DNA of 64,000 nt from contig NZ_JAASQO010000004.1 in the NCBI RefSeq assembly GCF_011762095.1, positions 186,001 to 250,000 on the forward strand. Direction: 5' to 3'. This DNA comes from Parvibaculum indicum. Its GTDB lineage: Bacteria > Pseudomonadota > Alphaproteobacteria > Parvibaculales > Parvibaculaceae. Below, piece after piece: positions 1-64,000 of this stretch. The notes beneath the pieces were generated by a model. It ran no database searches. It saw only the letters and a list, made by a program, of their open reading frames with translations, and had not been told where the DNA came from. The stretch's first letter is position 1. Each line of letters begins with the position of its first letter. The translations under genes and the position numbers were made by a program.

Positions 1-81
1 GGTATCCAGCCCAAGCGCGGCGAGTTCCGTCCCAGCATCCGTGCTCCCGCTTGCATAGGCAGCGACCTGTTCATCGCACAT
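1..81 (-). CDS. partial hypothetical protein (N-terminus only)
   Basis: An open frame begins with ATG at 81 on the minus strand and runs off the left edge after 27 codons (MCDEQVAAYASGSTDAG...). An AAGGA-like element lies about 12 bases upstream of the ATG. No family can be recognised from so short a piece. It is divergent from the hypothetical gene that follows, so the AT-rich stretch 82-266 probably holds promoters for both; no specific site is convincing there. Confidence 0.35.
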   Translation of the reverse strand, partial: MCDEQVAAYASGSTDAGTELAALGLDT

Positions 82-323
82 AATATAGGTAATTCCTTAT
101 TTTTTGCCAACGCAATCCGGTAGCTTGGAACTTGCTTCGAGCAGGAAAGTCGCAAATTCCCACCTTTCTTGATATTAAACATAATATTTTGTTCGCCGGA
201 ACGAAACGAAAGGCTTCAGGCGCTTATCGAAGGGGAGCATGAGGTCATTCCGTCGATACGGAAATTTTGTCCAAGCACGATGGTTTCATTGGGACGTCCG
301 TTTCGTTTGCCGTCTCAGGCTTT

Positions 324-1205
324 ATGATGCCGGGCATGGACGACACCATTCCGCTGATCGAAAAGTGTTTCGAGATCTGGCCCGGGCTCATGCGTTTCGC
401 CGCGGTGGGCGAGGGGGCTCATGCCGCGCTGGCCGCCGCGATGGATGCGGCGCGCGAAACCTCGGGCGCGCTGCTTTCGGATGCGGAGCTTCTGTCCAGC
501 GGCTTGCCGGACGTGTTGCCGCGCGGCGCGGCGGCGCGCCGGGTGGCGGAGCATGTGCGCCGGATCGCCGACGCGGCAAGGCTCGAGCCCGCCCGGCTGC
601 CGCCCGTGGCGGCGGCGCTGCCGGGCGCGGTCTGCGATCACATCGCCGACGCCATGGCGGAGGCGGGCGGCGACGGCTGCGCCTTTCTGACCGTTTCGCT
701 CGGCGATGCCATGGCGGTGAAAACGGCGCGGGGGGTGGCAACGCCCCCGATGCCGCATATGCCGCCGGTGCTTTGCGAATTCCTGACCGCGCTGGGGCCG
801 GGCTTTACCGGCGGGGCGGCGATGGGGGGCACCAGAGCGGATTTTCCCACCGAAGGCTTTGCCGACATGGTGGGCGTGGCGGCGGGCTCCGCCGCGGAGG
901 CGGGCTATATGGCGGCCGCGCTTTCCGACGCGGTTTATGCCGGCGGGGTTTCCGTAAGGGAGGAGCCGCTTCGAGACCGGATCGCCGCGATGTCCTGGGA
1001 GGGACGAAAGACGGTCTTCCAGACGGGTACGATGGAACCCGATGCGATCTGGGATGCGCTGTCGTCGGGCGTGCGCCGGGCGGCGGCCTTGCGCGAGGCG
1101 CGGCTTTTGCGGGCCGCCGCGCTCGGCCTCAAGGGGCGGGGACGGACCGTCGGGCCGGTGGATGGCGACAAGCTGTTGCGGTTCGGCGTTTCCGAGTGGC
1201 GTTGA
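324..1205 (+). CDS. hypothetical protein
   Basis: A frame of about 290 residues with real-protein composition (for example DDTIPLIEKCFEIWPG near its start) ending in GVSEWR. I do not recognise the family: no signal peptide, membrane helix or catalytic motif is evident. The protein is rich in Ala and Gly, with a central Gly-rich segment (GPGFTGGAAMGG). The start is uncertain. The frame is open from a TGA at 240, so a TTG at 267 or ATGs at 324, 327 and 336 are possible, and none has a clear ribosome site. A good AGGGGAG site just before the ATG at 239 instead serves a different frame, which raises the possibility of an early frameshift. Confidence 0.6.
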   Translation: MMPGMDDTIPLIEKCFEIWPGLMRFAAVGEGAHAALAAAMDAARETSGALLSDAELLSSGLPDVLPRGAAARRVAEHVRRIADAARLEPARLPPVAAALPGAVCDHIADAMAEAGGDGCAFLTVSLGDAMAVKTARGVATPPMPHMPPVLCEFLTALGPGFTGGAAMGGTRADFPTEGFADMVGVAAGSAAEAGYMAAALSDAVYAGGVSVREEPLRDRIAAMSWEGRKTVFQTGTMEPDAIWDALSSGVRRAAALREARLLRAAALGLKGRGRTVGPVDGDKLLRFGVSEWR

Positions 1206-1250
1206 GCGGGCAGGCTCGTCATAATCCCCGCAAAGGGGAGGTAGAATTTC

Positions 1251-1868
1251 ATGAGCTTTTACGAACGCCGCATCCTGCCGCATGTCATCAACATGGCCTG
1301 CGGCACCAAGCCCATCGACTATCAGCGCCGCAAGGTGGTGCCCGCCGCCGAGGGCACGGTGCTTGAAATCGGCATCGGCACCGGCCTCAACCTGCCTTAC
1401 TACGACACGAACAAGGTGACGCGCCTCATCGGGCTCGATCCCTCGGAAGAGTCGTGGGTGCTGGCGGGCGAGCGCGCCAGGGCGCTGCCCTTCGATGTGG
1501 AATTCGTCGGCCTGCCGGGCGAGGAAATTCCGCTGGAGGCGAAAAGCGTCGATACGGTGCTCGTCACCTACAGCCTGTGCACCATTCCCGATCCGGTGAA
1601 GGCGCTTCAAGGCATGCGGCGCGTGCTGAAGCCGGGCGGCAAGCTCATCTTCTGCGAGCATGGCGCGGCGCCGGACGAGGCGACGCTGAAATGGCAGAAC
1701 CGGATCAACCCGATGTGGAAAGTCCTTTTCGGCGGCTGCCATATCAACCGCAACATGCCCGATCTCATCCGGCAGGGTGGCTTTGACATCGACGAGATGG
1801 AGACGATGTATCTGCCCTCGACGCCGAAGATCGCGGGGTTCAACTACTGGGGCGCGGCGACGGCATGA
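1251..1868 (+). CDS. class I SAM-dependent methyltransferase
   Basis: A 205-residue Methyltransf_11/UbiE-like enzyme. The SAM-binding motif I is EIGIGTGLN at residues 39-47. It is followed by an acidic strand end (LIGLDPS) and the post-motif segments VDTVLVTYSLCTIPDP and RVLKPGGKLIFCEHG, which are typical of small Rossmann methyltransferases annotated as phosphatidylethanolamine N-methyltransferase-like. The real substrate cannot be read from sequence. A GGGGAGG ribosome site precedes the ATG. The stop overlaps the next start by four bases (ATGA), so it is translationally coupled to the sulfotransferase-like gene. This pairing suggests a small modification operon. Confidence 0.9.
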   Translation: MSFYERRILPHVINMACGTKPIDYQRRKVVPAAEGTVLEIGIGTGLNLPYYDTNKVTRLIGLDPSEESWVLAGERARALPFDVEFVGLPGEEIPLEAKSVDTVLVTYSLCTIPDPVKALQGMRRVLKPGGKLIFCEHGAAPDEATLKWQNRINPMWKVLFGGCHINRNMPDLIRQGGFDIDEMETMYLPSTPKIAGFNYWGAATA

Positions 1869-2485
1869 GTCTCGATGTGATCGGCGCCGGTTTCGGCCGG
1901 ACGGGGACGCTGTCGCTGAAACTGGCGCTGGAGGAACTGGGTTTCGTCAAATGCCACCACATGACGGAGGTCTTCCAGAACCCCGATCAGGCGCCGAAAT
2001 TTCTCGCCGCGGCGCGCGGCGAGACGGTGGACTGGGAAGAGGTCTTCAAGGGCTACCGCGCGATGGTGGATTTTCCCGGCTGCGCTTTCTGGCGGGAGCT
2101 TGCGGAGGCCTTTCCGCAGGGCAAGGTGATCCTGTCCACGCGCGACCCGCATGGCTGGTTCAAAAGCGCGTCGGAGACGATTTTCCAGGCGGTGCAGATG
2201 GAGATCGACGATCCGGCCATGAAGGAAGTCACCGAGATGGGGCGCGAGATCGTGCTGGAGCGAACCTTTGGCGGGGATATTTCGGAAGCCCATGCGGTGG
2301 AGGCGTTCAAGGCGCATGAGGAAGAGGTGAAGCGCACGATCCCGGCCGACCGGCTTCTCGTTTTCGAGGCGAAGATGGGCTGGGAACCGCTTTGCGATTT
2401 CCTTGGCGTGAAGGTGCCGGAGACGCCTTATCCCCGGACCAACAGCAGCGAAGAATTCCAGACGAAAATGGCCCGGAGAAAGTAA
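1865..2485 (+). CDS. sulfotransferase family protein (Sulfotransfer_4-like)
   Basis: A 206-residue P-loop sulfotransferase-type protein. The PAPS 5'-phosphosulfate loop is seen near the N-terminus as GFGRTGTLS (residues 9-17). A second PAPS-contact segment, VILSTRDPHGWFKS, contains the Arg-Asp-Pro usual for the 3'-phosphate site. These features match the short family found in bacteria and some eukaryotes, where the acceptor is generally unknown. It is coupled by a four-base overlap to the upstream methyltransferase gene. The C-terminus (NSSEEFQTKMARRK) matches the usual end of this family, so the gene looks complete. Confidence 0.85.
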   Translation: MSLDVIGAGFGRTGTLSLKLALEELGFVKCHHMTEVFQNPDQAPKFLAAARGETVDWEEVFKGYRAMVDFPGCAFWRELAEAFPQGKVILSTRDPHGWFKSASETIFQAVQMEIDDPAMKEVTEMGREIVLERTFGGDISEAHAVEAFKAHEEEVKRTIPADRLLVFEAKMGWEPLCDFLGVKVPETPYPRTNSSEEFQTKMARRK

Positions 2486-2528
2486 GGCCGGGAAGAAGGA
2501 GGCTTGACCGGGGTCGGTTTCAAAACTA

Positions 2529-2543
2529 GAACAAAACAGGAAC
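2529..2543 (+). promoter_or_regulatory. LexA (SOS) box upstream of imuA
   Basis: GAAC-AAAACAG-GAAC is a perfect direct-repeat GAAC-N7-GAAC, the alphaproteobacterial LexA operator. It lies 21 bases before the imuA ATG, where bound repressor would block transcription. Family knowledge: imuA-imuB-dnaE2 is LexA-controlled in many alphaproteobacteria. Confidence 0.87.
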
Positions 2544-2564
2544 ATATTTCTGAGAAGTCCCGTC

Positions 2565-3419
2565 ATGAGCAAGGCCGCCATCATTGCCGATCTGAAGGCG
2601 CGGATTGCCGCCTGCGAGGCGCCGTGCGCGCATGGCGCCGAGGCGGCCGCGCCGGGGCCGATTTCCCTTGGCCATGCGGCGCTGGATGCCGCCTTGCCGG
2701 GCGGCGGGCTGAAACGGGGCGGGCTGCACGAGGTGTCGGCGGCCGAATATCGCGATATGGGCGCGGCGACCGGCTTTCTCGCGGCGCTGGCGGTTCGCTG
2801 CCAGCAGGCGGCGGGCAACGGGATGTCGGGCGGGGCGCCGCTTCTGTGGTGCCAGCTTGCCTCGCCGCCTTTCGACACGGGACCGCTTTATGCGCCGGGG
2901 CTGGCCGGGTTCGGGCTCGATCCGGCACGGCTCATCCTGGCCTCGCCTGCGAAGCCCGTGGAGCTTTTATGGGTGCTGGAGGAGGCGCTGCGCGCCGGGG
3001 CGCTTTCAGGCGTCGTCGGCGAGATCGACGGGCGGTCGGCGACGTTCGACCTGACGGCGACGCGGCGGCTGCAACTGGCGGCGGAGGAAACGGGCACGCC
3101 CGTGCTGCTTTTCACCGGGCACCGGCGGGAGGGCGAAGGCGGGGCGAGCGCGGCCGTCACGCGCTGGACGGTCGGCCCGGCGCCGGGGCATGTGGACCCG
3201 GCGGAGGATTTTTTCAGGCGCGATTTTCCGGGACTTGTCGGGAGCCCTTGCTGGCATGTCCGCCTCGGGAAGGTGAGAGGCGGGGCGCCCGCCGCGTGGC
3301 ATTTGCGCTGGAAGGCGGCGGAGGGAGCGTTCGACGTGGCGGAGGGCGCGGCGGCGGAGGCTGTTTCTCCGTCTACGGAGGATGAGGCGACGGTGCTTGC
3401 GATGCGCCGGACGGGGTGA
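2565..3419 (+). CDS. imuA: ImuA, translesion-synthesis mutasome component
   Basis: A 284-residue RecA/SulA-related ImuA protein. It shows the family's N-terminal segment (SKAAIIADLKARIA) and the LGHAALDAALPGGGLKRGGLHEV-type region near residues 35-60. A canonical Walker A lysine is absent, as is usual in ImuA. ImuA works with ImuB and DnaE2 in SOS-induced error-prone repair; in Caulobacter and Mycobacterium relatives the partner binds RecA and the beta clamp. It has its own LexA box 21 bases upstream. Unlike the usual arrangement, imuB does not follow directly: two lipoprotein genes on the other strand intervene. Confidence 0.9.
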   Translation: MSKAAIIADLKARIAACEAPCAHGAEAAAPGPISLGHAALDAALPGGGLKRGGLHEVSAAEYRDMGAATGFLAALAVRCQQAAGNGMSGGAPLLWCQLASPPFDTGPLYAPGLAGFGLDPARLILASPAKPVELLWVLEEALRAGALSGVVGEIDGRSATFDLTATRRLQLAAEETGTPVLLFTGHRREGEGGASAAVTRWTVGPAPGHVDPAEDFFRRDFPGLVGSPCWHVRLGKVRGGAPAAWHLRWKAAEGAFDVAEGAAAEAVSPSTEDEATVLAMRRTG

Positions 3420-3467
3420 GGGGGTGTCGTGATGTGCAGAGGCGAGACAGATTCTACAACTCTTAAT

Positions 3468-3551
3468 GTCATCTCGGCCTTGTGCCGGGATCCAGAGCGT
3501 TGATTTCTGAGCTTGTGGCCCCTGGGCCCCGGGACAAGCCCGGGGTGACAT
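3468..3551. repeat. dispersed GC-rich intergenic repeat, two inverted units
   Basis: Two facing units: one runs from GTCATCTCGG through GCCGGGATCCA (3468-3493), the other from TGGGCCCCGGG through CCCGGGGTGACAT (3523-3551). The same GTCA...CCGG...TCCA design recurs at 20972-21057 and as a single unit at 35964-35992. All three lie between genes, as expected for a REP-like or miniature element. Confidence 0.75.
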
Positions 3552-3602
3552 GAAGGGGGAGATACAAACGAAAGAGTTCGTTATCTTTTCGCTGGAACCG
3601 CC

Positions 3603-3899
3603 TTACCACCAATAGGGCGGATAGCCGGGGCCGTAATAGGGCCACCAGGGGCGGTTCATGCGGTCGAGTTCGCGCGAGCGCGTTTCGTTTTCGATGGCGC
3701 GGATCTCTTTCAGCTTCAGCAGGCAGTTGCTGAAATCGTCCGTCCCTTCCTTGAAGCCGAGGCGTCCGCATTCCGCCTTGTCGGCCGTCAGCCGGGCCTG
3801 CGCCCGCGCCGCGTCCTGCTCCGGCGTGGCGCAGGCGGCTGCAAGAAGCGGCAGGGAAAGGGCAAAAGCCAGAAAAAGCGGTTTCGTCATGCGTTTCAT
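3603..3899 (-). CDS. small putative lipoprotein, GFKxGTxxFxxC family
   Basis: A 98-residue protein with a lipoprotein signal. The positive N-terminus MKRMTKP is followed by a hydrophobic stretch and a lipobox LLAAAC with the lipidated Cys at residue 23. The mature part contains ECGRLGFKEGTDDFSNCLLKLK, a Cys-bracketed GFK-G-T-F-C motif seen in small exported proteobacterial proteins of unknown function. It ends in an unusual Trp/Pro/Tyr-rich tail (WWPYYGPGYPPYWW). The next gene upstream on this strand is a paralogue with the Cys at the same position. The pair lies antisense between imuA and imuB. A start at the second Met (MTKP) is also possible. Confidence 0.75.
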   Translation of the reverse strand: MKRMTKPLFLAFALSLPLLAAACATPEQDAARAQARLTADKAECGRLGFKEGTDDFSNCLLKLKEIRAIENETRSRELDRMNRPWWPYYGPGYPPYWW

Positions 3900-3937
3900 G
3901 GGGGCGACCTCACCTAACTCATTACCAAGGGCGCATT

Positions 3938-4195
3938 CTAAAGGCCGATGCCGACGCCGAGACCGAAGCCGAAATGCGGGTTGTCGTTCATTTCCCGGCG
4001 GGCCCGGATTTCCCGCATCTTCAGAATGCAATTGCCGAATTCCTCGGAGCCTTCCTTGAAGCCGAGTTCCTTGCAGTGCTGCCGGTCCTCCAGTCTTTGC
4101 TGGGCTTGCTGCTCTTCCGTGCTGGTGCATGACGCAAGCCCCATCGCCGGGATGGCGAGAAAGGTCAGGAGGGCGGGAATACGCAAGTTTTTCAT
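3938..4195 (-). CDS. small putative lipoprotein, paralogue of the adjacent gene
   Basis: An 85-residue protein with signal sequence MKNLRIPALLTFLAIP and lipobox GLASC, the lipidated Cys again at residue 23. The core HCKELGFKEGSEEFGNCILK aligns with its neighbour's ECGRLGFKEGTDDFSNCLLK, so the two genes are a tandem duplication that diverged at the C-terminus (here a short Gly-rich GFGLGVGIGL). Function is unknown; two Cys about 17 residues apart could form a disulfide in the periplasm. Its promoter region faces imuB, and a LexA box lies about 120 bases upstream of its start, so co-regulation with the SOS response is possible but unproven. Confidence 0.75.
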   Translation of the reverse strand: MKNLRIPALLTFLAIPAMGLASCTSTEEQQAQQRLEDRQHCKELGFKEGSEEFGNCILKMREIRARREMNDNPHFGFGLGVGIGL

Positions 4196-4313
4196 CGTGA
4201 AGACTCCTGTCAGTGCCTGACCACAGGCTAACCATAAAGATGACGAAAGCGCGGCGATTTTTCCAGCGCCCACCGATTCGACTCGATTCGGAACGGGTCT
4301 TGAGTCAGGATAT

Positions 4314-4328
4314 GTTCCTGTTTTGTTC
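4314..4328 (+). promoter_or_regulatory. LexA (SOS) box upstream of imuB
   Basis: GTTC-CTGTTTT-GTTC is a perfect GTTC-N7-GTTC LexA operator, 19-33 bases before the most likely imuB ATG (4347). It overlaps a TTG at 4323 that could extend the frame, which argues against that longer start. It sits in the divergent region shared with the lipoprotein gene beginning at 4195. Confidence 0.87.
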
Positions 4329-4346
4329 CAAAGCATGCCGATTGCG

Positions 4347-6014
4347 ATGACCGAAAAACGGCGCATAGCCTCAGTTTTTTTGCCGGATTGGCCGATCGAA
4401 CGCTTTTTGCGGGAAAGGCAGGGCCATGGGGAGACGGTCGCGGCGACCGATGGTCGCGCCGTGTCTCCGGCCATGTCTTCGGAGGGGCCTTTGGCCCTTG
4501 CCGCCGCCATTGTTCTTGCTGCGCCGGGGGCAGGGGGCAAGCGGGTGACGGCCTGCAACGGCTCCGCACGGGAGGCGGGGATTGCGCCCGGCCAGCTCGT
4601 GCCGGATGCGATGGCGCTTTGCCCCTCTCTCGGGGTTCACGACGCGGCGCCGGAGGCGGACCGGGCGGCGCTTGAAAAGCTGGCGCGCTGGTGCGGGCGC
4701 TATACGCCGTGGAGCGTGGCGGACCCGGTCGGTGTGGGAGCGGAGCCCGACGGGCTGCTGCTCGACATCAGCGGCTGCGCGCATCTTTTCGGCGGGGAGG
4801 CGGCGCTGCTCGACGAGATGGCGGCGCGGCTCGGCCGGTTCGGCTTCGGACTGCGGGCGGCCATCGCCTCCACGCCGGGGGCGGCCTGGGCGCTGGCCCG
4901 ATATGGCCGCGAGGCGCCAAGTGTTTTGCCGGCGGGCGAGGAAAAGCGCGCGCTGGCGGGGTTGCCCGTCAGGGGGCTGCGGCTGGACAGGGGCGTGGCC
5001 GACGGCTTGTCGCGGCTGGGTCTCAAGCGCATCGGCGATCTTTACGACAAGCCGCGTGCGCCGCTGACGGCGCGGTTCGGGCCGGTGCCGGCGCGGCGGC
5101 TCGACGAGGCGCTGGGCCGGGCGCCCGAGCCGATTTCGCCCTCGCTGCCGCATGTGCCGTTTCGCACACGGCTGCATTTCGCCGAGCCGATTGCGCGGCT
5201 GGAGCATGTGGAAGAGGCGCTGGCGCGGCTGGCGGGCGATCTTTGCTCGCTGCTGGCCGAGGAGCACAAGGGCGCGCGGCGACTGAGGCTCACGCTTTAC
5301 CGCGTCGACGGCGAGGTGCGCGAACTTCACGCCGGGACGAGCGCGCCGAGCCATGAGGAGGGGCATCTCGCGCGGCTGTTTCGCGAAAAGCTCGACAAGG
5401 CGGGAGACGATTTCGACGCGGGCTTCGGCATCGAGGCGATGAGCCTTGCCTGTCTGGCCGCGGACGATCTCGCGCCGTCGCAGGCGCGGCTGACGGGCGG
5501 GGGGCCTCAAGCGCATGATCTCGCCCGGTTGATCGACCGGCTGGGGAACCGGCTGGGGCCGGGGCGCGTGGCGCGGGCGGAGCCCAGGGCGAGCCATATT
5601 CCCGAACGCGCGGTTCGCGCCGTGCCTGCCATGCGGGGCGCATCGCCGGCGCTTGCCGGCTGGGCGCGGGAGGCGGCGCATCTGCCGGAGGGGGTGTCGC
5701 GGCCGTTGCGGCTTCTGCCCGCGGCGGAGCCGGTGGAGGTGGTGGCCGAAGTGCCGGAAGGGCCGCCGCGCATCTTTCGCTGGCGGCGGATGACCTATCG
5801 GGTCGCGCGGGCCGAGGGGCCGGAGCGCATCGCGCCGGAATGGTGGCGGCAAGACAGCGGGCAGGGGGAAAACGGGAAAAAGGATGGGGGGCGCACGCGC
5901 GACTATTACCGGGTGGAGGACGGAGACGGGCGGCGCTTCTGGCTCTACCGCGACGGGCTTTACACGCGCGACGAGGAAGAACCGCGCTGGTATCTGCACG
6001 GGGTGTTCGGATGA
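4347..6014 (+). CDS. imuB: ImuB, Y-family-like mutasome protein
   Basis: About 555 residues beginning TEKRRIASVFLPDWPIERFL, the typical ImuB/DinB-like N-terminus. ImuB keeps the Y-family polymerase fold but not catalysis, and acts as a hub linking DnaE2, ImuA and the beta clamp. The segment YTPWSVADPVGVGAEPDGLLLDISGCAHLFGGE (residues ~120-152) matches the palm region with the catalytic acids replaced. The C-terminus (FWLYRDGLYTRDEEEPRWYLHGVFG) is the conserved ImuB end. Start: ATG 4347 or 4335, both downstream of the LexA box. The stop overlaps the start of the next gene (ATGA). Confidence 0.92.
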   Translation: MTEKRRIASVFLPDWPIERFLRERQGHGETVAATDGRAVSPAMSSEGPLALAAAIVLAAPGAGGKRVTACNGSAREAGIAPGQLVPDAMALCPSLGVHDAAPEADRAALEKLARWCGRYTPWSVADPVGVGAEPDGLLLDISGCAHLFGGEAALLDEMAARLGRFGFGLRAAIASTPGAAWALARYGREAPSVLPAGEEKRALAGLPVRGLRLDRGVADGLSRLGLKRIGDLYDKPRAPLTARFGPVPARRLDEALGRAPEPISPSLPHVPFRTRLHFAEPIARLEHVEEALARLAGDLCSLLAEEHKGARRLRLTLYRVDGEVRELHAGTSAPSHEEGHLARLFREKLDKAGDDFDAGFGIEAMSLACLAADDLAPSQARLTGGGPQAHDLARLIDRLGNRLGPGRVARAEPRASHIPERAVRAVPAMRGASPALAGWAREAAHLPEGVSRPLRLLPAAEPVEVVAEVPEGPPRIFRWRRMTYRVARAEGPERIAPEWWRQDSGQGENGKKDGGRTRDYYRVEDGDGRRFWLYRDGLYTRDEEEPRWYLHGVFG

Positions 6015-6487
6015 GCGGTTCCCGTTCTCTCAAGCAAGGCCCCCATTCTCTCAAGCAGGACCCCCATCCAAACCTTCCCCCTCGGCGAGGGGGAAGGCTT
6101 CCGGGCAGCACGGCCCGGGCGCGGCATCTGCGCCGTAATATGACGAAGGCGGAGCAAGTGCTGTGGCGTCGTTTGCGCATGAAGCAGATGGCAGGCTGGC
6201 GCTTTCGCCGTCAGTCGCCCGTGGGCCCCTATGTCGCCGATTTTCTCTGTCTGGATCCGCCTCTCGTCATCGAACTGGATGGCGGCCAGCACGACCGCCG
6301 AAAGTCGCATGACGAAAAGCGGACGGCATTTCTGAGCGCCAGGGGCTTTCACGTTCTGCGCTTCTGGAACGGTGAGGTGCTGACGAATATCGACGGTGTG
6401 CTGACGGTTATTCGGGAAGAAGGCCGTGCGGTTCTTGCAAGTCCTCCCCCGCTTGCGGGGGAGGATTCAGGTGGGGGTGAGGCGTGA
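6011..6487 (+). CDS. DUF559 endonuclease-like protein with repeat-encoded ends
   Basis: A 158-residue protein whose core from about residue 44 (MTKAEQVLWRRLRMKQ) is a DUF559 domain, a Vsr/PD-(D/E)XK-like nuclease fold. The likely catalytic segments are YVADFLC and LVIELDGGQH, followed by GFHVLRFWNGEVL. The N-terminal 40 residues (SLKQGPHSLKQDPHPNLPPRRGG) are encoded by a 21-bp tandem duplication and a hairpin repeat; the last residues (PPPLAGEDSGGGEA) are encoded by a second hairpin. Both ends overlap neighbours: ATGA with imuB and GTGA with dnaE2. The normal imuB-dnaE2 operon thus seems to have received an insertion without losing translational coupling. True translation may begin at the internal Met. 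Confidence 0.78.
   Translation: MSGSRSLKQGPHSLKQDPHPNLPPRRGGRLPGSTARARHLRRNMTKAEQVLWRRLRMKQMAGWRFRRQSPVGPYVADFLCLDPPLVIELDGGQHDRRKSHDEKRTAFLSARGFHVLRFWNGEVLTNIDGVLTVIREEGRAVLASPPPLAGEDSGGGEA
6026..6067 (+). repeat. 21-bp tandem duplication
   Basis: Two adjacent 21-base units, 6026-6046 and 6047-6067, of the form TCTCTCAAGCARGRCCCCCAT. They translate as a repeated SLKQ(G/D)PH at the start of the DUF559 gene and abut the first hairpin repeat. Confidence 0.8.
6073..6097. repeat. GC-rich hairpin repeat, left of DUF559 core
   Basis: Perfect 11-bp inverted repeat CCTTCCCCCTC / GAGGGGGAAGG around a 3-base loop. The same hairpin class appears at 6443-6464 and 21115-21136. Confidence 0.8.
6443..6464. 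repeat. GC-rich hairpin repeat, right of DUF559 core
   Basis: Perfect 10-bp inverted repeat CCTCCCCCGC / GCGGGGGAGG with a 2-base loop, followed by GTGGGGGTGAGG. It encodes the last residues of the DUF559 protein and ends just before the dnaE2 GTG. Confidence 0.8.
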
Positions 6488-9400
6488 GCGGGTTTGCGGA
6501 GCTGGCGGTCACCAGCAATTTCAGTTTTCTGCGCGGCGGGTCGCATGCGGATGAGCTGGTGCTGCGGGCCAAGGCGCTGGGGCTCGACGCGATCGGGGTT
6601 GCGGACCGGAACACGCTGGCGGGCGTGGTGCGCGCGCATGCCTCGGCGAAGGCGCATGGGATGCGTCTTCTCGTCGGGGCGCGGCTGGTGCTGGCGGACG
6701 GGTTCGAGGCGATTGCCTATCCGCGGGACCGCGCGGCCTATGCGCGGCTGACGAAACTTCTGACGCTGGGCAATCGACGCGCGCCCAAGGGGGAGTGCCA
6801 TCTCGCGATGGAGGATGTGCGCGCGTATGGGCAAGGCATGTGTTTCATCGCCATGCCGCCTGCGAAGCCGGGTGCGGCGTTCCGGGGCAATCTGCGCGTG
6901 CTGGCGGAGGCGTTTGCGGGCGCGGTCTGGCTCGGTGTGTCGCCCGCCTATGCGGGGGATGACGGACGGCGGCAGGCGCGGCTCGCGGCGCTGGCGCGGG
7001 AGGCGGGCGTGCCGCTCATGGCGACGAACGACGTGCTTTATCATGTGGCCGAGCGCAAGCCCCTGCAGGATGTGCTCACCTGCATTCGCGAGCATGTGAC
7101 GCTGGAGGAGGCGGGCTATCTCCTCGAGGCCAATGCGGAGCGCCATCTGAAACCGGCCGACGAGATGCATCGGCTGCTGGCGCATCTGCCGGAGGCGCTG
7201 GCAGCACCGGCGGAGATCGTGGCGCGCTGCGGCTTTTCGCTCGACGAACTGGCTTACGAATATCCCGACGACACCTTCTCCGCGACGGAGACGCCGCAGG
7301 AACTGCTGGAGCGGCTGACATGGGAGGGCGCGGCGCGGCGCTATCCGGACGGCTATAGCGAAAAGCTCCGGCAGACATTGCGCCATGAACTCCAGCTTAT
7401 CGGAGAGATGCGCTATGCGCCTTACTTTCTCACCGTCTACGACATCGTGCGTTATGCGCGCGAGCAGAAGATTCTCTGCCAGGGGCGGGGGTCGGCGGCC
7501 AATTCCGCGGTCTGCTATTGCCTCGGCATTACCTCGGTGGACCCGACGCAGATCGACCTGTTGTTCGAGCGTTTCGTTTCGCTCGAACGCAAGGAGCCGC
7601 CCGATATCGATGTCGATTTCGAGCATGAGCGCCGCGAAGAGGTGATCCAGTACATCTACGAAAAATACGGGCGCCAGCGCGCGGGGCTGGCGGCGACCGT
7701 CATCACCTATCGGTCGCGCAGCGCGGTGCGCGAGGTCGGCAAGGCGTTCGGCCTGTCGGAGGACGTGGTGGCGGCGCTGGCGAAGTCCGGCTGGGGGTCG
7801 GGCTCGAAGCCCGTTTCGCCCGAGCGCGCCTCCGAGGCCGGGCTCGACCCGACCGATGCGCGGCTGCGGCAGGTGCTGGCGCTGTCGGGCGAGCTGATCG
7901 GCTTTCCGCGACACCTGTCGCAGCATGTGGGCGGGTTCGTCATCACGCGCGGCGCGCTCGACGAGGTGGTGCCGATCCAGAACGCGGCGATGGAGGACCG
8001 CACCATCGTCGAATGGGACAAGGACGATCTCGATACGCTCGGTATGCTGAAGATCGACGTGCTGGCGCTGGGGATGCTGAGCTGCATCCGCCGGGCCTTC
8101 GCGCTGCTCGATACGCATTACGGCGTGAAGATGGGGCTCGCGGACGTGCCGCAGGACGATGAGCGCGTCTACGACATGCTGTGCGAGGCGGATTCCGTGG
8201 GCGTCTTCCAGGTGGAAAGCCGGGCGCAGATGACGATGTTGCCGCGGCTGCGCCCGCGAAAGTTCTACGACCTGGTGGTGGAGGTCGCCATCGTCCGGCC
8301 CGGGCCCATTCAGGGCGATATGGTGCATCCCTATCTGAGACGGCGGCACGGGAAGGAGCCGGTCGAGTTTCCATCCGACGCGCTGCGCGAGGTGCTGGGC
8401 AAGACCTATGGGGTGCCGCTGTTTCAGGAACAGGCGATGAAGATGGCCATTGTCGCGGCAGGGTTCAGCCCGCAGGAGGCCGACCTGCTGCGCCGGGCCA
8501 TGGCGACGTTCCGCAAGACGGGCACGATCGGCCATTACCGGGAGAAGTTCATCGCCGGCATGGAGGCGAACGGTTACGAGACCGATTTCGCCGAGCGCTG
8601 TTTCAAGCAGATCGAGGGCTTTGCCGATTACGGCTTTCCCGAAAGCCATGCGGCGAGTTTCGCGCTGCTCGCCTATGTGTCGGCCTGGCTCAAATGCTAC
8701 TACCCGGATGTGTTCTGCGCGGCGATCCTGAATTCGCAGCCCATGGGCTTTTACGCCCCGGCGCAGCTCGTGCGCGATGCACGCGAACACGGCGCGGAAG
8801 TGCGCGCGGTCGATGTGAATTTCAGCGACTGGGATTGCACGCTGGAACCGCTCGACAAGGCCGGAGAGGGGAAGCTGCCGGGAAACCGCTGCGCCGTCCG
8901 GCTGGGCCTCAGACAAGTGAAGGGGTTTCATACGCATGACGGCGAAACCGTCGAGGATGCGCGCGGGCGGGGCTTCGACAGCGTGCGCCATATGTGGCTT
9001 GCCACGGGGCTGGCGCCGCGCGTGGTGGAGCGGCTGGCGGATGCGGATGCCTTCCGCTCTCTCGGGCTCGACAGGCGCGCCGCGCTCTGGGCCGTGCGCG
9101 GGCTCGGCGGATATGGGGGCGGGCAGAATGGCAAGATGCCCGCCGCGCTGCCGCTTTTCGCCGCGATGGAGGAAGGCGGTTTACAGACAGAAGAAGAGAC
9201 GGCGTTGCCGCCCATGCCGCTGGGCGAGCATGTCGCGCTCGATTATTCGACGCTGCGCCTGTCGCTGAAGGCGCATCCGGTTTCGTTCCTGCGGTCGCGC
9301 CTTGCCGCGCGGGGCGCGGTGCCGCATGAAAGGCTTCGGCATATCGACGACCGGAAGCGCGTGAGCGTGGCGGGGATCGTGCTGGCGCGGCAACGGCCCG

Positions 9401-9681
9401 GCACGGCGAGCGGCGTGATCTTCGCGACGCTGGAGGACGAAACGGGGGTCGCCAATCTCGTGATCTGGCCCAGGGTCTTCGAGGCGCATCGCCGGATCGT
9501 GCTTACCTCGCGGCTGATGCTGGTGAAGGGCCGCGTGCAGAAAGAGGGGATCGTCATCCATGTGGTGGCGGATGAGATCGTCGACATGACGGATGAGCTG
9601 GGGCTGCTTTACGACATGGACGAAGCCGCCGTCAGGGGACGGACGGCGCGGATCATTCCCGGCAGCCGCGATTTCCACTGA
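6484..9681 (+). CDS. dnaE2: DnaE2 error-prone DNA polymerase III alpha subunit
   Basis: A 1065-residue C-family polymerase of the DnaE2/ImuC class. It starts with a PHP domain (GFAELAVTSNFSFLRGGSHADELV), has the catalytic palm with PPDIDVDFEHERREEVIQYIYEKYGR-type sequence near residues 370-395, and ends with an OB-fold region (RKRVSVAGIVLARQRPGTASG) and the DnaE2-typical tail IIPGSRDFH. It synthesises across lesions with ImuA and ImuB during SOS mutagenesis. The start is GTG 6484, overlapping the DUF559 stop. Length is normal for DnaE2, so the upstream insertion has not damaged it. LexA control is expected from the imuB box. Confidence 0.95.
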   Translation: MSGFAELAVTSNFSFLRGGSHADELVLRAKALGLDAIGVADRNTLAGVVRAHASAKAHGMRLLVGARLVLADGFEAIAYPRDRAAYARLTKLLTLGNRRAPKGECHLAMEDVRAYGQGMCFIAMPPAKPGAAFRGNLRVLAEAFAGAVWLGVSPAYAGDDGRRQARLAALAREAGVPLMATNDVLYHVAERKPLQDVLTCIREHVTLEEAGYLLEANAERHLKPADEMHRLLAHLPEALAAPAEIVARCGFSLDELAYEYPDDTFSATETPQELLERLTWEGAARRYPDGYSEKLRQTLRHELQLIGEMRYAPYFLTVYDIVRYAREQKILCQGRGSAANSAVCYCLGITSVDPTQIDLLFERFVSLERKEPPDIDVDFEHERREEVIQYIYEKYGRQRAGLAATVITYRSRSAVREVGKAFGLSEDVVAALAKSGWGSGSKPVSPERASEAGLDPTDARLRQVLALSGELIGFPRHLSQHVGGFVITRGALDEVVPIQNAAMEDRTIVEWDKDDLDTLGMLKIDVLALGMLSCIRRAFALLDTHYGVKMGLADVPQDDERVYDMLCEADSVGVFQVESRAQMTMLPRLRPRKFYDLVVEVAIVRPGPIQGDMVHPYLRRRHGKEPVEFPSDALREVLGKTYGVPLFQEQAMKMAIVAAGFSPQEADLLRRAMATFRKTGTIGHYREKFIAGMEANGYETDFAERCFKQIEGFADYGFPESHAASFALLAYVSAWLKCYYPDVFCAAILNSQPMGFYAPAQLVRDAREHGAEVRAVDVNFSDWDCTLEPLDKAGEGKLPGNRCAVRLGLRQVKGFHTHDGETVEDARGRGFDSVRHMWLATGLAPRVVERLADADAFRSLGLDRRAALWAVRGLGGYGGGQNGKMPAALPLFAAMEEGGLQTEEETALPPMPLGEHVALDYSTLRLSLKAHPVSFLRSRLAARGAVPHERLRHIDDRKRVSVAGIVLARQRPGTASGVIFATLEDETGVANLVIWPRVFEAHRRIVLTSRLMLVKGRVQKEGIVIHVVADEIVDMTDELGLLYDMDEAAVRGRTARIIPGSRDFH

Positions 9682-9687
9682 ACGGCG

Positions 9688-9885
9688 TCATGCCACCACG
9701 GAACTCACCGCGACCCCGAACAGGAAGAAGACGACCGCCGTTCCGATGGATGCATAGGCGAGGGCCCTTATCATCGAGCGTTGCCGGTCTATTTCCAGCG
9801 TCAGGGAGTTCAGCAAAGACTCCAGCTCGGCATCGCGCTGGGTCTGTTCTATCAGCACGTGACGCTGATCGTATGCGAGTTCCAT
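9688..9885 (-). CDS. small single-pass membrane protein
   Basis: A 65-residue protein. The N-terminal half is helical and charged (ELAYDQRHVLIEQTQRDAELESLLNSLTLEIDRQRSM); the C-terminal half is one membrane helix (ALAYASIGTAVVFFLFGVAVSSVVA). The start at 9885 is chosen because GGAGGTGG lies five bases before it; a longer frame would overlap the regulator gene upstream by 59 bases. It lies 22 bases downstream of the LuxR-type gene and is probably co-transcribed. Function unknown; the layout suggests a membrane-tethered coiled coil. Confidence 0.7.
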   Translation of the reverse strand: MELAYDQRHVLIEQTQRDAELESLLNSLTLEIDRQRSMIRALAYASIGTAVVFFLFGVAVSSVVA

Positions 9886-9907
9886 ATCCACCTCCACCGT
9901 CCGGATT

Positions 9908-10228
9908 CTAGCCTTGCCCGTAATTCTTTCGGGCCTGTGCCCATAGCTTGTGCCCTTCGGCGACAAGATCGATTTGCCGCGACGCGCCCAGTTTTTCGTA
10001 AATACGACGACGATGCGTTTTGAGCGTGTTGTGAGAAATGTTCAGCGTTTCGACGATCGATGCCTGACGTTCATTGCCGATCAACCGGATTGCGATTTCC
10101 GTTTCCTTGTTCGTGAGTCCGTATCTTTCGCGAAGAAGTTGCGCCAACTCCCTCTCCACACGCGGGGCATCCGGCATTTCTTCGTCGTTCGGGTTTCTGC
10201 GTCTGTAAGCAATCACCGTACCTTCCAC
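9908..10228 (-). CDS. LuxR-family HTH transcriptional regulator (short)
   Basis: A 106-residue protein consisting of a short basic/acidic N-terminus and a GerE-type helix-turn-helix (LTNKETEIAIRLIGNERQASIVETLNISHNTLKTHRRRIYEKLGASRQIDLV, residues ~39-90). There is no receiver or autoinducer-binding domain, so any signal must come from a partner, possibly the small membrane protein downstream. The start is GTG 10228 with GGGGGA three bases upstream. Target genes cannot be deduced. Confidence 0.85.
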   Translation of the reverse strand: MEGTVIAYRRRNPNDEEMPDAPRVERELAQLLRERYGLTNKETEIAIRLIGNERQASIVETLNISHNTLKTHRRRIYEKLGASRQIDLVAEGHKLWAQARKNYGQG

Positions 10229-10299
10229 GATCCCCCACTCTCGAACGTGCCGAAATGGATCAATAAGCCGCCATTCAATCCTTATCCGGATCGACCCAA

Positions 10300-10322
10300 T
10301 AAAAAATCACCCTTTTGGGTGT
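10300..10322 (-). terminator. rho-independent terminator of the gene at 10456-10896
   Basis: On the minus strand a CACCC-AAAA-GGGTG hairpin is followed by ATTTTTTATT. It lies about 135 bases beyond the stop of the membrane-protein gene; nothing else is evident in 10229-10455. Confidence 0.6.
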
Positions 10323-10455
10323 CTATTGTTCGGGGGCAGGCATTTTTGACTATGCGGAAGGGCGCTCGAATTACCCGGATTCGCGCGAAACCCGCACTTT
10401 ATATGCGCGCGACTAATCAATGACGGCGGGGCGATGGGGGACCCTGCGCCTGCGA

Positions 10456-10896
10456 TTATCTGATCCGGCCGTTATATTTGCCGAAGGCGAGCTCGTTGCT
10501 GTTTTTCGGGCGCCATATCTTCTCGACGATCACGCCGGAAAGTTCCGTGACAAGAAAAAGCCCGATGGCCGGTGTGGCGCCCTGATAGAGCGCAAGCAGA
10601 ATCAGAACCGAGACGGCTAGGCGCCCCAGCGAATCGATCCGCGCATTGTACTCGCTGGGATCGTGAAGCCGGGCGAGCGCCCAGACGACGCCGAGCAGGC
10701 CGGTGACGTGGATAAAAAGCATCGAGACCGGGTTCAGAACCGGAAAACCCGTATACCAGCCCAATGCGTAATCCAGCCGATAGAGGAGCGTGATCGCCCA
10801 TTCGCCGACAAAGGGGATGGCGAGAGGCAGGGTGATTGCGAGATCGAGCCAGGCAAAGGCCCGTGTCAGCTTTCGCCGCAGGGGCGGTTCCTTCAT
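10456..10896 (-). CDS. hypothetical integral membrane protein
   Basis: About 146 residues with three to four hydrophobic segments: AFAWLDLAITLPLAIPFVG, PVSMLFIHVTGLLGVVWALA, LAVSVLILLALYQGATPAIGLFLVTEL. A charged C-terminus (VEKIWRPKNSNELAFGKYNGRIR) is probably cytoplasmic. No family was recognised. The Met at 10896 is preferred because AAGGA lies about ten bases upstream; an ATG at 10905 and one at 10941 are alternatives. It is divergent from the export operon starting at 11022, so the two share a promoter region. Confidence 0.7.
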   Translation of the reverse strand: MKEPPLRRKLTRAFAWLDLAITLPLAIPFVGEWAITLLYRLDYALGWYTGFPVLNPVSMLFIHVTGLLGVVWALARLHDPSEYNARIDSLGRLAVSVLILLALYQGATPAIGLFLVTELSGVIVEKIWRPKNSNELAFGKYNGRIR

Positions 10897-11021
10897 TTTT
10901 TCCATGTCCTTATTGCGGCCGCCAATGCGACGATAGGTCAACCCCCGGCGGCCCGGATGACAGCCGTTTCTGATATAAGAAGCGCCGCGGGGTATGAGGT
11001 GTCACGAGAGCGGGTTGCGGA

Positions 11022-12038
11022 ATGTCGGGGAAATTCCTCTGGGTCGGTGGTCTGATAGCGCTGGGCGTTCTTGCGGCAGGGCTTTTCTGGATTCTCGGGC
11101 CGGCAAGTGTACAGACGGTAAAGCCGCATCGCGGCGAGGCGGTGGAAGCGGTTTACGCGACGGGGACGGTGGAATCCGTCCGCCATGCCTATGTCGGCTC
11201 GAAGATCGCGGGCCGTGTGACCGACGTTCCGGCGCGCGAGGGCGAAAAGGTGGGCAAGGGCCAGGTGCTTGCCGTTCTCGATGCCCGCGAGGCGATTTCC
11301 CAGCTTCAGGAAGCGCGGGCGCGGCTCGATCTTGCCCGTTCCGATCTTTCGCGCGCGCAGCGCCTCTTCAAGGCGGGGCACGTGTCCAAAGCGGCGCTCG
11401 ACCAGGCGGTCAGCGCATCGCAGGCCGCCGAAAGCGCCGTGGAAGGCGCCAAGGCCCGGCTCGACGAGCATTTCATTCTGGCGCCCTTCACCGGCGAGGT
11501 GATGCGCTCTGTGCAGCAGATCAAGCCGGGCGACATGGTGGGAGGCAACCAGAATCTTTTCCTGATCGGCGATCCTTCGGCGCTGGAAATCAACGCCGAG
11601 GTCGATGAGGAGGACATTCCGCGCATCGAGCCGGGGCAGACCGCGCTCATTCGCGCCGATGCGTTTTCCGGCCGGGCGCTGACGGGCACGGTGAACCGGA
11701 TCACGCCGCATGGCGACCCGGTGGCGCGGACCTATCGCGTCTATCTCACCTTGCCGGCCGATACGCCGCTTCTTTCGGGCATGACGACGGAAATCAATAT
11801 CGTGGTGACGGAGCGCAAGGATGCGCTGCTCGTGCCTGTTTCGGCGGTATCGGGACAGGGCGTCTGGGTGGTGCGCGACGGGGAGGCCCGTCTCGCGGAG
11901 GTGACGCTGGGGACGGTCGGCGCGGATATGGCGGAAATCAGGAGCGGTCTCGATGAGACGGCGCGGGTTATCGCGAACCCGCCTTCCGGGCTGGCGGAGG
12001 GGCAGCGCGTTCGCGCCGCGCCGGCGGAAAAGGACTAG
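11022..12038 (+). CDS. HlyD/MacA-type periplasmic adaptor (membrane fusion protein)
   Basis: A 338-residue adaptor. An N-terminal membrane anchor (FLWVGGLIALGVLAAGLFWIL, residues ~4-25) precedes a lipoyl half-motif (GSKIAGRVTDVPAREGEKVGKGQVLAVLDAREA), an alpha-helical hairpin (LQEARARLDLARSDLSRAQRLF...) and the second lipoyl half plus beta-barrel (ILAPFTGEVMRS...GDMVGG). Together with the next two genes it forms an adaptor-permease-ATPase operon like MacAB or DevBCA, which would move a substrate from the periplasm or inner membrane outwards. The outer-membrane partner is not encoded nearby, and the substrate is unknown. Confidence 0.9.
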   Translation: MSGKFLWVGGLIALGVLAAGLFWILGPASVQTVKPHRGEAVEAVYATGTVESVRHAYVGSKIAGRVTDVPAREGEKVGKGQVLAVLDAREAISQLQEARARLDLARSDLSRAQRLFKAGHVSKAALDQAVSASQAAESAVEGAKARLDEHFILAPFTGEVMRSVQQIKPGDMVGGNQNLFLIGDPSALEINAEVDEEDIPRIEPGQTALIRADAFSGRALTGTVNRITPHGDPVARTYRVYLTLPADTPLLSGMTTEINIVVTERKDALLVPVSAVSGQGVWVVRDGEARLAEVTLGTVGADMAEIRSGLDETARVIANPPSGLAEGQRVRAAPAEKD

Positions 12039-12044
12039 CGCCCC

Positions 12045-13295
12045 ATGTTCTGGCGAGTGGCCTTTTCCATCGCGGCCTCGCAGCTGACCCATCGGCGGCG
12101 GCAAACGGTGGTGTCGGTGCTGGGGGTGGCGCTCGGCGTCGGCTTCTTCATCGGCGTTTCCAGCATCATGTCGGGTTCGGAAAAGGATTTCGTGGACCGG
12201 CTGGTGAACAGCGCGCCGCATATCACCGTCAAGGACGAGTTTCGCGACCCGGCGAAGCAGCCCGTCTTCATCCGCTTTCCCAAGGCGGCGGTGAAGCTGG
12301 AAAACGTCAAGCCGCGGGAATATCTGCGCGGCATCAAGAACTATGGCGAGAAGGTCGACGAGCTGTCGCAGCGCCCCGGCTATGTCGCGGAGGCCGCGCT
12401 GACGGGACAGGCCATCGTGCGGTATGCGAACAAGGATATGAGCGCCTCGCTGATCGGTATCGATCCGGAGAAGGAGAAGCTGCTGACGCGGGTCGCGGAG
12501 GATATGCGCGAAGGACGCCTGGAGCGCCTGCGCACGGCGTCCGACGGCATCGTGATCGGATCTGGCATGTCGACGCGGCTGAGCCTGAAGCTCGGCGACC
12601 TGGCGAGCGTCGTGTCGCCGGCGGGGCAGGTGAAGCGGATGAAGGTGGTGGGCATCTTCCACACCGGCAATCTGATGCTCGATTACGGGCAGATCTACAT
12701 GCTGCTCAAGGATGCGCAGGTGCTGCTCGACAAGCCCTTCATCGCCAACCAGCTTCGCATCAAGGTGCCCGATCCCAATGCCGCCGAGGGCATCGCCGCG
12801 GCGCTGGAAGCGCGCTGGGGCTATCGCTCGGAAAGCTGGCAGGAAGTGAACCGCGACATTCTCGGTCTCTTCATCATCCGTAACGCGATCATGTATTCCA
12901 TCGTGTCGGCCATCATGATCGTGGCCTCGTTCGGCATCTTCAACATCATCTCGACGGTGGTGCTGGAGAAGCGCCGCGACATTGCGATCCTGATGTCGAT
13001 GGGATTCCGGGAGGCCGATATTCAGTACATCTTCCTCATGCAGGGCTTCATCGTCGGCGTGCTCGGCATGTTGATGGGCTGGGCCATCGGCTGGGGCATT
13101 CTCGCCATTCTGGGGCAGGTGGAATTCACCGTGCCGGGCATGGCGGACCGGCAGGGCTTCGTGCTCGACAAGAGCTTCCAGCAATGGGCAATCGGCGGCG
13201 TCTTCTCGCTGGTGGCGGCGATCGGCGCGGCCTGGATCCCGGCGCGCAAGGCCTCGCAGGTGCATCCCGTCGATATTATCCGGGGGGCGGTATGA
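12045..13295 (+). CDS. ABC transporter permease, FtsX/MacB-LolC type
   Basis: A 416-residue permease. The N-terminal segment (VSVLGVALGVGFFIGVSSIM) is the first transmembrane helix. A large periplasmic domain (~residues 45-280) follows, then three C-terminal helices containing MYSIVSAIMIVASFGIFNIISTVVLEK and the FtsX-typical coupling segment RDIAILMSMGFREADIQYIF. This is the 1+3 helix topology of the MacB/LolCE class, which does mechanotransmission rather than classical import. It lies 6 bases after the adaptor gene and overlaps the ATPase gene by four bases. Confidence 0.9.
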   Translation: MFWRVAFSIAASQLTHRRRQTVVSVLGVALGVGFFIGVSSIMSGSEKDFVDRLVNSAPHITVKDEFRDPAKQPVFIRFPKAAVKLENVKPREYLRGIKNYGEKVDELSQRPGYVAEAALTGQAIVRYANKDMSASLIGIDPEKEKLLTRVAEDMREGRLERLRTASDGIVIGSGMSTRLSLKLGDLASVVSPAGQVKRMKVVGIFHTGNLMLDYGQIYMLLKDAQVLLDKPFIANQLRIKVPDPNAAEGIAAALEARWGYRSESWQEVNRDILGLFIIRNAIMYSIVSAIMIVASFGIFNIISTVVLEKRRDIAILMSMGFREADIQYIFLMQGFIVGVLGMLMGWAIGWGILAILGQVEFTVPGMADRQGFVLDKSFQQWAIGGVFSLVAAIGAAWIPARKASQVHPVDIIRGAV

Positions 13296-14008
13296 CGGGC
13301 GCGGCGCGGCCGGAAGAGGGCGTGCTTGTCGAGGCGCGCCATGTGACGCGCATTCTCGACCTCGCCGTGCCGGTGCGGCTGGTGCACGATATCGAGCTGA
13401 AAGTGGAGAGCGGCGAGTTCGTGACGATCACCGGGCCGTCGGGCTCCGGCAAGTCCTCGCTGCTCTACCTGCTGGGGCTGCTGGACGTGCCGAGCGAGGG
13501 CGAGGTGCTGATCGGCGGCAAAACGACGGCGGGGCTTTCGTCGAACGAGCTGGCGGCGCTCCGGCTTTCGCGGCTCGGTTTCGTTTTCCAGTTTCATTTC
13601 CTGTTGCCGGAGTTCAGCGTGCTGCACAATGTGATGCTGCCGATGCAGCGTCTGGGGCGGCTGAGCGAAAGGGAGCTGACGGAGCGCGGGATGGCGCTTC
13701 TCGACCGATTGGGGATCGCCGACCAGGCGGAGAAGATGCCCGACCAGCTTTCGGGCGGCCAGCGCCAGCGCGTGGCGATCGCGCGCTCGCTCGGCAACGA
13801 TCCGCATATCATTCTGGCCGACGAGCCGACGGGCAATCTCGACACGAAGAACAGCGAGGTGGTGCGCGACATCTTCCGCCGTCTGGCGGAGGAGGAGGGG
13901 CGCACCATCATCGCGGTCACGCATGAGCCCGCCTTCGCGGAAGCGGCCATGCGCAACGTGCATCTGGTGGATGGCGAGATCGTGTCGGATACGCGGCATC
14001 CGGATTGA
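13292..14008 (+). CDS. ABC transporter ATP-binding protein (MacB/LolD-type)
   Basis: A 238-residue nucleotide-binding domain. Walker A is GPSGSGKSS, the Q-loop is FVFQFHFLLPEFSV, the signature is LSGGQRQRVAIARSL, Walker B is IILADEPTGNLD, and the switch His lies in IIAVTHEPAF. This matches the LolD/MacB family, which powers the FtsX-type permease encoded upstream. The ATG at 13292 overlaps the permease stop (ATGA), so a longer in-frame upstream start is unnecessary. It ends 26 bases before the convergent TetR gene. Confidence 0.92.
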   Translation: MTGAARPEEGVLVEARHVTRILDLAVPVRLVHDIELKVESGEFVTITGPSGSGKSSLLYLLGLLDVPSEGEVLIGGKTTAGLSSNELAALRLSRLGFVFQFHFLLPEFSVLHNVMLPMQRLGRLSERELTERGMALLDRLGIADQAEKMPDQLSGGQRQRVAIARSLGNDPHIILADEPTGNLDTKNSEVVRDIFRRLAEEEGRTIIAVTHEPAFAEAAMRNVHLVDGEIVSDTRHPD

Positions 14009-14034
14009 GGCGTCCGAATGAGGGCGAGAGACGA

Positions 14035-14718
14035 TCAGCGCGCGGGCGTCCTGCTTTTGGTTTTTTTCGTCGCGGCCCGCATTTCCGCCTTTACCAGCTT
14101 TTGCGCTTTCGGCGTGGCGAAGGTCATGAGGGCGACGGCGAAGCCGTAGCGCGCATTGCTTTCCAGCCGGTCGAGCGAGATGAGGCCGGCCACCCAGTCC
14201 GCCAGAGAGCCCATTATGATATGGGCGAGCAGGAGACCGAGGCGACGGGCATCGGTGTCCGGCACGAGGAAGCCGTCATCGATGGCGGCGCCGACGAGAT
14301 TTTCCCAGAAGGCCTGACGGGAGCCGCGCACGACGGTGAGAAGCTCGCTCTCGGCCTCGGTGGGCGCGCGCACGACCATGGCTTCGCGATAGAAGGCGGG
14401 GTCGCGGCGATAGAAATCGGCGGCGATGCCGACCGCATCGAAGATCGTGGACAGCGTGTCGGCCGAGTTCGCGTCGGCCACATGCTGCTGGTAGGTCTCG
14501 AGGTCGCGGTCATAGACCTTGAGAAGCACGGCGGCCTTGGTGCCGAAGAGGTTGTAGATGGTGGCCGCGCTGACATCGGCGCGCTCCGCGATCATGGCGA
14601 CCGACACGGAATCGAGCTCGAATTCGCGCAGAAGCTCGCAGGCCGCATTCACGATGCGCGCGCGGCGTTCGTCCTTGGCCTGTTCGCGGCGGGATTTCGG
14701 TTCGTCTCGATTCTCCAT
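14035..14718 (-). CDS. TetR/AcrR family transcriptional regulator
   Basis: A 227-residue regulator. The N-terminal HTH (RRARIVNAACELLREFELDSVSVAMIAERADVSAATIYNLFGTKAAVLLKVYDRDL) is typical of TetR; the C-terminal ligand domain is helical, and the tail is basic (KKTKSRTPAR). The start at 14718 has GGAAGGGG just upstream. It is divergent from the cupin-PhyH cluster, which it most likely represses, and an imperfect palindrome lies between them. The ligand is unknown but presumably related to the cluster's substrate. Confidence 0.88.
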   Translation of the reverse strand: MENRDEPKSRREQAKDERRARIVNAACELLREFELDSVSVAMIAERADVSAATIYNLFGTKAAVLLKVYDRDLETYQQHVADANSADTLSTIFDAVGIAADFYRRDPAFYREAMVVRAPTEAESELLTVVRGSRQAFWENLVGAAIDDGFLVPDTDARRLGLLLAHIIMGSLADWVAGLISLDRLESNARYGFAVALMTFATPKAQKLVKAEMRAATKKTKSRTPAR

Positions 14719-14808
14719 GCCCCTTCCTTCAACCACAGGAAACGCCCTTGTGCCAGCGGGGCGGGCGATTTTGCGATCATGGCCCGGATTCTTCGCGTGT
14801 GCAAAAAA

Positions 14809-14824
14809 TTAGAGTGGACACTAA
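14809..14824. promoter_or_regulatory. candidate TetR operator between tetR and the cupin gene
   Basis: TTAGAGTG-GACACTAA is an inverted repeat with six of eight positions symmetric, inside an AT-rich stretch between the divergent genes. Position and symmetry fit a TetR-type operator controlling both promoters. No other convincing repeat is seen in 14719-14896. Confidence 0.45.
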
Positions 14825-14896
14825 AAATATTTGACGGTGCCCCGGCGACGGGTCTTAAACTGTGTGGCAAATGACGCGGCAAAGGGAGGAAACGTC

Positions 14897-15469
14897 ATGA
14901 GCCAGCAGACAGCAGCGAAGACCGACGCACCGGCAATGCAGAAGGCGAAGCGGGCGCGGATGACGATCCACCGCGCGACGGATGCACGGGAAGTGGATTC
15001 GGAGTTGATGCCCTATCTGGGCCTCACGCCGGCCGACGAGGCGGGCATCGGGGAGGCCGTGGCCGCGGGCGCGCAGGAAGGCGATTTCGTCAAGCTTCTC
15101 TTCGAGAACGAGGAAGCGGGGATGAGCCTCACCTATGCGTGGTTCAAGCCGAACTTCACGCTGCCGCGCCATTCGCACAATGCCGATTGTGCCTATTACG
15201 TGATTTCGGGCGAAGTTCATCTTGGTACGGAAGTACTGAAGGCGGGCGACGTCTTCTACGTGCCTTGCGACCATGCCTACACTTACGTGGCGGGGCCGGA
15301 CGGCGTGGAAGTGATGGAGTTCCGTACCTCTTCGAGTTTTCATATCAACTTCACGGGCAATTCGGCGGCGTTCTGGTCGCGGCTTGCCAAGGTGAGTGCC
15401 GAAAACCGGGACGCGTGGTCGAAGGTGGAGCCGCCTCTTGCCGCGCGGCGCATGATGGAGAAGGCCTGA
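14897..15469 (+). CDS. cupin-domain protein
   Basis: A 190-residue protein with one cupin barrel. Motif 1 appears as PRHSHNADCAYYVISGEVHLG (His near residues 91 and 93) and motif 2 as GDVFYVPCDHAYTYVAGPDG. The His residues could bind a metal, so it may be a small dioxygenase, isomerase or sensor. The start is ATG 14897 after GGGAGG. It is the first gene of the run cupin, PhyH, NTF2-like, PhyH, divergent from a TetR gene. This set suggests catabolism or tailoring of a carboxylic, steroid-like or polyketide-like compound, but the substrate is not evident. Confidence 0.82.
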   Translation: MSQQTAAKTDAPAMQKAKRARMTIHRATDAREVDSELMPYLGLTPADEAGIGEAVAAGAQEGDFVKLLFENEEAGMSLTYAWFKPNFTLPRHSHNADCAYYVISGEVHLGTEVLKAGDVFYVPCDHAYTYVAGPDGVEVMEFRTSSSFHINFTGNSAAFWSRLAKVSAENRDAWSKVEPPLAARRMMEKA

Positions 15470-15549
15470 TCCGGCCGGGCACGGGAGGGCCCGCCGGACA
15501 GACAGGCCGGGAATAGACAGGCCGGGATACCGGTCGCAGGGAGGAGAGA

Positions 15550-16365
15550 ATGGCGGTAGCCGACATGGAGGCGGCGCCCGCCGCCTTGCCGTCGCCGACG
15601 CGCGACCTGGCGCAGGCGGAGCGCGATATCGAGGAATACGGGCTGGCGATCGTTCCGGACGCACTCGATCCGGAAATGCTGAAGCGCGTGCGCGATGCGC
15701 TCTACCGGGCGGCGGAGGCCGACCGGGCGCGGGGGCGGGAACAGAAATTCTCGCTCGACTACGAACAGGATTCGACCAATCAGCGCGTCTGGAACGTGCT
15801 GAGCCGGGATCCGGTATTCGCCGACCTCGTGGAGCATCCGGCCGCGCTGCGCCTACTCAAATCCGTGCTGGACTGGCCGATGCTGCTCGGCAACATCTCG
15901 GCCAATATCACGGGGCCGGGCGGGGGCGAGATGGTGCTTCATGCCGATCAGATCTTCGTGCCGACGCCCTGGCCGGACGAGCCGCAGGGGGCGAATGCGG
16001 CGTGGTGCCTCGACGATTTCACCGACGAGAACGGGGCGACGCGCATCGTGCCGGGGAGCCATAAATGGCATCGCCCGCCGCGGGAGGACGAAGCGAATAT
16101 CGACACGGTGCCGATGGAGGCGCCGGCGGGATCGATGATCGTTTTCGAAAGCCGGCTCTGGCACAAGACGGGCTTCAACCGCACGAAGGACCAGCATCGC
16201 GCGGGCATTTTCGGCTGGTACACCAAGCCGATCTATCGCCAGCAGGAGAACTGGTACCTGTCGCTCGACCCGAGCGTGCGCCAGTTCGCGTCCGACGACA
16301 TGCTGGTGCTGCTCGGCTATCGCACGGAAGGGCTCGGGCTCGTCAACGGCGCATCGCCCGACTGA
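15550..16365 (+). CDS. phytanoyl-CoA dioxygenase family protein (PhyH) 1
   Basis: A 271-residue Fe(II)/2-oxoglutarate-dependent oxygenase. The metal facial triad is visible: HAD (His131, Asp133) and the distal His205 in SRLWHKTG. The oxoglutarate-binding Arg probably lies in DQHRAGIFGWYTKP. The segment LDDFTDENGATRIVPGSHKWHR is characteristic of PhyH. It hydroxylates an unknown substrate. A GGGAGGAGA ribosome site precedes the ATG. It is separated from a second PhyH gene only by an NTF2-like gene, implying consecutive or alternative oxidations in one pathway. Confidence 0.88.
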   Translation: MAVADMEAAPAALPSPTRDLAQAERDIEEYGLAIVPDALDPEMLKRVRDALYRAAEADRARGREQKFSLDYEQDSTNQRVWNVLSRDPVFADLVEHPAALRLLKSVLDWPMLLGNISANITGPGGGEMVLHADQIFVPTPWPDEPQGANAAWCLDDFTDENGATRIVPGSHKWHRPPREDEANIDTVPMEAPAGSMIVFESRLWHKTGFNRTKDQHRAGIFGWYTKPIYRQQENWYLSLDPSVRQFASDDMLVLLGYRTEGLGLVNGASPD

Positions 16366-16392
16366 CGGCCGGAACGAAGGAAAGCGGAAAGA

Positions 16393-16785
16393 ATGGCTCA
16401 GACGGACATGACGAGCGCGACGGATGAGATCGCGGCGCTGGCGAAGCGGTTCTTCGCAGGGCTTGAAGCCGGCGACAAGAACGCGGTCGGCATGTGCTAC
16501 GCGGACGATGCGGAGATCTGGCACAACACGGACGGCATCGTGCAGAGCAAGGCCGACAATCTCGGCGTGCTGGACGGGTTCTTCGCGGCGGTGACGGAGC
16601 GGCGCTATGCGGATGCGCGGCTCGACGTCTTCGAGGACGGCTTCGTGCAGCAGCACCGGCTGCTCGGCAATCTGCCGAACGGCAGGACGCTGGACTGGCC
16701 GGCCTGCATCGTCTGCCGCGTCAGGGAGGGAAAGATCGTCCGGCTTGACGAATATTTCGACTCCGCCGGCGCGCCGTCGCTATGA
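16393..16785 (+). CDS. SnoaL/NTF2-like protein (nuclear transport factor 2 fold)
   Basis: A 130-residue protein with the SnoaL_2-type pattern: an N-terminal helix (IAALAKRFFAGLEAGD), then YADDAEIWHNTDGIVQSKADNLG and the C-terminal strand CRVREGKIVRLDEYFDSA. Members are ketosteroid-isomerase-like cyclases, isomerases or dehydratases. Placed between two PhyH oxygenase genes, it is likely to act on the oxidised intermediate. Whether it is catalytic cannot be settled: Asp residues occur in the YADDAEIW segment but the substrate is unknown. Confidence 0.82.
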   Translation: MAQTDMTSATDEIAALAKRFFAGLEAGDKNAVGMCYADDAEIWHNTDGIVQSKADNLGVLDGFFAAVTERRYADARLDVFEDGFVQQHRLLGNLPNGRTLDWPACIVCRVREGKIVRLDEYFDSAGAPSL

Positions 16786-16799
16786 CCGGAGGGAGCGTC

Positions 16800-17567
16800 A
16801 TGGATATCAGACAGAAGAAGGCGCAGCTCGACAAGGAGGGCTATTGCGTCATTCCCGACGTGCTCGATGCGGAAACCGTCGAGACGGTGCGGGCGAAACT
16901 CTGGGGCGCGGCGGAGAAGAGCGAAAAGCGCGGCGTGCCGACGCGCAATATCGGGCTCGATCCGAACGAGCATAATGTGCGCGTGTTCAACCTCATCGAT
17001 CTCGATCCCGTTTTCATCGATCTGATCCGGCATCCGCTTGCGACGGATATCGTGTCGCATCTGCTGGGCGGGAGTTTCCTGATCTCGAACTTCACCGCGA
17101 ATATCGCGCTGCCGGGATCGAAATCCATGGCGCTGCATTCCGATCAGGGGATCGTGGTGCCGGAGCCCTGGTTCCAGCCCTGGTCGATCAACATCATCTG
17201 GTGTCTCAACGACGTGCGGGCCGAGAACGGCGCGACGCGATTTATCCCCGGCAGCCAGACGGTGGCATGGCGCAAGGATCTTCCTAAAGATGCGCGGGAG
17301 CGGCTGGTGCCGTTCGAGGCGAAGGCCGGGTCGATCATCGCGATGGACGGGCGCGTGTGGCACACATCCGGCGCAAACGTGACGGAGGACGAGGAGCGGG
17401 CGCTGCTCTTCGGCTATTACTCGAAAAGCTTCATCCGCCCGCAGCAGAACTGGAACGCGGCGCTGTCGCCCGAGACGATCGCGGGGCTCGACGAAGAGAT
17501 GCAGGAAAGACTCGGACTCGGCGCGGCGGCGAATGTGGAACTCGGCCGGCCGCTCGTTCAGGCGTAG
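16800..17567 (+). CDS. phytanoyl-CoA dioxygenase family protein (PhyH) 2
   Basis: A 255-residue Fe(II)/2-oxoglutarate oxygenase. The triad is HSD (His113, Asp115) with distal His188 in RVWHTSG; the family segment ENGATRFIPGSQ is present. It is clearly homologous to the first PhyH but divergent, so it probably has its own substrate or position specificity. The start at 16800 is preferred (GGAGGG seven bases upstream), although an ATG at 16782 overlaps the preceding stop. Its 3' end overlaps the convergent methyltransferase gene by 10 bases. Confidence 0.88.
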   Translation: MDIRQKKAQLDKEGYCVIPDVLDAETVETVRAKLWGAAEKSEKRGVPTRNIGLDPNEHNVRVFNLIDLDPVFIDLIRHPLATDIVSHLLGGSFLISNFTANIALPGSKSMALHSDQGIVVPEPWFQPWSINIIWCLNDVRAENGATRFIPGSQTVAWRKDLPKDARERLVPFEAKAGSIIAMDGRVWHTSGANVTEDEERALLFGYYSKSFIRPQQNWNAALSPETIAGLDEEMQERLGLGAAANVELGRPLVQA

Positions 17568-18241
17568 GCGACCCAGCCTCGCCAGGTGAAGGCGGCGTAG
17601 AACTGGCTGACATCGGAGAAACCGGCGGCGCGGAAAATTGCCTCGTCGTCTTCCGGTGCGATGGCCGGCAGGGTGGCATCGACGGCGGCGCGGGCGTTTT
17701 CGGCTATGGCGGGCTCGATGCCGGAGGCGACGGCGAAGGCCGCATAGCGCGACAGCCAGAGCGGTCGTTCCGTAGTGCTTTGCGGAAAGCTCGCATGGGC
17801 CGCCACGAAAGGTGCGCCGGGGACGAGGCGGCGGTGGATTTCCGCCACGGTGCGTTTGCGTTCCTCACGTTCGAGAAAATGCAGGGTCAGGAGGCATGCT
17901 GCAGCATCGAAAGGGCCTTCCGGCGCATCGTCGATGTAGCCTTCATGCAGCGTTACGCGCTTGGCGAGCGGGCCGAGGGTGCGGCTTGCGAGTTTCAGCA
18001 TTTCCGGGGCGGGGTCCACGCCGTCGAAGGTCCAGCCGGGTTGGGCTTCGGCAAGGGCTTTCAGCTCCATGCCGCCGCCGGCGCCGAGGACCAGAATGCG
18101 CGCGTCTTGCGGGGCGCGTTCGGCCAGCAGGATCGCCGTCATGCGGTGCATATCCGCAAGGCCGGGCACGAAGCGCATGGGGCCGTCGGTATAGCGCGCC
18201 ACGGCTTGCGGGTCGTCGAAGGATTTCAGGAACTGGTTCAC
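17558..18241 (-). CDS. class I SAM-dependent methyltransferase
   Basis: A 227-residue methyltransferase. Motif I is ILVLGAGGGMELKAL (residues ~48-62), followed by FDGVDPAPEMLKLA and the post-motif segments FDAAACLLTLHFLEREERK and RLVPGAPFVAAHAS. This is a Methyltransf_12/25-like Rossmann fold acting on an unknown small molecule. Its start overlaps the stop of the upstream Rrf2-type regulator gene by four bases, so both are one transcriptional unit and probably share autoregulation through the palindrome over the regulator start. Confidence 0.87.
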   Translation of the reverse strand: MNQFLKSFDDPQAVARYTDGPMRFVPGLADMHRMTAILLAERAPQDARILVLGAGGGMELKALAEAQPGWTFDGVDPAPEMLKLASRTLGPLAKRVTLHEGYIDDAPEGPFDAAACLLTLHFLEREERKRTVAEIHRRLVPGAPFVAAHASFPQSTTERPLWLSRYAAFAVASGIEPAIAENARAAVDATLPAIAPEDDEAIFRAAGFSDVSQFYAAFTWRGWVAYA

Positions 18242-18699
18242 GGCGCGGTTTTTCCTTCCAGGCAGAGATGCGCGGGGCCGCGGGTTGCGGCGTGCACGCG
18301 CGATTGCAGGGCGGCCAGCGAGACTTCGCCGAAACGGGCCAGGAGCAGGGCTTCGGCATCCCGAAACGCGCCGTCCAGCGTTTCGTTGACGGCCTGCTCG
18401 ATGAGGCAGTCCGGGTTTTGCGTGCGATGGGTGAGGGAGAGCAGGGGGCCGGCACCGAGCGCGAGATAGACGTCGCGCAGCGTCAGCTCCGCCAGAGGGC
18501 GGGAGAGGGTCCAGCCGCCGTGATGTCCTTTCCTCGACTGCACGATGCCGCGTTCGCGAAGGCCGCCCATCAGGCGGCGGATCACGACGGCATTGGTGTT
18601 CATCGCCGAGGCAAGCCGCTCGGAGGTGACGGGCTCGTTCATTTCCGCCATGTGCAGCAGGAGATGAAGGGCGAGGGACAATTGGCTGTTGGTTCTCAT
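18238..18699 (-). CDS. Rrf2 family transcriptional regulator
   Basis: A 153-residue winged-helix regulator. The N-terminus QLSLALHLLLHMAE, the recognition region SERLASAMNTNAVVIRRLMGGLRERGIV and the wing GHHGGWTLSRPLAELTLRDVYLAL are diagnostic. Only two Cys are present (98 and 146), so the three-Cys Fe-S ligand set of IscR/NsrR is missing; it probably senses a non-Fe-S signal such as a thiol-reactive compound. A perfect palindrome overlaps its start codon, implying autorepression. It is coupled to the downstream methyltransferase gene. Confidence 0.87.
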   Translation of the reverse strand: MRTNSQLSLALHLLLHMAEMNEPVTSERLASAMNTNAVVIRRLMGGLRERGIVQSRKGHHGGWTLSRPLAELTLRDVYLALGAGPLLSLTHRTQNPDCLIEQAVNETLDGAFRDAEALLLARFGEVSLAALQSRVHAATRGPAHLCLEGKTAP

Positions 18700-18720
18700 G
18701 TAACTTTTATAGTTACATGA
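18696..18720 (-). promoter_or_regulatory. perfect palindromic operator at the Rrf2 gene start
   Basis: TCATGTAACT and AGTTACATGA form a perfect 10-bp inverted repeat around the 5-base spacer TTTAT. It includes the start codon of the Rrf2-type gene, so a bound protein would block initiation directly. Confidence 0.75.
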
Positions 18721-19150
18721 TTGGGCGTAATCAAGCGCTACTCTGAGGAGCGGTTTCAGGGCGGGAGGAGAATAACGCCGCGCGGCTGACCATCCCGAGC
18801 GCGGGGTTTGCTACCAAAGTGACAAACGGAAACGGTAAATTGTAAGGGTGCGAGTGCCGATCAGGAGCTATCTCGCGTTTTACCCTACGGATTGTAACCG
18901 TACCGCACCGTGCTGCGGCGGGCTTTATCCCACAGCTCTAACGCCATTCGCTTCGCCTGTCCGAAGCACGGGGGCTTGTGGTTATCGACCTAAGGTTTTC
19001 CCGTTGCGGTTCGTAAGAAGCCAAGTCAGAAGCTTCAAAGCGGACCTCCTTTCACCGCAGTTGGCCAGTAGGGCGAGCGGCTTACAAGATATGGGTCCCA
19101 AGGATAGAGTTTTAAACGGATGCCGTAGTGGGAGTTCAGGTCTTTGGCGT
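18721..19150. other. 430-bp gap with unusual, structured sequence; no gene called
   Basis: The stretch is less GC-biased than its surroundings and has no conventional gene. Three consecutive perfect stem-loops occur: 18886-18902 (TACGG/CCGTA, 7-base loop), 18903-18918 (CCGCA/TGCGG) and 18950-18967 (GCTTCG/CGAAGC). On the minus strand an AAAGGAGGT ribosome site (19044-19052) precedes an 18-codon frame with TTG start (19038 to 18982), whose TTG overlaps the TGA of another short open frame (TTGA). This could be a small RNA, a leader region or the relic of a mobile element. It lies directly downstream of the VWA gene. Confidence 0.4.
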
Positions 19151-20326
19151 TTAGCGGGACAATTCCCGCATGGCGCCGTCGAGGCCTTCCAGCGTCAGCG
19201 GGAACATGCGCTCGCCCATGATCTGTTTCACGATCTGGAGGGAGGGCGTGTATTCCCAGTGGCGCTCGGCGACGGGGTTCAGCCAGATGCAGTTCTCGTA
19301 GATCTGGTTGACGCGCTCGAGCCAGATACCGCCGGGCTCTTCGTTCCAGTGTTCCACGGAGCCGCCCGCATAGGTGATCTCGTAGGGGCTCATGGTGGCG
19401 TCGCCGACGAAGATGACCTTGTAGTCGGACGGGTATTTGTGGAGCACGTCCCAGGTGTCCATCTTCTCGGTATGGCGGCGGCGGTTGTCCTTCCACACGC
19501 CTTCGTAAAGGCAGTTGTGGAAGTAGAAATATTCCATGTTCTTGAATTCCGTCCGCGCGGCGGAAAACAGCTCCTCGCAGAGCTTGATATGGCTGTCCAT
19601 GGAGCCGCCGATATCGAAGAAGAGGAGCACGTTGATCTTGTTGCGGCGCTCCGGGACCATCTTGATGTCGAGATAGCCGTTCTGCGCGGTGGAGCGGATC
19701 GTATCGTCGAGATCGAGTTCGGTCGGCGCGCCGTCGCGGGCGAAGCGGCGCAGGCGGCGCAGCGCCACCTTGATGTTGCGCGTGCCGAGTTCGACCTGGT
19801 CGTCGAGGTTTTTATATTCGCGCTTGTCCCAGACCTTCACCGCCTTGCCGTGGCGGCCTTCCTTCTGGCCGATGCGCACGCCTTCGGGGTTGTAGCCATT
19901 GGCGCCGAAGGGGGAGGTGCCGCCCGTGCCGATCCACTTGTTGCCGCCTTCGTGGCGCTCGTCCTGCTCCTCGAGGCGCTTTTGCAGCTCCTCCATGATC
20001 TTTTCCCAGCCGCCCAGCGCCTCGATCTCGGCCTTCTCTTCCTCGGTGAGGAATTTCTCGGTGAGCGAGCGCAGCCATTCTTCCGGGATTTCGGCGAGGT
20101 CGGCCTCGCTCATCATGTCCAGCCCCTTGAAGACATGGCTGAAGACGCGGTCGAACTTGTCGAGATTGCGCTCGTCCTTCACCAGCGCGGCGCGGGAGAG
20201 GAAATAGAAATCCTCCACATTCTGCTCGATGACCTTGCTGTCCAGCGCTTCAAGCAGGGTGAGGTATTCGCGCAGGCTCACCGGCACGTTGTGGGTGCGG
20301 AGTTCCTGGAAGAAATTGACGAACAT
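19151..20326 (-). CDS. VWA domain-containing protein, CoxE-like
   Basis: A 391-residue CoxE/YehP-type protein. The N-terminal half is helical (MFVNFFQELRTHNVPVSLREYLTLLEAL) with a Glu-rich region; the C-terminal VWA domain starts near residue 230. Its MIDAS motif is FFDIGGSMDSH, with Gly in place of the first Ser of DxSxS. Such proteins are cytosolic partners of MoxR AAA+ ATPases and help mature or assemble cofactor-containing or membrane enzymes. A MoxR gene in the same orientation lies 0.8 kb upstream at 21170-22015, but an unrelated gene on the opposite strand sits between them. Confidence 0.88.
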   Translation of the reverse strand: MFVNFFQELRTHNVPVSLREYLTLLEALDSKVIEQNVEDFYFLSRAALVKDERNLDKFDRVFSHVFKGLDMMSEADLAEIPEEWLRSLTEKFLTEEEKAEIEALGGWEKIMEELQKRLEEQDERHEGGNKWIGTGGTSPFGANGYNPEGVRIGQKEGRHGKAVKVWDKREYKNLDDQVELGTRNIKVALRRLRRFARDGAPTELDLDDTIRSTAQNGYLDIKMVPERRNKINVLLFFDIGGSMDSHIKLCEELFSAARTEFKNMEYFYFHNCLYEGVWKDNRRRHTEKMDTWDVLHKYPSDYKVIFVGDATMSPYEITYAGGSVEHWNEEPGGIWLERVNQIYENCIWLNPVAERHWEYTPSLQIVKQIMGERMFPLTLEGLDGAMRELSR

Positions 20327-20430
20327 GGGCCCTCCCGGGGCGGTATTCAGAAATATCGAAGTTGCGCTAATCTAACCCTCATGGCCGCCGGTTTGAAGGG
20401 GCGCGGTCGCCGGGAATGGGGGTGGCGGAA

Positions 20431-20949
20431 ATGGGGCGTTTCCTGATGTTTTTGCCGGTTGCGCTGGGGCTGGCCGCAAGCCCGGCCTTTTCGGCGGAAG
20501 CCGACGACCAGGCAGCGGCGGCGATCGGCGCCTGTCTGGCCTCCTATGACGCCGCGGCGATGCGGGAAAAGGCCGACGGGGCGCCGCTCAAGGGCGCGAC
20601 CTCCTATTGCACCGACAAATTCTTCGAGGCCTGCGCGGAAGCGCGGGGCTGGACGCAGGCGGCCATGACCGAGTGCCAGGGCGAGGCCGCCGGATACTGG
20701 CAGGCGGAGGTCGGACGCCGGACGGCGGCGGCGAAGGCGCTGGGCTCGTCGGAGATCGACAGATGGCTGGAGGTGTCGGCGGCGAGCTTCGAGACCTATC
20801 GGCGCGACCGCTGCGGGCGTTTCGACATGGCCGAGGGCAGCATGTATGCGGCGATCCGGGAAGGCTGCGAGACGGATATGGCGCGCGAGCGGGCGGAAGA
20901 TCTCGACGATTTCCTGGGGAGCGAGCCGCTCATCATGAAGCCGGAGTAG
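20431..20949 (+). CDS. LprI-like periplasmic protein (DUF1311)
   Basis: About 172 residues with a cleavable signal peptide (GRFLMFLPVALGLAASPAFSAEA). The C-terminal segment with WLEVSAASFETYRRDRCGRF, EGSMYAAIREGCETDMARERAEDL matches the LprI N-terminal/DUF1311 pattern (W, YR, paired Cys, R-x-x-x-L). Family members are small exported Cys-containing proteins, some lysozyme inhibitors. The start at 20431 follows GGGGGTGG; ATG 20416 is in frame too. It is divergent from the VWA gene and interrupts the moxR-VWA arrangement. Confidence 0.75.
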   Translation: MGRFLMFLPVALGLAASPAFSAEADDQAAAAIGACLASYDAAAMREKADGAPLKGATSYCTDKFFEACAEARGWTQAAMTECQGEAAGYWQAEVGRRTAAAKALGSSEIDRWLEVSAASFETYRRDRCGRFDMAEGSMYAAIREGCETDMARERAEDLDDFLGSEPLIMKPE

Positions 20950-20971
20950 GGCCCGGTTTTATTTCGGTCCC

Positions 20972-21057
20972 GTCATGCCGGGCTCGATCCGGCATCCATT
21001 CGGCGCGCCTGTGACAAACGAAAGTGCGTATGGACCCCGGGTCGAGCCCGGGGTGAC
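20972..21057. repeat. dispersed GC-rich intergenic repeat, two inverted units
   Basis: Left unit 20972-20998 begins GTCATGCCGGGCTCG and ends CATCCA; right unit 21031-21057 begins TGGACCCCGGG and ends GGGGTGAC. They are inverted copies of each other, separated by about 32 bases. Same design as 3468-3551. Confidence 0.75.
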
Positions 21058-21114
21058 GCCATGGGGGGAGGCTTGAGAGCAAGAGGTCGGCTTCCGGAAA
21101 GCGCCCCCTCCCAA

Positions 21115-21136
21115 CCCTCCCCCTAAAGGGGGAGGG
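21115..21136. repeat. GC-rich hairpin repeat
   Basis: Perfect 10-bp inverted repeat CCCTCCCCCT / AGGGGGAGGG with a 2-base loop, of the class that flanks the DUF559 gene core. It lies between the LprI-like and moxR genes and could also act in 3'-end formation. Confidence 0.7.
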
Positions 21137-21169
21137 CTTTAGAGGCGATGGGCGAACCCGATCTCGCTG

Positions 21170-22015
21170 CTAGTTCCGTTCGCGCCGCGCAAGGAAGGCG
21201 AGGCGTTCGAAGAGGTGGACGTCCTGCTCGTTCTTCAAAAGCGCGCCGTGGAGCGGCGGGATGAGCTTGGACGGGTCCTTCTCGCGCAGCGTTTCCGGCG
21301 AGATGTCCTCGGACATGAGAAGCTTCAGCCAGTCGAGAAGTTCCGACGTGGAGGGCTTTTTCTTCAGGCCCGGCACTTCGCGGATCTCGTAGAAGATCGA
21401 CAGCGCTTCCTTGACGAGCTGGCCCTTCAGGCCCGGGAAGTGGACGTCGATGATGGCCTGCATCGTCTCGTCGTCCGGGAACTTGATGTAGTGGAAGAAG
21501 CAGCGGCGCAGGAAGGCGTCCGGCAGTTCCTTCTCGTTGTTGGAAGTGATGATGACGATGGGGCGCTGGGCGGCCTTGATGGTTTCGTTCGTCTCGTAGA
21601 CGTAGAACTCCATCCGGTCGAGTTCCTGCAGCAGGTCGTTCGGGAATTCGATGTCGGCCTTGTCGATCTCGTCGATCAGCAGGATCGGGCGCTTTTCGCG
21701 CTCGAAGGCTTCCCAGAGCTTGCCCTTGGCGATGTAGTTGCGGATGTCGTGCACGCGCTCGTCGCCGAGCTGGCTATCGCGCAGGCGGGACACCGCGTCA
21801 TATTCGTAAAGGCCCTGATGCGCCTTGGTGGTGGACTTGATGTGCCAGGTGATGAGCTCGGCATCCAGCGCCTTGGCGATTTCCTCGGCCAGCACCGTCT
21901 TGCCGGTGCCCGGCTCGCCCTTCACGAGAAGGGGGCGCTCAAGCGTGATCGCGGCATTGACCGCCACGCGAAGGTCTTCGGTGGCGACGTAATTCTTTGT
22001 TCCCTCGAACTTCAT
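21170..22015 (-). CDS. MoxR family AAA+ ATPase
   Basis: A 281-residue MoxR-type chaperone ATPase. It starts MKFEGTKNYVATEDLRVAV. Walker A is GEPGTGKT (residues 33-40) and Walker B ILLIDEIDKAD (111-121); the sensor-1-like segment is PIVIITSNNEKELPDAFLRR. MoxR proteins act with VWA proteins in assembly of enzyme complexes, and a CoxE-like VWA gene in the same orientation lies downstream. The ATG at 22015 begins the conserved part; the frame upstream has no family similarity and overlaps the flgE promoter region. Confidence 0.92.
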   Translation of the reverse strand: MKFEGTKNYVATEDLRVAVNAAITLERPLLVKGEPGTGKTVLAEEIAKALDAELITWHIKSTTKAHQGLYEYDAVSRLRDSQLGDERVHDIRNYIAKGKLWEAFEREKRPILLIDEIDKADIEFPNDLLQELDRMEFYVYETNETIKAAQRPIVIITSNNEKELPDAFLRRCFFHYIKFPDDETMQAIIDVHFPGLKGQLVKEALSIFYEIREVPGLKKKPSTSELLDWLKLLMSEDISPETLREKDPSKLIPPLHGALLKNEQDVHLFERLAFLARRERN

Positions 22016-22139
22016 GCGACTAGTGATCTCCCTCGGCACGATGGATTTTGTTCGGCAATGTCTAAACGCGACGAAACTAGGGCGTCGGCTGCCTGCGTTC
22101 AAGGAAAAGCCATAACGCGCCGCCACCGGGGCCGATACC

Positions 22140-22154
22140 CGGCAAATCCTGCAG
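22140..22154 (+). promoter_or_regulatory. ftr-like (FlbD-type) enhancer element 1 of flgE
   Basis: CGGCA-AATCC-TGCAG matches the window's recurrent CGGCA-N5-TGCCG palindrome in eight of ten arm positions. It ends about 87 bases before the -24 element of flgE. Confidence 0.45.
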
Positions 22155-22160
22155 GGCGGC

Positions 22161-22175
22161 GGGCACAGAGTGCCG
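22161..22175 (+). promoter_or_regulatory. ftr-like (FlbD-type) enhancer element 2 of flgE
   Basis: Read on the minus strand, CGGCA-CTCTG-TGCCC matches CGGCA-N5-TGCCG in nine of ten arm positions. It lies 66 bases upstream of the -24 element. Two tandem ftr sites per promoter are known in Caulobacter flagellar genes. Confidence 0.5.
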
Positions 22176-22221
22176 GGCAAAGGGGGCCGAAGGCGGTGTG
22201 TCCGTAGGGTCAAGTGGTTGA

Positions 22222-22234
22222 AATCAAAGGATTA
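22222..22234 (+). promoter_or_regulatory. IHF-binding consensus upstream of flgE
   Basis: AATCAA-AGGA-TTA fits WATCAANNNNTTR exactly. It lies between the ftr-like sites and the -24/-12 promoter, where IHF bends DNA to bring the activator to sigma-54 polymerase. Nearly the same sequence occurs upstream of flgI. Confidence 0.55.
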
Positions 22235-22241
22235 TGAGGTC

Positions 22242-22256
22242 TGGTCCTGTTCTTGC
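22242..22256 (+). promoter_or_regulatory. sigma-54 (-24/-12) promoter of flgE
   Basis: TGGTCC-N5-CTTGC gives the invariant GG-N10-GC spacing with a good TTGC -12 element; the -24 element is TGGTCC instead of TGGCAC. It lies about 65 bases before the flgE ATG. Confidence 0.6.
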
Positions 22257-22319
22257 TCCATGAGGCGCAAGCCAAGTCCCGCGGCAAGAGGTCCGGGACA
22301 TCAAGCATGGAGACACGCC

Positions 22320-23675
22320 ATGAGTTTCTACGGGTCGATGACCACCGCCGTTACGGGTATCCGGGCGCAGTCCAGCGCGCTGGGCAATATTTCCGACAAT
22401 ATCGCCAATTCGCAGACGACAGGCTTCAAGCGCACGGAAACGAGCTTCGAGGACATCGTGACCGCGTCGAGCAGCCGGAATCACCTGCCGGGCGCGGTGC
22501 TGGCCACGCCGAGCTACACCAATACGGTGCAGGGCTCGATCGACGCTTCGTCCACCAAGACCCATATGGCGATCAATGGCAGCGGCTATTTCATCGTGTC
22601 TTCCCCGGTCGCCACGGTGGACGGCAGGCCGGTCTATGACGAGGTCGACTACTACACCCGGCGCGGCGACTTCTCGCTCGACAAATACGGCTATCTGACG
22701 AACCAGTCGGGCTACTCGCTGCAGGGCCTGATGGTGGACCCGGAAACCGGCAACCCGATCGGCGATACGCCGGACCTGATCCGGATCAGCCGCGACTTCC
22801 TCAAGGCGCGGCCCACCGATGTGATCTCCTATGAGGCGAACCTGCCGTCCTATCCGAAGACGGCGGTGGCGGACCCCGATATCGCCAACAGCGAATTGCT
22901 GACGCCGGGCGATCTGGGCACGGCGGACCTTTCGGTCGTGCCGGCCAACCAGGAAACCGCCTTCCTCGACCGCAGCCTGTCGGGCGGCGCGGTGACGGCC
23001 TATGACACGCTCGGGCAGCCGATCAGCGTTCAGCTTCGCTGGGCGAAGGTGGACAATGAGGCGGGCGGCGGCGACCAGTGGCAGCTCTTCTACAAGAGCG
23101 ACGACAGCGCGACCGGCGGCGCCGCCAAATGGACCAATGTCGGCCAGGACTACAATTTCACCGACGGCCAGATGGACCCGCCGGTCAATTCCCTCACCGT
23201 CACCGGGATGACGGTCAACGGCGTCAATCTGGGCGACGTGACGATCGATCACGGCGCGGCGAGCATCACGCAGTGGGACGAGGGCAACGGCACGGTGACG
23301 GTGAACAATCTCGACCAGACCGGCTATCCGTCCGGTTCGCTGGTGGGGATTGCGGTCGCCGAGAACGGCCGTATCACCGGCACCTATTCCAACGGCAAGA
23401 CGGTGGATCTCGCGGAAGTGTCGCTGGCGAATTTCGGCAATGCGAACGCGCTCAACAAGGTCGACGGCACCGCCTTCGAGGCTACGCAGGAATCCGGCGA
23501 GGCTTTCCTGACCCGCGGCGCGGAAGTGGTGGGGTCTTCGCTCGAGGCGTCGAATGTCGATCTGGCGGACGAGTTCGCCAAGCTGATTACGACGCAGCAG
23601 GCCTATACGGCGGGCTCGCGCATCATTACCGCCGTCGATCAGCTCACGCAGGAAACGCTGAACATGAAGCGCTAA
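22320..23675 (+). CDS. flgE: flagellar hook protein FlgE
   Basis: A 451-residue hook subunit. The N-terminal rod/hook motif (SFYGSMTTAVTGIRAQSSALGNISDNIANSQTTGFKRTETSF) and C-terminal motif (ANVDLADEF-type SNVDLADEFAKLITTQQAYTAGSRIITAVDQLTQETLNMKR) form the polymerising coiled-coil D0 core; the middle is the surface domain. The start at 22320 is preceded by GGAG and starts the conserved core. It is first in the run flgE-flgK-flgL, which builds hook and hook-filament junction, and is probably driven by the sigma-54 promoter upstream. Confidence 0.95.
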   Translation: MSFYGSMTTAVTGIRAQSSALGNISDNIANSQTTGFKRTETSFEDIVTASSSRNHLPGAVLATPSYTNTVQGSIDASSTKTHMAINGSGYFIVSSPVATVDGRPVYDEVDYYTRRGDFSLDKYGYLTNQSGYSLQGLMVDPETGNPIGDTPDLIRISRDFLKARPTDVISYEANLPSYPKTAVADPDIANSELLTPGDLGTADLSVVPANQETAFLDRSLSGGAVTAYDTLGQPISVQLRWAKVDNEAGGGDQWQLFYKSDDSATGGAAKWTNVGQDYNFTDGQMDPPVNSLTVTGMTVNGVNLGDVTIDHGAASITQWDEGNGTVTVNNLDQTGYPSGSLVGIAVAENGRITGTYSNGKTVDLAEVSLANFGNANALNKVDGTAFEATQESGEAFLTRGAEVVGSSLEASNVDLADEFAKLITTQQAYTAGSRIITAVDQLTQETLNMKR

Positions 23676-23715
23676 GGCGCTTCATGCCGGGTCCCCGCAT
23701 TAAGGGCAACAGGAT

Positions 23716-25587
23716 ATGAGCCTCACTCAGGCCCTCAACGCCGCGCGCAGCGGCCTCGCCGCCAGCCAGGCCGGCATCGACGTGACGTCGCGCAATATCG
23801 CGAACGCCAACACGGTCGGCTATACGGCCAAATCCGTCGATCAGACCAATCTGATCGTCGCGGGCGAAAGCCGCGGCGTGACGAGGCTGGCCGCGCAGCG
23901 CCATGTCGATGCCTTTCTGCAGCAGCAGATCCGGACCGAGAATGCGACGACGTCCGCGCTGACGGCCAAGGCGGACATGCTGACGCGCATCGACCGGATG
24001 TTCGGTTCGCCGGACTCCGAAACCTCCATCTCCGCCTCGATCGACAAGCTGGCGGGGCGGCTTTCCGACCTCATCACGAGCCCGGAAGATTCCGCCGCCC
24101 GGCTGACCTTTCTCAATCAGGCGCAGCATGTCGCGACAGACCTCAACAGCATGTCCCGGACGGTGCAGGACATGCGGCTGGAGGCGGAGCAGAATATCGC
24201 CGACGACGTTGCGCAGGCGAATACGCTGCTGAAGCAGGTCGCCAATCTCAACCAGCAGATTTCGCAGCGCGTGGGCAGTTCGCTTTCCGCCGCCGACCTG
24301 CAGGACCAGCGGGACCTGGCGATCAACGAATTGTCGAAGCTCATGGACATCAGGGTCAATGAGCGCGACGACGGCACGGTGACGGTGTTTACCGGCGGCG
24401 GACAGTTGCTGCTGGACAAGACGCCCGCGGAACTCAGCTTCGACCAGCACACGCAGATCAACGCCTCGTCCGTCTATGACGCCGATCCGGCCAAGCGCAC
24501 GGTCGGGACGATCAGTCTCGTTTCCGGGTCGACCAAGATCGACCTGGTGGCGGCGGGGGCGTTCGAGGGCGGGTCCATCGGCGGCTATCTGGAGTTGCGC
24601 GACGAGATCCTTCCCGAGGCGCAGGACCAGCTCGACGAGATCGCCAGCCAGCTTGCGCTCTCGCTGTCGCAGGAAAAGGTGGACGGCACGGCCGCGACCA
24701 GCGGCGCGGCGAGCGGGTTCGACCTGGATACCGGCGCGCTTCAGGACGGCAATTCGATCAGCCTGACCTATGAGGTCGGCGGGACGAGCCAGACGGTGAC
24801 GTTCGTGCGGGTGGACGATACGTCCGCGCTGCCGCTTTCCGATACGGATACCGCGCAGACCGGCGACACGGTGGTGGGGATCGACTTCAACCAGCCCATG
24901 GCGGATATCGTCGCGGACATGCAGGCCGCGCTGCCCCCCTCGGTGCAGGTGTCGAACCCGTCGGGCAATACGATCCGCATTCTGGACGACGGGGCGGCGG
25001 GCACTTCCGACATTACCTCGCTCAGCGCGACGGTGACGCCGACCTCGCCGACCGACAGCGGGACGGGGCTTGCGCTCTTCGTCGACGGCGAGGAGGGCAA
25101 GTTCTTCACGAATGCGCAGGGCGCGGTCGACCAGAAGACGGGCTTTGCCGCGCGTATCACGCTCAATCCGGACGTGGTGGAGGACGACAGCCTGCTGGTG
25201 ACCTATCAGACGGCGGGCGGTACGAACTCGGCGGGCGATTCCACGCGGCCGGTCGATCTCTACAACCGGCTGACGCAGGCGGGGCGGGCGTTTTCGCCGT
25301 CCACGGGGATCGGCGGCACGAGTTCTCCCTATACGGGTTCGATCGCTTCCTTTGCGCAGCGCGTCGTCTCCTATCAGTCCACCCAGGCGTCCAACGCGAA
25401 GGACGACCTTGCCTCCCAGGAGATCGTGTCGCAATCGCTTCAGGACCGCTTCGACAGCGAGACGGGCGTCAATGTGGATAACGAGCTGTCCAGTCTTCTG
25501 GTGCTGCAAAACGCCTATTCGGCAAATGCGCGGGTGATGACCACGGTCTCCCAGCTCTTCGACGTGCTCATGAGCATCGGCAGGTAA
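23716..25587 (+). CDS. flgK: flagellar hook-associated protein FlgK (HAP1)
   Basis: A 623-residue HAP1. The N-terminus SLTQALNAARSGLAASQAGIDVTSRNIANANTVGYTAKSV carries the rod/hook motif, and the C-terminus (DNELSSLLVLQNAYSANARVMTTVSQLFDVLMSIGR) is the matching helix. FlgK forms the junction between hook and filament together with FlgL. The gene starts 40 bases after flgE and ends 5 bases before flgL, consistent with one operon. Length is within the usual range for alphaproteobacterial FlgK. Confidence 0.95.
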   Translation: MSLTQALNAARSGLAASQAGIDVTSRNIANANTVGYTAKSVDQTNLIVAGESRGVTRLAAQRHVDAFLQQQIRTENATTSALTAKADMLTRIDRMFGSPDSETSISASIDKLAGRLSDLITSPEDSAARLTFLNQAQHVATDLNSMSRTVQDMRLEAEQNIADDVAQANTLLKQVANLNQQISQRVGSSLSAADLQDQRDLAINELSKLMDIRVNERDDGTVTVFTGGGQLLLDKTPAELSFDQHTQINASSVYDADPAKRTVGTISLVSGSTKIDLVAAGAFEGGSIGGYLELRDEILPEAQDQLDEIASQLALSLSQEKVDGTAATSGAASGFDLDTGALQDGNSISLTYEVGGTSQTVTFVRVDDTSALPLSDTDTAQTGDTVVGIDFNQPMADIVADMQAALPPSVQVSNPSGNTIRILDDGAAGTSDITSLSATVTPTSPTDSGTGLALFVDGEEGKFFTNAQGAVDQKTGFAARITLNPDVVEDDSLLVTYQTAGGTNSAGDSTRPVDLYNRLTQAGRAFSPSTGIGGTSSPYTGSIASFAQRVVSYQSTQASNAKDDLASQEIVSQSLQDRFDSETGVNVDNELSSLLVLQNAYSANARVMTTVSQLFDVLMSIGR

Positions 25588-25592
25588 CGAAC

Positions 25593-27083
25593 ATGAATAT
25601 TTCCACGCTTTCCCAATCGCTTAATCTGCAGACCTCGATCGGCAAGATGCGCTCGGAGTTCACCTCGCTCCAGCAGCAACTGAGCAGCGGTATCGTGTCG
25701 GACAGCTATGGCGGGCTGGGGACGGACAAGAACGTCGTTCTGTCGCTGCAGAGCCAGATGCGCAATCTCGGCGCCTATAGCGACACGATCAACCTGACCT
25801 CGCTTCGGGTGAAGTCCATGGCGGACTCGCTGACGCGCGTGTCCGACATTGCCGCCAGCCTTCGCCTGACGGGGGCCACCACCGAGTTCGACATGGTGAG
25901 CGGGACGCAGAACAGCGGACAGCTTTCGGCGGGCATGAATCTCGACGAGCTGGTCAATCTGCTGAACCTGAATGTCGAGGACCGCTATCTCTTTTCCGGG
26001 TCGGCCACGCAGGAAAAGCCGGTGGAGCTGCCCGATACGATGCTCGACGGCGATGCGACCCATGCGGGGCTGAGGCAGCTTGTCGACGAACGCCGCCAGG
26101 CGGATATCGGCGCGAACGGGCTCGGGCGCCTGGACGTGACCTCTCCGGCGGCCGACACGGTGACGGTGGACGAGCAGGCGGGGATTTTCGGTTTCAAGAT
26201 GACCGGCGTGACCTCCGGTCTTTCCGGCGCGACGGCAACGGGCCCGACGGGCGCGCCGGCCTCGATGAGCGTTCAGTTCGGCGCGAGCCAGCCGGTTGCC
26301 GGCGAGACCGTCAGCATCGATTTCGACCTGCCGGACGGCACCGCGACGAGCGTGACGCTGACCGCGACGACGGACGATCCGCCCGCGGAGGGGCAATTCA
26401 CGATCGGTGCGAACGCGGCGGACACGGCGGCGAATTTCCAGGCCTCGCTGACGGCTTCGCTCAAGAGCGAGGCGGCGACGAGCCTGCGCGCGGCCTCCTC
26501 GGTGCAGGCGGCCAACGAGTTTTTCGATTTCGATGCGGACAACCCGCCGCAGCGCGTGGACGGACCGCCTTTCGACACGGCGACCGGCTTGCGCGATGCG
26601 ACGAGCGACGACACGATGTTCTGGTACAAGGGCGATCTGACGCTCGAGCCGGGCGCCAACATGACGGCGGTCATCGACAATGATCGCGTCATCAAATACG
26701 GCGCGCAGGCCAACCAGACCTCGCTGCGCGACACGCTGAAGGCGGCGGCGCTGCTGTCGGCGGTGACTTACGACGCATCCGACCCGGATGCGGAGCAGGC
26801 CTACAAGGATCTCACGTCGCGCGTTTCGACCATCACCGCGCCGTCGGGCTCGGAGACGGTGGAAGGGGTGGTGACGCAGCTCGGCCTGACGGCATCGACG
26901 CTGAAGGAGACGCTGGACAGGAACGAGCAGATGCAGGGCATCGCCTCGGGCGTGCTGGGCGACAAGATGGGGGTCGACGAGTATGAAGTCGGCACCAAGC
27001 TCACCATGCTGCAAACGCAGATTCAGGCGAGCTATCAGGTGACTGCGATGCTGTCCCAACTGTCGCTGTCGAATTTCCTCTGA
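25593..27083 (+). CDS. flgL: flagellar hook-associated protein FlgL (HAP3)
   Basis: A 496-residue flagellin-like protein. The N-terminus NISTLSQSLNLQTSIGKMRSEFTSLQQQLSSG and C-terminus TMLQTQIQASYQVTAMLSQLSLSNFL form the D0/D1 helices typical of FlgL. The middle domain is larger than in enterobacterial FlgL (about 300-320 residues), with an inserted beta-rich Thr/Ala/Asp domain near residues 190-310. It caps the hook-filament junction. It is the last gene of its operon; a strong bidirectional terminator follows. Confidence 0.93.
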   Translation: MNISTLSQSLNLQTSIGKMRSEFTSLQQQLSSGIVSDSYGGLGTDKNVVLSLQSQMRNLGAYSDTINLTSLRVKSMADSLTRVSDIAASLRLTGATTEFDMVSGTQNSGQLSAGMNLDELVNLLNLNVEDRYLFSGSATQEKPVELPDTMLDGDATHAGLRQLVDERRQADIGANGLGRLDVTSPAADTVTVDEQAGIFGFKMTGVTSGLSGATATGPTGAPASMSVQFGASQPVAGETVSIDFDLPDGTATSVTLTATTDDPPAEGQFTIGANAADTAANFQASLTASLKSEAATSLRAASSVQAANEFFDFDADNPPQRVDGPPFDTATGLRDATSDDTMFWYKGDLTLEPGANMTAVIDNDRVIKYGAQANQTSLRDTLKAAALLSAVTYDASDPDAEQAYKDLTSRVSTITAPSGSETVEGVVTQLGLTASTLKETLDRNEQMQGIASGVLGDKMGVDEYEVGTKLTMLQTQIQASYQVTAMLSQLSLSNFL

Positions 27084-27107
27084 TCCGCCGCCGCATGGCG
27101 AACGACC

Positions 27108-27136
27108 AAAAAGGGCCCCATAAGGGGCCCTTTTTT
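27108..27136. terminator. bidirectional rho-independent terminator between flgL and flaF
   Basis: AAAAAGGGCCCC and GGGGCCCTTTTTT pair around ATAA, with A and T tracts on both sides. It serves the convergent flgL and flaF transcripts. Confidence 0.92.
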
Positions 27137-27161
27137 CGATTCCGGGAGGGACGGAAAATGG

Positions 27162-27542
27162 TTACGGCCTGCCGGAAAGCCCGGCGGCGATGTCGCGATT
27201 GATCGAAATGAGCGGATCGAAGAGCTGCGGTTGCGGCTCGCGCTGGGCTTCGATTTCCGCCGTGCGCTTGAAGATGAAGAGGGCCAGATTGGCGATGTTC
27301 TGTTTGATCTCGCGGGGGAGGGGGTGTTCCTGCTCCGCCGCCGAGGAGGCGAAGACGGTCCAAATCTGGCGATTGTAGAGAAGCGCATCGTCTTCCCCGC
27401 AATAGCCTTCTGTCCAGGAGTCTCTTGCGCGTTGAAGTCTGCCCGCGGCCTTGGTCAGCAATTCCGCTTCGAACGAGCGCGGATCGCCGGATGTCGCCGC
27501 CCGGCGGTTTGCCGCGGCATAGGCTTTATGCGCTTGAGACAT
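27162..27542 (-). CDS. flaF: flagellar biosynthesis regulator FlaF
   Basis: A 126-residue FlaF protein with the family start SQAHKAYAAANRR, the central EAELLTKAAGRLQRARDSW and the C-terminal FDPLISINRDIAAGLSG. FlaF is an alphaproteobacterial protein needed for flagellin synthesis and secretion, acting opposite to FlbT. It overlaps flbT by 17 bases and lies at the end of the flagellin-flagellin-flbT-flaF run, the standard order in this class. Confidence 0.92.
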   Translation of the reverse strand: MSQAHKAYAAANRRAATSGDPRSFEAELLTKAAGRLQRARDSWTEGYCGEDDALLYNRQIWTVFASSAAEQEHPLPREIKQNIANLALFIFKRTAEIEAQREPQPQLFDPLISINRDIAAGLSGRP

Positions 27543-27918
27543 TCCCCAATAGCTCCCCTTCGTACCCGATCAGCTTGCGAGCTGCCTTGAGAGCTTTATA
27601 CATTTCGCCGGTTAATATTTTGCTGTTCACGTCGTCGATATAGGCCCGCGTGCTGGGCGCGGCCTCCAGTACCTGCTTGACCAGATCGAAATACATTTCG
27701 TGATGCTGGCGCGGGTCCGGCGAGAGATACATCATCTGCACGACGAGATAGATCTTCTTGCAGGGCGTATCCGCCTGGTCGAGCCGCAGAATATCCTTTT
27801 CGCGGAGGATGGGCGTCGTTCCCTCGATGAAGAGGCGGGTGCGCTGATCGTCATTGGTGATGACGCTATCGCCCAGAATGAATCGCTCGCCCGGTTTCAA
27901 TTCCACCTTCAAGGCCAT
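27526..27918 (-). CDS. flbT: flagellin post-transcriptional regulator FlbT
   Basis: A 130-residue FlbT with characteristic LKPGERFILGDSVITNDDQRTRLFIEG at the N-terminus and YMVVQ-type IYLVVQMMYLSPDP in the middle. In Caulobacter FlbT binds flagellin mRNA leaders and lowers their stability or translation until the hook is complete. Its likely target here, the distal flagellin, has a long leader containing a perfect palindrome (30623-30639). It overlaps flaF. Confidence 0.93.
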   Translation of the reverse strand: MALKVELKPGERFILGDSVITNDDQRTRLFIEGTTPILREKDILRLDQADTPCKKIYLVVQMMYLSPDPRQHHEMYFDLVKQVLEAAPSTRAYIDDVNSKILTGEMYKALKAARKLIGYEGELLGNVSSA

Positions 27919-28000
27919 ATCGCACCCTCCTTTCTGGGTTGTGCACTGCCCGAATCACCTTTGGCAGTATACGTCTATGGTTTGCCGGCGGAAATCCAGT

Positions 28001-28030
28001 AAAAAAGACGGGGGCCGAGGCCCCCGTCCA
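28001..28030 (-). terminator. rho-independent terminator after flagellin 2
   Basis: On the minus strand GACGGGGGCC and GGCCCCCGTC pair with a 2-base loop and are followed by TTTTTT. It ends transcription of the flagellin at 28077-29195 before flbT. Confidence 0.88.
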
Positions 28031-28076
28031 ATACTCGATACGGTACTCTGTACTAAAACCGTTTCCCGGTCTCTCC

Positions 28077-29195
28077 TTAGCGCAGGAAGGAGAGCACGGC
28101 CTGGTCGGCCTGGTTGGCCAGCGACAGCGAGGTCGTGGACAGCGACTGGCGGGTCTGCAGGGCCAGCATGTTCGCACCTTCCTCGTTGGTGTCGGCAAGC
28201 GTCAGGTCGCCGGCACCGGAGTCCAGGATGTTGATCATGTTGTTCGTGAAGTCCTGCCGGTTCTGCACGACCGAGAGGTTGCCACCGAAGGTCGAGGACT
28301 GCGCGCGGAGCGTGTTCGTCGCCGAGTTCAGTTCCGCAACGGCCGTCGCAACCTTGGAGTCGGTCGAGAAGTCGGCCGAGTTGATGCCGAGGCCCGTCGA
28401 GCTGTAGCTCACGCCCGTGATGTCGAGCTTGGACGAACCGTCCTCGTTGAACTTCACGGTCAGGTTGTCGCCATTGAGCAGGTTGACGCCATTGAAGCTG
28501 GCATCGGTCGCCAACTGGTCGATCTGCGTGCGCAGGCTGTTGTAGTCCGTCTCGTAGGTCGCGCGGGCTTCCTCCAGCGTTTCGCCATTGTCGGAGCTGT
28601 CGGAGTTGATGCCCAGCGTCGTGGCGGCCGCCGCGCCGAAGGAGAGGTCTTCGCCGCTCGCGAGCGAGAAGCCCAGCGTGCCGTCGCCATTGTCGGTGAC
28701 CGTGAGGCCGGAGACGCCGGCACCGTCGATCTCGGCCTTGAGATCGGCCGCGCTGGTGACGTCCGAGGAAATGGTGACCGTCGCCGCCGTCGAGCCGCCG
28801 ACGATGATGTCGAGCGCTTCATTGGCACCCGCCGACGTGCTGAAGTCGTTCGCGGAGACCGTCGAAGAGGTCAGCGTCGTTGCCGTCGCCTTGGCCTGAA
28901 GGGCCTGGTTGGCGGTGGACTTGGCCTGGTCGACCAGCTTCTGGATCGAGGTGAGGCCCTGGTCAGCCGATTTCAGAGTCTGAACGGCGAGCTTCGTGGA
29001 GTCCTGAAGGGCCGTCAGGTCGGAGGCGCGGTTGGACAGGCCCTGAGCCGTGAAGAACGACTGCGGGTTGTCGAGAGCGCTGTTGACCTTCTTACCGGTG
29101 GACAGACGCGAAGACGTCTGAGCCATCAGGTCGGCCGTGTTCTGGAGGGAGAGGAGGTTCTGACGAACCGAAGCAGAAAGAGCAATACCACCCAT
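28077..29195 (-). CDS. fliC: flagellin 2
   Basis: A 372-residue flagellin. The N-terminal D0/D1 region (IALSASVRQNLLSLQNTADLMAQTSSRLSTGKKVNSALDNPQSFFTAQGLSNRASDL) and C-terminal region (LTLADTNEEGANMLALQTRQSLSTTSLSLANQADQAVLSFLR) are the alphaproteobacterial type. The hypervariable middle is short and Ser/Thr/Ala-rich, with many possible O-glycosylation sites. AAGGAAA precedes the ATG. It follows a second flagellin gene but is separated from it by a terminator, so it may have its own promoter; none could be identified in 29196-29309. Confidence 0.95.
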   Translation of the reverse strand: MGGIALSASVRQNLLSLQNTADLMAQTSSRLSTGKKVNSALDNPQSFFTAQGLSNRASDLTALQDSTKLAVQTLKSADQGLTSIQKLVDQAKSTANQALQAKATATTLTSSTVSANDFSTSAGANEALDIIVGGSTAATVTISSDVTSAADLKAEIDGAGVSGLTVTDNGDGTLGFSLASGEDLSFGAAAATTLGINSDSSDNGETLEEARATYETDYNSLRTQIDQLATDASFNGVNLLNGDNLTVKFNEDGSSKLDITGVSYSSTGLGINSADFSTDSKVATAVAELNSATNTLRAQSSTFGGNLSVVQNRQDFTNNMINILDSGAGDLTLADTNEEGANMLALQTRQSLSTTSLSLANQADQAVLSFLR

Positions 29196-29309
29196 TTTAG
29201 ATTTCCTTTCCTAGGAATGATCGTCAAAAGCTCGTCCTGAGCTTTGAATGGACGTTAGGGGCGGGCCTCTTAAGAGCCGGTAAACAGAACGGCGATTTCA
29301 GTCTCGGCA

Positions 29310-29345
29310 ACAAAAAAGCGGGGCACCGGGCCCCGCTTTGTTTTC
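29310..29345 (-). terminator. rho-independent terminator after flagellin 1
   Basis: AAAGCGGGGC and GCCCCGCTTT (29315-29339) pair around a 5-base loop and are followed on the minus strand by TTTTTTG. It separates the two flagellin genes. Confidence 0.88.
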
Positions 29346-29363
29346 GTCGTGGTAACCGTCGGG

Positions 29364-30560
29364 TTAACCGAAGAGGCGCAGCACACCCTGTTCGGCCTGG
29401 TTGGCCAGCGAGAGCGCCGTGGTGCCCAGTTGCTGGCGCGTCTGAAGGGCGAGCAGCTTGGCGCCTTCTTCATTGGTGTCGGCCAGCGTGAGGTTGGAGG
29501 CGCCGGTCTGCAACGTGTCCACGAGGTTCTTGGTGAAGTCCTGGCGGATTTCGACCACGCCCAGATTGCCGCCGAAGGTGGAGGCCTGTTGGCGCAGCAC
29601 ATCGGTGGTGGAGTTGAGGCCGTTGATGAGGGCGGTGATGTTGCTGTCGGTCTCGAATTCGTGGTTGCCGTCCGTTGCACCGACCGAGGCGATGTTCAGA
29701 AGGCCGTCCGGGGTCAGCTCGACGCCCTCGATGTCCATCTTGCTGCTCTGGTCTTCATTGAAGAAGACGCTCAGCAGATCGCCCTTGAGCAGGTTGACGC
29801 CCTTGTAGCTCGCATCGTCCGCCAATTGCTGGATCTGCTCGCGCAGATTGTTGAAGTCTCTTTCGTACTTGTCGCGGTTCACGCCGTTGGACGAGGAGGT
29901 CTTCGTGCCGAGCAGTTTGGAAAGCGCGGTGTTGTCGGCGGAGTCCGTCGTGACGGTTACCGCGCGGCCCGAGGCGGCTTCCAGATGAAGCTGGCCGTCC
30001 TCGATGGAGGCGGTGACGCCTTCGCCCGTGAGATCGCCGCCCGCATCGTTGTTGATCGCATCGACAAGCGATTTGACGTCGCTGGAGGCGGTAATGGCGA
30101 AGTCGAAAGTCTTTTCGCCGACCGTGAGCGTGATCGTCTCGCCCGAGGTGAAGCCGCGGGAGGTGTCGGTCAGCGTGTTGGTCGCGCCGGAGGCCGTGGT
30201 GCCGGTGCCGACGACTTCGGTGGACGCCTTGCCGGTCAGCGTGGTCGCGCTGATCTTGGTTTCCAGCGCCTGGTTCGCCGTCGCCTTCAGGCTCTCCACG
30301 AGTTTCTGGATCGATGTGATGCCCTGGTCGGCGGCCTTCAGCGTCTGAATGGACTGCCCCATGCTATCGAGCAGGGTGTTCAGATCGGAAGCGCGGTTAT
30401 TGAGGCCCTGCGCCGTAAAGTAGGCGGTCGGGTTGTCAATCGCGCTATTCACCTTCAGGCCGGTCGAGAGACGAAGGTTCGTCTCCGAAAGCATCTTCTG
30501 CGTGTTCTGCATGCTGAGCAGATTGGAGCGGATCGCCCCGGAAAGAACCACATCAGCCAT
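29364..30560 (-). CDS. fliC: flagellin 1
   Basis: A 398-residue flagellin with the same N- and C-terminal core as its neighbour (LSTGLKVNSAIDNPTAYFTAQGLNNRASDL; LADTNEEGAKLLALQTRQQLGTTALSLANQAEQGVLRLFG) but a different, larger middle. The ATG at 30560 is chosen because AGAGGT lies eight bases upstream; an ATG six bases earlier would be too close. A sigma-54 promoter at 30735-30749 predicts a leader of about 160 bases, which contains a palindrome that could be an FlbT target. Two distinct flagellins suggest a composite filament. Confidence 0.95.
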   Translation of the reverse strand: MADVVLSGAIRSNLLSMQNTQKMLSETNLRLSTGLKVNSAIDNPTAYFTAQGLNNRASDLNTLLDSMGQSIQTLKAADQGITSIQKLVESLKATANQALETKISATTLTGKASTEVVGTGTTASGATNTLTDTSRGFTSGETITLTVGEKTFDFAITASSDVKSLVDAINNDAGGDLTGEGVTASIEDGQLHLEAASGRAVTVTTDSADNTALSKLLGTKTSSSNGVNRDKYERDFNNLREQIQQLADDASYKGVNLLKGDLLSVFFNEDQSSKMDIEGVELTPDGLLNIASVGATDGNHEFETDSNITALINGLNSTTDVLRQQASTFGGNLGVVEIRQDFTKNLVDTLQTGASNLTLADTNEEGAKLLALQTRQQLGTTALSLANQAEQGVLRLFG

Positions 30561-30622
30561 TGTCATCTACCTCTAGGGTTTTGCCGGCTCGTCGTATCAT
30601 CACGGCACAGCGGCTATACTCG

Positions 30623-30639
30623 GAATTAATGCTTAATTC
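30623..30639 (-). promoter_or_regulatory. perfect palindrome in the flagellin 1 leader
   Basis: GAATTAA-TGC-TTAATTC is a perfect 7-bp inverted repeat inside the predicted untranslated leader. It could form an mRNA hairpin or a protein site; by analogy with Caulobacter it is a candidate FlbT target. Confidence 0.45.
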
Positions 30640-30734
30640 AGCGTAAACGGATCGGGATCATTCCTTCTCCGCTGTGGCTTCTCACGCTTCCGAGCGCCAG
30701 ATTCCACGCCGCGTCACTTCTGGCATGCTATATC

Positions 30735-30749
30735 GCACAAGCCGTGCCA
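30735..30749 (-). promoter_or_regulatory. sigma-54 (-24/-12) promoter of flagellin 1
   Basis: On the minus strand TGGCACGGCTTGTGC has a perfect TGGCAC -24 element and GG-N10-GC spacing. Transcription should start near 30723, giving a leader of about 160 bases. An ftr-like palindrome lies 76 bases upstream. Confidence 0.78.
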
Positions 30750-30761
30750 TAGAATTTTTAT

Positions 30762-30781
30762 CAATAAAAACAGTGGGTTGG
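30762..30781 (-). repeat. promoter-linked conserved element, copy A
   Basis: CAATAAAAACAGTGGGTTGG (plus strand) recurs with one change at 39451-39470. Each copy begins 12-13 bases upstream of a -24 element, so it appears to be part of the sigma-54 promoter architecture; its protein is unknown. Confidence 0.7.
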
Positions 30782-30824
30782 TTGTTTTCCGCCGGGGCGG
30801 GGCAGGCAATTGATGCGCGGCCCG

Positions 30825-30839
30825 CGGCAAAGTTTGCCG
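30825..30839 (-). promoter_or_regulatory. ftr-like (FlbD-type) enhancer of flagellin 1
   Basis: CGGCA-AAGTT-TGCCG is a perfect 5-bp inverted repeat. Its position 76 bases from the -24 element equals that of the flgF promoter. Confidence 0.65.
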
Positions 30840-30858
30840 GTCGGCAGGCAGGAAATGC

Positions 30859-32502
30859 TCAGCCGATCAGGCGCCCGGCGGCTTCCTTGCGGAATTGGGC
30901 GACCAGCGCCTCGCGGTCCCAGAAGGGCGCCTGCGGGTAGACGGCAAGGGAGGGATACCAGGGCAGGGACCCGGTGCCGAGCTGGTTGGCGTTCTCGATG
31001 GGGGCGAAGACGAGGGCGGGCGCCCCCAGCGCGCCGGCCATTTCGGTCGCCGCGTTCCACGACCCGACCGTGAGATCGAGTTCGCACAGAAGCGCGGCCA
31101 CGCCCTCCAGATCGTCATGGGTGTCGAGGCCCGGCATTTCATGGATCGTGATGCCGAGTTCCCGCCGGGCTTCGGCGAGTTCCTCTTCAGGTCCGGAATA
31201 TTGAAGGCTGACGAAATCGAACCGCTCGTCATCCAGGAAGGGCTTCCAGTCGGACAGGCGGGTGGCATAGAGGTCGCGCAGCGCGTTCGATATGCCGGAG
31301 CGCCAGGTAATGCCGATTTTTGGGCGCGGGCCCAGCGAGGAGAGCCAGTCGCGCGCGCGGGCCCGTTTTTCCGGGCAGGCGACGAGCCTTGGCGGATTTT
31401 TCGGGAAAGCGTCGAGGCCGCGGCGAAGATGGATGGACGGCATGGCGGCCGGCGCGGTCAGGTCGAAATCGATCTCGCCGTAATTGTCGAAGCCGGAGGC
31501 CAGTCGCGTTTCGGCGCGGACCGTCGCGCCGGGCCAGGTGCGCCGATAGAGCGGCACCACGCGCGGATCGGTTTCGATGATGACGTGGCCGGCGCGCTCC
31601 ACAATGTCGTGATAGACGGTCGAAAAGCGGAAATCGTCGCCCAGCCCCTGCTCGCGCCAGAGGAAAATCGTCTTGCCGGCGAGGTCTTCGTCTTTCCAGA
31701 TCAGGCCGGGAAAGGGGCGCAGCGGCGTGCGCACGCCGGATTCGAAGCCGTAGCCGTAAAGATCCCACCCGTTCTCGATGTCGCCGGTGGCGAGCAGGGC
31801 GAGGGCGAGGTTCCAGAGAATTTTGGCATTGCGGGGCGAGAGGGAAAGCGCCTGCCGGTAAAGCTGGATCGCATCCGCCGTGCGGCCCGAGTTCTGAAGC
31901 ATCGAGCCCAGATTGACGGCGGCCTGGACCAGGTCCGGCTTCAGCATCAGGGCGCGGCGATAGCAGGCTTCCGCTTCCTCGAACATGGCGGCATTGGCCA
32001 GATAGCGACCGAGATTGCTGTAGGCCTCGGCATTGTCGGGAAACATCTCGATGACTTCGGAGACGAGATCGACGGCAGCTTGCGTTTCGCCGCGCTCGTC
32101 GAGGAGCGAGGCGAGGTTGATCCGCGCGGAGGCGATCCGCGGCTCCTTGCGCATCAGTTTGCGGTAAATCTCTTCCGCGCGTTTCTTTTCGCCGCATTCC
32201 GCAAAGGCGATTGCGATGTCGAACTGCCGGGCCAGATCCTGCCCGGCACGGCGGGACGCCTTTTCGAGGTGTTTGCAGGCTTCTTCGGTGTCGTCGAGCA
32301 GGGCCAGGGCCTGCGCCATGACGAGGCGCGCCCGATGCGTGTCGGGCTTTTCCTTGAGGACGGCGTCGAGATGTTGGATGGCGGTCAGCGGATCGCAGGC
32401 CTTTACCGCCTCGGCGGCCAGGTCCAGCTTTTGCCGGAGGTCGGTCGCCCCGGAGGACGCCACCGGATCCGTCGCGATTTCAATTTCGATTTCGAACGCC
32501 AT
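30859..32502 (-). CDS. TPR protein with glycosyltransferase-like C-terminus (FlmG/FlbA-like)
   Basis: About 547 residues. The N-terminal half has tandem TPRs (for example ARLVMAQALALLDDTEEACKHLEKASRRAG, AEAYSNLGRYLANAAMFEEAEACYRRALMLKPD, AAVNLGSMLQNSGRTADAIQLYRQALSLSPRN). The C-terminal half has WKDEDLAGKTIFLWREQGLGDDFRFS and GITWRSGISNALRDLYATR, features of the GT9/GT41-like domain found after TPRs. In Caulobacter the TPR-glycosyltransferase FlmG modifies flagellin. The position directly upstream of flagellin 1 and the Ser/Thr-rich flagellins support the same role here. ATG 32502 follows GAGGG. Confidence 0.75.
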   Translation of the reverse strand: MAFEIEIEIATDPVASSGATDLRQKLDLAAEAVKACDPLTAIQHLDAVLKEKPDTHRARLVMAQALALLDDTEEACKHLEKASRRAGQDLARQFDIAIAFAECGEKKRAEEIYRKLMRKEPRIASARINLASLLDERGETQAAVDLVSEVIEMFPDNAEAYSNLGRYLANAAMFEEAEACYRRALMLKPDLVQAAVNLGSMLQNSGRTADAIQLYRQALSLSPRNAKILWNLALALLATGDIENGWDLYGYGFESGVRTPLRPFPGLIWKDEDLAGKTIFLWREQGLGDDFRFSTVYHDIVERAGHVIIETDPRVVPLYRRTWPGATVRAETRLASGFDNYGEIDFDLTAPAAMPSIHLRRGLDAFPKNPPRLVACPEKRARARDWLSSLGPRPKIGITWRSGISNALRDLYATRLSDWKPFLDDERFDFVSLQYSGPEEELAEARRELGITIHEMPGLDTHDDLEGVAALLCELDLTVGSWNAATEMAGALGAPALVFAPIENANQLGTGSLPWYPSLAVYPQAPFWDREALVAQFRKEAAGRLIG

Positions 32503-32609
32503 GCCCACCCTCGTTCATTCCGGCCGACGCCGGTGCCCAAACCAGATGCCCAAACCCGATGAAAATGGCCGAAACTTGGTTAGCGCATGGTTAAGGGCGG
32601 GGCCGGGCC

Positions 32610-33074
32610 TCAGGCGCGCTCGTCGAAGGCGATGGAGTTGTCGCGCGCGCGCGTCCGGCGGATCGCGGCATTGTCGCCATATCCGCCCGACGGCGCCTTC
32701 TGGCGGTTGACCGCTTCGGCCACCGCGTGGATCAGGCGGTCGGAGACCGATTTGGTGGCGAGCAGGGTCTCTTCGTTCCGGCGCATCGTCTCGTCGAGAT
32801 CGTGCATGGCCGCCTTCAGCTCGTTGATCTTTTCCGACGGCGCCCGGTCGATAAGCGCGGCGCGTTGGCGCACCGCCTGGCTGTCCATGGCGTAGTCGTT
32901 GGCGACGCGGATCTTTTCGGCCTGCAATTCGCCCAGCGCACCGATCTTGCGGGCCTGAAGGGCTTCGGTTTCGCGGGTCAGGATCGCGGTGAGGCTCGTC
33001 GTCAGGCGGAGCAGGCGCTCGGCAAGTTCGGCAGGCGGCAGTTGCTCGGCGGGAATGCGGCGCTCGGCGCTCAT
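32610..33074 (-). CDS. FlgN/FlbY-like flagellar protein
   Basis: A 154-residue, almost wholly helical protein (LAERLLRLTTSLTAILTRETEALQARKIGALGELQAEKIRVANDY...). Size, helical pattern with the segment ETEAL near residue 35, and position directly after flgI-flgJ match the FlgN-type export chaperone, called FlbY in alphaproteobacteria. Such chaperones hold FlgK and FlgL for export. The start overlaps the flgJ stop by four bases. The basic C-terminus (RRTRARDNSIAFDERA) is not typical and may be flexible. Confidence 0.65.
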   Translation of the reverse strand: MSAERRIPAEQLPPAELAERLLRLTTSLTAILTRETEALQARKIGALGELQAEKIRVANDYAMDSQAVRQRAALIDRAPSEKINELKAAMHDLDETMRRNEETLLATKSVSDRLIHAVAEAVNRQKAPSGGYGDNAAIRRTRARDNSIAFDERA

Positions 33075-33412
33075 TGGTGTTGCTCCTGAAGCTTGATGAT
33101 TTCCGAATAGACGGTGTCGGCAAGGCCGATGCCGCCGGATCTGGTCATTTCCTGGCCGTACTGGTCGACCAGCAGGGAACGGAACATTTCCTCGCCCTGT
33201 CCGCCGCCGAAGGTCTCGTCCGTTTTCAGGCCCTTGAACATCGATTGGAACATGGAGGAGAGGAACTGGGACTCGAAATCCTGCGCGGCGGCCCAGGCCT
33301 TGGGATCCTTGCCGTCCGGCGCGTTCTGGCTCGCGGCCTGGTGGCGCGAACCGGCGACCTGCATGAAGGCGGGCTGGAAGGCGCCGGAGGAGAGGGCGGT
33401 CATGTCCATCAC
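33071..33412 (-). CDS. flgJ: rod-binding protein FlgJ (short, no muramidase domain)
   Basis: A 113-residue FlgJ N-terminal-type protein. The conserved rod-binding core is AAQDFESQFLSSMFQSMFKGLKTD and GQGEEMFRSLLVDQYGQEMTRSGGIGLADTVYSEI. The peptidoglycan hydrolase domain present in enteric FlgJ is missing, as usual in alphaproteobacteria. It acts as scaffold or cap for rod assembly. The gene overlaps flgI by four bases upstream and the FlgN-like gene by four bases downstream, so the three are one operon. Confidence 0.9.
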   Translation of the reverse strand: MMDMTALSSGAFQPAFMQVAGSRHQAASQNAPDGKDPKAWAAAQDFESQFLSSMFQSMFKGLKTDETFGGGQGEEMFRSLLVDQYGQEMTRSGGIGLADTVYSEIIKLQEQHQ

Positions 33413-34545
33413 ATCACCTCGATTTCGGCCTGCAGCGCGCCGGCGGATTTGATCGCCTGCAGAATGGTGATCATGTCGCGCGGGCTGACGCCCAGCGCAT
33501 TGAGCCCGTCCACCAGTTCGGCCAGCGAGATCGAGCCGTCGAGAATGCCGAGCTTGCGGTCGGCCTGCTCGTCGACCTGCACGTCGGTGCGCGGCACGAC
33601 GACGGTGCGGCCATTATTGGCGAAGGGGTTGGGCTGGCTGACCTGCGGGGTTTCCTGCACGGAGATCGTCAGATTGCCCTGGGCGATGGCCACGCGGCTG
33701 ACGCGCACGTCCTGACCCATCACGATGACGCCGGAACTTTCGTCGATGACGACGCGGGCCGGGGCATCGGGTTCGACGCGGAGCTGCTCGATCTCGGTCA
33801 GCAGGCCGACCACGTCGTCGCTGAATTTCGGCGGGATCCTGAGATCGATGGTGGTGGGATTGTCGGCCTTGGCGGCGTCGCCGCCGAGATAGGCGTTGAT
33901 GGCGGAGGAGACGCGGCGGGCCGTCGTCAGGTCCGGATTGCGCAGCGCCAGACGCAGCGTCTTCAGGTCGGAAAGCTTGAAGGCGATCTCTTTTTCGACG
34001 ATCGCGCCATTGGCGATGCGGCCATTGGTGGGGACGCCGCGCACCACGGAGGCGGCCTGACCCTGCGCGGCGAAACCGCCGGTGGCCAGCGAGCCCTGTG
34101 CGACGGCATAGACCTGGCCGTCGGCGCCCATGAGCGGGGTGACGAGCAGGACGCCGCCCTGCAGATTGGTGGCATCGCCAAGCGCGCTCACCGTGACGTC
34201 GATGCGGGTGCCCTGGGGCGCGAAGGCCGGCAGGTTCGCCGAGACCATGACGGCGGCCACATTATCCGTCTTGAGCGCCGTGCCGCGCGTGTTGACGCCC
34301 AGCCTTTCGAGCATGCCGATCAGGCTTTGCTGGGTGAAGGGGGCGTTGCGCAGCGTGTCGCCGGTGCCGTTCAGGCCGACGACGAGGCCGTAGCCGACCA
34401 GCATATTGTCGCGAATACCTTCCACATCGACGATATCCTTGATGCGCGAGGCGCCTTGCGCCGGCGTGACGACCAGCGTCAGCAGGCAGGCAAGCGCGGT
34501 CAGCGCGGCTGCGATACGGTCGAAAGAAGAAAAGATGCGGAACAT
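33409..34545 (-). CDS. flgI: flagellar P-ring protein FlgI
   Basis: A 378-residue P-ring subunit with signal peptide (FRIFSSFDRIAAALTALACLLTLVVTPAQGA) and the family core SRIKDIVDVEGIRDNMLVGYGLVVGLNGTGDTLRNAPFTQQS. The C-terminus LVDGLNALGVSPRDMITILQAIKSAGALQAEIEVM is complete. FlgI forms the periplasmic ring around the rod. A longer in-frame start (34605) can be excluded because it lies upstream of the start site predicted by the sigma-54 promoter at 34590-34604. It is divergent from fliX. Confidence 0.95.
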   Translation of the reverse strand: MFRIFSSFDRIAAALTALACLLTLVVTPAQGASRIKDIVDVEGIRDNMLVGYGLVVGLNGTGDTLRNAPFTQQSLIGMLERLGVNTRGTALKTDNVAAVMVSANLPAFAPQGTRIDVTVSALGDATNLQGGVLLVTPLMGADGQVYAVAQGSLATGGFAAQGQAASVVRGVPTNGRIANGAIVEKEIAFKLSDLKTLRLALRNPDLTTARRVSSAINAYLGGDAAKADNPTTIDLRIPPKFSDDVVGLLTEIEQLRVEPDAPARVVIDESSGVIVMGQDVRVSRVAIAQGNLTISVQETPQVSQPNPFANNGRTVVVPRTDVQVDEQADRKLGILDGSISLAELVDGLNALGVSPRDMITILQAIKSAGALQAEIEVM

Positions 34546-34589
34546 GAGATGGGGTACTCGTTTTTCGCCAGCGATCCTGCCTCTGTCTA

Positions 34590-34604
34590 GCGAATGCCGT
34601 GCCA
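34590..34604 (-). promoter_or_regulatory. sigma-54 (-24/-12) promoter of flgI
   Basis: On the minus strand TGGCACGGCATTCGC has the canonical TGGCACG -24 element and exact GG-N10-GC spacing. Transcription should begin near 34578, about 30 bases before the flgI ATG. Confidence 0.82.
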
Positions 34605-34631
34605 AAGCCGAACGGACCGGCCGGGCCGGTG

Positions 34632-34644
34632 TAACCCTTTGATT
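34632..34644 (-). promoter_or_regulatory. IHF-binding consensus upstream of flgI
   Basis: On the minus strand AATCAA-AGGG-TTA fits WATCAANNNNTTR exactly and shares TGAAATCAAAGGRTTA with the flgE site. It lies between the -24 element and the ftr-like palindrome. Confidence 0.6.
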
Positions 34645-34723
34645 TCATTCGATTCCGGTGCGGGCCGGCCGGCGGGCGGCGGCGGCTTTCCGGTGCCGGG
34701 CGGCAGGGCTTTCCGGCTTCGGG

Positions 34724-34738
34724 CGGCAAAAACTGCCG
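34724..34738. promoter_or_regulatory. ftr-like (FlbD-type) site between flgI and fliX
   Basis: CGGCA-AAAAC-TGCCG is a perfect 5-bp inverted repeat in the divergent region, 120 bases upstream of the flgI -24 element and 16 bases from the CtrA box of fliX. It could activate flgI and modulate fliX. Confidence 0.62.
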
Positions 34739-34753
34739 GGAGCGGGACGGGAT

Positions 34754-34768
34754 TTAACCCCGCCTTAA
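34754..34768 (+). promoter_or_regulatory. CtrA box upstream of fliX
   Basis: TTAA-CCCCGCC-TTAA fits the CtrA consensus TTAA-N7-TTAA exactly, about 60 bases before the fliX start. In Caulobacter fliX is an early, CtrA-activated flagellar gene. Confidence 0.78.
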
Positions 34769-34828
34769 GCCTCGCGACCCATTCTCCATAGTCTGAAAGC
34801 GCATGGGTGAGCGCAGTTGGGGGCCATG

Positions 34829-35266
34829 ATGAAAATCGGGCAGACAAAGAGCACATCGGGAACGCAGGGCAAACGGTCCGCCGGGTCGGCGGGGACGGGC
34901 GCGGCGTCCGGCTTTACCATCGGCGAAACGGGAACGGCCCGTGCGAGCGCGGGCCTGAGCGCGCCGGCTTCCATCGGCGCGGTCGATGCGCTGCTGGCGC
35001 TACAGGGCGCCGAGGCGGCCGAGGATGCGCTGGGCGCGCCGCGCCGCGCCATGGAACGCGCCGAAGACATGCTCGATATTCTGGATCAGGTGAAGATCGA
35101 CCTGTTGTCGGGCGAGGTGCCGGTCAACCGGCTGACCCGTCTTCTGGGCGTGGTGGGCCGCAAAAAGGGCCGGGTGGCCGATCCCGGTCTTCAGGATCTT
35201 CTCGACCAGATCGAGCTTCGGGCAAGGGTGGAACTGGCGAAATTCGGCAATTTTCCGGAGAACTGA
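34829..35266 (+). CDS. fliX: flagellar assembly regulator FliX
   Basis: About 145 residues. The C-terminal half (GAVDALLALQGAEAAEDALGAPRRAMERAEDMLDILDQVKIDLLSGEVP, then LDQIELRARVELAKFG) is the FliX domain; the N-terminus is low-complexity. In Caulobacter FliX couples assembly of the early flagellum to the activity of the sigma-54 activator FlbD. Its presence supports reading the CGGCA-N5-TGCCG palindromes as FlbD sites. ATG 34829 has GGGGG five bases upstream; ATG 34826 and TTG 34817 are alternatives. A CtrA box lies upstream. Confidence 0.88.
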   Translation: MKIGQTKSTSGTQGKRSAGSAGTGAASGFTIGETGTARASAGLSAPASIGAVDALLALQGAEAAEDALGAPRRAMERAEDMLDILDQVKIDLLSGEVPVNRLTRLLGVVGRKKGRVADPGLQDLLDQIELRARVELAKFGNFPEN

Positions 35267-35439
35267 GCGGATTCTGCCTGCTTTTTAGGCAAATCGGCCT
35301 TCAGCCAAGTCATTGCCAGTACTGGATTTTCACCGATATTTCATGCGCGGAATCGCGTCGGCGCAGTTGAGAATCGTGGGTTGTCTCCATATACTCCGCC
35401 GCGCTTGGTTAGGGCTCGTTTGAGGGAGTGACCGTCGGT

Positions 35440-35856
35440 ATGGCAGTGCGTTTACCCAAAGGCTATGCGCCATCGGACGATGAGCCGTTTATGAACAAAC
35501 GGCAGAAAGAATATTTCCGTCTCAAGCTGGAGAAGTGGAAAGACGACATCCTGAAGGAAAACCGCGAAACGCTGCAGCACCTTCAGGACGATTCTTCCAA
35601 CCATCCGGATATTGCGGATCGCGCATCGAGCGAGACCGAACGGTCGCTCGAGCTGCGCACGCGCGACCGGCAGCGCAAGCTGATCTCCAAGATCGACGCG
35701 GCGCTGCGCCGGCTGGAGGACGGAACCTATGGCTATTGCGAGGAGACGGGAGAACCGATCAGCCTGAAGCGGCTGGACGCGCGCCCCATCGCCACGCTGT
35801 CGATCGAGGCGCAGGAACGCCATGAGCGCCGCGAAAAGGTTTATCGCGACGACTGA
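35440..35856 (+). CDS. dksA: RNA polymerase-binding transcription factor DksA
   Basis: A 138-residue DksA/TraR protein. A coiled-coil hairpin (KRQKEYFRLKLEKWKDDILKENRETLQHL...DIADRASSETERSLELRTRDRQRKLISKIDAALRRLEDGTYGYC) leads into the globular part. Only one Cys (residue 100) of the four zinc-finger Cys remains; the second CxxC is replaced by ARPIATLSIEAQE, as in Cys-poor alphaproteobacterial DksA. It modulates initiation with ppGpp. ATG 35440 starts the conserved part; GTG 35428 is possible. The gene has its own terminator. Confidence 0.92.
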   Translation: MAVRLPKGYAPSDDEPFMNKRQKEYFRLKLEKWKDDILKENRETLQHLQDDSSNHPDIADRASSETERSLELRTRDRQRKLISKIDAALRRLEDGTYGYCEETGEPISLKRLDARPIATLSIEAQERHERREKVYRDD

Positions 35857-35882
35857 TCGCGTTTGAGCGAACCGGATGAAAA

Positions 35883-35918
35883 GAACGCGGCCCCTCCTCA
35901 CGGGGGGCCGCGTTTTTT
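35883..35918 (+). terminator. rho-independent terminator of dksA
   Basis: AACGCGGCCCC pairs with GGGGGCCGCGTT around a short loop and is followed by a run of six T. Confidence 0.92.
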
Positions 35919-35963
35919 GTTGGGTCGAGTTGTTGGGACCCGTGAGTCCGGAGACTGTCGCCC

Positions 35964-35992
35964 TGGATCCCGGCAGAAGGCCGGGGTGACAT
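35964..35992. repeat. dispersed GC-rich intergenic repeat, single unit
   Basis: A unit starting TGGATCCCGGC and ending GGCCGGGGTGACAT, similar to the right halves of the repeats at 3468-3551 and 20972-21057. It lies between dksA and flgH. Confidence 0.7.
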
Positions 35993-36001
35993 TCAGAATT
36001 T

Positions 36002-36754
36002 TCAGAACGGCATCAGGATGTCGTAGAGCTGCTGGCCGTAGCGGGGCTGCTGCACATCGGTGATCTGGCCGCGGCCGCCATAGGAAATCCGGGCCTCGGC
36101 GATCTGGGTATGTTCGATGGTGTTGGTGTTGGAGATGTCCTCCGGCCGCACCACGCCCTGAACGGTCAGTTCGCGCACTTCATTGTTCACGCGCACTTCT
36201 TGACGGCCCGCGATGACGAGATTGCCGTTGGGCAGCGTCTGGGTCACGACTGCGGCGATGGTCAGCGCGATCGATTCCTGACGGTTGACGGAACCGGTGC
36301 CGGTGCTGGAGCTGGTGCTGCCCGCGCCGACGAGATTGGTCGGGTCCACCGCGTCGGGCAGGACGTGGCTCAGATTGCTTTCCAGCCCGAAGAAATTGCT
36401 GAGATTGGCGTCTTCTGAATTGTCGCGGCTGCGCTTGGAGGTGTTGTCCACCTTGGCGCTGTCGGCAATGTCGATCTTCACCGTCAGGATATCGCCTTCG
36501 CGGCTGGCACGCTGATCGCGGAAGAAGGCGCGGGAGCCGGAGCGCCAGAGCGAGTTGGGCTCGTAGACGATCCTTTCGGGCTGCGGCATGGGCATGCCGA
36601 CGCGCCGGTTCGCATCACCGGACAGGCCGGCGCCGACCGGGGCCAGCGCGGGGGCCTGGCCGATATTCTCGATGCGGTCCACGGCGCTGCAGCCGGCAAG
36701 CAGGGCGCCGGACAGGACGAAGGCGGAGAGGTTGAAAAGAGAACGCGGGATCAT
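36002..36754 (-). CDS. flgH: flagellar L-ring lipoprotein FlgH
   Basis: A 250-residue outer-membrane ring lipoprotein. The signal ends in lipobox LLAGC (Cys22). The core has SLWRSGSRAFFRDQRASREGDILTVKIDIADSAKVDN and the C-terminal GVVRPEDISNTNTIEHTQIAEARISYGGRG, both diagnostic of FlgH. It forms the L ring with FlgI's P ring. It is the last gene of the flgF-flgG-flgA-flgH operon on the minus strand, 47 bases after flgA. Confidence 0.95.
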   Translation of the reverse strand: MIPRSLFNLSAFVLSGALLAGCSAVDRIENIGQAPALAPVGAGLSGDANRRVGMPMPQPERIVYEPNSLWRSGSRAFFRDQRASREGDILTVKIDIADSAKVDNTSKRSRDNSEDANLSNFFGLESNLSHVLPDAVDPTNLVGAGSTSSSTGTGSVNRQESIALTIAAVVTQTLPNGNLVIAGRQEVRVNNEVRELTVQGVVRPEDISNTNTIEHTQIAEARISYGGRGQITDVQQPRYGQQLYDILMPF

Positions 36755-36801
36755 GGAAACTGCCTTTGCTTTGATGTCTCTGCCGGATGCGAAATCGCGG
36801 A

Positions 36802-37800
36802 TCAGCCGTTGCGCGGCCCGGCGCCCAGCGAGGCTTGGGCGGGGGAGGCGGCGTCGATGCTGATCGTGTTGGGCGCGGACACCGTGCCTTCGATCGTGCG
36901 GTTGGAACGGATATTCATGATACGGACGACATCGCCGATGGCGCCGTCTTCAAGGGCGCGGCCGCGCGCGGTCAGCGTGAGCGCGCCGGTCTTGTAGATG
37001 ACGTCTACCTGCGCGCCCTTGCTGACGAGGACGGGCGGTTCCATGTCGGACAGGCGCAGCGGCTCGCCCGCGCGCACCGGACGGCGCGGCGACATGCCCC
37101 GGAGCTGGGTTTCGGAGCCGATGATGTTGCCGGCGACGCGGCTGGCGGGGAGCTTTACCCACTGGATGTCGCGGGCCTTCACCACATCGCCGGGCGTCAT
37201 GTCGCGCGACAGCACGGGCACGTCGCGCACCGGATAGGCGCGGCCCGACACGCGGCGCAGCGGCGCGAGTGCATCGTCGGCGGGGGCGCGGAGGGCGGCG
37301 GCGAAGGTGCCGTTGCGGTTGTTCCAGGCAAGCTGTTCGACCTTCACCGTCAGGGGCGCGCCGTCCGCGACCTGAATGCCGGCAAGGCCTTGCGCGAAAT
37401 CCACCTGGAGGGAAGAGGGATCGCTGAGGGAGGGCGAACGCGCCGTCACGGCATCGGCGATGGCGGCGGCGATGTCGGTTTCGGGTACCTGAACGCCCGC
37501 GCGGGCGATGACGACATGGGTCAGGCCGGCGTGATTGTGCCAGTCGATACCGCTGCGCCGCGCGGCCAGCGAGATGCGCGAGACGGAAAGCTGGCCGGCA
37601 AGGCCGGGGGCGGGTGCCTGGGCGATGACGACATTGGCGGCACGGCCCGCATCGTCGAAGAGGTCGCCCAGCGTCACCACATCCTGCGACACGGTGACGG
37701 CGGGATGCAGCTCGGCGGCGGCAAGCGGCGCGGCGGCGGACGCGGCGAACACAAGGCCGAGAGCGACGATGCGACAGGAGGCGAGGAGAGCGCGGATCAT
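36802..37800 (-). CDS. flgA: flagellar basal-body P-ring formation chaperone FlgA
   Basis: A 332-residue periplasmic protein with signal peptide (MIRALLASCRIVALGLVFAASAAAPLAAA). The N-terminal region with VTLGDLFDDAG and VVIAQAPAPG and the C-terminal SAF domain (VPVLSRDMTPGDVVKARDIQWVKLPASRV...; PVRAGEPLRLSDMEPPVLVSKGAQVDVIYKTGALTLTARGRALEDG) identify FlgA, the chaperone for P-ring assembly. The N-terminal extension is longer than in enteric FlgA (about 220 residues) but common in alphaproteobacteria. AAGGAAC precedes the ATG. It lies 12 bases after flgG. Confidence 0.93.
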   Translation of the reverse strand: MIRALLASCRIVALGLVFAASAAAPLAAAELHPAVTVSQDVVTLGDLFDDAGRAANVVIAQAPAPGLAGQLSVSRISLAARRSGIDWHNHAGLTHVVIARAGVQVPETDIAAAIADAVTARSPSLSDPSSLQVDFAQGLAGIQVADGAPLTVKVEQLAWNNRNGTFAAALRAPADDALAPLRRVSGRAYPVRDVPVLSRDMTPGDVVKARDIQWVKLPASRVAGNIIGSETQLRGMSPRRPVRAGEPLRLSDMEPPVLVSKGAQVDVIYKTGALTLTARGRALEDGAIGDVVRIMNIRSNRTIEGTVSAPNTISIDAASPAQASLGAGPRNG

Positions 37801-37812
37801 CGGTACCGTTCC

Positions 37813-38598
37813 TTACTTCACGTTCGAGGTGACGGACATCATCTCGTCCGAGGCGGAGATGATCTTGGCGTTCATCTCATAGGCGCGCTGGGCGGTGATG
37901 AGCGAGGTGATTTCGTTCACCGCGTTCACATTCGAGGTTTCGAGGAAGCGCTGCTGAAGCGAGCCGAAGCCGGTATCGTCGGGATTGCCGAGCGTCGCGG
38001 CGCCGCTTGCGGTGGTTTCCTGAAAGAGGTTGTTGCCCATCGGGTCGAGGCCGGACTCGTTCTGGAAGGTGGCGAGTTCCAGCGTGCCGACGATCTGCGC
38101 GTCGGTCTGGCCGGGGATCTTGGCCTGGACCTGTCCGTCGGCGGAAATGGTGACGTCGGTCGCATCCTGGGGAATGGTGATGCCGGGGGCCACGGTGTAG
38201 CCGTCGGCGGTCACGATCTGCCCGTCGGGCGAAAGCTGGAAGGAGCCCGCGCGGGTATAGGCGTCTTCGCCGCTGGGAAGCTGCACGTGGAAGAAGCCCC
38301 GGCCCTGGATGGCGATGTCGAGATCGTTGCCGGTGTTTTCGTAGCCGCCCTGCGACATGATGCGGTAGACGGAGCCCGTCTTCACGCCGAGACCGACCTG
38401 AATGCCGGCGGGCACCACCGTGCCGCTGTCCGACGAGTTGGTGCCGACGCGGCGCAGGTTCTGATAGAGCAGATCCTGGAACTCGGCGCGCTGACGCTTG
38501 AAGCCCGTGGTGCTCATATTGGCGATGTTGTTCGAGATGACCTCGACGTTGAGCTGCTGGGCCATCATGCCGGTGGCGGCGATGCTGAGGGACTGCAT
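37813..38598 (-). CDS. flgG: flagellar distal rod protein FlgG
   Basis: A 261-residue rod protein with N-terminal motif MQSLSIAATGMMAQQLNVEVISNNIANMSTTGFKRQRAEFQDLLYQNLRR and the family segment GNDLDIAIQGRGFFHVQLPSG. The C-terminus SNVNAVNEITSLITAQRAYEMNAKIISASDEMM is complete. FlgG forms the distal rod through the L and P rings. It lies between flgF and flgA in the operon. Confidence 0.95.
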   Translation of the reverse strand: MQSLSIAATGMMAQQLNVEVISNNIANMSTTGFKRQRAEFQDLLYQNLRRVGTNSSDSGTVVPAGIQVGLGVKTGSVYRIMSQGGYENTGNDLDIAIQGRGFFHVQLPSGEDAYTRAGSFQLSPDGQIVTADGYTVAPGITIPQDATDVTISADGQVQAKIPGQTDAQIVGTLELATFQNESGLDPMGNNLFQETTASGAATLGNPDDTGFGSLQQRFLETSNVNAVNEITSLITAQRAYEMNAKIISASDEMMSVTSNVK

Positions 38599-38636
38599 GT
38601 TCTAGATCCTCTTTCTCAAAAATCCGCGGCGGCGCT

Positions 38637-39368
38637 TCAGGCGGCCTGGCCGAGTTTGGAAATGGCGTCGCGGCGCATCCGGTCGGCGCTGTCGACGAGT
38701 TTCTGGGCGCTCGCATAGGAGCGGGTGACGTCGATCATGTTCGTCATCTGGAGGATGGCGTTGACATTGGAGCCTTCCAGCGCGCCCTGCACGACATGCG
38801 GCTTTTCGACGGGCACTTCCGGCTGGTCGGTGGTGTAGAGCGTGCCGCCCGCCGCCTTCAGCAGGCGCTCATTGTCGAATTCGACGAGGCCGAGCGTGCC
38901 GCGCTGGCCCTGATCGGTCGAAATCGTGCCGTCGCGGGCGATGGCGATGTCCTGCTCGTCGGGACGGAAGGTGACGACCGAGCCGTTGTCGTCGAGTACG
39001 GGGTTTCCTGAGACATCGACGAGGCGGCCCTGCGCGTCGAGCGAGAAGTGGCCGTTGCGGGTGTAGCGGATGCCCGCATCCGTCTGGACCTTGAAATAGC
39101 CCTTGCCGGCAATGGCGACGTCCATCGGGTTGCCCGTCGGTTCGAGCTTGCCGTCGGCCAGGTTGCGGTTGAGGCCGATGTCCTGGACGAAGGAGAGCGA
39201 CTTGTCCGGGCTGTCCTCGGAGGCGACCGGCATGACGTATTCGTCGAACAGCATGGATTCCGACTTGTAGCCATTGGTGTTCATGTTCGCGAGGTTGTTC
39301 GCGATGATGGCCATGTTGCGTTGCATGGCCATCTGTCTCGACAATCCGATGAGCAGTGCGTTTTCCAT
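38637..39368 (-). CDS. flgF: flagellar proximal rod protein FlgF
   Basis: A 243-residue rod protein beginning MENALLIGLSRQMAMQRNMAIIANNLANMNTNGYKSESMLFDEYV, with GNPMDVAIAGKGYFKVQTDAG and a C-terminus SNVNAILQMTNMIDVTRSYASAQKLVDSADRMRRDAISKLGQAA. It is homologous to FlgG and is the first gene of flgF-flgG-flgA-flgH. A sigma-54 promoter 57-71 bases upstream, a conserved 20-base element and an ftr-like palindrome precede it. Confidence 0.94.
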   Translation of the reverse strand: MENALLIGLSRQMAMQRNMAIIANNLANMNTNGYKSESMLFDEYVMPVASEDSPDKSLSFVQDIGLNRNLADGKLEPTGNPMDVAIAGKGYFKVQTDAGIRYTRNGHFSLDAQGRLVDVSGNPVLDDNGSVVTFRPDEQDIAIARDGTISTDQGQRGTLGLVEFDNERLLKAAGGTLYTTDQPEVPVEKPHVVQGALEGSNVNAILQMTNMIDVTRSYASAQKLVDSADRMRRDAISKLGQAA

Positions 39369-39424
39369 GGTGCAGTCGTCCTGGGTGGCTGTCCGGTTTG
39401 CGCTGTGATCCCGGGTTTGCTTGT

Positions 39425-39439
39425 GCAGGCGCTGTGCCA
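39425..39439 (-). promoter_or_regulatory. sigma-54 (-24/-12) promoter of flgF
   Basis: On the minus strand TGGCACAGCGCCTGC has a perfect TGGCAC -24 element and GG-N10-GC spacing. Predicted transcription start is near 39413, about 45 bases before the flgF ATG. Confidence 0.82.
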
Positions 39440-39450
39440 GATAAATATTT

Positions 39451-39470
39451 CAATGAAAACAGTGGGTTGG
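39451..39470 (-). repeat. promoter-linked conserved element, copy B
   Basis: CAATGAAAACAGTGGGTTGG (plus strand) differs by one base from 30762-30781 and sits at the same place relative to the -24 element. Confidence 0.7.
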
Positions 39471-39514
39471 CGTTTCCACGACGGCGGCGTTATTTGCTTG
39501 TGGAAGGCTTTACC

Positions 39515-39529
39515 CGGCAAAAACTGCCG
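39515..39529 (-). promoter_or_regulatory. ftr-like (FlbD-type) enhancer of flgF
   Basis: CGGCA-AAAAC-TGCCG is a perfect 5-bp inverted repeat, identical to the site at 34724-34738, 76 bases upstream of the flgF -24 element. Confidence 0.67.
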
Positions 39530-39698
39530 CTTTTTCCGGCGCGCCTATATAAGGATTCGCGCGCATGTGTACGCGCAATCATTAAGGGATCTTCCGGTTA
39601 CAACCCTTCGTTAACGAAACTCCACGATGATCGGTTTGTCATGAAGCACATGTCCCGGGCAGGACGTTTCATGACGCGGGCAAACAAGAGGTGGGGCT

Positions 39699-40196
39699 AT
39701 GACCGCGACAGATGTCGATCCGTCCACGGATGTGGGTGACGTCTCCGATTCTTCTGAAAAGAAGTCGGGACCCAACAAGCTCGTGCTTGTCGGGGGGCTC
39801 GTTGCGGTGTTGCTCGTCGTCGGAGGCGCCGGAGCCTGGTTCACGGGCATGCTGGGGGGCTCCGGCGCCCCGACGGAAGAGCAGGCGGCTGTTGCGCCCG
39901 TCTTCTACGACCTTCCCGATTTTCTCTCCAATCTGAGCGGTCCGCCGCCGCAGCGCTATCTGAAGATGCGGGTGTCGCTGCAACTGGAAAACCCCGAAGC
40001 GAGCAAGATCGTCGATCAGCAGCTTCCCCGGGTTCTGGACGGCTTTCAGACCTATCTCAGGCAGCTCCGCCCCGAAGACCTCGAAGGGTCGGCGGCGATG
40101 ATGCGCCTGAAGGAAGAGCTTCTGCGGCGCCTGAATCTGGCGATTCAGCCGCCCGTGGTCAAAGACATCCTGTTCAAGGAAATCATCGTTCAGTAA
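39699..40196 (+). CDS. fliL: flagellar basal body-associated protein FliL
   Basis: A 165-residue FliL. An N-terminal cytoplasmic Asp/Ser-rich segment is followed by one membrane helix (LVLVGGLVAVLLVVGGAGAWF, residues ~28-48) and the periplasmic domain with VFYDLPDFLSNLSGPPPQRYLKMRVSLQLENPE. FliL surrounds the stator units and affects torque. It is the first gene of fliL-fliM-pflI-like-motE-like; GAGGTGG precedes the ATG. Confidence 0.93.
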   Translation: MTATDVDPSTDVGDVSDSSEKKSGPNKLVLVGGLVAVLLVVGGAGAWFTGMLGGSGAPTEEQAAVAPVFYDLPDFLSNLSGPPPQRYLKMRVSLQLENPEASKIVDQQLPRVLDGFQTYLRQLRPEDLEGSAAMMRLKEELLRRLNLAIQPPVVKDILFKEIIVQ

Positions 40197-40211
40197 GCGG
40201 ACCGAATTCTC

Positions 40212-41327
40212 ATGGCCGACGCCGACCTGCAAGACAAGACTAGCGAAGCCCCGGGCGAGACGCCGGAGGCCGCCGAGGGCACGTCCGAGCGCGTGCTCAA
40301 CCAGGACGAAATCGACAATCTTCTCGGCTTCGAGGTCGAGGAGGAAGAAGCCGACGAGCGCACGGGCATTCAGGCCATCGTCAATTCGGCGCTGGTTTCC
40401 TATGAGCGCCTGCCGATGCTGGAGATCGTGTTCGACCGGCTGGTCCGGCTGATGACGGTCTCGCTCAGAAACTTCACCTCCGACAATGTGGAGGTCTCGC
40501 TCGACAATGTGTCGTCGATCCGTTTCGGCGATTATCTCAATTCGATCCCGCTGCCGGCGATCCTCGGCGTGTTCCGCGCCCGGGAGTGGGACAATTTCGG
40601 CATGTTCACGGTCGATTCCAACCTGATCTATTCGGTGGTCGACGTGCTGCTGGGCGGACGCCGCGGCACCGCGGCCATGCGGATCGAGGGGCGTCCCTAT
40701 ACGACCATCGAACTCAATCTCGTGCAGCGCATGATCGAGGTCGTGCTGCAGGACGTGCAGGCGGCCTTCGAGCCGCTGTCGCCGATCACGATGGAACTCG
40801 ACCGGATGGAAACCAATCCGCGGTTTGCCGCGATTGCGCGTCCGGCCAATGCGGCCATTCTGGTCAAGCTGCGCGTGGACATGGAAGACCGGGGCGGGCG
40901 CATGGAAATGCTGCTGCCCTATGCGACGCTCGAACCCATCCGCGAATTGCTGCTGCAGATGTATATGGGCGAGAAGTTCGGCCGCGACAGCATCTGGGAA
41001 GAACATCTGGCGACCGAACTCTGGTCGACCAAGGTGCAGCTCGACGCGGTGCTCGACGAGCAGCGCATGTCGCTGCGCGACGTGATGAAGTTCGAGGTCG
41101 GGCAGACGCTTCTGCTCAACAACACGCCGGACGGTTTCGTCGACATGCGATGCGGCGAAGCGGTGATCGGGCGCGGACATATGGGCCGCGTCGGCAACCG
41201 GATCGCCGTGAATATCGAAAAGGCGATGCGCAAGCGGGCGCAGGCCGCGGTTTCGGCTCCGGAAAAAGCCGAAGACCTTCAACCTGGCGCCGCGCCGGAG
41301 CGGCCCGAGGCGGAGACGAAAGAATGA
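40212..41327 (+). CDS. fliM: flagellar motor switch protein FliM
   Basis: A 371-residue C-ring protein. The N-terminal VLNQDEIDNLLGF is the CheY-binding segment type, preceded here by an acidic extension of about 30 residues. The core LPMLEIVFDRLVRLMTVSLRNFTSDNVEVSLDNVSSIRFGDYLNSIPLPAILGVFRA and the C-terminal SpoA domain (LRDVMKFEVGQTLLLNNTPDGFVDMRCGEAVIGRGHMGRVGNRIAVNIEK) are typical. The tail is Ala/Glu-rich. It is coupled by ATGA overlap to the PflI-like gene. Confidence 0.95.
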   Translation: MADADLQDKTSEAPGETPEAAEGTSERVLNQDEIDNLLGFEVEEEEADERTGIQAIVNSALVSYERLPMLEIVFDRLVRLMTVSLRNFTSDNVEVSLDNVSSIRFGDYLNSIPLPAILGVFRAREWDNFGMFTVDSNLIYSVVDVLLGGRRGTAAMRIEGRPYTTIELNLVQRMIEVVLQDVQAAFEPLSPITMELDRMETNPRFAAIARPANAAILVKLRVDMEDRGGRMEMLLPYATLEPIRELLLQMYMGEKFGRDSIWEEHLATELWSTKVQLDAVLDEQRMSLRDVMKFEVGQTLLLNNTPDGFVDMRCGEAVIGRGHMGRVGNRIAVNIEKAMRKRAQAAVSAPEKAEDLQPGAAPERPEAETKE

Positions 41328-41830
41328 ATAGCGTACCTGCGGGACTGCTGCTTGAAGGCGTCGTTTGCGTGTTTCTCGTCGCAACGATCGGTTATTGCTG
41401 GCTGCTGAACAAAAGGCTGCAGGCGCTGCGGTCGGGCCAGGACGGGCTGCGCGATCTCATCCGGGACCTGAACAAGGCGACGGGACAGGCGGCGAACGCG
41501 ATCAACGAGCTGAAGGCGGCGAATGCCGAAGCCGGCGCGGCGCTGAACGGACGCCTGAGAGATGCGCGGGAACTGGCCGACGAGCTGGCGCTGATGGTGA
41601 ATTCGGGGAATTCGATTGCCGACAGGCTGGGGCGGAGCATCGAGCAGCGTCATGCCGCCGCGCCCGCGCCGAAACCCGCCGCCGGCCCGCGACAGCAGGC
41701 GCCGCAACAGGCCCCGAGGCAGCAGGCTGCGCCGCAGCGCCGGGACGGCGCACAGGCCGCCGCGCCCGCCCCGCAACGTGTCCAGCGCCAGCCGCATCCG
41801 CTTGTCGATGCCGTGCGCGGCAAACGCTAA
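41324..41830 (+). CDS. PflI-like bitopic protein (DUF6468)
   Basis: A 168-residue protein: an N-terminal membrane helix (AGLLLEGVVCVFLVATIGYCWLL), a coiled-coil segment (RLQALRSGQDGLRDLIRDLNKATGQAANAINELKAANAEAG...), and a disordered Pro/Gln/Ala-rich region ending in HPLVDAVRGKR. This layout, and placement directly after fliM, match the DUF6468 family and Caulobacter PflI, a bitopic protein with a Pro-rich part needed for correct flagellar placement. ATGA overlap with fliM indicates coupling. The assignment to PflI rests on architecture and context. Confidence 0.6.
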   Translation: MNSVPAGLLLEGVVCVFLVATIGYCWLLNKRLQALRSGQDGLRDLIRDLNKATGQAANAINELKAANAEAGAALNGRLRDARELADELALMVNSGNSIADRLGRSIEQRHAAAPAPKPAAGPRQQAPQQAPRQQAAPQRRDGAQAAAPAPQRVQRQPHPLVDAVRGKR

Positions 41831-41853
41831 GAGCGCTTTGAGGAATTTGTTTC

Positions 41854-42624
41854 ATGCTTGACCGGCTTCGACTTCTGCCCATGGTGATGGTGGCCGCGGC
41901 GCTTCTGCTGGGGCTGAAAGTCATCGATATCGGCGAGCAACTGACCGGCGGTCCGGGCGGACGGTTCGACTATGTGTCGCCGGCCGTTGCGTCGGCGCCG
42001 GAAAAGGATGTCGCGGAAGACGCGGAGAAGGACACGGCGGAAGACGCCGATACCAAGGCCGCGGAGGCCGGGGACGATCCGGCGGGCGATAGCGTGGTCG
42101 CGAATGCTCCAGCCGGTGCGACGGGGATCGACGGCGGTGCGAACGATCTTTCCAAATCGGAGATCGCGGTGCTCGAAAGCCTGTCGAAGCGGCGCGAGGA
42201 GCTGGCGCGGCGCGCCAAGGCGCTCGACATGCGCGAACAGCTTGTCGGCGCGGCGGAAAAGCGCCTTCAGGATCGCGTGGACGAACTGAAGCAGATCCAG
42301 GCCGATATCGACAGAACCATCGAGCGGAAGGACGAGCGGTCCGAAGAGCGTCTGGCCTCGGTCGTGAAAATGTATGAGAGCATGAAGCCGAAGGATGCGG
42401 CGCGGATTTTCGAGCGGCTGGATATGGGCGTGCTGCTCGATGTGGTGAAGCGCATGTCGCCGCGCAAGATGGCGAGCGTTCTCTCGCAGATGGACCCGGT
42501 GGCGGCGCAGGAACTGACTGTGGAACTGGCGACGGGCGAAAACCTGCCCGACATCAAGGGCGGGGGCATGCCGCCGCGCACGCTGCCGGCGGCATCGGTT
42601 GCGCCGGTGAATTCCAGCTCGTGA
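41854..42624 (+). CDS. MotE-like flagellar protein (MgtE N-terminal domain)
   Basis: A 256-residue protein with one N-terminal membrane helix (LLPMVMVAAALLLGLKVIDIG), an acidic Ala/Asp/Glu-rich linker, a long coiled coil (SKRREELARRAKALDMREQLVGAAEKRLQDRVDELKQIQADID) and a C-terminal MgtE_N-type domain (VVKMYESMKPKDAARIFERLDMGVLLDVVKRMSPRKMASVLSQMDPVAAQELT). Rhizobial MotE is a periplasmic chaperone for MotC with similar parts; here it lies with fliM, so a motor-associated role is likely. A CtrA box follows it, upstream of the next gene. Confidence 0.75.
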   Translation: MLDRLRLLPMVMVAAALLLGLKVIDIGEQLTGGPGGRFDYVSPAVASAPEKDVAEDAEKDTAEDADTKAAEAGDDPAGDSVVANAPAGATGIDGGANDLSKSEIAVLESLSKRREELARRAKALDMREQLVGAAEKRLQDRVDELKQIQADIDRTIERKDERSEERLASVVKMYESMKPKDAARIFERLDMGVLLDVVKRMSPRKMASVLSQMDPVAAQELTVELATGENLPDIKGGGMPPRTLPAASVAPVNSSS

Positions 42625-42654
42625 CGGACCGACGGCGGGGATGAGGCGTCGCGC

Positions 42655-42669
42655 TTAAAGAGGGCTTAA
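42655..42669 (+). promoter_or_regulatory. CtrA box upstream of the 1165-residue TPR protein gene
   Basis: TTAA-AGAGGGC-TTAA fits TTAA-N7-TTAA exactly and lies about 100 bases before the GTG start at 42770, in the only non-coding gap between this gene and the flagellar operon. Confidence 0.72.
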
Positions 42670-42769
42670 CCGTAAGCGGCTAGCCTTCAGGACTGGGTAT
42701 TTTCAAACGCTTCGCCCATGGACGAGCAAAGCCGGGGCGGGCAGGGCGAGTGGATCGGGTGGGAAGCGC

Positions 42770-45700
42770 GTGACCGGCATCCGGTATTTCTGGAACGTGG
42801 CGAACGGGGCAGGGTGGCGAACCGCGATGGCGGCCGCCCTCATCGTGACGCTGTCGCTCGCGTCGAGCATCGCCCGCGCCGCCGAAACGCCGCGCCTGTC
42901 GCTCAAGGAGGAAGACGGCTTTGGCCGGATGATCTTCACCTTCAAGGGCGAGGTGCCGGCCTATACGCAAAAAACGGTGGCGGGCGTGCTGGTGCTCACT
43001 TTCGAGCGGCCGGTGAGCGTCGGTCTCAAGACATTCGCCCGGGAAATGCCGCGCTATGTGGCGCAGGCCCGCGAGGACGCCGCCGGCAAGACGCTGCGCC
43101 TGGCGCTGACCACCGATTTCTGGGTCAATATGCGCGTTGCCGAACGCTCTCTTTATGTCGATCTCATTCCGCCGCAATGGACAGGCCCGGCACCGGACCT
43201 GCCAAAGGACGTGCTGGCGCGCCTGGCGGCGGCGGAAAAGGCGAAGCAGGAAGCCGAAGCCGCGCGGAAGGCGGCGGCCAAGGCCGGTATCGACGTGCCG
43301 ACCGCGCCCGCGCCGACGCTGCGCGTGCGCGCGGTACATGCCAATGCGATGACGCGGCTGGTGTTCGACTGGAACCAGCCGGTTCTCTACGCGCTGGCGC
43401 GACGCGGCAACCGGGTGACGCTTACTTTCGACCGGGATGCGGAGGTGGATCTTGCGCCCCTGCGCGTGAACCGGCCGCCTTATCTGAAGGATATCGAGGC
43501 CACCAAGCATCAGGGCAAGCTCGTCGTGCAGCTGACGGTGGCGGACAAGGCCAAAGTGCGCGATTTCCGGGAAGAGCTGAGCATCGTGCTCGACATAGAG
43601 GGCGATCATCCCGCCGCGTCGGCGGTGACGGATACGACCGGAACGACGGCGCCCGACGCCGCGCTGTCGCATGAGGCGGCGGGCGGCGTTGCGAAAGACG
43701 GCGCGGCGAAGGTTGGGGCGTCCGCGCCGGAACGGGATCGCGCAGATGGCGAGGCCGGGCAGGCGAGGGCGGACCGTCAAGGCGGGGCGGAGGTTTCCTC
43801 TCGTACCGACGGGGCCCGGGCCGACGACATGCCGCTGCCGAAAGAAGGTTTGCGGGCCGCCGATGGCGAGGTGACGGTGACGCTCGATGCGGGGCCGGAA
43901 ACAAGCGATCTCATTTTTTCTTGGCCGGAAGAAGTCGGCGCGGCCGTTTTCGAATGGGCGGGCGATCTGTGGGTGGTTTTCGACCGGAAGGCCGATTTCG
44001 ACCTTTCGTCGCTGCCGGCGGATGGCGGGGCGCGCATCGGGAAATGGCGCGCCGTGGCGCTGCCGAAAGGCGCGGCCTTTGCCGCGAAGCTGAACGGCCC
44101 CATGCTCATCGGCGCCAATGCGGAAGGGCGCGACTGGCGGATCAGCATTGGCGAGACGCTGACCAGCGCGGGCGGCGCCGTTTCGGTGTCGCGAAGCTGG
44201 CAGGATGACGGCCGGGGCGTGGTGACGCTGGGACTTGCCGCCGCGGACCGGGTGATCCGCATTACCGACCCGCTGACAAGGCAGAAGGCGATTGCCGTGA
44301 CGGCGCGGGCGCCGGTGCAGGGCGTTCAGACGCCGCGCAGCTTTATCGAGTTCCGGATTCTGCAATCGGTGCAGGGCGTGGGCGTGGTGCCCATTGCCGA
44401 CGATGTGAATGTGGCCGTGGCGCCGCAATCGGTGGTGGTGTCGCGCAAGAACGGGCTGACGCTGTCGGCGGATATGCCGGTGGACCGGGGCGGGCGCATG
44501 GCGCGGGCCGAGGGCGAGGACGGCGGCACGGCCGGGCGTTCCCTGCCGGGGCGCATGGACCTCGAAGAATGGGCCAAGACGCCCGCGGAAGCCGGGAGCG
44601 GCTTCACGGCGGGACGGCAATATTACCAGAGCCGCATTGCGCGCGCGGGCTTTACCGATGGGGGCGCGGCCTGGCTCGACTATGCGCGCTATCTGGTCGG
44701 GAACGGGTTGGGGCAGGAGGCGCTGGCGGCTCTCGCATCGGCGGTCGCGGCCGAGCCGTCCTTCATCAACACCGCTTCCTACCGGGCATTGCGCGGCGCG
44801 GCGGGCGTGCTGGCGCGGCATTATGCCGAGGCGATCGACGATCTCAACGGGCACGGGCTCGACAGCGACCCCTATGCGGCGGGCTGGCGCGGCGCGGCCC
44901 GGGCGCGGCGCGGCGAATGGGAAAGAGCGCGCAGCGAATTCGCGCTGGCGGGCGACACGGTGGACGGTCTCGGGCCGGAGACGGCCCTCGGTTTCCGGAT
45001 CGACGCGGCGGTGGCGGGGCTGGAGACCGGCGATCTCGATTTCGCCCGGCGCATGGTGCGCGCCATGCCCGATGCCGGCGGTGACGGGAAGATGGCGGCC
45101 CGGACGCTTGTCGTTCAGGCGCGGCTTGCCGAAGCGCAGGGCCGGGTCGACGATGCGAAGATCCTCTATGCCGATGCCGACGAAACCGGCTATCCGCCGG
45201 TGCGGGCCGAAGCGCGGTTCCGGATTTCCGATCTGAAACATCGCAGCGGCGAAATGGACGACGCGGCCTTTGCCGACGAGCTTGAAAAGCTGCGCATGGC
45301 GTGGCGCGGCGGCGAGCTGGAGCTTTCGGTGTTGCGGGCGCTGGCGGATATCCGTCTGCGCCAGGGCAATATTCAGGCGGCGCTGGAGCTGATGCGGACG
45401 GTGTCGCTCAACTTTCCCAACAGCGATGCCGCGCATGTGCTGGCCGGGCGGATGTCGGATGTGTTCGCGAATTATTTCATTTCGGGCGGCGGCCAGGACA
45501 TGTCGCCGGTGAAGGCGCTCGCCTTCTATTACAGTTTCCGGCAGCTGACGCCGGTGGGGCAGAAGGGCGACGAGATGATCCGCCACCTGGCCGACCGGCT
45601 GGTGGAGGTGGACCTGCTGCCGCAGGCGGCGCAATTGCTCGACTACCAGATCGAGAAGCGCCTTCATGGCGGGGTGGCCAAGGCGCAGGTCGCCGCGCGG

Positions 45701-46267
45701 CTGGCAGGCATCTATCTGCTTGACCAGAAGCCGAAGGCCGCGCTCAGAGTGCTGCGCGATACGCGGCAGGTGCAGCTTCCCGCCGCGCTGCAGGAACAGC
45801 GCCGTCTTCTGGAAGCCCGCACGTTGGCCGACCTGCATCAATACGACAATGCGCTCGACCTGCTGGCGCAGATGCGGGACCGGAAAGCGGTTCTGCTACG
45901 CTGCGACGTGCTGTGGGATTCCGCGCGCTGGCCCGAAGCGGGCGCGGCGCTGGAAGCGCAGCTCGGCGATAGCTGGAAGAGCGACGGCGCACTGGACGGG
46001 GAAACCCGCTTCGAGGTGATGCGGACCGCGATCGCCTATTCCATGGCGCAGGACGAGGAGGGGCTCGGGCGGCTGCGCAAGAAATTCGGCAAGAAGATGC
46101 AGCAAAGCCCGGATGCGAGCGCGTTTGCCGCCGTGTCCGACCCCATCGGGGCGGGCAATGGCGGGGTCTTCCGCGATACGGTGCGCCGCATCGCCTCGGT
46201 GAACACGCTCGACAAGTTCATTGCCTCGTTGGGCAAGGACAAGATGTCGGATATGGCGCTGAACTAG
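42770..46267 (+). CDS. large exported TPR protein of the flagellar locus, unknown function
   Basis: A 1165-residue protein with a signal peptide (AMAAALIVTLSLASSIARAAE). Residues ~40-460 contain three similar AMIN-like beta domains: GRMIFTFKGEVPAYTQKTVAGVLVLTFERPV, MTRLVFDWNQPVLYALARRGNRVTLTFDRDAEV and SDLIFSWPEEVGAAVFEWAGDLWVVFDRKADF. These are separated by an Ala/Lys helix and a disordered Asp/Glu/Arg linker (~290-360). From about residue 600 the protein is helical with TPR-like repeats up to ~1100. It has a GTG start and a CtrA box. AMIN domains usually bind peptidoglycan, so a cell-cycle-timed periplasmic scaffold for the motor or pole is a reasonable guess. No gene name can be given. Confidence 0.85.
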   Translation: MTGIRYFWNVANGAGWRTAMAAALIVTLSLASSIARAAETPRLSLKEEDGFGRMIFTFKGEVPAYTQKTVAGVLVLTFERPVSVGLKTFAREMPRYVAQAREDAAGKTLRLALTTDFWVNMRVAERSLYVDLIPPQWTGPAPDLPKDVLARLAAAEKAKQEAEAARKAAAKAGIDVPTAPAPTLRVRAVHANAMTRLVFDWNQPVLYALARRGNRVTLTFDRDAEVDLAPLRVNRPPYLKDIEATKHQGKLVVQLTVADKAKVRDFREELSIVLDIEGDHPAASAVTDTTGTTAPDAALSHEAAGGVAKDGAAKVGASAPERDRADGEAGQARADRQGGAEVSSRTDGARADDMPLPKEGLRAADGEVTVTLDAGPETSDLIFSWPEEVGAAVFEWAGDLWVVFDRKADFDLSSLPADGGARIGKWRAVALPKGAAFAAKLNGPMLIGANAEGRDWRISIGETLTSAGGAVSVSRSWQDDGRGVVTLGLAAADRVIRITDPLTRQKAIAVTARAPVQGVQTPRSFIEFRILQSVQGVGVVPIADDVNVAVAPQSVVVSRKNGLTLSADMPVDRGGRMARAEGEDGGTAGRSLPGRMDLEEWAKTPAEAGSGFTAGRQYYQSRIARAGFTDGGAAWLDYARYLVGNGLGQEALAALASAVAAEPSFINTASYRALRGAAGVLARHYAEAIDDLNGHGLDSDPYAAGWRGAARARRGEWERARSEFALAGDTVDGLGPETALGFRIDAAVAGLETGDLDFARRMVRAMPDAGGDGKMAARTLVVQARLAEAQGRVDDAKILYADADETGYPPVRAEARFRISDLKHRSGEMDDAAFADELEKLRMAWRGGELELSVLRALADIRLRQGNIQAALELMRTVSLNFPNSDAAHVLAGRMSDVFANYFISGGGQDMSPVKALAFYYSFRQLTPVGQKGDEMIRHLADRLVEVDLLPQAAQLLDYQIEKRLHGGVAKAQVAARLAGIYLLDQKPKAALRVLRDTRQVQLPAALQEQRRLLEARTLADLHQYDNALDLLAQMRDRKAVLLRCDVLWDSARWPEAGAALEAQLGDSWKSDGALDGETRFEVMRTAIAYSMAQDEEGLGRLRKKFGKKMQQSPDASAFAAVSDPIGAGNGGVFRDTVRRIASVNTLDKFIASLGKDKMSDMALN

Positions 46268-46338
46268 CGGTTTCCTTTCAGGTCACAAACGGCGGATTTT
46301 TCTTCCTCTTGCGTGCGGCCCCTGTTTCATGATTGTTA

Positions 46339-46353
46339 TGTTATAATGTAACA
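46339..46353 (+). promoter_or_regulatory. Zur box upstream of the zinc chaperone gene
   Basis: TGTTATA-A-TGTAACA is a near-perfect palindrome (six of seven pairs) of the TGTTATANTATAACA type recognised by alphaproteobacterial Zur. It lies 33 bases before the ATG of a COG0523 gene, a common Zur target. Confidence 0.72.
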
Positions 46354-46385
46354 AAATGTTCCGGCTCACGTTTCAGGAGGCTCCC

Positions 46386-47612
46386 ATGTCCGCGCAGAAA
46401 CTTCCCGTTACCGTCCTGTCAGGATTTCTGGGGGCGGGGAAGACGACACTCCTCAACAATATCCTGAACAATCGCGAAGGCCGCCGCATCGCGGTGATCG
46501 TGAACGATATGAGCGAAGTGAATATCGACGCCGATCTCGTGCGCGCGGGCGACGCGGCCTTTACGCGGTCGGAAGAGCAACTGGTGGAAATGACCAATGG
46601 CTGCATCTGCTGCACCCTGCGCGACGACCTGCTGAAAGAGGTGCGCGACCTCGCGGAGGAGGGCCGCTTCGATTATCTCGTGATCGAGTCCACCGGGATC
46701 TCGGAACCGCTCCCCGTGGCCGCCACATTCGATTTTCGCGACGAAGAAGGCGAGAGCCTCGGAGATGTGGCGGCACTCGATACGATGGTGACCGTGGTCG
46801 ATGCGGCGAACCTGCTGAAGGATTATTCCTCGACCGACTTTCTCGGGGATCGCGGCGAAAGCCTCGGCGAGGGGGATGACCGCTCGCTGGTGGGCCTGCT
46901 GGTCGAGCAGATCGAATTCGCCAATGTGATCGTTCTCAACAAGGTGGACGAGACGACGCCGGAGGATCTCGATATTGCGCGCGGCATCATCCGGTCGCTC
47001 AATGCGGATGCGAAAATCATCGAGACCAATTTTTCGCGCGTGGCCCTCGATGAGGTGATCGATACGGGACTTTTCGACTTCGACGAGGCCCAGCGGCATC
47101 CGCTCTGGTACAAGGAATTGCTGGGCTTTGCCGACCATGTGCCGGAGACCGAGGAATATGGCATTCGCAGTTTCGTCTATCGTGCGCGGCGACCTTTCCA
47201 CCCGGAGACGTTCCACGCATTTCTGAACAAGAGCTGGCCGGGCGTGGTGCGCGCCAAGGGGCATTTCTGGCTGGCGACGCGGCCCGAATGGGTGGGCGAG
47301 GTCAGCCAGGCGGGGGCGCTTGTGCGCAATGAAGCCATCGGTTTCTGGTGGGACGCGCTGCCGCGCGAGCGCTGGCCGGAAAATCCCGAATGGCGGACCG
47401 AGTTGCGCAAACACTGGCACAAGGTCTGGGGGGATCGGCGGCAGGAGATCGTGTTCATCGGGCGCGATATGGACGAGGCGTGGATCAGGGCGGAACTCGA
47501 TGCCTGCCTTCTCGGAACCGACAGGAAAGCGCGTTTCGACTGGAAGGCCTGGTCGGAGCTTCGAGATCCATTCCCGGTCTGGCGGAGCGATGTGCTGGCC
47601 GAGGACGCATAA
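46386..47612 (+). CDS. COG0523/CobW-like zinc metallochaperone GTPase
   Basis: A 408-residue G3E GTPase. Walker A is GFLGAGKT (residues 13-20), the metal motif is CICC (Cys73, 75, 76) in [14 protein letters not shown], Walker B is [10 protein letters not shown], and the base-specificity motif is NKVD. The C-terminal CobW_C domain ([24 protein letters not shown]) is present. Zur-controlled members deliver zinc to client enzymes under zinc starvation; the Zur-like box upstream supports that. ATG 46386 follows AGGAGG. A terminator follows the stop immediately. Confidence 0.92.
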
Positions 47613-47613
47613 A

Positions 47614-47642
47614 AAAAGCCGGGCATGACGCCCGGCTTTTTC
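47614..47642. terminator. bidirectional rho-independent terminator
   Basis: AAAGCCGGGC and GCCCGGCTTT pair around a 5-base loop, with A and T tracts on both sides, between the zinc-chaperone gene and the convergent MpaB-type gene. Confidence 0.9.
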
Positions 47643-47672
47643 GTTGCTCCCCTCGGGCTCGCGCGGGCCCCT

Positions 47673-49031
47673 TCACGCCGCCTTGGCGTGGCCGTGCTGC
47701 TCGCGGATGGTTTCGTCGTGATATTGCGAGGGGTCGGTCGTGTATTCGGCGTGGCCGTATTCGACCAGCAGCTTGTTCAGCTTGTCGATCAGGCGTTTGT
47801 CGGCCCATTTCCTGAGGCCCGGCGTGCGCAGGGCGAGCGCGTAGAGCTTCTCGCGGCCGAAGATGAAGCCCGCCAGGGCGACGAAGAGCGGCAGGTCGTA
47901 GGGCCTGAGTTCCACGCCCATCTGCTTGGCCTTGCCTGTCGTGTCGCCGCGCAGGAATTGGCGGTTGAAATAGACGCGGGCGAAGCTCCTCTCCGCCCAG
48001 TTGAAGAGGCGGCTTTTGAGCGATTTGTCCGACGGGAAATAGGCGGCCATGGTGGCGCGGACCAGCGCGCCGCAGGTCTCGTCGTCATAGCCGTCGCGCA
48101 GCGTGCCGGAATAGACGGTCATGGCGTCGTAGATACCTTGCGGCGTGGTGGCCAGCAGGTCTTCCGGCAGGCCGAGAAGCCAGCAGCGATAGCGGTTGAA
48201 CTCCACGAAGGCGCGTTCGGCGGGCGTGAACTCCGTGCGGCCCGCGCGCATCATCTGGAAGGCGAGGAGGAAGACGGCGATGGTGCCCGCCGGCATCTGG
48301 TCGACCTGCGGGACCGGAATGCCATAGACGTTCACGTCCCATTTGGCCGAGCCGCGCAGCACGTTGAAGCGCACCATGGAGTGCATGAGCCGCACCATGG
48401 CGGCCGATTTGAAGCCGGGGCCGAAACGCTCCAGCGCGCCGGGGAGCGAGGTGGTGGTGAAGAAGCTCGCCGTCTCCTTGATGCGGCGCACGGCGGTCTC
48501 GTGCGAGAGCGTACCGGTGAGCGCCATGGGGAGCGCGGAATATTTGTTGAGGAAGGTGGCGACGAAGGCGCCGCGCACCACGAAGGGGGAGAGGTTCGCC
48601 ATGGGATTGCGGCTCACCCGCGCGCCCGCCTCGATGAGGCGCATGTCGATCCAGTCGGGCGTGTCTTCCATTTCGCGGATGAAGGCGACGAGTTCCTTCG
48701 GCGCGTCGGGCACGTTTTCCACGCCCTTGTCGCAGGCTTCCGTCAGCATGGAGATGAGCCCGCGAAAGCCGTATTTCGGCATCAGCGCGGCATAGGCGTC
48801 GGAGGTGGCGTCGCCCAGCATGGTGTAGGCGCGGGCACGGGCGACCTTTTCCGGATCGGAAAGGAGGCGGCGGCGCACGGGCTCGTCGCCCTCATTGAGC
48901 TGCATGCTCGGGATGTCGAGCGACCCGGCGAACCGCTCCGGCGTAATCGAAAAATCCACCTTGCCGTACATTTCCGGCAGGTTGACGGCTTGCGCGGCCA
49001 CGCGCGCTTCCAGGGCTTCCAGGCTCTCCAT
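47673..49031 (-). CDS. MpaB/rubber-oxygenase family protein (DUF2236)
   Basis: A 452-residue protein of the MpaB/Lcp-type oxygenase family. The core includes NPMANLSPFVVRGAFVATFLNKYSALPMALTGTLSHETAVRRIKETASFF, with the His and Arg of HETAVRRI as probable haem-pocket residues, and LMHSMVRFNVLRGSAKWDVNVYGIPVPQVDQ. Members are haem-dependent oxygenases or of unknown role. The ATG at 49031 follows GGAGG; a TTG at 49043 lies inside that site. It is divergent from a TetR gene across a palindromic operator, so it is probably repressed until a ligand appears. Confidence 0.82.
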   Translation of the reverse strand: MESLEALEARVAAQAVNLPEMYGKVDFSITPERFAGSLDIPSMQLNEGDEPVRRRLLSDPEKVARARAYTMLGDATSDAYAALMPKYGFRGLISMLTEACDKGVENVPDAPKELVAFIREMEDTPDWIDMRLIEAGARVSRNPMANLSPFVVRGAFVATFLNKYSALPMALTGTLSHETAVRRIKETASFFTTTSLPGALERFGPGFKSAAMVRLMHSMVRFNVLRGSAKWDVNVYGIPVPQVDQMPAGTIAVFLLAFQMMRAGRTEFTPAERAFVEFNRYRCWLLGLPEDLLATTPQGIYDAMTVYSGTLRDGYDDETCGALVRATMAAYFPSDKSLKSRLFNWAERSFARVYFNRQFLRGDTTGKAKQMGVELRPYDLPLFVALAGFIFGREKLYALALRTPGLRKWADKRLIDKLNKLLVEYGHAEYTTDPSQYHDETIREQHGHAKAA

Positions 49032-49044
49032 CCCATCCTCCAAA

Positions 49045-49075
49045 ACTTACAATTCATAAGTTACAAATTGTAAGT
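49045..49075. promoter_or_regulatory. palindromic operator between the MpaB-type gene and tetR
   Basis: ACTTACAATT (49045-49054) and AATTGTAAGT (49066-49075) form a perfect 10-bp inverted repeat. A second, overlapping imperfect repeat is CATAAGTTAC/GTAAGTTATG. It lies 14 bases from one start codon and 28 from the other. Confidence 0.75.
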
Positions 49076-49102
49076 TATGCTCTCCGGAGCAGCGGAGCAA
49101 GT

Positions 49103-49729
49103 ATGCAGAAGGCAAAAAATACAAGTCGAACCACACCGCGCCAGCGCATGAGCGTGACGGACAGGCGCGAGCAGATCCTGGATACGACGCGGGACATGGT
49201 GGACGCGGAAGGCTTTCACGCGGTGACGCTGGACCGGGTGGCGGGGGAATGCGGCATCACGCGGACGGTGATCTACCAGCAATTCGGCAATCTGTCGGAC
49301 CTGCTGCTTGCCATGGTGGACCGGGAATACGAGCGGGCGGCGGAGAGCTTTTCGCTTGCCTCGCAGCGCGCCGAGGGCAAGGGGCGCTCGCGCTTCGCGG
49401 CCGGCGTGGCGGGCGTGCTGGAGGCGGTGGACGCCTCGCCCGCGACCTGGCGGATGCTGCTCATGCCGAGCCCGGGCGGGCCGCCGGAGCTTTACGACCG
49501 GCTGGAACAGGGCCGCGCGCTGACGCGGGCGCATTTTTCGGAGGCGCTGGCGAAGGAGGGCATGGGGGCCTCGCCCCGGGCCAACCCGGATAGCGAGCTT
49601 GCCGTGCACATGCTGCTCGCCGTGTCGGAGGAGCTGGTGCATCTGAGGCTGACCGATCCCAAGGCCTATACGACCGAGCGCCTCATCGCGCAGGCGGAAT
49701 GGCTCTTCAAGGCCATGTTCCCGGGGTGA
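49103..49729 (+). CDS. TetR family transcriptional regulator
   Basis: A 208-residue TetR protein: HTH at residues ~20-65 (RREQILDTTRDMVDAEGFHAVTLDRVAGECGITRTVIYQQFGNLSDLLLAMVDREY) and a helical ligand domain. It is divergent from the MpaB-type oxygenase gene and almost certainly binds the palindrome between them. The start may be the first ATG (49103) or the Met at 49148 (MSVTDRREQ), which is nearer the conserved domain. A terminator follows at 49783. Confidence 0.88.
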   Translation: MQKAKNTSRTTPRQRMSVTDRREQILDTTRDMVDAEGFHAVTLDRVAGECGITRTVIYQQFGNLSDLLLAMVDREYERAAESFSLASQRAEGKGRSRFAAGVAGVLEAVDASPATWRMLLMPSPGGPPELYDRLEQGRALTRAHFSEALAKEGMGASPRANPDSELAVHMLLAVSEELVHLRLTDPKAYTTERLIAQAEWLFKAMFPG

Positions 49730-49782
49730 GGGGGGCGCTCAGGCGGCTTTCATCGCAACAAGGCACGTTCCCATGACAGTAC

Positions 49783-49807
49783 AAAAAGTGCGTTAGGTGC
49801 ACTTTTT
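49783..49807 (+). terminator. rho-independent terminator after tetR
   Basis: AAAAAGTGC and GCACTTTTT pair perfectly around a 7-base loop and end in a T run. Confidence 0.7.
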
Positions 49808-49812
49808 CTTGT

Positions 49813-49835
49813 TATAGTGCGCCGTATGCACTATA
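49813..49835 (+). promoter_or_regulatory. perfect inverted repeat upstream of the DUF4160 gene
   Basis: TATAGTGC-N7-GCACTATA is an 8-bp perfect inverted repeat 22 bases before the DUF4160 ATG. It is a good candidate for autoregulation by the HTH-containing partner protein. Confidence 0.7.
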
Positions 49836-49857
49836 TTTCCCGTCAAGGAAGTACGGA

Positions 49858-50088
49858 ATGCCAACCATCAAGCAAATCGGGAATGTGAAGGTGCAGATCT
49901 TTCCCGACGACCATAACCCTCCGCACTTCCATGTGGTTACGCCCGACCATGAAGCTCTGATCCTTCTTTCCAGTTTCGAGCTTCTTGCCGGGCGCATGGA
50001 TCGCAAGTCCCTTGAGGCGGCCCTTGATTGGGCCTCGAGCAACAAGGAGCTATTGCAAGATGAATGGACACGCCTCAATGAGCGATGA
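49858..50088 (+). CDS. DUF4160 protein, toxin-antitoxin-like partner
   Basis: A 76-residue DUF4160 protein with the family pattern IGNVKVQIFPDDHNPPHFHV at the N-terminus and a C-terminal helix (LEAALDWASSNKELLQDEWTRLNE). DUF4160 genes are usually followed by DUF2442 genes, as here, and the pair is suspected to be a toxin-antitoxin-like module. It overlaps the next gene by 29 bases. The His/Pro motif could form an active or binding site, but no activity is established. Confidence 0.82.
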   Translation: MPTIKQIGNVKVQIFPDDHNPPHFHVVTPDHEALILLSSFELLAGRMDRKSLEAALDWASSNKELLQDEWTRLNER

Positions 50089-50542
50089 AATTCTGGATAC
50101 AGGTATCGACCTGCCCCGCATTGCATCCGCCGAGCCACTCGACGGGCGCAAGGTTCGCGTTACCTTTGACGATGGGGAAACCAAAGTGGTGGATATCGCC
50201 CCCGCTTTGGCCAACCGCCGTATCTATATGCCGCTTCGGGACGATGACGAGCTGTTCCGCTCCTTTAAAGTCAATGAGGAGCGCAATGCTATCGAGTGGA
50301 ACGACGATCTGGATTTTTCCGCTTTGTGGCTGGCCGAGCTGCCATCGACCGAGTTCGGCAATGACGAGTTCTGCGATGCCATGGAGCGGCTTGACATGAC
50401 GTTGGACGGGATGGCCGCCGCCCTGGAAATTTCGCGGCGCCTTGTCGCGGAATACAAGAAGGACAAGCCGATCCCCCGTCACATCGCTCTGGCGACGCGA
50501 TATCTGGTGGAGAGAAAGGCCAGGAAAAACCTGGCGGCGTAA
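50060..50542 (+). CDS. DUF2442 plus HTH protein, antitoxin-like partner
   Basis: A 160-residue protein. The N-terminal part (RIASAEPLDGRKVRVTFDDGETKVVDIAPAL...FRSFKVNEERNAIEWNDDLDFSALWL) is DUF2442; the C-terminal part (MERLDMTLDGMAAALEISRRLVAEYKKDKPIPRHIALATRYLVER) is an XRE-like helix-turn-helix. The HTH probably binds the inverted repeat at 49813-49835. AAGGAG lies ten bases before ATG 50060; ATG 50078 is an alternative. The gap from here to 50753 contains no recognisable gene. Confidence 0.8.
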   Translation: MNGHASMSDEILDTGIDLPRIASAEPLDGRKVRVTFDDGETKVVDIAPALANRRIYMPLRDDDELFRSFKVNEERNAIEWNDDLDFSALWLAELPSTEFGNDEFCDAMERLDMTLDGMAAALEISRRLVAEYKKDKPIPRHIALATRYLVERKARKNLAA

Positions 50543-50753
50543 ATGCCGTTAGATTGGAGGTGCTCCGTCACCTGCCAAATTCCGATTTGATTTTGTCCGC
50601 CGACAGAACGCTCATCGAGCCGGTCGTCGTTGAAGTACTGCTGGATATGAACTTCGGACGTGGACAAGCGGGAACAGCTTGCAGCCGCCCTTTCAGATTC
50701 CGCAGCTCCGGACCAGTTTTGTCGCTTTGCCGAAGCGCGGGGCGATGGGGCGT

Positions 50754-51062
50754 TCAGGCGGCTTCCATATCCTCGAGCTTTTCGATCGCGGCGATCTCGT
50801 CTTCCATTGCCTCGGCGTCGATGGCGAGGTCATAGGCCGCCTGCATGTTCATCCAGAATTGCGGCGTGGTGCCGAAAAACTTGGCCAGGCGCAGGGCGGT
50901 GTCCGTCGTGACCGGGGTTTCTTCTCGGGCGAGGCGTTCGATCCGCGTGCGGGGGACGCGGAGCTTCTTGGCGAGTGCATAAGGCGTCAGCCCGAGGGGA
51001 CGCAGAAATTCCTCACGCAGGATTTCGCCCGGATGGATGGGCGGCAGTTTGTTCGGTGCCAT
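50754..51062 (-). CDS. higA: HigA-family antitoxin
   Basis: A 102-residue XRE-type antitoxin beginning PNKLPPIHPGEILREEFLRPLGLTPYALAKKLRVPRTRIERLAREETPVTTDTALRLAKFFGTTPQFWMNMQ, the HigA/VapA hallmark. It neutralises HigB and represses the operon. It lies 34 bases downstream of higB, in the toxin-first order characteristic of HigBA. The C-terminal acidic tail is typical. Confidence 0.92.
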   Translation of the reverse strand: MAPNKLPPIHPGEILREEFLRPLGLTPYALAKKLRVPRTRIERLAREETPVTTDTALRLAKFFGTTPQFWMNMQAAYDLAIDAEAMEDEIAAIEKLEDMEAA

Positions 51063-51096
51063 TCGATCTCTCCATGTATGCCATGGGTTTCAGCGG

Positions 51097-51378
51097 TTAG
51101 TGATAGTCAGTGATCTCGACATCCTCGGCGTGACCATCGACCCATTTGAAGCAGAGACGGAACTGGTCGTTCACCCGGATGGCGTGCTGACCTTTCCGGT
51201 CTCCCTTCAATGCGTGCAGTTTGTTTCCCGGCGGCGAGGCGAGGTCACCCAACGCCACCGCATGCTCGAGCATGACAAGCTTGCGTTGGGCTATGCGGAC
51301 AAGATCGGCCGGAAATCCCTTGAACGGTTTTCCTTCGGCCAAAGCGGCCGTCTTCCTGTCCTTGTATGACCGTATCAT
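51097..51378 (-). CDS. higB: HigB/RelE-family toxin
   Basis: A 93-residue RelE-fold mRNA interferase: IRSYKDRKTAALAEGKPFKGFPADLVRIAQRKLVMLEHAVALGDLASPPGNKLHALKGDRKGQHAIRVNDQFRLCFKWVDGHAEDVEITDYH. The C-terminal R-x-N-x-Q-x-R-x-x-F-x-W and D-Y-H are conserved in HigB. It cleaves mRNA on ribosomes when free of HigA. ATG 51378 starts the conserved part; upstream in-frame codons are probably untranslated. Two GTATC-N7-GATAC repeats lie just upstream. Confidence 0.9.
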   Translation of the reverse strand: MIRSYKDRKTAALAEGKPFKGFPADLVRIAQRKLVMLEHAVALGDLASPPGNKLHALKGDRKGQHAIRVNDQFRLCFKWVDGHAEDVEITDYH

Positions 51379-51396
51379 CCCGCCTCCCAATGAAGC

Positions 51397-51413
51397 GTAT
51401 CGTAGGGTGATAC
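51397..51413 (-). promoter_or_regulatory. higBA operator, proximal
   Basis: GTATC-GTAGGGT-GATAC, an inverted repeat that recurs with the same 7-base spacing 38 bases away. It lies 18 bases upstream of the higB ATG. Confidence 0.75.
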
Positions 51414-51434
51414 TATTCCGCGGTCAAGCGAATT

Positions 51435-51451
51435 GTATCGTGTGATGATAC
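51435..51451 (-). promoter_or_regulatory. higBA operator, distal
   Basis: GTATC-GTGTGAT-GATAC, the second copy of the higBA inverted repeat. Paired operators allow cooperative repression by HigA. Confidence 0.75.
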
Positions 51452-51464
51452 GGTTTTGCCAAAT

Positions 51465-51500
51465 GGTAGCGCCGGTGCGACTTGAACCCCCACAGGGCGA
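51465..51500 (-). other. tRNA 3'-end-like relic (possible attachment-site remnant)
   Basis: Read on the minus strand, GGGGGTTCAAGTCGCACC...CGCTACCA resembles a T-arm, acceptor and CCA end. The stem has a mismatch and two extra G, and no matching 5' half or anticodon arm exists, so it is not a functional tRNA. It borders the HigBA module. Confidence 0.35.
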
Positions 51501-51520
51501 AGGCGGGGGCCGCCTTACCG

Positions 51521-51562
51521 ATTTGCAACCATATGCCGCATTGCAAATGAGAGGGGCTTGCA
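51521..51562 (+). promoter_or_regulatory. inverted repeats upstream of feoA, possible Fur site
   Basis: ATTTGCAA (51521-51528) and TTGCAAAT (51541-51548) form a perfect 8-bp inverted repeat, and TGCAAATGAGAGG followed by CTTGCA resembles an alphaproteobacterial Fur box. It lies 52-93 bases before the feoA start; feo operons are usually Fur-controlled. Confidence 0.45.
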
Positions 51563-51613
51563 GTGAAGTGCGCCCGAACCTGCCCGCGAGAGGCAGGCTG
51601 AAGGGCAGGCGCC

Positions 51614-51901
51614 ATGACCACCGACACCGTTGACCGATCCACCGTTCCCCATTGGCCGCTTGGCGAAGGCCGGGTGGGCGATGCCGGGATCGTGGCCGAT
51701 ATCGTAGCGGCCGACGACCAGCCCGAACTCGAGCGCCTGCTGCTCGAGATGGGGTTCGTGGAGGGCGCGCGGGTGGAACTGCTGCATGAAGGGCCGATGG
51801 GGCGCGATCCCATTGCCGTCAAGGTGGACGACATGCGCGTGGCGCTGCGCCGCCGCGAGGCCGGTTTCATCCTTGTGGTTTCGGAAGCCCGCCGGCCATG
51901 A
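51614..51901 (+). CDS. feoA: ferrous iron transport protein FeoA
   Basis: A 95-residue SH3-like FeoA: LERLLLEMGFVEGARVELLHEGPMGRDPIAVKVDDMRVALRRREAGFILV is the conserved core. An N-terminal extension of about 30 residues is not typical but common in alphaproteobacteria. FeoA assists the FeoB channel. Its stop overlaps the feoB start by four bases. No feoC gene is present. Confidence 0.92.
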   Translation: MTTDTVDRSTVPHWPLGEGRVGDAGIVADIVAADDQPELERLLLEMGFVEGARVELLHEGPMGRDPIAVKVDDMRVALRRREAGFILVVSEARRP

Positions 51902-53766
51902 CGTCTTCCGCGCTTCATCTCGGCCTTGTCGGTAATCCCAATTGCGGAAAGACGGCTCTCTTCAATGCGCTGACCGGCAGCCGGCAGAAGGTTGCGAACT
52001 ATGCAGGGGTGACGGTGGAGCGCAAGGAGGGCCGGTTCGTCACGCCCGCGGGGCGCGAGGTCGTGCTGCTCGATCTGCCCGGCACCTACAGCCTTCGGGC
52101 GCGCAGCCCCGACGAACAGATCACGCGCGACGCGGTGCTGGGCACGCTGGAAAGCGAGTGTACGCTCGACGCCATCGTCTGCGTGGCCGATGCGACCAAT
52201 CTCCGGCTGATGCTGCGTCTGGTGCTGGAGCTGAAGCAGACGGGACGTCCGCTCGTGCTCGCACTCAACATGTACGACATTGCGAAGCATCGCGGCATCG
52301 ACATCGATATCGACAAGCTGTCCGGCGAACTCGGCATTCCCGTGGTGCCGACGGTGGCGGTGCGGCGCAACGGCACGGATGCACTGCTGGCCCTTCTCGA
52401 CAAGATGGCGCCGGACAAGGTCGTGGCGGCGGCGGCCGCTTCCGCCAATAGCTGGGCGGCACCGGATGCGAAGACCGTGCGCGAAACGCACCGCATGGCA
52501 GACCTCATCCTCAGGGATTGCGTGACGCGGCCGGAAGACGGCGACGAGTGGACGGCGCGTCTGGACCGCGTGTTGCTGCATCCGATCTGGGGCATCGCGA
52601 TCCTGCTCGGCATTCTCTTTCTGATGTTCCAGGCGGTGTTCAGCTGGGCGACGCCGCTGATGGACATGATCGGCGCCGGTTTCGAGTGGCTGTCGGCGCT
52701 GGTGCAGACCGCGCTGCCGGACGGGTTGCTGCGCAGCCTGATTTCCGACGGCATCATTTCCGGCGTGGGCAGCGTGCTCGTCTTCCTGCCGCAGATTGTG
52801 ATCCTGTTCCTGTTCATCATCCTGCTGGAAGATGTGGGCTATATGGCGCGCGCGGCCTTTCTGATGGACAAGCTGATGGGGCGGGCGGGGCTTCACGGGC
52901 GCGCCTTCATTCCGCTGCTGTCGAGCTTTGCCTGCGCCATTCCCGGCATCATGGGGACGCGCGTCATAAACAGCTGGCGGGACAGGCTGGTGACCATTCT
53001 GGTTTCGCCGCTGATGACCTGTTCGGCGCGCATTCCCGTCTATACGCTCATCATCGCCGCCTTCATTCCGCGCGGCACGGTGTTCGGCGTGGTCGACCGG
53101 CAGGGGCTCGTCATGTTCGGTCTTTACGCGGCGGGGATCGTGAGCGCGCTGAGCGTTGCCATGGCGATGCGGCTCTTCTTTCACCGGCATGCCTCCGAGC
53201 CGTTCATCATGGAGCTGCCCGACTACAAGCTGCCCAGCGTGAAGAATGTGGCCTGGGGCGTGATCGAGCGGGCGCGCATCTTTTTGCGCCGGGCGGGCAC
53301 CATCATCCTGTCGATGATGATCGTGATCTGGTTCCTGAGCAGCTTTCCCGCGCCGCCGCCGGGCGCGACGGAGCCCGCCATCCATTACAGCCTCGCAGGC
53401 ATGATCGGCCATGCGGTGGAGCCGGTTCTGGAGCCGATCGGGTTCAACTGGCAGATCGCAGTGGCGCTCATCACCGGGCTGGCGGCGCGCGAGGTGGCGG
53501 TGGCCGCCCTCGGCACCGTCTATGCGGTGGGCGGGGAGAGCGGCGGGTCGCTGACGCAGATCCTCGCCTCGCACTGGTCGCTCGCCTCGGGGCTCGCTTT
53601 TCTGGCGTGGTACATCTTCGCGCCGCAATGCGCCTCAACGCTGGCCGTGGTCAGGCGCGAGACGAATTCATGGCGCTGGCCGGCCATCATGTTCGCCTAC
53701 ATGCTGGCGATGGCCTATATCGCGGCGCTGATCGTCTATCAGTCGGCGGTCTATCTCGGCGGGTAG
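51898..53766 (+). CDS. feoB: ferrous iron transporter FeoB
   Basis: A 622-residue Fe(II) transporter. The N-terminal GTPase has G1 GNPNCGKT (residues 12-19), G3 DLPGTYSL and G4 NMYD. The C-terminal part is polytopic, with gate motifs such as LSSFACAIPGIMGTR and LMTCSARIPVYTLI carrying conserved Cys residues. It is shorter than enteric FeoB (about 770 residues) but complete for this subgroup. It imports Fe(II) across the inner membrane with FeoA. The gene ends 8 bases from the convergent fliP stop. Confidence 0.95.
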   Translation: MTSSALHLGLVGNPNCGKTALFNALTGSRQKVANYAGVTVERKEGRFVTPAGREVVLLDLPGTYSLRARSPDEQITRDAVLGTLESECTLDAIVCVADATNLRLMLRLVLELKQTGRPLVLALNMYDIAKHRGIDIDIDKLSGELGIPVVPTVAVRRNGTDALLALLDKMAPDKVVAAAAASANSWAAPDAKTVRETHRMADLILRDCVTRPEDGDEWTARLDRVLLHPIWGIAILLGILFLMFQAVFSWATPLMDMIGAGFEWLSALVQTALPDGLLRSLISDGIISGVGSVLVFLPQIVILFLFIILLEDVGYMARAAFLMDKLMGRAGLHGRAFIPLLSSFACAIPGIMGTRVINSWRDRLVTILVSPLMTCSARIPVYTLIIAAFIPRGTVFGVVDRQGLVMFGLYAAGIVSALSVAMAMRLFFHRHASEPFIMELPDYKLPSVKNVAWGVIERARIFLRRAGTIILSMMIVIWFLSSFPAPPPGATEPAIHYSLAGMIGHAVEPVLEPIGFNWQIAVALITGLAAREVAVAALGTVYAVGGESGGSLTQILASHWSLASGLAFLAWYIFAPQCASTLAVVRRETNSWRWPAIMFAYMLAMAYIAALIVYQSAVYLGG

Positions 53767-53774
53767 GCCGGACG

Positions 53775-54521
53775 TTATCCGTGTCCGAAACTTCGGACGA
53801 GGCTTCCCGCGATCAGCGACCAGCCGTCCACCAGCACGAAGAAGATGAGCTTGAACGGCAGTGAGATGATCACCGGCGGCAGCATCATCATGCCCATGGA
53901 CATGAGGACGGAGGCGACCACCATGTCGATGACGATGAAGGGCAGGAAGACGAGGAAGCCGATCTCGAAGGCGCGGCGCAGTTCCGAGATCATGAAGGCG
54001 GGAACCAGCACCTGAAGGCCGATGTCTTCCGGTTTGTCGGGCGTGCCGGCCTCGGAGAGGTCGACGAAGAGCTGCAGATCCTGGTCGCGCACCTGGCCCA
54101 GCATGAACGTCTTGAAGGGCTGGGCGGTCTGGGTGAAGGCTTCGCCGAATTCGACCTGCTGGTTCATCATCGGCTCGATGCCCTGCTCATAGGCCGCCTT
54201 GAAGGTCGGCGTCATGATGAAGGCGGTGAGGAACAGCGACAGGCTGATGAGGACCGCATTGGGCGGCGATTGTTGCATGCCGAGCGCGGTGCGCATCAGC
54301 GAGAGCACCACCACGATGCGAACGAAGGACGTCACCATGATGAGGATCGACGGGGCGAGGCTCAGAATGGTGACCAGCGCGACGATCTGGACGATGTGAT
54401 CGGTGAGGCCGAGATCGCCGCCGAGATTGACGGTGATCGGATCGGCGGCCATGGCGGTACCGCCCGCGAAAAACGCGACGGCGAAAGCGAGCGCGGCGGG
54501 AAGAAGCGTTTTGCGGGTCAT
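53775..54521 (-). CDS. fliP: flagellar type III export gate protein FliP
   Basis: A 248-residue FliP with signal peptide and the family segments DHIVQIVALVTILSLAPSILIMVTSFVRIVVVLSLMRTALGMQQSPPNAVLISLSLFLTAFIM and FLVFLPFIVIDMVVASVLMSMGMMMLPPVIISLPFKLIFFVLVDGWSLI. It forms the core of the export gate with FliQ and FliR. It overlaps fliO by four bases. The fliQ, fliR and flhB genes lie in a divergent operon starting at flgB. Confidence 0.95.
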   Translation of the reverse strand: MTRKTLLPAALAFAVAFFAGGTAMAADPITVNLGGDLGLTDHIVQIVALVTILSLAPSILIMVTSFVRIVVVLSLMRTALGMQQSPPNAVLISLSLFLTAFIMTPTFKAAYEQGIEPMMNQQVEFGEAFTQTAQPFKTFMLGQVRDQDLQLFVDLSEAGTPDKPEDIGLQVLVPAFMISELRRAFEIGFLVFLPFIVIDMVVASVLMSMGMMMLPPVIISLPFKLIFFVLVDGWSLIAGSLVRSFGHG

Positions 54522-54952
54522 GCGCGGCGCTCCTTCAGGCGGCTTACCAGGCGGTGCATCTGCTGGGCCGGGACGGGGAGCTGCGCGACGAAACGCTCGT
54601 TTGCGGTTTGGGTTGCGGTTTCGGGCTCTCTCTTATCGTTCGTGTCCGCGTCATTGGCGGGCGCTTCGACCTTCCGTTCTTCGACGGGTGCATCGATGCC
54701 GCTTTCGATGACGAGACTTTGTTCCGCGCCGAGCAGGATCAGATGTTCCTTGCCGTCGCGGCGAATGAGGACGAGGCGGTTTTTGGTGTCGAGCGGTTTC
54801 GTTTCCACGATGGCGAGGCGTTTCAGCGCGCCCGGCATGGTGTAGCCGCCGGTGAAGAGACCCCATTTGCGCGCGGCATAACCGCAAAGCCCGATCAGCC
54901 CGATGATGAAGACGAGTGCGCCGACGAAGCGCAATACTTCCGTGATATCCAT
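54518..54952 (-). CDS. fliO: flagellar biosynthesis protein FliO
   Basis: A 144-residue FliO. One membrane helix (LRFVGALVFIIGLIGLCGYAA, residues ~7-28) precedes the cytoplasmic FliO domain (KRLAIVETKPLDTKNRLVLIRRDGKEHLILLGAEQSLVIESGI) and a Glu/Thr-rich tail. It helps assemble the FliP ring. ATG 54952 is used because the domain starts there; 54973 is in frame but lacks support. It is the first gene of fliO-fliP, divergent from flgB across the CtrA and ftr sites. Confidence 0.88.
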   Translation of the reverse strand: MDITEVLRFVGALVFIIGLIGLCGYAARKWGLFTGGYTMPGALKRLAIVETKPLDTKNRLVLIRRDGKEHLILLGAEQSLVIESGIDAPVEERKVEAPANDADTNDKREPETATQTANERFVAQLPVPAQQMHRLVSRLKERRA

Positions 54953-55014
54953 TGAATGCCCAATCCACCCCAAACGACGAAGGCGCAGCCCAATTGCGCG
55001 TTACCGCCGTGAAT

Positions 55015-55029
55015 AGGCAGAATTTGCCG
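55015..55029. promoter_or_regulatory. ftr-like site on the fliO side
   Basis: AGGCA-GAATT-TGCCG matches CGGCA-N5-TGCCG in nine of ten arm positions. It lies 8 bases from the CtrA box. Confidence 0.5.
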
Positions 55030-55037
55030 CGTCAGAC

Positions 55038-55052
55038 TTAATGCCGGGTTAA
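55038..55052. promoter_or_regulatory. CtrA box between fliO and flgB
   Basis: TTAA-TGCCGGG-TTAA fits TTAA-N7-TTAA exactly. It could serve either divergent operon; early flagellar export and basal-body genes are CtrA-activated in Caulobacter. Confidence 0.78.
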
Positions 55053-55100
55053 ACGAACGGACAGTCGCCGTCTTTTTAGGTAAATGCGAAATGAAACGCC

Positions 55101-55115
55101 CGGCAGAAATTGCCG
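55101..55115. promoter_or_regulatory. ftr-like site on the flgB side
   Basis: CGGCA-GAAAT-TGCCG is a perfect 5-bp inverted repeat within CCCGGCA...TGCCGCC. In Caulobacter an ftr site near the CtrA-activated fliF promoter lets FlbD shut it off; the same logic may apply here. Confidence 0.62.
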
Positions 55116-55264
55116 CCCGTTAGGGGCTTCTTAAGAACCGGGGGTCAACACTGATCCTGCCGCCAAGGAATGCGTGGCTCTTTTCATACCGGCAGTAGCG
55201 GGCTTCAGAAGGAAGTGCGTGACGAATTCCCCGGGCAGGGAACGCCGGTCGGTGGGGCACGCAC

Positions 55265-55711
55265 ATGGCTTTGGGCGATCTTCCTCTTTTGTCGATGATG
55301 AAGCTGCGGCTGCAATGGCTCGGCGAGCGCCAGCAGGTGCTTGCGCAGAACGTCGCCAATGCGGACACGCCGGGCTATGCGGCGAAAGATCTCAAGGATC
55401 TGGATTTCGGCGCGCTGGTGAGCCGGCAGAGCGGCATGCTGTCGCCCGTCGCCACGACCACAGGACATATCGGGACGCCGGTCGTCGGCGCGTCGCTGAC
55501 GGGTACCGCGGCGGGGCGCGCGGCGGTGACCCATGCGCGCGGCGGCGAAGTGCAACGCGCACCGGATTTCGAAACCTCGCCGACGGGTAATTCCGTCGTG
55601 CTGGAGGAACAGATGATGAAGGCCGCCCAGACACAGATGGACTATCAGGCGGTCACGGGTCTTTACGCCAAAAGCGTCGGGCTTATCAAAATCGCGCTGG
55701 GACGCGCCTGA
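55265..55711 (+). CDS. flgB: flagellar proximal rod protein FlgB
   Basis: A 148-residue rod protein. The N-terminal motif is ERQQVLAQNVANADTPGYAAKDLKDLDF and the C-terminal helix VLEEQMMKAAQTQMDYQAVTGLYAKSVGLIKIALGR. FlgB is one of the first rod subunits, attached to FliE. It is the first gene of flgB-flgC-fliE-fliQ-fliR-flhB. The upstream region carries a CtrA box. Confidence 0.93.
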   Translation: MALGDLPLLSMMKLRLQWLGERQQVLAQNVANADTPGYAAKDLKDLDFGALVSRQSGMLSPVATTTGHIGTPVVGASLTGTAAGRAAVTHARGGEVQRAPDFETSPTGNSVVLEEQMMKAAQTQMDYQAVTGLYAKSVGLIKIALGRA

Positions 55712-55749
55712 GGCGCCGTGCGCGGCCAGGGAATAAAGGAGAGACGGGC

Positions 55750-56169
55750 ATGACTGCGATGGATCTCATCAAATCGATGATGGTGGCGGCCTCGGGCCTG
55801 AAGGCGCAGAGCGGGCGCATGCGCATCATCGCGGAAAATATCGCCAATGCGGAGTCCACCGGCAACACGCCGGGCGCGGACCCGTATCGCCGCAAGATCG
55901 TGACCTTCGAGGATACGCTCGACCGGCAGATGGGCGTGGACAAGGTGACGCTGGGCCGGCCGGAAACCGACAAGTCGGACTTCAAGCTCAAATACATGCC
56001 GGACCATCCGGCGGCCAATGGCGACGGCTATGTGAAGTTTCCGAATGTGAACGGCATGGTCGAGGCGATGGATATGCGCGAGGCGCAGCGCAGCTACGAA
56101 GCGAACCTGAACATCATTCAGGCCTCGCGCCGCATGATTTCGCAGACCATCGACATTCTGCGCGGATAA
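55750..56169 (+). CDS. flgC: flagellar proximal rod protein FlgC
   Basis: A 139-residue rod protein beginning TAMDLIKSMMVAASGLKAQSGRMRIIAENIANAESTGNTPGADPYRRK, with C-terminal VKFPNVNGMVEAMDMREAQRSYEANLNIIQASRRMISQTIDILR. It builds the proximal rod with FlgB and FlgF. It lies 38 bases after flgB and 13 before fliE; AAAGGAGA precedes the start. Confidence 0.95.
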   Translation: MTAMDLIKSMMVAASGLKAQSGRMRIIAENIANAESTGNTPGADPYRRKIVTFEDTLDRQMGVDKVTLGRPETDKSDFKLKYMPDHPAANGDGYVKFPNVNGMVEAMDMREAQRSYEANLNIIQASRRMISQTIDILRG

Positions 56170-56182
56170 GGGGTAGGGGACC

Positions 56183-56503
56183 ATGGCAACACCGGCTTCT
56201 CTTGCACTGAACGCCTATGCCCGCGCCGCGGGCATGGCGTCGAAGGGACCGCAGACGCAAGGCGCCAATGCCGGACAGGCGGCGGGCGGCTTCGACAACA
56301 TGCTGAAAAGCGCGCTCGACGAGGCGGTGGATACCGGCAAGGCGAGCGAGCAGAAGGTGGCGGCGATGACCGGCACGAGGCAGGGCAACCTCGTGGATGT
56401 GGTGACGGCCGTTTCCGAAGCCGAGGCCACGCTGCAGACCGTGGTCACGGTTCGCGACAAGGTCATTTCGGCCTATCAGGAAATCCTGCGCATGCCCATC
56501 TGA
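56183..56503 (+). CDS. fliE: flagellar hook-basal body complex protein FliE
   Basis: A 106-residue FliE. The C-terminal half (DNMLKSALDEAVDTGKASEQKVAAMTGTRQGNLVDVVTAVSEAEATLQTVVTVRDKVISAYQEILRMPI) is the family domain that links the MS ring and rod. The N-terminus is Ala/Gly-rich, as usual. It lies between flgC and fliQ. Confidence 0.93.
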   Translation: MATPASLALNAYARAAGMASKGPQTQGANAGQAAGGFDNMLKSALDEAVDTGKASEQKVAAMTGTRQGNLVDVVTAVSEAEATLQTVVTVRDKVISAYQEILRMPI

Positions 56504-56536
56504 GGGCCTGCGTTCCAGTTTTAGTCGGGTGGGGGC

Positions 56537-56800
56537 ATGACCGGACCTGAAGTTCTCGATATTGCGCGGCAGGCGATCTGGGTGATGCTGGAAGCATCCG
56601 CCCCGATGATGATCGTCGCGCTGCTGGTGGGCCTCGTCATCGCGCTCTTCCAGGCGCTGACGCAGGTTCAGGAAATGACGCTGGTCTTCGTGCCGAAGAT
56701 CGTCGCCATTTTCCTGACGCTGCTGATCTCGCTTCCCTTCATGGGCAGCGTGATGAGCGGGCTGATGCATCTCGTCGCCCAGAAGATCGTCTCGGGCTGA
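56537..56800 (+). CDS. fliQ: flagellar type III export gate protein FliQ
   Basis: An 87-residue protein with two membrane helices (MLEASAPMMIVALLVGLVIALFQALTQVQEMTLVFVPKIVAIFLTLLISLPFMGSVM) and the conserved QALTQVQEMTL segment. It is an export gate subunit that wraps the FliP/FliR core. It lies 8 bases before fliR. Confidence 0.95.
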   Translation: MTGPEVLDIARQAIWVMLEASAPMMIVALLVGLVIALFQALTQVQEMTLVFVPKIVAIFLTLLISLPFMGSVMSGLMHLVAQKIVSG

Positions 56801-56808
56801 CTATTGCG

Positions 56809-57585
56809 ATGACCGGCGATCCCGTTATCAGCATCGACATCCTGCCGGATACGGCTTTCGTGTTCCTGCTCGTCTTTTCGCGGCTGGGCGCGATGGTGAT
56901 GATGATGCCGGCGATCGGCGAAAACGGCATTCCGGCGCGCGTGCGCCTCATCATGGCGCTGCTGCTGACCCTCATCATCATGCCGCTTGTCGCCGACAGC
57001 TACGGCAAGCTGCCGGAAAGCGTGGCCGGCGTGGCGGGCATCATCGTTTTCGAGGTCGCCGTCGGCATTTTCATCGGGATGGCCGCGCGGATCATCATGT
57101 CGGCGCTGCATGTGGCGGGCAACATCATCGCACTTCAGATGAGCCTGGCCTTTGCGCAGAATGTCGATCCCACGCAGGGCCAGCAGGGCGTGCTGATCGC
57201 GAATTTTCTCAACCTGCTCGCCGTCACGCTGATTTTTGCGACGGGGCTCGACCATCTGCTGATCGCGGCGATGCGCGACAGCTACGATCTGTTCAAGCCG
57301 GGGCAGTATCTGCCGGTCGGGGATTTCTCGCGCATGGCGGTGGAAACCTTTTCCCACGCCTTTCGACTGGGATTGCAGCTTTCGGCGCCGTTCCTCGTCT
57401 TCGGACTGGTCTTCTATCTGGGCATCGGCGTGCTTTCGCGCCTGATGCCGCAGATCCAGATTTTCTTCATCGCCATGCCGGCGAACATCATGCTGGGGCT
57501 TTTGCTGCTGATGGTTCTGCTCGGCGCCATGATGACGTGGTTCCTCGACGCCTTCGAAGCCACGCTCACCCTCTTTCTGCATTAG
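56809..57585 (+). CDS. fliR: flagellar type III export gate protein FliR
   Basis: A 258-residue polytopic protein with the family features VFSRLGAMVMMMPAIGENGIPARVRLIMALLLTLIIMP, ALQMSLAFAQNVDPTQGQQGVLIANFLNLLAVTLIF and VLSRLMPQIQIFFIAMPANIMLGLLLL. It completes the FliP5FliQ4FliR1 gate. It lies 9 bases before flhB. Confidence 0.95.
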   Translation: MTGDPVISIDILPDTAFVFLLVFSRLGAMVMMMPAIGENGIPARVRLIMALLLTLIIMPLVADSYGKLPESVAGVAGIIVFEVAVGIFIGMAARIIMSALHVAGNIIALQMSLAFAQNVDPTQGQQGVLIANFLNLLAVTLIFATGLDHLLIAAMRDSYDLFKPGQYLPVGDFSRMAVETFSHAFRLGLQLSAPFLVFGLVFYLGIGVLSRLMPQIQIFFIAMPANIMLGLLLLMVLLGAMMTWFLDAFEATLTLFLH

Positions 57586-57594
57586 GGGAGAGGC

Positions 57595-58665
57595 ATGGCG
57601 GAAGAAAACGATTCAGAAAAAACAGAAGAACCGACACAAAAGAAACTCGACGACGCCGCCAAGAAGGGCGACGCCCCCAAGAGCCAGGAGGTCAATGCCT
57701 GGTTCGTGATGCTGGGCGGTGCGCTCGCCGTCATGATGCTGGGCAATTCCACGGCCGGGGCGCTGATGGATCATCTGCGCATCTTCATCGCGCAGCCCGA
57801 GGCGATCCCCATGGACGCGGAACATCTGCGGCTTGTCTGGCTGGGGCTCGGCAAGTCGGTGATGGGGGCCATCGCCATTCCGCTGCTGATCCTCATCGTC
57901 GCGGCGATCGCGGGCAATGTGGTGCAGCACATGCCGGTGTTCACGGGCGAGAACATGAAGCCGAAGCTCTCCAAGATCTCGCCGATGAAGGGGATGGAGC
58001 GGCTGTTCGGGCCCAAGAGCGTGATGAACCTCGTCAAGGGCATCGTGAAGATGGCCGTGGTGGGGCTCGTCACCTTCCTGATCGCCTGGCCGGAACGCGA
58101 CCGGCTCGGCCTGATGATGACATGGGACGTGACGCTGCTGCTGCCCGCGGTGCAGACCATGGCGCTGCGCATGCTGGCGGGCGTCATCGCGGTGATGACG
58201 GTCGTCGCCGTGCTCGACTACATGTTCGAGCGGATGCAGTGGATGAAGAAGCAGCGCATGTCCGTTCAGGAAGTGAAGGACGAATACAAGCAGATGGAAG
58301 GCGATCCGACGGTGAAGGCGAAGCTGCGCCAGATCCGCGTGGAGCGCGGCCGCAAGCGCATGATGGCCGCCGTGCCGGAAGCGACCGTGGTCATCACCAA
58401 CCCGACCCATTATGCCGTGGCGCTCAAATACGAGCAGGGCATGGGCGCGCCCATCGTGGTCGCCAAGGGTATGGATGCCATCGCCTTCAAGATCCGCGAA
58501 ATCGCGCAGTCGCACGATATTCCCGTGCTCGAAAACCCGCCGCTCGCCCGTGCGCTGCATGCCAGCGTCGAGGTCGACCAGCCGATCCAGCCCGAGCATT
58601 ACAAGGCCGTGGCGGAGGTGATCGGCTACGTGATGCGTCTTAAGGGTAAATTCGCTAAAAACTGA
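57595..58665 (+). CDS. flhB: flagellar export switch protein FlhB
   Basis: A 356-residue FlhB. A charged N-terminus (EENDSEKTEEPTQKKLDDAAKKGDAPKSQEV) is followed by four membrane helices and the cytoplasmic domain with the autocleavage motif NPTH (residues 269-272) in VVITNPTHYAVALKYE. Autocleavage between N and P switches export from hook to filament substrates. It ends the flgB operon; cckA follows about 60 bases later, so co-transcription is possible. Confidence 0.96.
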   Translation: MAEENDSEKTEEPTQKKLDDAAKKGDAPKSQEVNAWFVMLGGALAVMMLGNSTAGALMDHLRIFIAQPEAIPMDAEHLRLVWLGLGKSVMGAIAIPLLILIVAAIAGNVVQHMPVFTGENMKPKLSKISPMKGMERLFGPKSVMNLVKGIVKMAVVGLVTFLIAWPERDRLGLMMTWDVTLLLPAVQTMALRMLAGVIAVMTVVAVLDYMFERMQWMKKQRMSVQEVKDEYKQMEGDPTVKAKLRQIRVERGRKRMMAAVPEATVVITNPTHYAVALKYEQGMGAPIVVAKGMDAIAFKIREIAQSHDIPVLENPPLARALHASVEVDQPIQPEHYKAVAEVIGYVMRLKGKFAKN

Positions 58666-58724
58666 TCCTATTCGCGATAGACTGCGATTCGGGCAGAGTG
58701 GTTTTTGGCGGGAGAATGCAGGGC

Positions 58725-61256
58725 ATGGCTGACGCGCCGGCCGACATGACGAAGGGCGAGGATGCGCCCGGAGAGGGGATCGAGCAGGCCGGGTTTCGCC
58801 CCGGGCCGCGCAACGCCCTGCTGACGCCGCGTCTCGTCATCATTATCGCCGCCGTTTCCTTCGGTATCATTGCCACGCTTCTCGATCTCGTCGGGGTGCG
58901 CCTGTTCGATATGGGCGGCGCGCTGATGGCGACGGGGTTGATTGCCATCGCGCTCGCCGCGTTTTTCGGGTTCGTTTCGGCGGGGGCGAACGATCTGACG
59001 CGCTCGCCGCTCGCGGCCGCCGAAGCCTTCAATGCGCTGCCCGACCCCTGTTATGTGACGGACAGGCGCGGGGCGGTGCTTTTTGCCAATGAGGCCTATC
59101 GCCATCTGGCAGGCGTCTATGCGCAGGACGAGCGCCCGGCCTCGCTGGAAAGGCTGCTGGCGGGGCGGGCGGATTCCGCGGAGATCGCTTTCCGGCTGGC
59201 GCAGGCCGCGCGCACCGGCTTTGCCGCCGACGAGGAAGTGCGACTGGCGATCCGCAGCGGCTTTACCCGCATCTATAAGGTGATCGTGCGGCCGATGAGC
59301 GGGGCGCGGGGCGGGGCGGTGTGGCTTTTCCGCGACCTGACCGTGGAACGCGAGCGGCTGGAAGTCGCCGAACGGAAGCTCGACGCCTTCACCTCCTATC
59401 TCGACGGGGCGCCGGCGGGGCTTTTCATCGTCGGCCCGGGCGGCGAGATCGATTATGCCAATGCCGCGCTGGCCGGCTGGCTGGGGCTCGATGCGGGCCA
59501 TATCGCCGAGCAGGGGACGACGCTCGATGCGATCGCGGCGAGCGCGTTTTCCGACATTCTCGACGCCGAGGGGGACGAGCCCGGTTTCGTGGGGCCGGTC
59601 GATGCCGAACTGAAAAAGACGGACGGCACGCTGTTGCCGGTGCGCGTCGTGGCGCGGCGGATCCGCCGCGATGGCGGGCAGGGCTGGTGCGTGCTGGCGC
59701 TCGACCGCGAGCTGTCGGGCGAGGGGCAGGACAATGCGCGGGATGCGCAGCTTCGCTTTGCGCGTTTCTTCAACAATGCGCCCATCGGGATTGCGACCGT
59801 CGATACGCAAGGCCGGATCGAGAACGCCAACAGCGCCTTCATGGCCTATGTGGGCGGGGAAGCGGTGCGCGGGCAGGCGCTGGCCGAGCTGCTGGTCGAG
59901 GACGACCGGCCCGCCGTGCTGGAAACGCTGTCCGATACGAGCGCGGGGCAGACCGCCGGACCGGCGGTCGACATTCACCTGCTCAACCATCCCGACCGCG
60001 TGGCGCAGCTTTATGCCGCGCGGATCGATACGGGCGAGGGAGCGTCGCTCGTCGTCTATCTGATCGATGCGACGGAGCAGAAATCGCTCGAAATGCAGTT
60101 CGCCCAGTCGCAGAAGATGCAGGCGGTGGGCCAGCTCGCGGGCGGCGTGGCGCATGATTTCAACAATCTGCTGACCGCGATCATCGGCTTTTGCGACCTG
60201 TTGCTCGCGCGGCACCAGGCAGGCGATCCGAGCTTTGCCGATGTGGTGCAGATCAAGCAGAACGCCAATCGCGCGGCGAACCTGACGCGGCAGTTGCTCG
60301 CCTTCTCGCGCCGCCAGACGCTGCGCCCCAAGGTGCTGTCGCTGACGGACTCGCTTGCCGAATTGCAGAACCTGCTGGCGCGGCTGCTGACGGAGCAGGT
60401 GGAACTGAAGATCGTGCATGGGCGCGATCTCGGCCTTGTGAAGGTCGACCAGAACCAGCTCGAACAGGTCATCATGAACCTGGCCGTCAATGCGCGCGAC
60501 GCGATGCCCGAGGGCGGGCGGCTGACCATTCGCACCGCCAATGTGAGCGAGGAGGACAGCCGCGCGCTCGACCATGCGCTGATGCCGGTGGGCGAATATG
60601 TGCTGATCGAGGTGTCGGATACGGGCTTCGGCATTCCGAAGGAAAATCTCGGCAAGATTTTCGAGCCCTTCTATACGACCAAGGATCCCAGCAAGGGGAC
60701 GGGGCTCGGCCTTTCCACCGTTTACGGCATCGTGAAGCAGACGGGCGGCTATATCTTCCCGTATTCCACGGTGGGCAAGGGGACGAGCTTCCGCATTTAT
60801 CTGCCGCGCTATGTGGAGACGGCGGCCGAAAAGGCGGCCAATGAAGAAGAGATCGCGGTGCCGCCGCCGGAGGCCGCCGACCTGACCGGCAAGGGCACGA
60901 TCCTGCTGGTGGAAGACGAGGACGCGGTGCGCACCTTTGCCGCCCGGGCGCTGGAGACGCGCGGCTATGAGGTGTTGCAGGCAGAAAGCGGCGAGGCGGC
61001 GCTCGACGTGGTGGCCGGTTTCGACGGGCGGATCGATCTCGTCGTCTCCGACGTGGTGATGCCCAATATGGACGGGCCCACCATGGTCAAGGAACTCAAG
61101 GGCAGGATTCCCGATACGAAGATCGTTTTCGTTTCCGGCTATGCGGAGGACGCCTTCGCCAAGAGCCTCGACCCGGATCAGGAATTCCACTTCCTGCCCA
61201 AGCCCTTCTCGCTGAAGCAGCTTGCCTCGATGGTGAAGGATGTGATGAACGGCTGA
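58725..61256 (+). CDS. cckA: hybrid sensor histidine kinase CckA
   Basis: About 843 residues. Two N-terminal membrane helices (LVIIIAAVSFGIIATLLDLVG; GGALMATGLIAIALAAFFGFVSAG) precede three PAS-like regions (~110-430), a HisKA domain with GGVAHDFNNLLTAIIGFCDLLL (phospho-His near 477), a HATPase with N box VIMNLAVNARDAMPEG and G boxes DTGFGIP and GTGLGLSTVYGIVK, and a C-terminal receiver with phospho-Asp near 776 in LVVSDVVMPNMDGP. This is the CckA layout, feeding phosphate through ChpT to CtrA. CtrA boxes in this window fit. ATG 58725 is preferred; 58716 and GTG 58698 are alternatives. Confidence 0.93.
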   Translation: MADAPADMTKGEDAPGEGIEQAGFRPGPRNALLTPRLVIIIAAVSFGIIATLLDLVGVRLFDMGGALMATGLIAIALAAFFGFVSAGANDLTRSPLAAAEAFNALPDPCYVTDRRGAVLFANEAYRHLAGVYAQDERPASLERLLAGRADSAEIAFRLAQAARTGFAADEEVRLAIRSGFTRIYKVIVRPMSGARGGAVWLFRDLTVERERLEVAERKLDAFTSYLDGAPAGLFIVGPGGEIDYANAALAGWLGLDAGHIAEQGTTLDAIAASAFSDILDAEGDEPGFVGPVDAELKKTDGTLLPVRVVARRIRRDGGQGWCVLALDRELSGEGQDNARDAQLRFARFFNNAPIGIATVDTQGRIENANSAFMAYVGGEAVRGQALAELLVEDDRPAVLETLSDTSAGQTAGPAVDIHLLNHPDRVAQLYAARIDTGEGASLVVYLIDATEQKSLEMQFAQSQKMQAVGQLAGGVAHDFNNLLTAIIGFCDLLLARHQAGDPSFADVVQIKQNANRAANLTRQLLAFSRRQTLRPKVLSLTDSLAELQNLLARLLTEQVELKIVHGRDLGLVKVDQNQLEQVIMNLAVNARDAMPEGGRLTIRTANVSEEDSRALDHALMPVGEYVLIEVSDTGFGIPKENLGKIFEPFYTTKDPSKGTGLGLSTVYGIVKQTGGYIFPYSTVGKGTSFRIYLPRYVETAAEKAANEEEIAVPPPEAADLTGKGTILLVEDEDAVRTFAARALETRGYEVLQAESGEAALDVVAGFDGRIDLVVSDVVMPNMDGPTMVKELKGRIPDTKIVFVSGYAEDAFAKSLDPDQEFHFLPKPFSLKQLASMVKDVMNG

Positions 61257-61392
61257 GGGCGGCATTTCGTCCCGGCGGCGGGCGCCTTTCATCGTCGAGA
61301 CTGGCCCTTTACGGGCATCTGGCCTATTTTACCGGAACAGCCATGTATTCGGCCGGGCGGGCCGTCGATTGGCGGAGGGCTCTTTTTTGGCA

Positions 61393-62334
61393 ATGACGAC
61401 ACTCGAAGCAGTGGAAGCGGGCAGCTCGCGCCCCGTGGCCGCGGCGTCGGACGCGCATATGGAACATCACCGCGCGGCGCTGACCATTGCGCGGCGCTAT
61501 ATGGGCGACGTCGCCTGGGGCACGGTGGCCACCTCGCTGGGCTCGCTCGCCGCGCTGGGGCTTTCGAGCTATGCCGCGCTGGCGGGCTGGTGGCCCTATT
61601 GGGCGGCGATGCTGGCCAATGGCTATCTGCTTCTGATGCAGTTCATGGCGGTGCATGAGGGGCTTCACCGCGCGATCGGCGGGGACGACCCGCGCTGGAA
61701 ATGGCTGAGCCCGGCGCTCGCCTGGATCGGCGGTATCGCCACGCTCATTCCCTATCGCGGCTATGACACGATGCATATGGTGCATCACCGCTATACCAAC
61801 GATTTCGAGCGCGACCCCGATACCTGGTGCGCGGGCACGAACCCCGTGCTGCTCGTCCTGCGCTTCTTCACCCAGACGCCGCATTACATCTATCTGATGA
61901 CGAAATTCGGCTTCTGGAAGGACCCGAAGGAGCGGCGCGGCTACTGGATCGCGGCGGCGCATCACATCACCGCCTGGTCGCTGGTGGCGGCGGGGTTCTG
62001 GTTCGGCTATTGGCGCGAGATCCTGATGCTGTGGATCGTGCCGACCTTCCTCAATGTCGCCTTCATCGGGCTCATCTTCAATTACCTGCCGCACCACCCG
62101 CATGTGTCGCGCGAGCGCTATACGGATACCAGCGTCTTCCTGCTGCCCCGGCCCATTCACGGGCTGGTGACGGCGCTGGACATGTTCCAGACCTATCACC
62201 TGATCCATCATCTTTTCCCGCGCATTCCTTTTTACCGGATCGGCCGGGCCTTCGACGAGATGCGGCCCATTCTGGAAGCCGAGGGCGCGCCGATCCATGA
62301 CTGGAGCGACGCCTGGAGCCGGAAGCGGGCGTAA
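61393..62334 (+). CDS. fatty acid desaturase family protein
   Basis: A 313-residue membrane di-iron enzyme. The three histidine boxes are HEGLH (residues 88-92), HMVHH (128-132) and HLIHH (269-273), with an additional HHPH near 234. Hydrophobic segments lie between them (VATSLGSLAALGLSSYAALAG, YWAAMLANGYLLLMQFMAV and others). This fits acyl-lipid desaturases or beta-carotene hydroxylase-like enzymes; the substrate is not defined. The ATG at 61393 follows a GGAGGG about 13 bases upstream; a TTG at 61369 is in frame. No link to its neighbours is evident. Confidence 0.85.
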   Translation: MTTLEAVEAGSSRPVAAASDAHMEHHRAALTIARRYMGDVAWGTVATSLGSLAALGLSSYAALAGWWPYWAAMLANGYLLLMQFMAVHEGLHRAIGGDDPRWKWLSPALAWIGGIATLIPYRGYDTMHMVHHRYTNDFERDPDTWCAGTNPVLLVLRFFTQTPHYIYLMTKFGFWKDPKERRGYWIAAAHHITAWSLVAAGFWFGYWREILMLWIVPTFLNVAFIGLIFNYLPHHPHVSRERYTDTSVFLLPRPIHGLVTALDMFQTYHLIHHLFPRIPFYRIGRAFDEMRPILEAEGAPIHDWSDAWSRKRA

Positions 62335-62480
62335 GGCGGAATCGGTCGAGGGCGGCGGGGCGCTGCGCGGCACGCGCGGCCGACCGGGTGCGCGAGTCGG
62401 GTTTCCTTGCGTGAACGTCACGCGAACTTGTCCTGAAATTCATTTTAAAATCAATTGGTTGAAAATATCTTTGCCATTGG

Positions 62481-62495
62481 GAACAAAATAGGTAC
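62481..62495 (+). promoter_or_regulatory. degenerate LexA box upstream of recA
   Basis: GAAC-AAAATAG-GTAC fits GAAC-N7-GAAC with one mismatch and lies 53-67 bases before the recA ATG. The spacer (AAAATAG) is close to that of the imuA box (AAAACAG). Confidence 0.6.
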
Positions 62496-62547
62496 ATTAA
62501 CTGAAATTGCGCGGGACAAATCGGTATGAAATAAGGGGTGCAGGTCC

Positions 62548-63654
62548 ATGTCCAAGAATGTTGTGAACCTCGTGGCAAAAGACGATTCCGAAAAGAAGAA
62601 GGCGCTTGAGGCGGCTCTGAGCCAGATCGAGCGCAATTTCGGCAAGGGCTCCATCATGCGGCTCGGCAAGAACGAGCAGGTGGTGGAGATCGAAGCCATA
62701 TCCACGGGCTCGCTGGGCCTCGACATCGCGCTGGGGATCGGCGGTCTGCCGCGCGGCCGCGTGATCGAGATCTACGGGCCTGAAAGCTCCGGCAAGACGA
62801 CCATGGCGCTGCATACGGTGGCCGAAGCCCAGAAGAAGGGCGGCGTCTGCGCCTTCGTCGATGCCGAACATGCGCTGGACCCGGTCTATGCCCGCAAGCT
62901 GGGCGTGGAACTCGACGACCTTCTGATTTCGCAGCCCGATACGGGCGAGCAGGCGCTTGAAATCGCCGATACGCTGGTGCGCTCCGGCGCGGTGGACGTG
63001 CTGGTGGTGGACTCTGTCGCCGCGCTGACGCCCAAGGCCGAACTCGAGGGCGAAATGGGCGACTCGCTGCCCGGCCTGCAGGCCCGCCTGATGAGCCAGG
63101 CGCTTCGCAAGCTCACCGGCTCGATCTCCAAGTCCAATACCATGGTGATCTTCATCAACCAGATCCGCATGAAGATCGGCGTGATGTTCGGCAGCCCGGA
63201 GACGACGACGGGAGGCAATGCGCTGAAATTCTATTCCTCCGTCCGTCTCGATATTCGGCGTATCGGCGCGATCAAGGATCGCGACGAGGTGGTCGGCAAC
63301 CAGACCCGCATCAAGGTGGTCAAGAACAAGGTCGCGCCGCCCTTCAAGCAGGTCGAATTCGACATCATGTATGGCGAGGGCGTGTCCAAGACGGGCGAAC
63401 TCATCGATCTCGGCGTGAAGGCCGGGATCGTGGAGAAATCCGGCTCGTGGTTCTCCTACAATTCGCAGCGCATCGGGCAGGGCCGGGAGAATGTGAAGAA
63501 TTTCCTGAAGGAAAACCCGGACATGGCCGACGAGATCGAGGCGGCGATCCGCCAGAATGCGGGGCTGCTGGCCGAGAAGATCATGGATGTCGGGCCGGAT
63601 GCGGAGGACGACGGGGATTTCGACGATGCCGAGGGCCTGGAGGCCAATGGCTAG
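62548..63654 (+). CDS. recA: recombinase RecA
   Basis: A 368-residue RecA. Walker A is GPESSGKTT (residues 77-85); loop L1 and L2 regions are present, with [70 protein letters not shown]. The acidic C-terminal tail ([19 protein letters not shown]) is typical of alphaproteobacteria. It performs strand exchange and stimulates LexA self-cleavage, inducing imuA, imuB and dnaE2. AAGGGG lies upstream of ATG 62548. Confidence 0.98.
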
Positions 63655-63701
63655 ATAGCGGTCGGGGCGCGAGGCCGCGCCCCGGACATCCCTTGAAACA
63701 G

Positions 63702-63732
63702 AGCGGCGCCGGAACCCCGGCGCCGCTTTTTT
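63702..63732 (+). terminator. rho-independent terminator of recA
   Basis: AGCGGCGCCGG pairs with CCGGCGCCGCT around AACC and is followed by TTTTTT. Confidence 0.93.
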
Positions 63733-63905
63733 CGTCTGTTTCATATCTGTTTCGCGTCTATTTCTCATTCGGGGCCCTTGCTGGACAGCACCGAGGGCGA
63801 CAGGTAAAAGCGTGGGCCTTATATTGCCTTTGGAGAGAGGCAGTTAGCCCGTTGAGGGCAACGGCTCCAAAGTAGCGAAGCGTTCAATTTGCGAGATCTA
63901 TTCCC

Positions 63906-64000
63906 ATGTCCGGCCTAAACGAGATCAGAGCCAAATTTCTCGACTATTTCGCGTCGAAGGAGCACGAGATCGTGCCCTCCGCCTCGCTTGTGCCGAACAA
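63906..64000 (+). CDS. alaS: alanyl-tRNA synthetase AlaS (N-terminal fragment)
   Basis: The first 31 codons before the window ends read [15 protein letters not shown], then [12 protein letters not shown], the highly conserved N-terminus of AlaS (helix plus the start of the class II catalytic core). It charges tRNA-Ala. recA-alaS adjacency is common in alphaproteobacteria. The 170 bases between the recA terminator and alaS contain no other recognisable feature. Confidence 0.93.

Follow-up and report, generated by a model that had tools for sequence, protein, structure and literature searches.

The 20-base element common to the flagellin 1 and flgF promoters of Parvibaculum indicum is very probably an IHF site, predicted from sequence to lie between an FlbD enhancer and a sigma-54 promoter, where bending by IHF would help FlbD to reach the polymerase. 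The element had previously been suggested to be the target of a third, unnamed factor in a composite promoter. A site for a third protein between the enhancer and the sigma-54 box indeed appears to be present. However, this site need not be assigned to an unnamed factor because it fits IHF in its core, its A/T-rich arm, its permitted variation, its position, and its use in both orientations. A supposed unknown factor would thus be replaced by a named one.

Organization of the flagellin 1 and flgF promoters

The initial annotation reported that the two promoters share an equal distance of 76 bases between a palindrome and the -24 element, as well as a 20-base element situated 12 to 13 bases upstream of -24. 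The coordinates bear out both observations. The matches to the palindrome begin at 30825 and 39515, which are 76 bases from 30749 and 39439, respectively, and the 20-mer is offset from the -24 base by 13 bases at flagellin 1 and by 12 at flgF (Table 1). Both promoters are on the minus strand. The A/T-rich run beyond the flagellin 1 20-mer extends to about position 30750, and the flgF palindrome is also located upstream of the divergent gene fliL (39699, plus strand). The 76-base spacing represents one case of a family-wide enhancer spacing and is not peculiar to this pair of genes.

Table 1. Coordinates of the promoter elements and genes in the window, which is the whole 64,000-nucleotide stretch of DNA analyzed.
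Feature	Sequence	Coordinates	Strand	Basis or remark
Flagellin 1		29364..30566	-	Scores strongly against NCBIfam flagellin models, though under their cut-offs for the whole protein
Sigma-54 -24/-12 box of flagellin 1	TGGCACGGCTTGTGC	30735..30749	-	Pattern scan and anchored family alignment
20-mer of flagellin 1 promoter	CAATA...	30762..30781	+	IHF-like core 30768-30780 (AAACAGTGGGTTG) and start of A/T arm
Palindrome of flagellin 1	GGCAAAGTTTGCC	30826..30838	.	FlbD/ftr-like enhancer (FlbD assignment putative)
Sigma-54 box of flgI	TGGCACGGCATTCGC	34590..34604	-	
IHF core at flgI	AATCAAAGGGTTA	34632..34644	-	Perfect consensus; opposite orientation to flgF/flagellin sites
Palindrome between flgI and fliX	GGCAAAAACTGCC	34725..34737	.	
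fliX		34829..35245	+	Divergent from flgI; FlbD regulator in Caulobacter
flgF		38637..39368	-	TIGR02490 above NCBIfam cut-off
Sigma-54 -24/-12 box of flgF	TGGCACAGCGCCTGC	39425..39439	-	
20-mer of flgF promoter	CAATG...	39451..39470	+	IHF-like core 39457-39469 and start of A/T arm
Palindrome of flgF	GGCAAAAACTGCC	39516..39528	.	FlbD/ftr-like enhancer (FlbD assignment putative)

A search of the 4.02-Mb genome with the 20-mer, allowing up to three mismatches, recovered the flagellin 1 and flgF sites and no third, and the same pattern read backwards gave no matches. The element is therefore not a dispersed repeat lacking promoters. The two copies agree at 19 of 20 positions. This agreement is particular to the P. 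indicum genome because it falls to 14 of 20 in the nearest relative (G015), whose FlgF protein is 95% identical and whose flgF site carries a perfect IHF core. Among the other 26 genomes compared, identity between the two sites ranges from 9 to 17 of 20. Thus, the near-identity of the two 20-mers is not conserved in relatives.

The A/T-rich arm of an IHF site is expected on the WATCAR side of the core. Both 20-mers include a core that differs by one mismatch from the IHF core consensus WATCARNNNNTTR (PMC7962754), with A replacing T in WATCAR so that neither is perfect, and an A/T-rich stretch is found on the WATCAR side. By sequence, the 20-mer accordingly has the two parts that define an IHF site, which are a WATCARNNNNTTR core and an A/T-rich arm on that side. 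Note that matches to WATCARNNNNTTR with one mismatch are not more common in the window than expected by chance (25 versus 25.1), and the assignment to IHF therefore rests on position and conservation.

The same is true of the sigma-54 boxes, each of which is a -24/-12 element upstream of a gene with a position that is conserved in the family alignment. Matches to TGGCACNNNNNTTGC with one mismatch are not more common in the genome (201) than those in the reversed control (274), and the boxes therefore stand on position and conservation rather than on rarity. Enrichment of the palindrome pattern is no more than mild, with 138 matches in the window at two mismatches versus 117 expected, and 29 exact matches in the genome versus 15 for the reversed control. 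We infer that the palindromes at flagellin 1, flgF, and flgI are FlbD (ftr) sites from their position, the gene content, and a probable resemblance to ftr sites.

Conservation of the element in Parvibaculaceae and beyond

FlgF was found in 37 of the 40 genomes of the family, including that of P. indicum. Stretches from the 36 relatives were used to align upstream regions on the sigma-54 box, yielding 35 flgF and 28 flagellin 1 promoters (the flagellin promoter of G005 was anchored by hand). A core with at most one mismatch occurs at a single position in 32 of the 35 flgF promoters, 20 of them perfect, whereas among 2000 permuted consensuses the highest count at a single position was 24. The three exceptions (G005, G032, and G033) yielded no IHF core match at one mismatch. 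All 28 flagellin promoters have the core at one of two adjacent positions (15 and 13), with 21 perfect matches; the best permuted consensus of 2000 reached 12, compared with 15 at the most common single position. The cores at both genes are centered 24 to 25 bases above the -24 box. On the WATCAR side, family sites of either orientation have an A/T tract at 10 to 12 bp from the core.

A wider test accepted a match in either orientation between -45 and -8, and it succeeded for 32 of 35 flgF, 28 of 28 flagellin, and 31 of 31 flgI promoters, and for 33 of 55 flgF promoters from other alphaproteobacteria. With 500 permutations, the corresponding means were 4.2, 3.9, 3.0, and 7.1, the maxima were 26, 24, 19, and 20, and no permutation reached the observed value for any set, although these counts are not probabilities because related genomes are not independent.

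The strongly conserved columns that fall between -32 and -5 read YAA-N4-YTGATTT followed by a T-rich stretch, and they correspond to the predicted IHF core and arm. The N4 spacer, which is free in the Escherichia coli IHF consensus, is partly conserved in the family sites. The drift of the 20-mer within the family follows what the IHF consensus permits. The motif is partly self-complementary, and a one-mismatch match in the reverse orientation exists as well in 5 of 35 flgF and 6 of 31 flgI promoters. The orientation of each site is therefore called from the better match together with the arm. For the second flagellin gene, no comparable promoter was seen in 25 of 26 genomes, considering just the top sigma-54 candidate in each. 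In the remaining genome (G013), it is instead the best-scoring flagellin gene that has no comparable promoter.

The palindromic enhancers also keep a conserved distance at flgF and flagellin. At flgF, a palindrome with at most one mismatch is present between -80 and -86 in all 35 family promoters (34 exact), compared with a mean of 0.17 of 35 for single-base shuffles, and its center is at -83 in 20 promoters and at -84 in 15. A second and mostly imperfect palindrome is located 14 bp nearer to the promoter in 28 of 35 cases (5 exact), and it is absent in P. indicum. Flagellin promoters usually carry two palindromes with at most one mismatch, one near -82 in 23 of 28 (from -81 to -84 when searched between -80 and -86; 6 exact) and the other near -62 in 25 of 28.

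Outside the family, 55 of 56 alphaproteobacterial flgF loci have a sigma-54 box. The IHF-like core is in the flgF orientation at -24 or -25 in 25 of the 33 promoters that carry it, whereas the other 22 of the 55 have no IHF core at one mismatch. This suggests that an IHF site at flgF is common but not universal beyond Parvibaculaceae, or that the consensus there is looser. Enhancer distances at these loci (51 of 53 palindrome-bearing promoters, 60 to 130 bp) gave R = 0.50 at a period of 10.5 bp. Helical phasing is only suggestive because the genomes are related and the peak is broad, with its highest value of 0.53 at 11 bp and 0.48 at 12 bp.

An inverted site at flgI

The IHF core at flgI is inverted in all 31 family genomes that have a usable flgI upstream region. 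Its position moves in steps of about 11 bp, being -32 to -34 in 24 genomes, -22 in 6, and -12 in 1. The distal palindrome is also stepped (123 to 128 in 16 genomes, 112 to 115 in 12, 136 in 2, and 93 in 1), but the two sets of steps are not always coupled, as in G022, where a palindrome at -113 accompanies a core at -33. Columns that had not been used to find the sites (arm, N4, and 3′ flank) agree between genes, with r = 0.74 for reversed flgF versus flgI and r = 0.61 for flagellin versus flgI. None of 10,000 column shuffles reached either value, and with the arm alone the numbers that did so were 0 for flgF and 6 for flagellin.

DNA bending about a near-dyad could presumably work with the site either way round, which would not be expected of an activator that must contact the polymerase from one fixed side. 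Thus, an inverted site that moves by about 11 bp appears more compatible with a bending protein than with an activator tied to one orientation. It is conceivable, though rather unlikely, that IHF orientation and helical step form a code for promoter class, with flgF and flagellin using one orientation and flgI the opposite one with moves of whole turns only. If so, such a code might set how strongly, or in what order, FlbD-driven genes are transcribed as the flagellum is built. With their fixed spacing, inverted use, and steps of 11 bp, these promoters allow direct tests of helical-phase models of sigma-54 activation assisted by IHF.

Alternative explanations and known systems

A third, unnamed sequence-specific regulator acting at both flagellin 1 and flgF might be invoked because two unrelated genes carry almost the same 20 bases, with no third site in the genome, and because the N4 spacer is partly conserved. 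We consider such a regulator highly improbable, given that the nearest relative does not show this close agreement although its changes stay within the IHF consensus, and that the extended motif, including its spacer preference, recurs inverted at flgI. Conservation beyond that attributable to known factors was not found at these promoters, as the strong columns between -32 and -5 are within the IHF core and arm, and the N4 preference is common to the inverted flgI site. The near-identity itself might reflect a recent small gene conversion between two copies that both serve as IHF sites, and indeed the 19 of 20 matches within the genome exceed the maximum of 18 of 20 among 952 cross-genome pairs. 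Nevertheless, this event is very unlikely, since the common stretch is hardly longer than the motif, the orthologous sites of relatives have diverged while keeping that position, and two sites under one consensus could agree by chance.

HU is known to bind DNA with little sequence specificity. This weighs against the proposal that the site is used by a member of the HU/IHF family other than IhfA and IhfB, although the genome does encode four PF00216 proteins, which are IhfA, IhfB, the HU-like L238, and the further L240. The latter two score below all NCBIfam HU and IHF cut-offs, whereas ihfA and ihfB, like flbD, are above theirs, and use of the site by such a paralog is extremely improbable. 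The reading that we favor is therefore that of an IHF site. IHF would bend the DNA between the palindromic enhancer and the sigma-54 promoter, and FlbD, regulated by FliX, would contact and remodel the sigma-54 polymerase at flagellin 1, flgF, and flgI. That IHF and FlbD bind, that the DNA is bent, and that this is needed in vivo we infer from the three elements, their conserved spacing, the IHF-type variation, the inverted flgI copy with its matching internal layout, and the presence of genes for the proteins.

At sigma-54 promoters in general, such as those for nitrogen fixation, an IHF site between the enhancer and the promoter is described as bringing the activator to the polymerase (PMC7962754). 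The promoters examined here similarly have an IHF-type site in this location, but unlike those for nitrogen fixation they serve flagellar genes, and the likely activator is FlbD rather than a nitrogen regulator. No title concerning these promoters was among the matches listed for the literature on Parvibaculum. The 94 family promoters of three genes provide a comparative set for the FlbD/IHF/sigma-54 architecture outside Caulobacter.

In Caulobacter, class III/IV flagellar transcription is described as requiring sigma-54 polymerase and IHF and as being regulated by FlbD and FliX (PMC3096577), with FliX controlling FlbD (PMC3096577, PMC3930126). As in the class III/IV promoters of Caulobacter crescentus, those of P. 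indicum combine a sigma-54 box, an upstream palindromic enhancer, and an IHF-type site between them. The same gene classes (rod, ring, and flagellin) are involved, and flbD, fliX, ihfA, ihfB, and rpoN are all encoded in the genome. The host family, Parvibaculaceae, is a different one, and its promoters show the opposite IHF orientation at flgF and flagellin versus flgI and, in many cases, second palindromes. Most likely, these promoters are of the FlbD/IHF/sigma-54 type known from Caulobacter. They are of an ordinary kind, with good conservation in Parvibaculaceae and less in other alphaproteobacteria.

Control of the second flagellin gene

A promoter like that of flgF, combining a sigma-54 box, a predicted IHF site and an upstream palindrome, was not found at the second flagellin gene in either the window's genome or 24 of the 25 relatives examined. 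Therefore, this gene is probably expressed by read-through from flagellin 1 or is under other control.

Coordinates and strands of the additional genes and proteins
Feature	Location	Strand	Note
Second flagellin gene	window 28077-29195	minus	
549-residue protein, N-terminal TPR region	window 30859-32508	minus	immediately upstream of flagellin 1
Fourth HU/IHF family protein	L240 1318-1761 (window's own genome, G000, contig 14)	+	

Palindromes and predicted IHF sites at other flagellar genes

The flgF enhancer palindrome (39516-39528) is located between the divergent flgF and fliL genes, and therefore might also act on fliL-fliM. In every one of the 31 family genomes that could be used, the predicted IHF site at flgI is oriented opposite to those of the flgF and flagellin promoters (window 34590-34737 and the flgI upstream regions in stretches L122-L156). 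Relative to the sigma-54 box, this predicted site falls near -33, -22 or -12, positions that differ from one another by roughly whole helical turns.

The region preceding the flgE-like hook gene (22162-22242) likewise contains palindromes, together with a perfect IHF core at 22222-22234, but the promoter there is uncertain because the sole sigma-54 box is weak. Upstream of the flgB/flgC-like genes are two exact palindromes (within 55016-55115), 86 bp apart, near which no sigma-54/IHF set was found at the thresholds applied. These paired palindromes may be repressive FlbD sites.

Additional HU/IHF family proteins and the TPR protein

Both the fourth HU/IHF family protein and the HU-like protein encoded on L238, another stretch of the same genome, fall below the cut-offs that NCBIfam sets for HU and for the alpha and beta subunits of IHF. 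The former, taken as a mechanical ORF, carries ~57 additional N-terminal residues that may derive from a wrong start.

No match to a glycosyltransferase domain was obtained in the TPR protein. Its layout is like that of the Caulobacter flagellin glycosyltransferase FlmG, a likeness in which the match is to the TPR region only.
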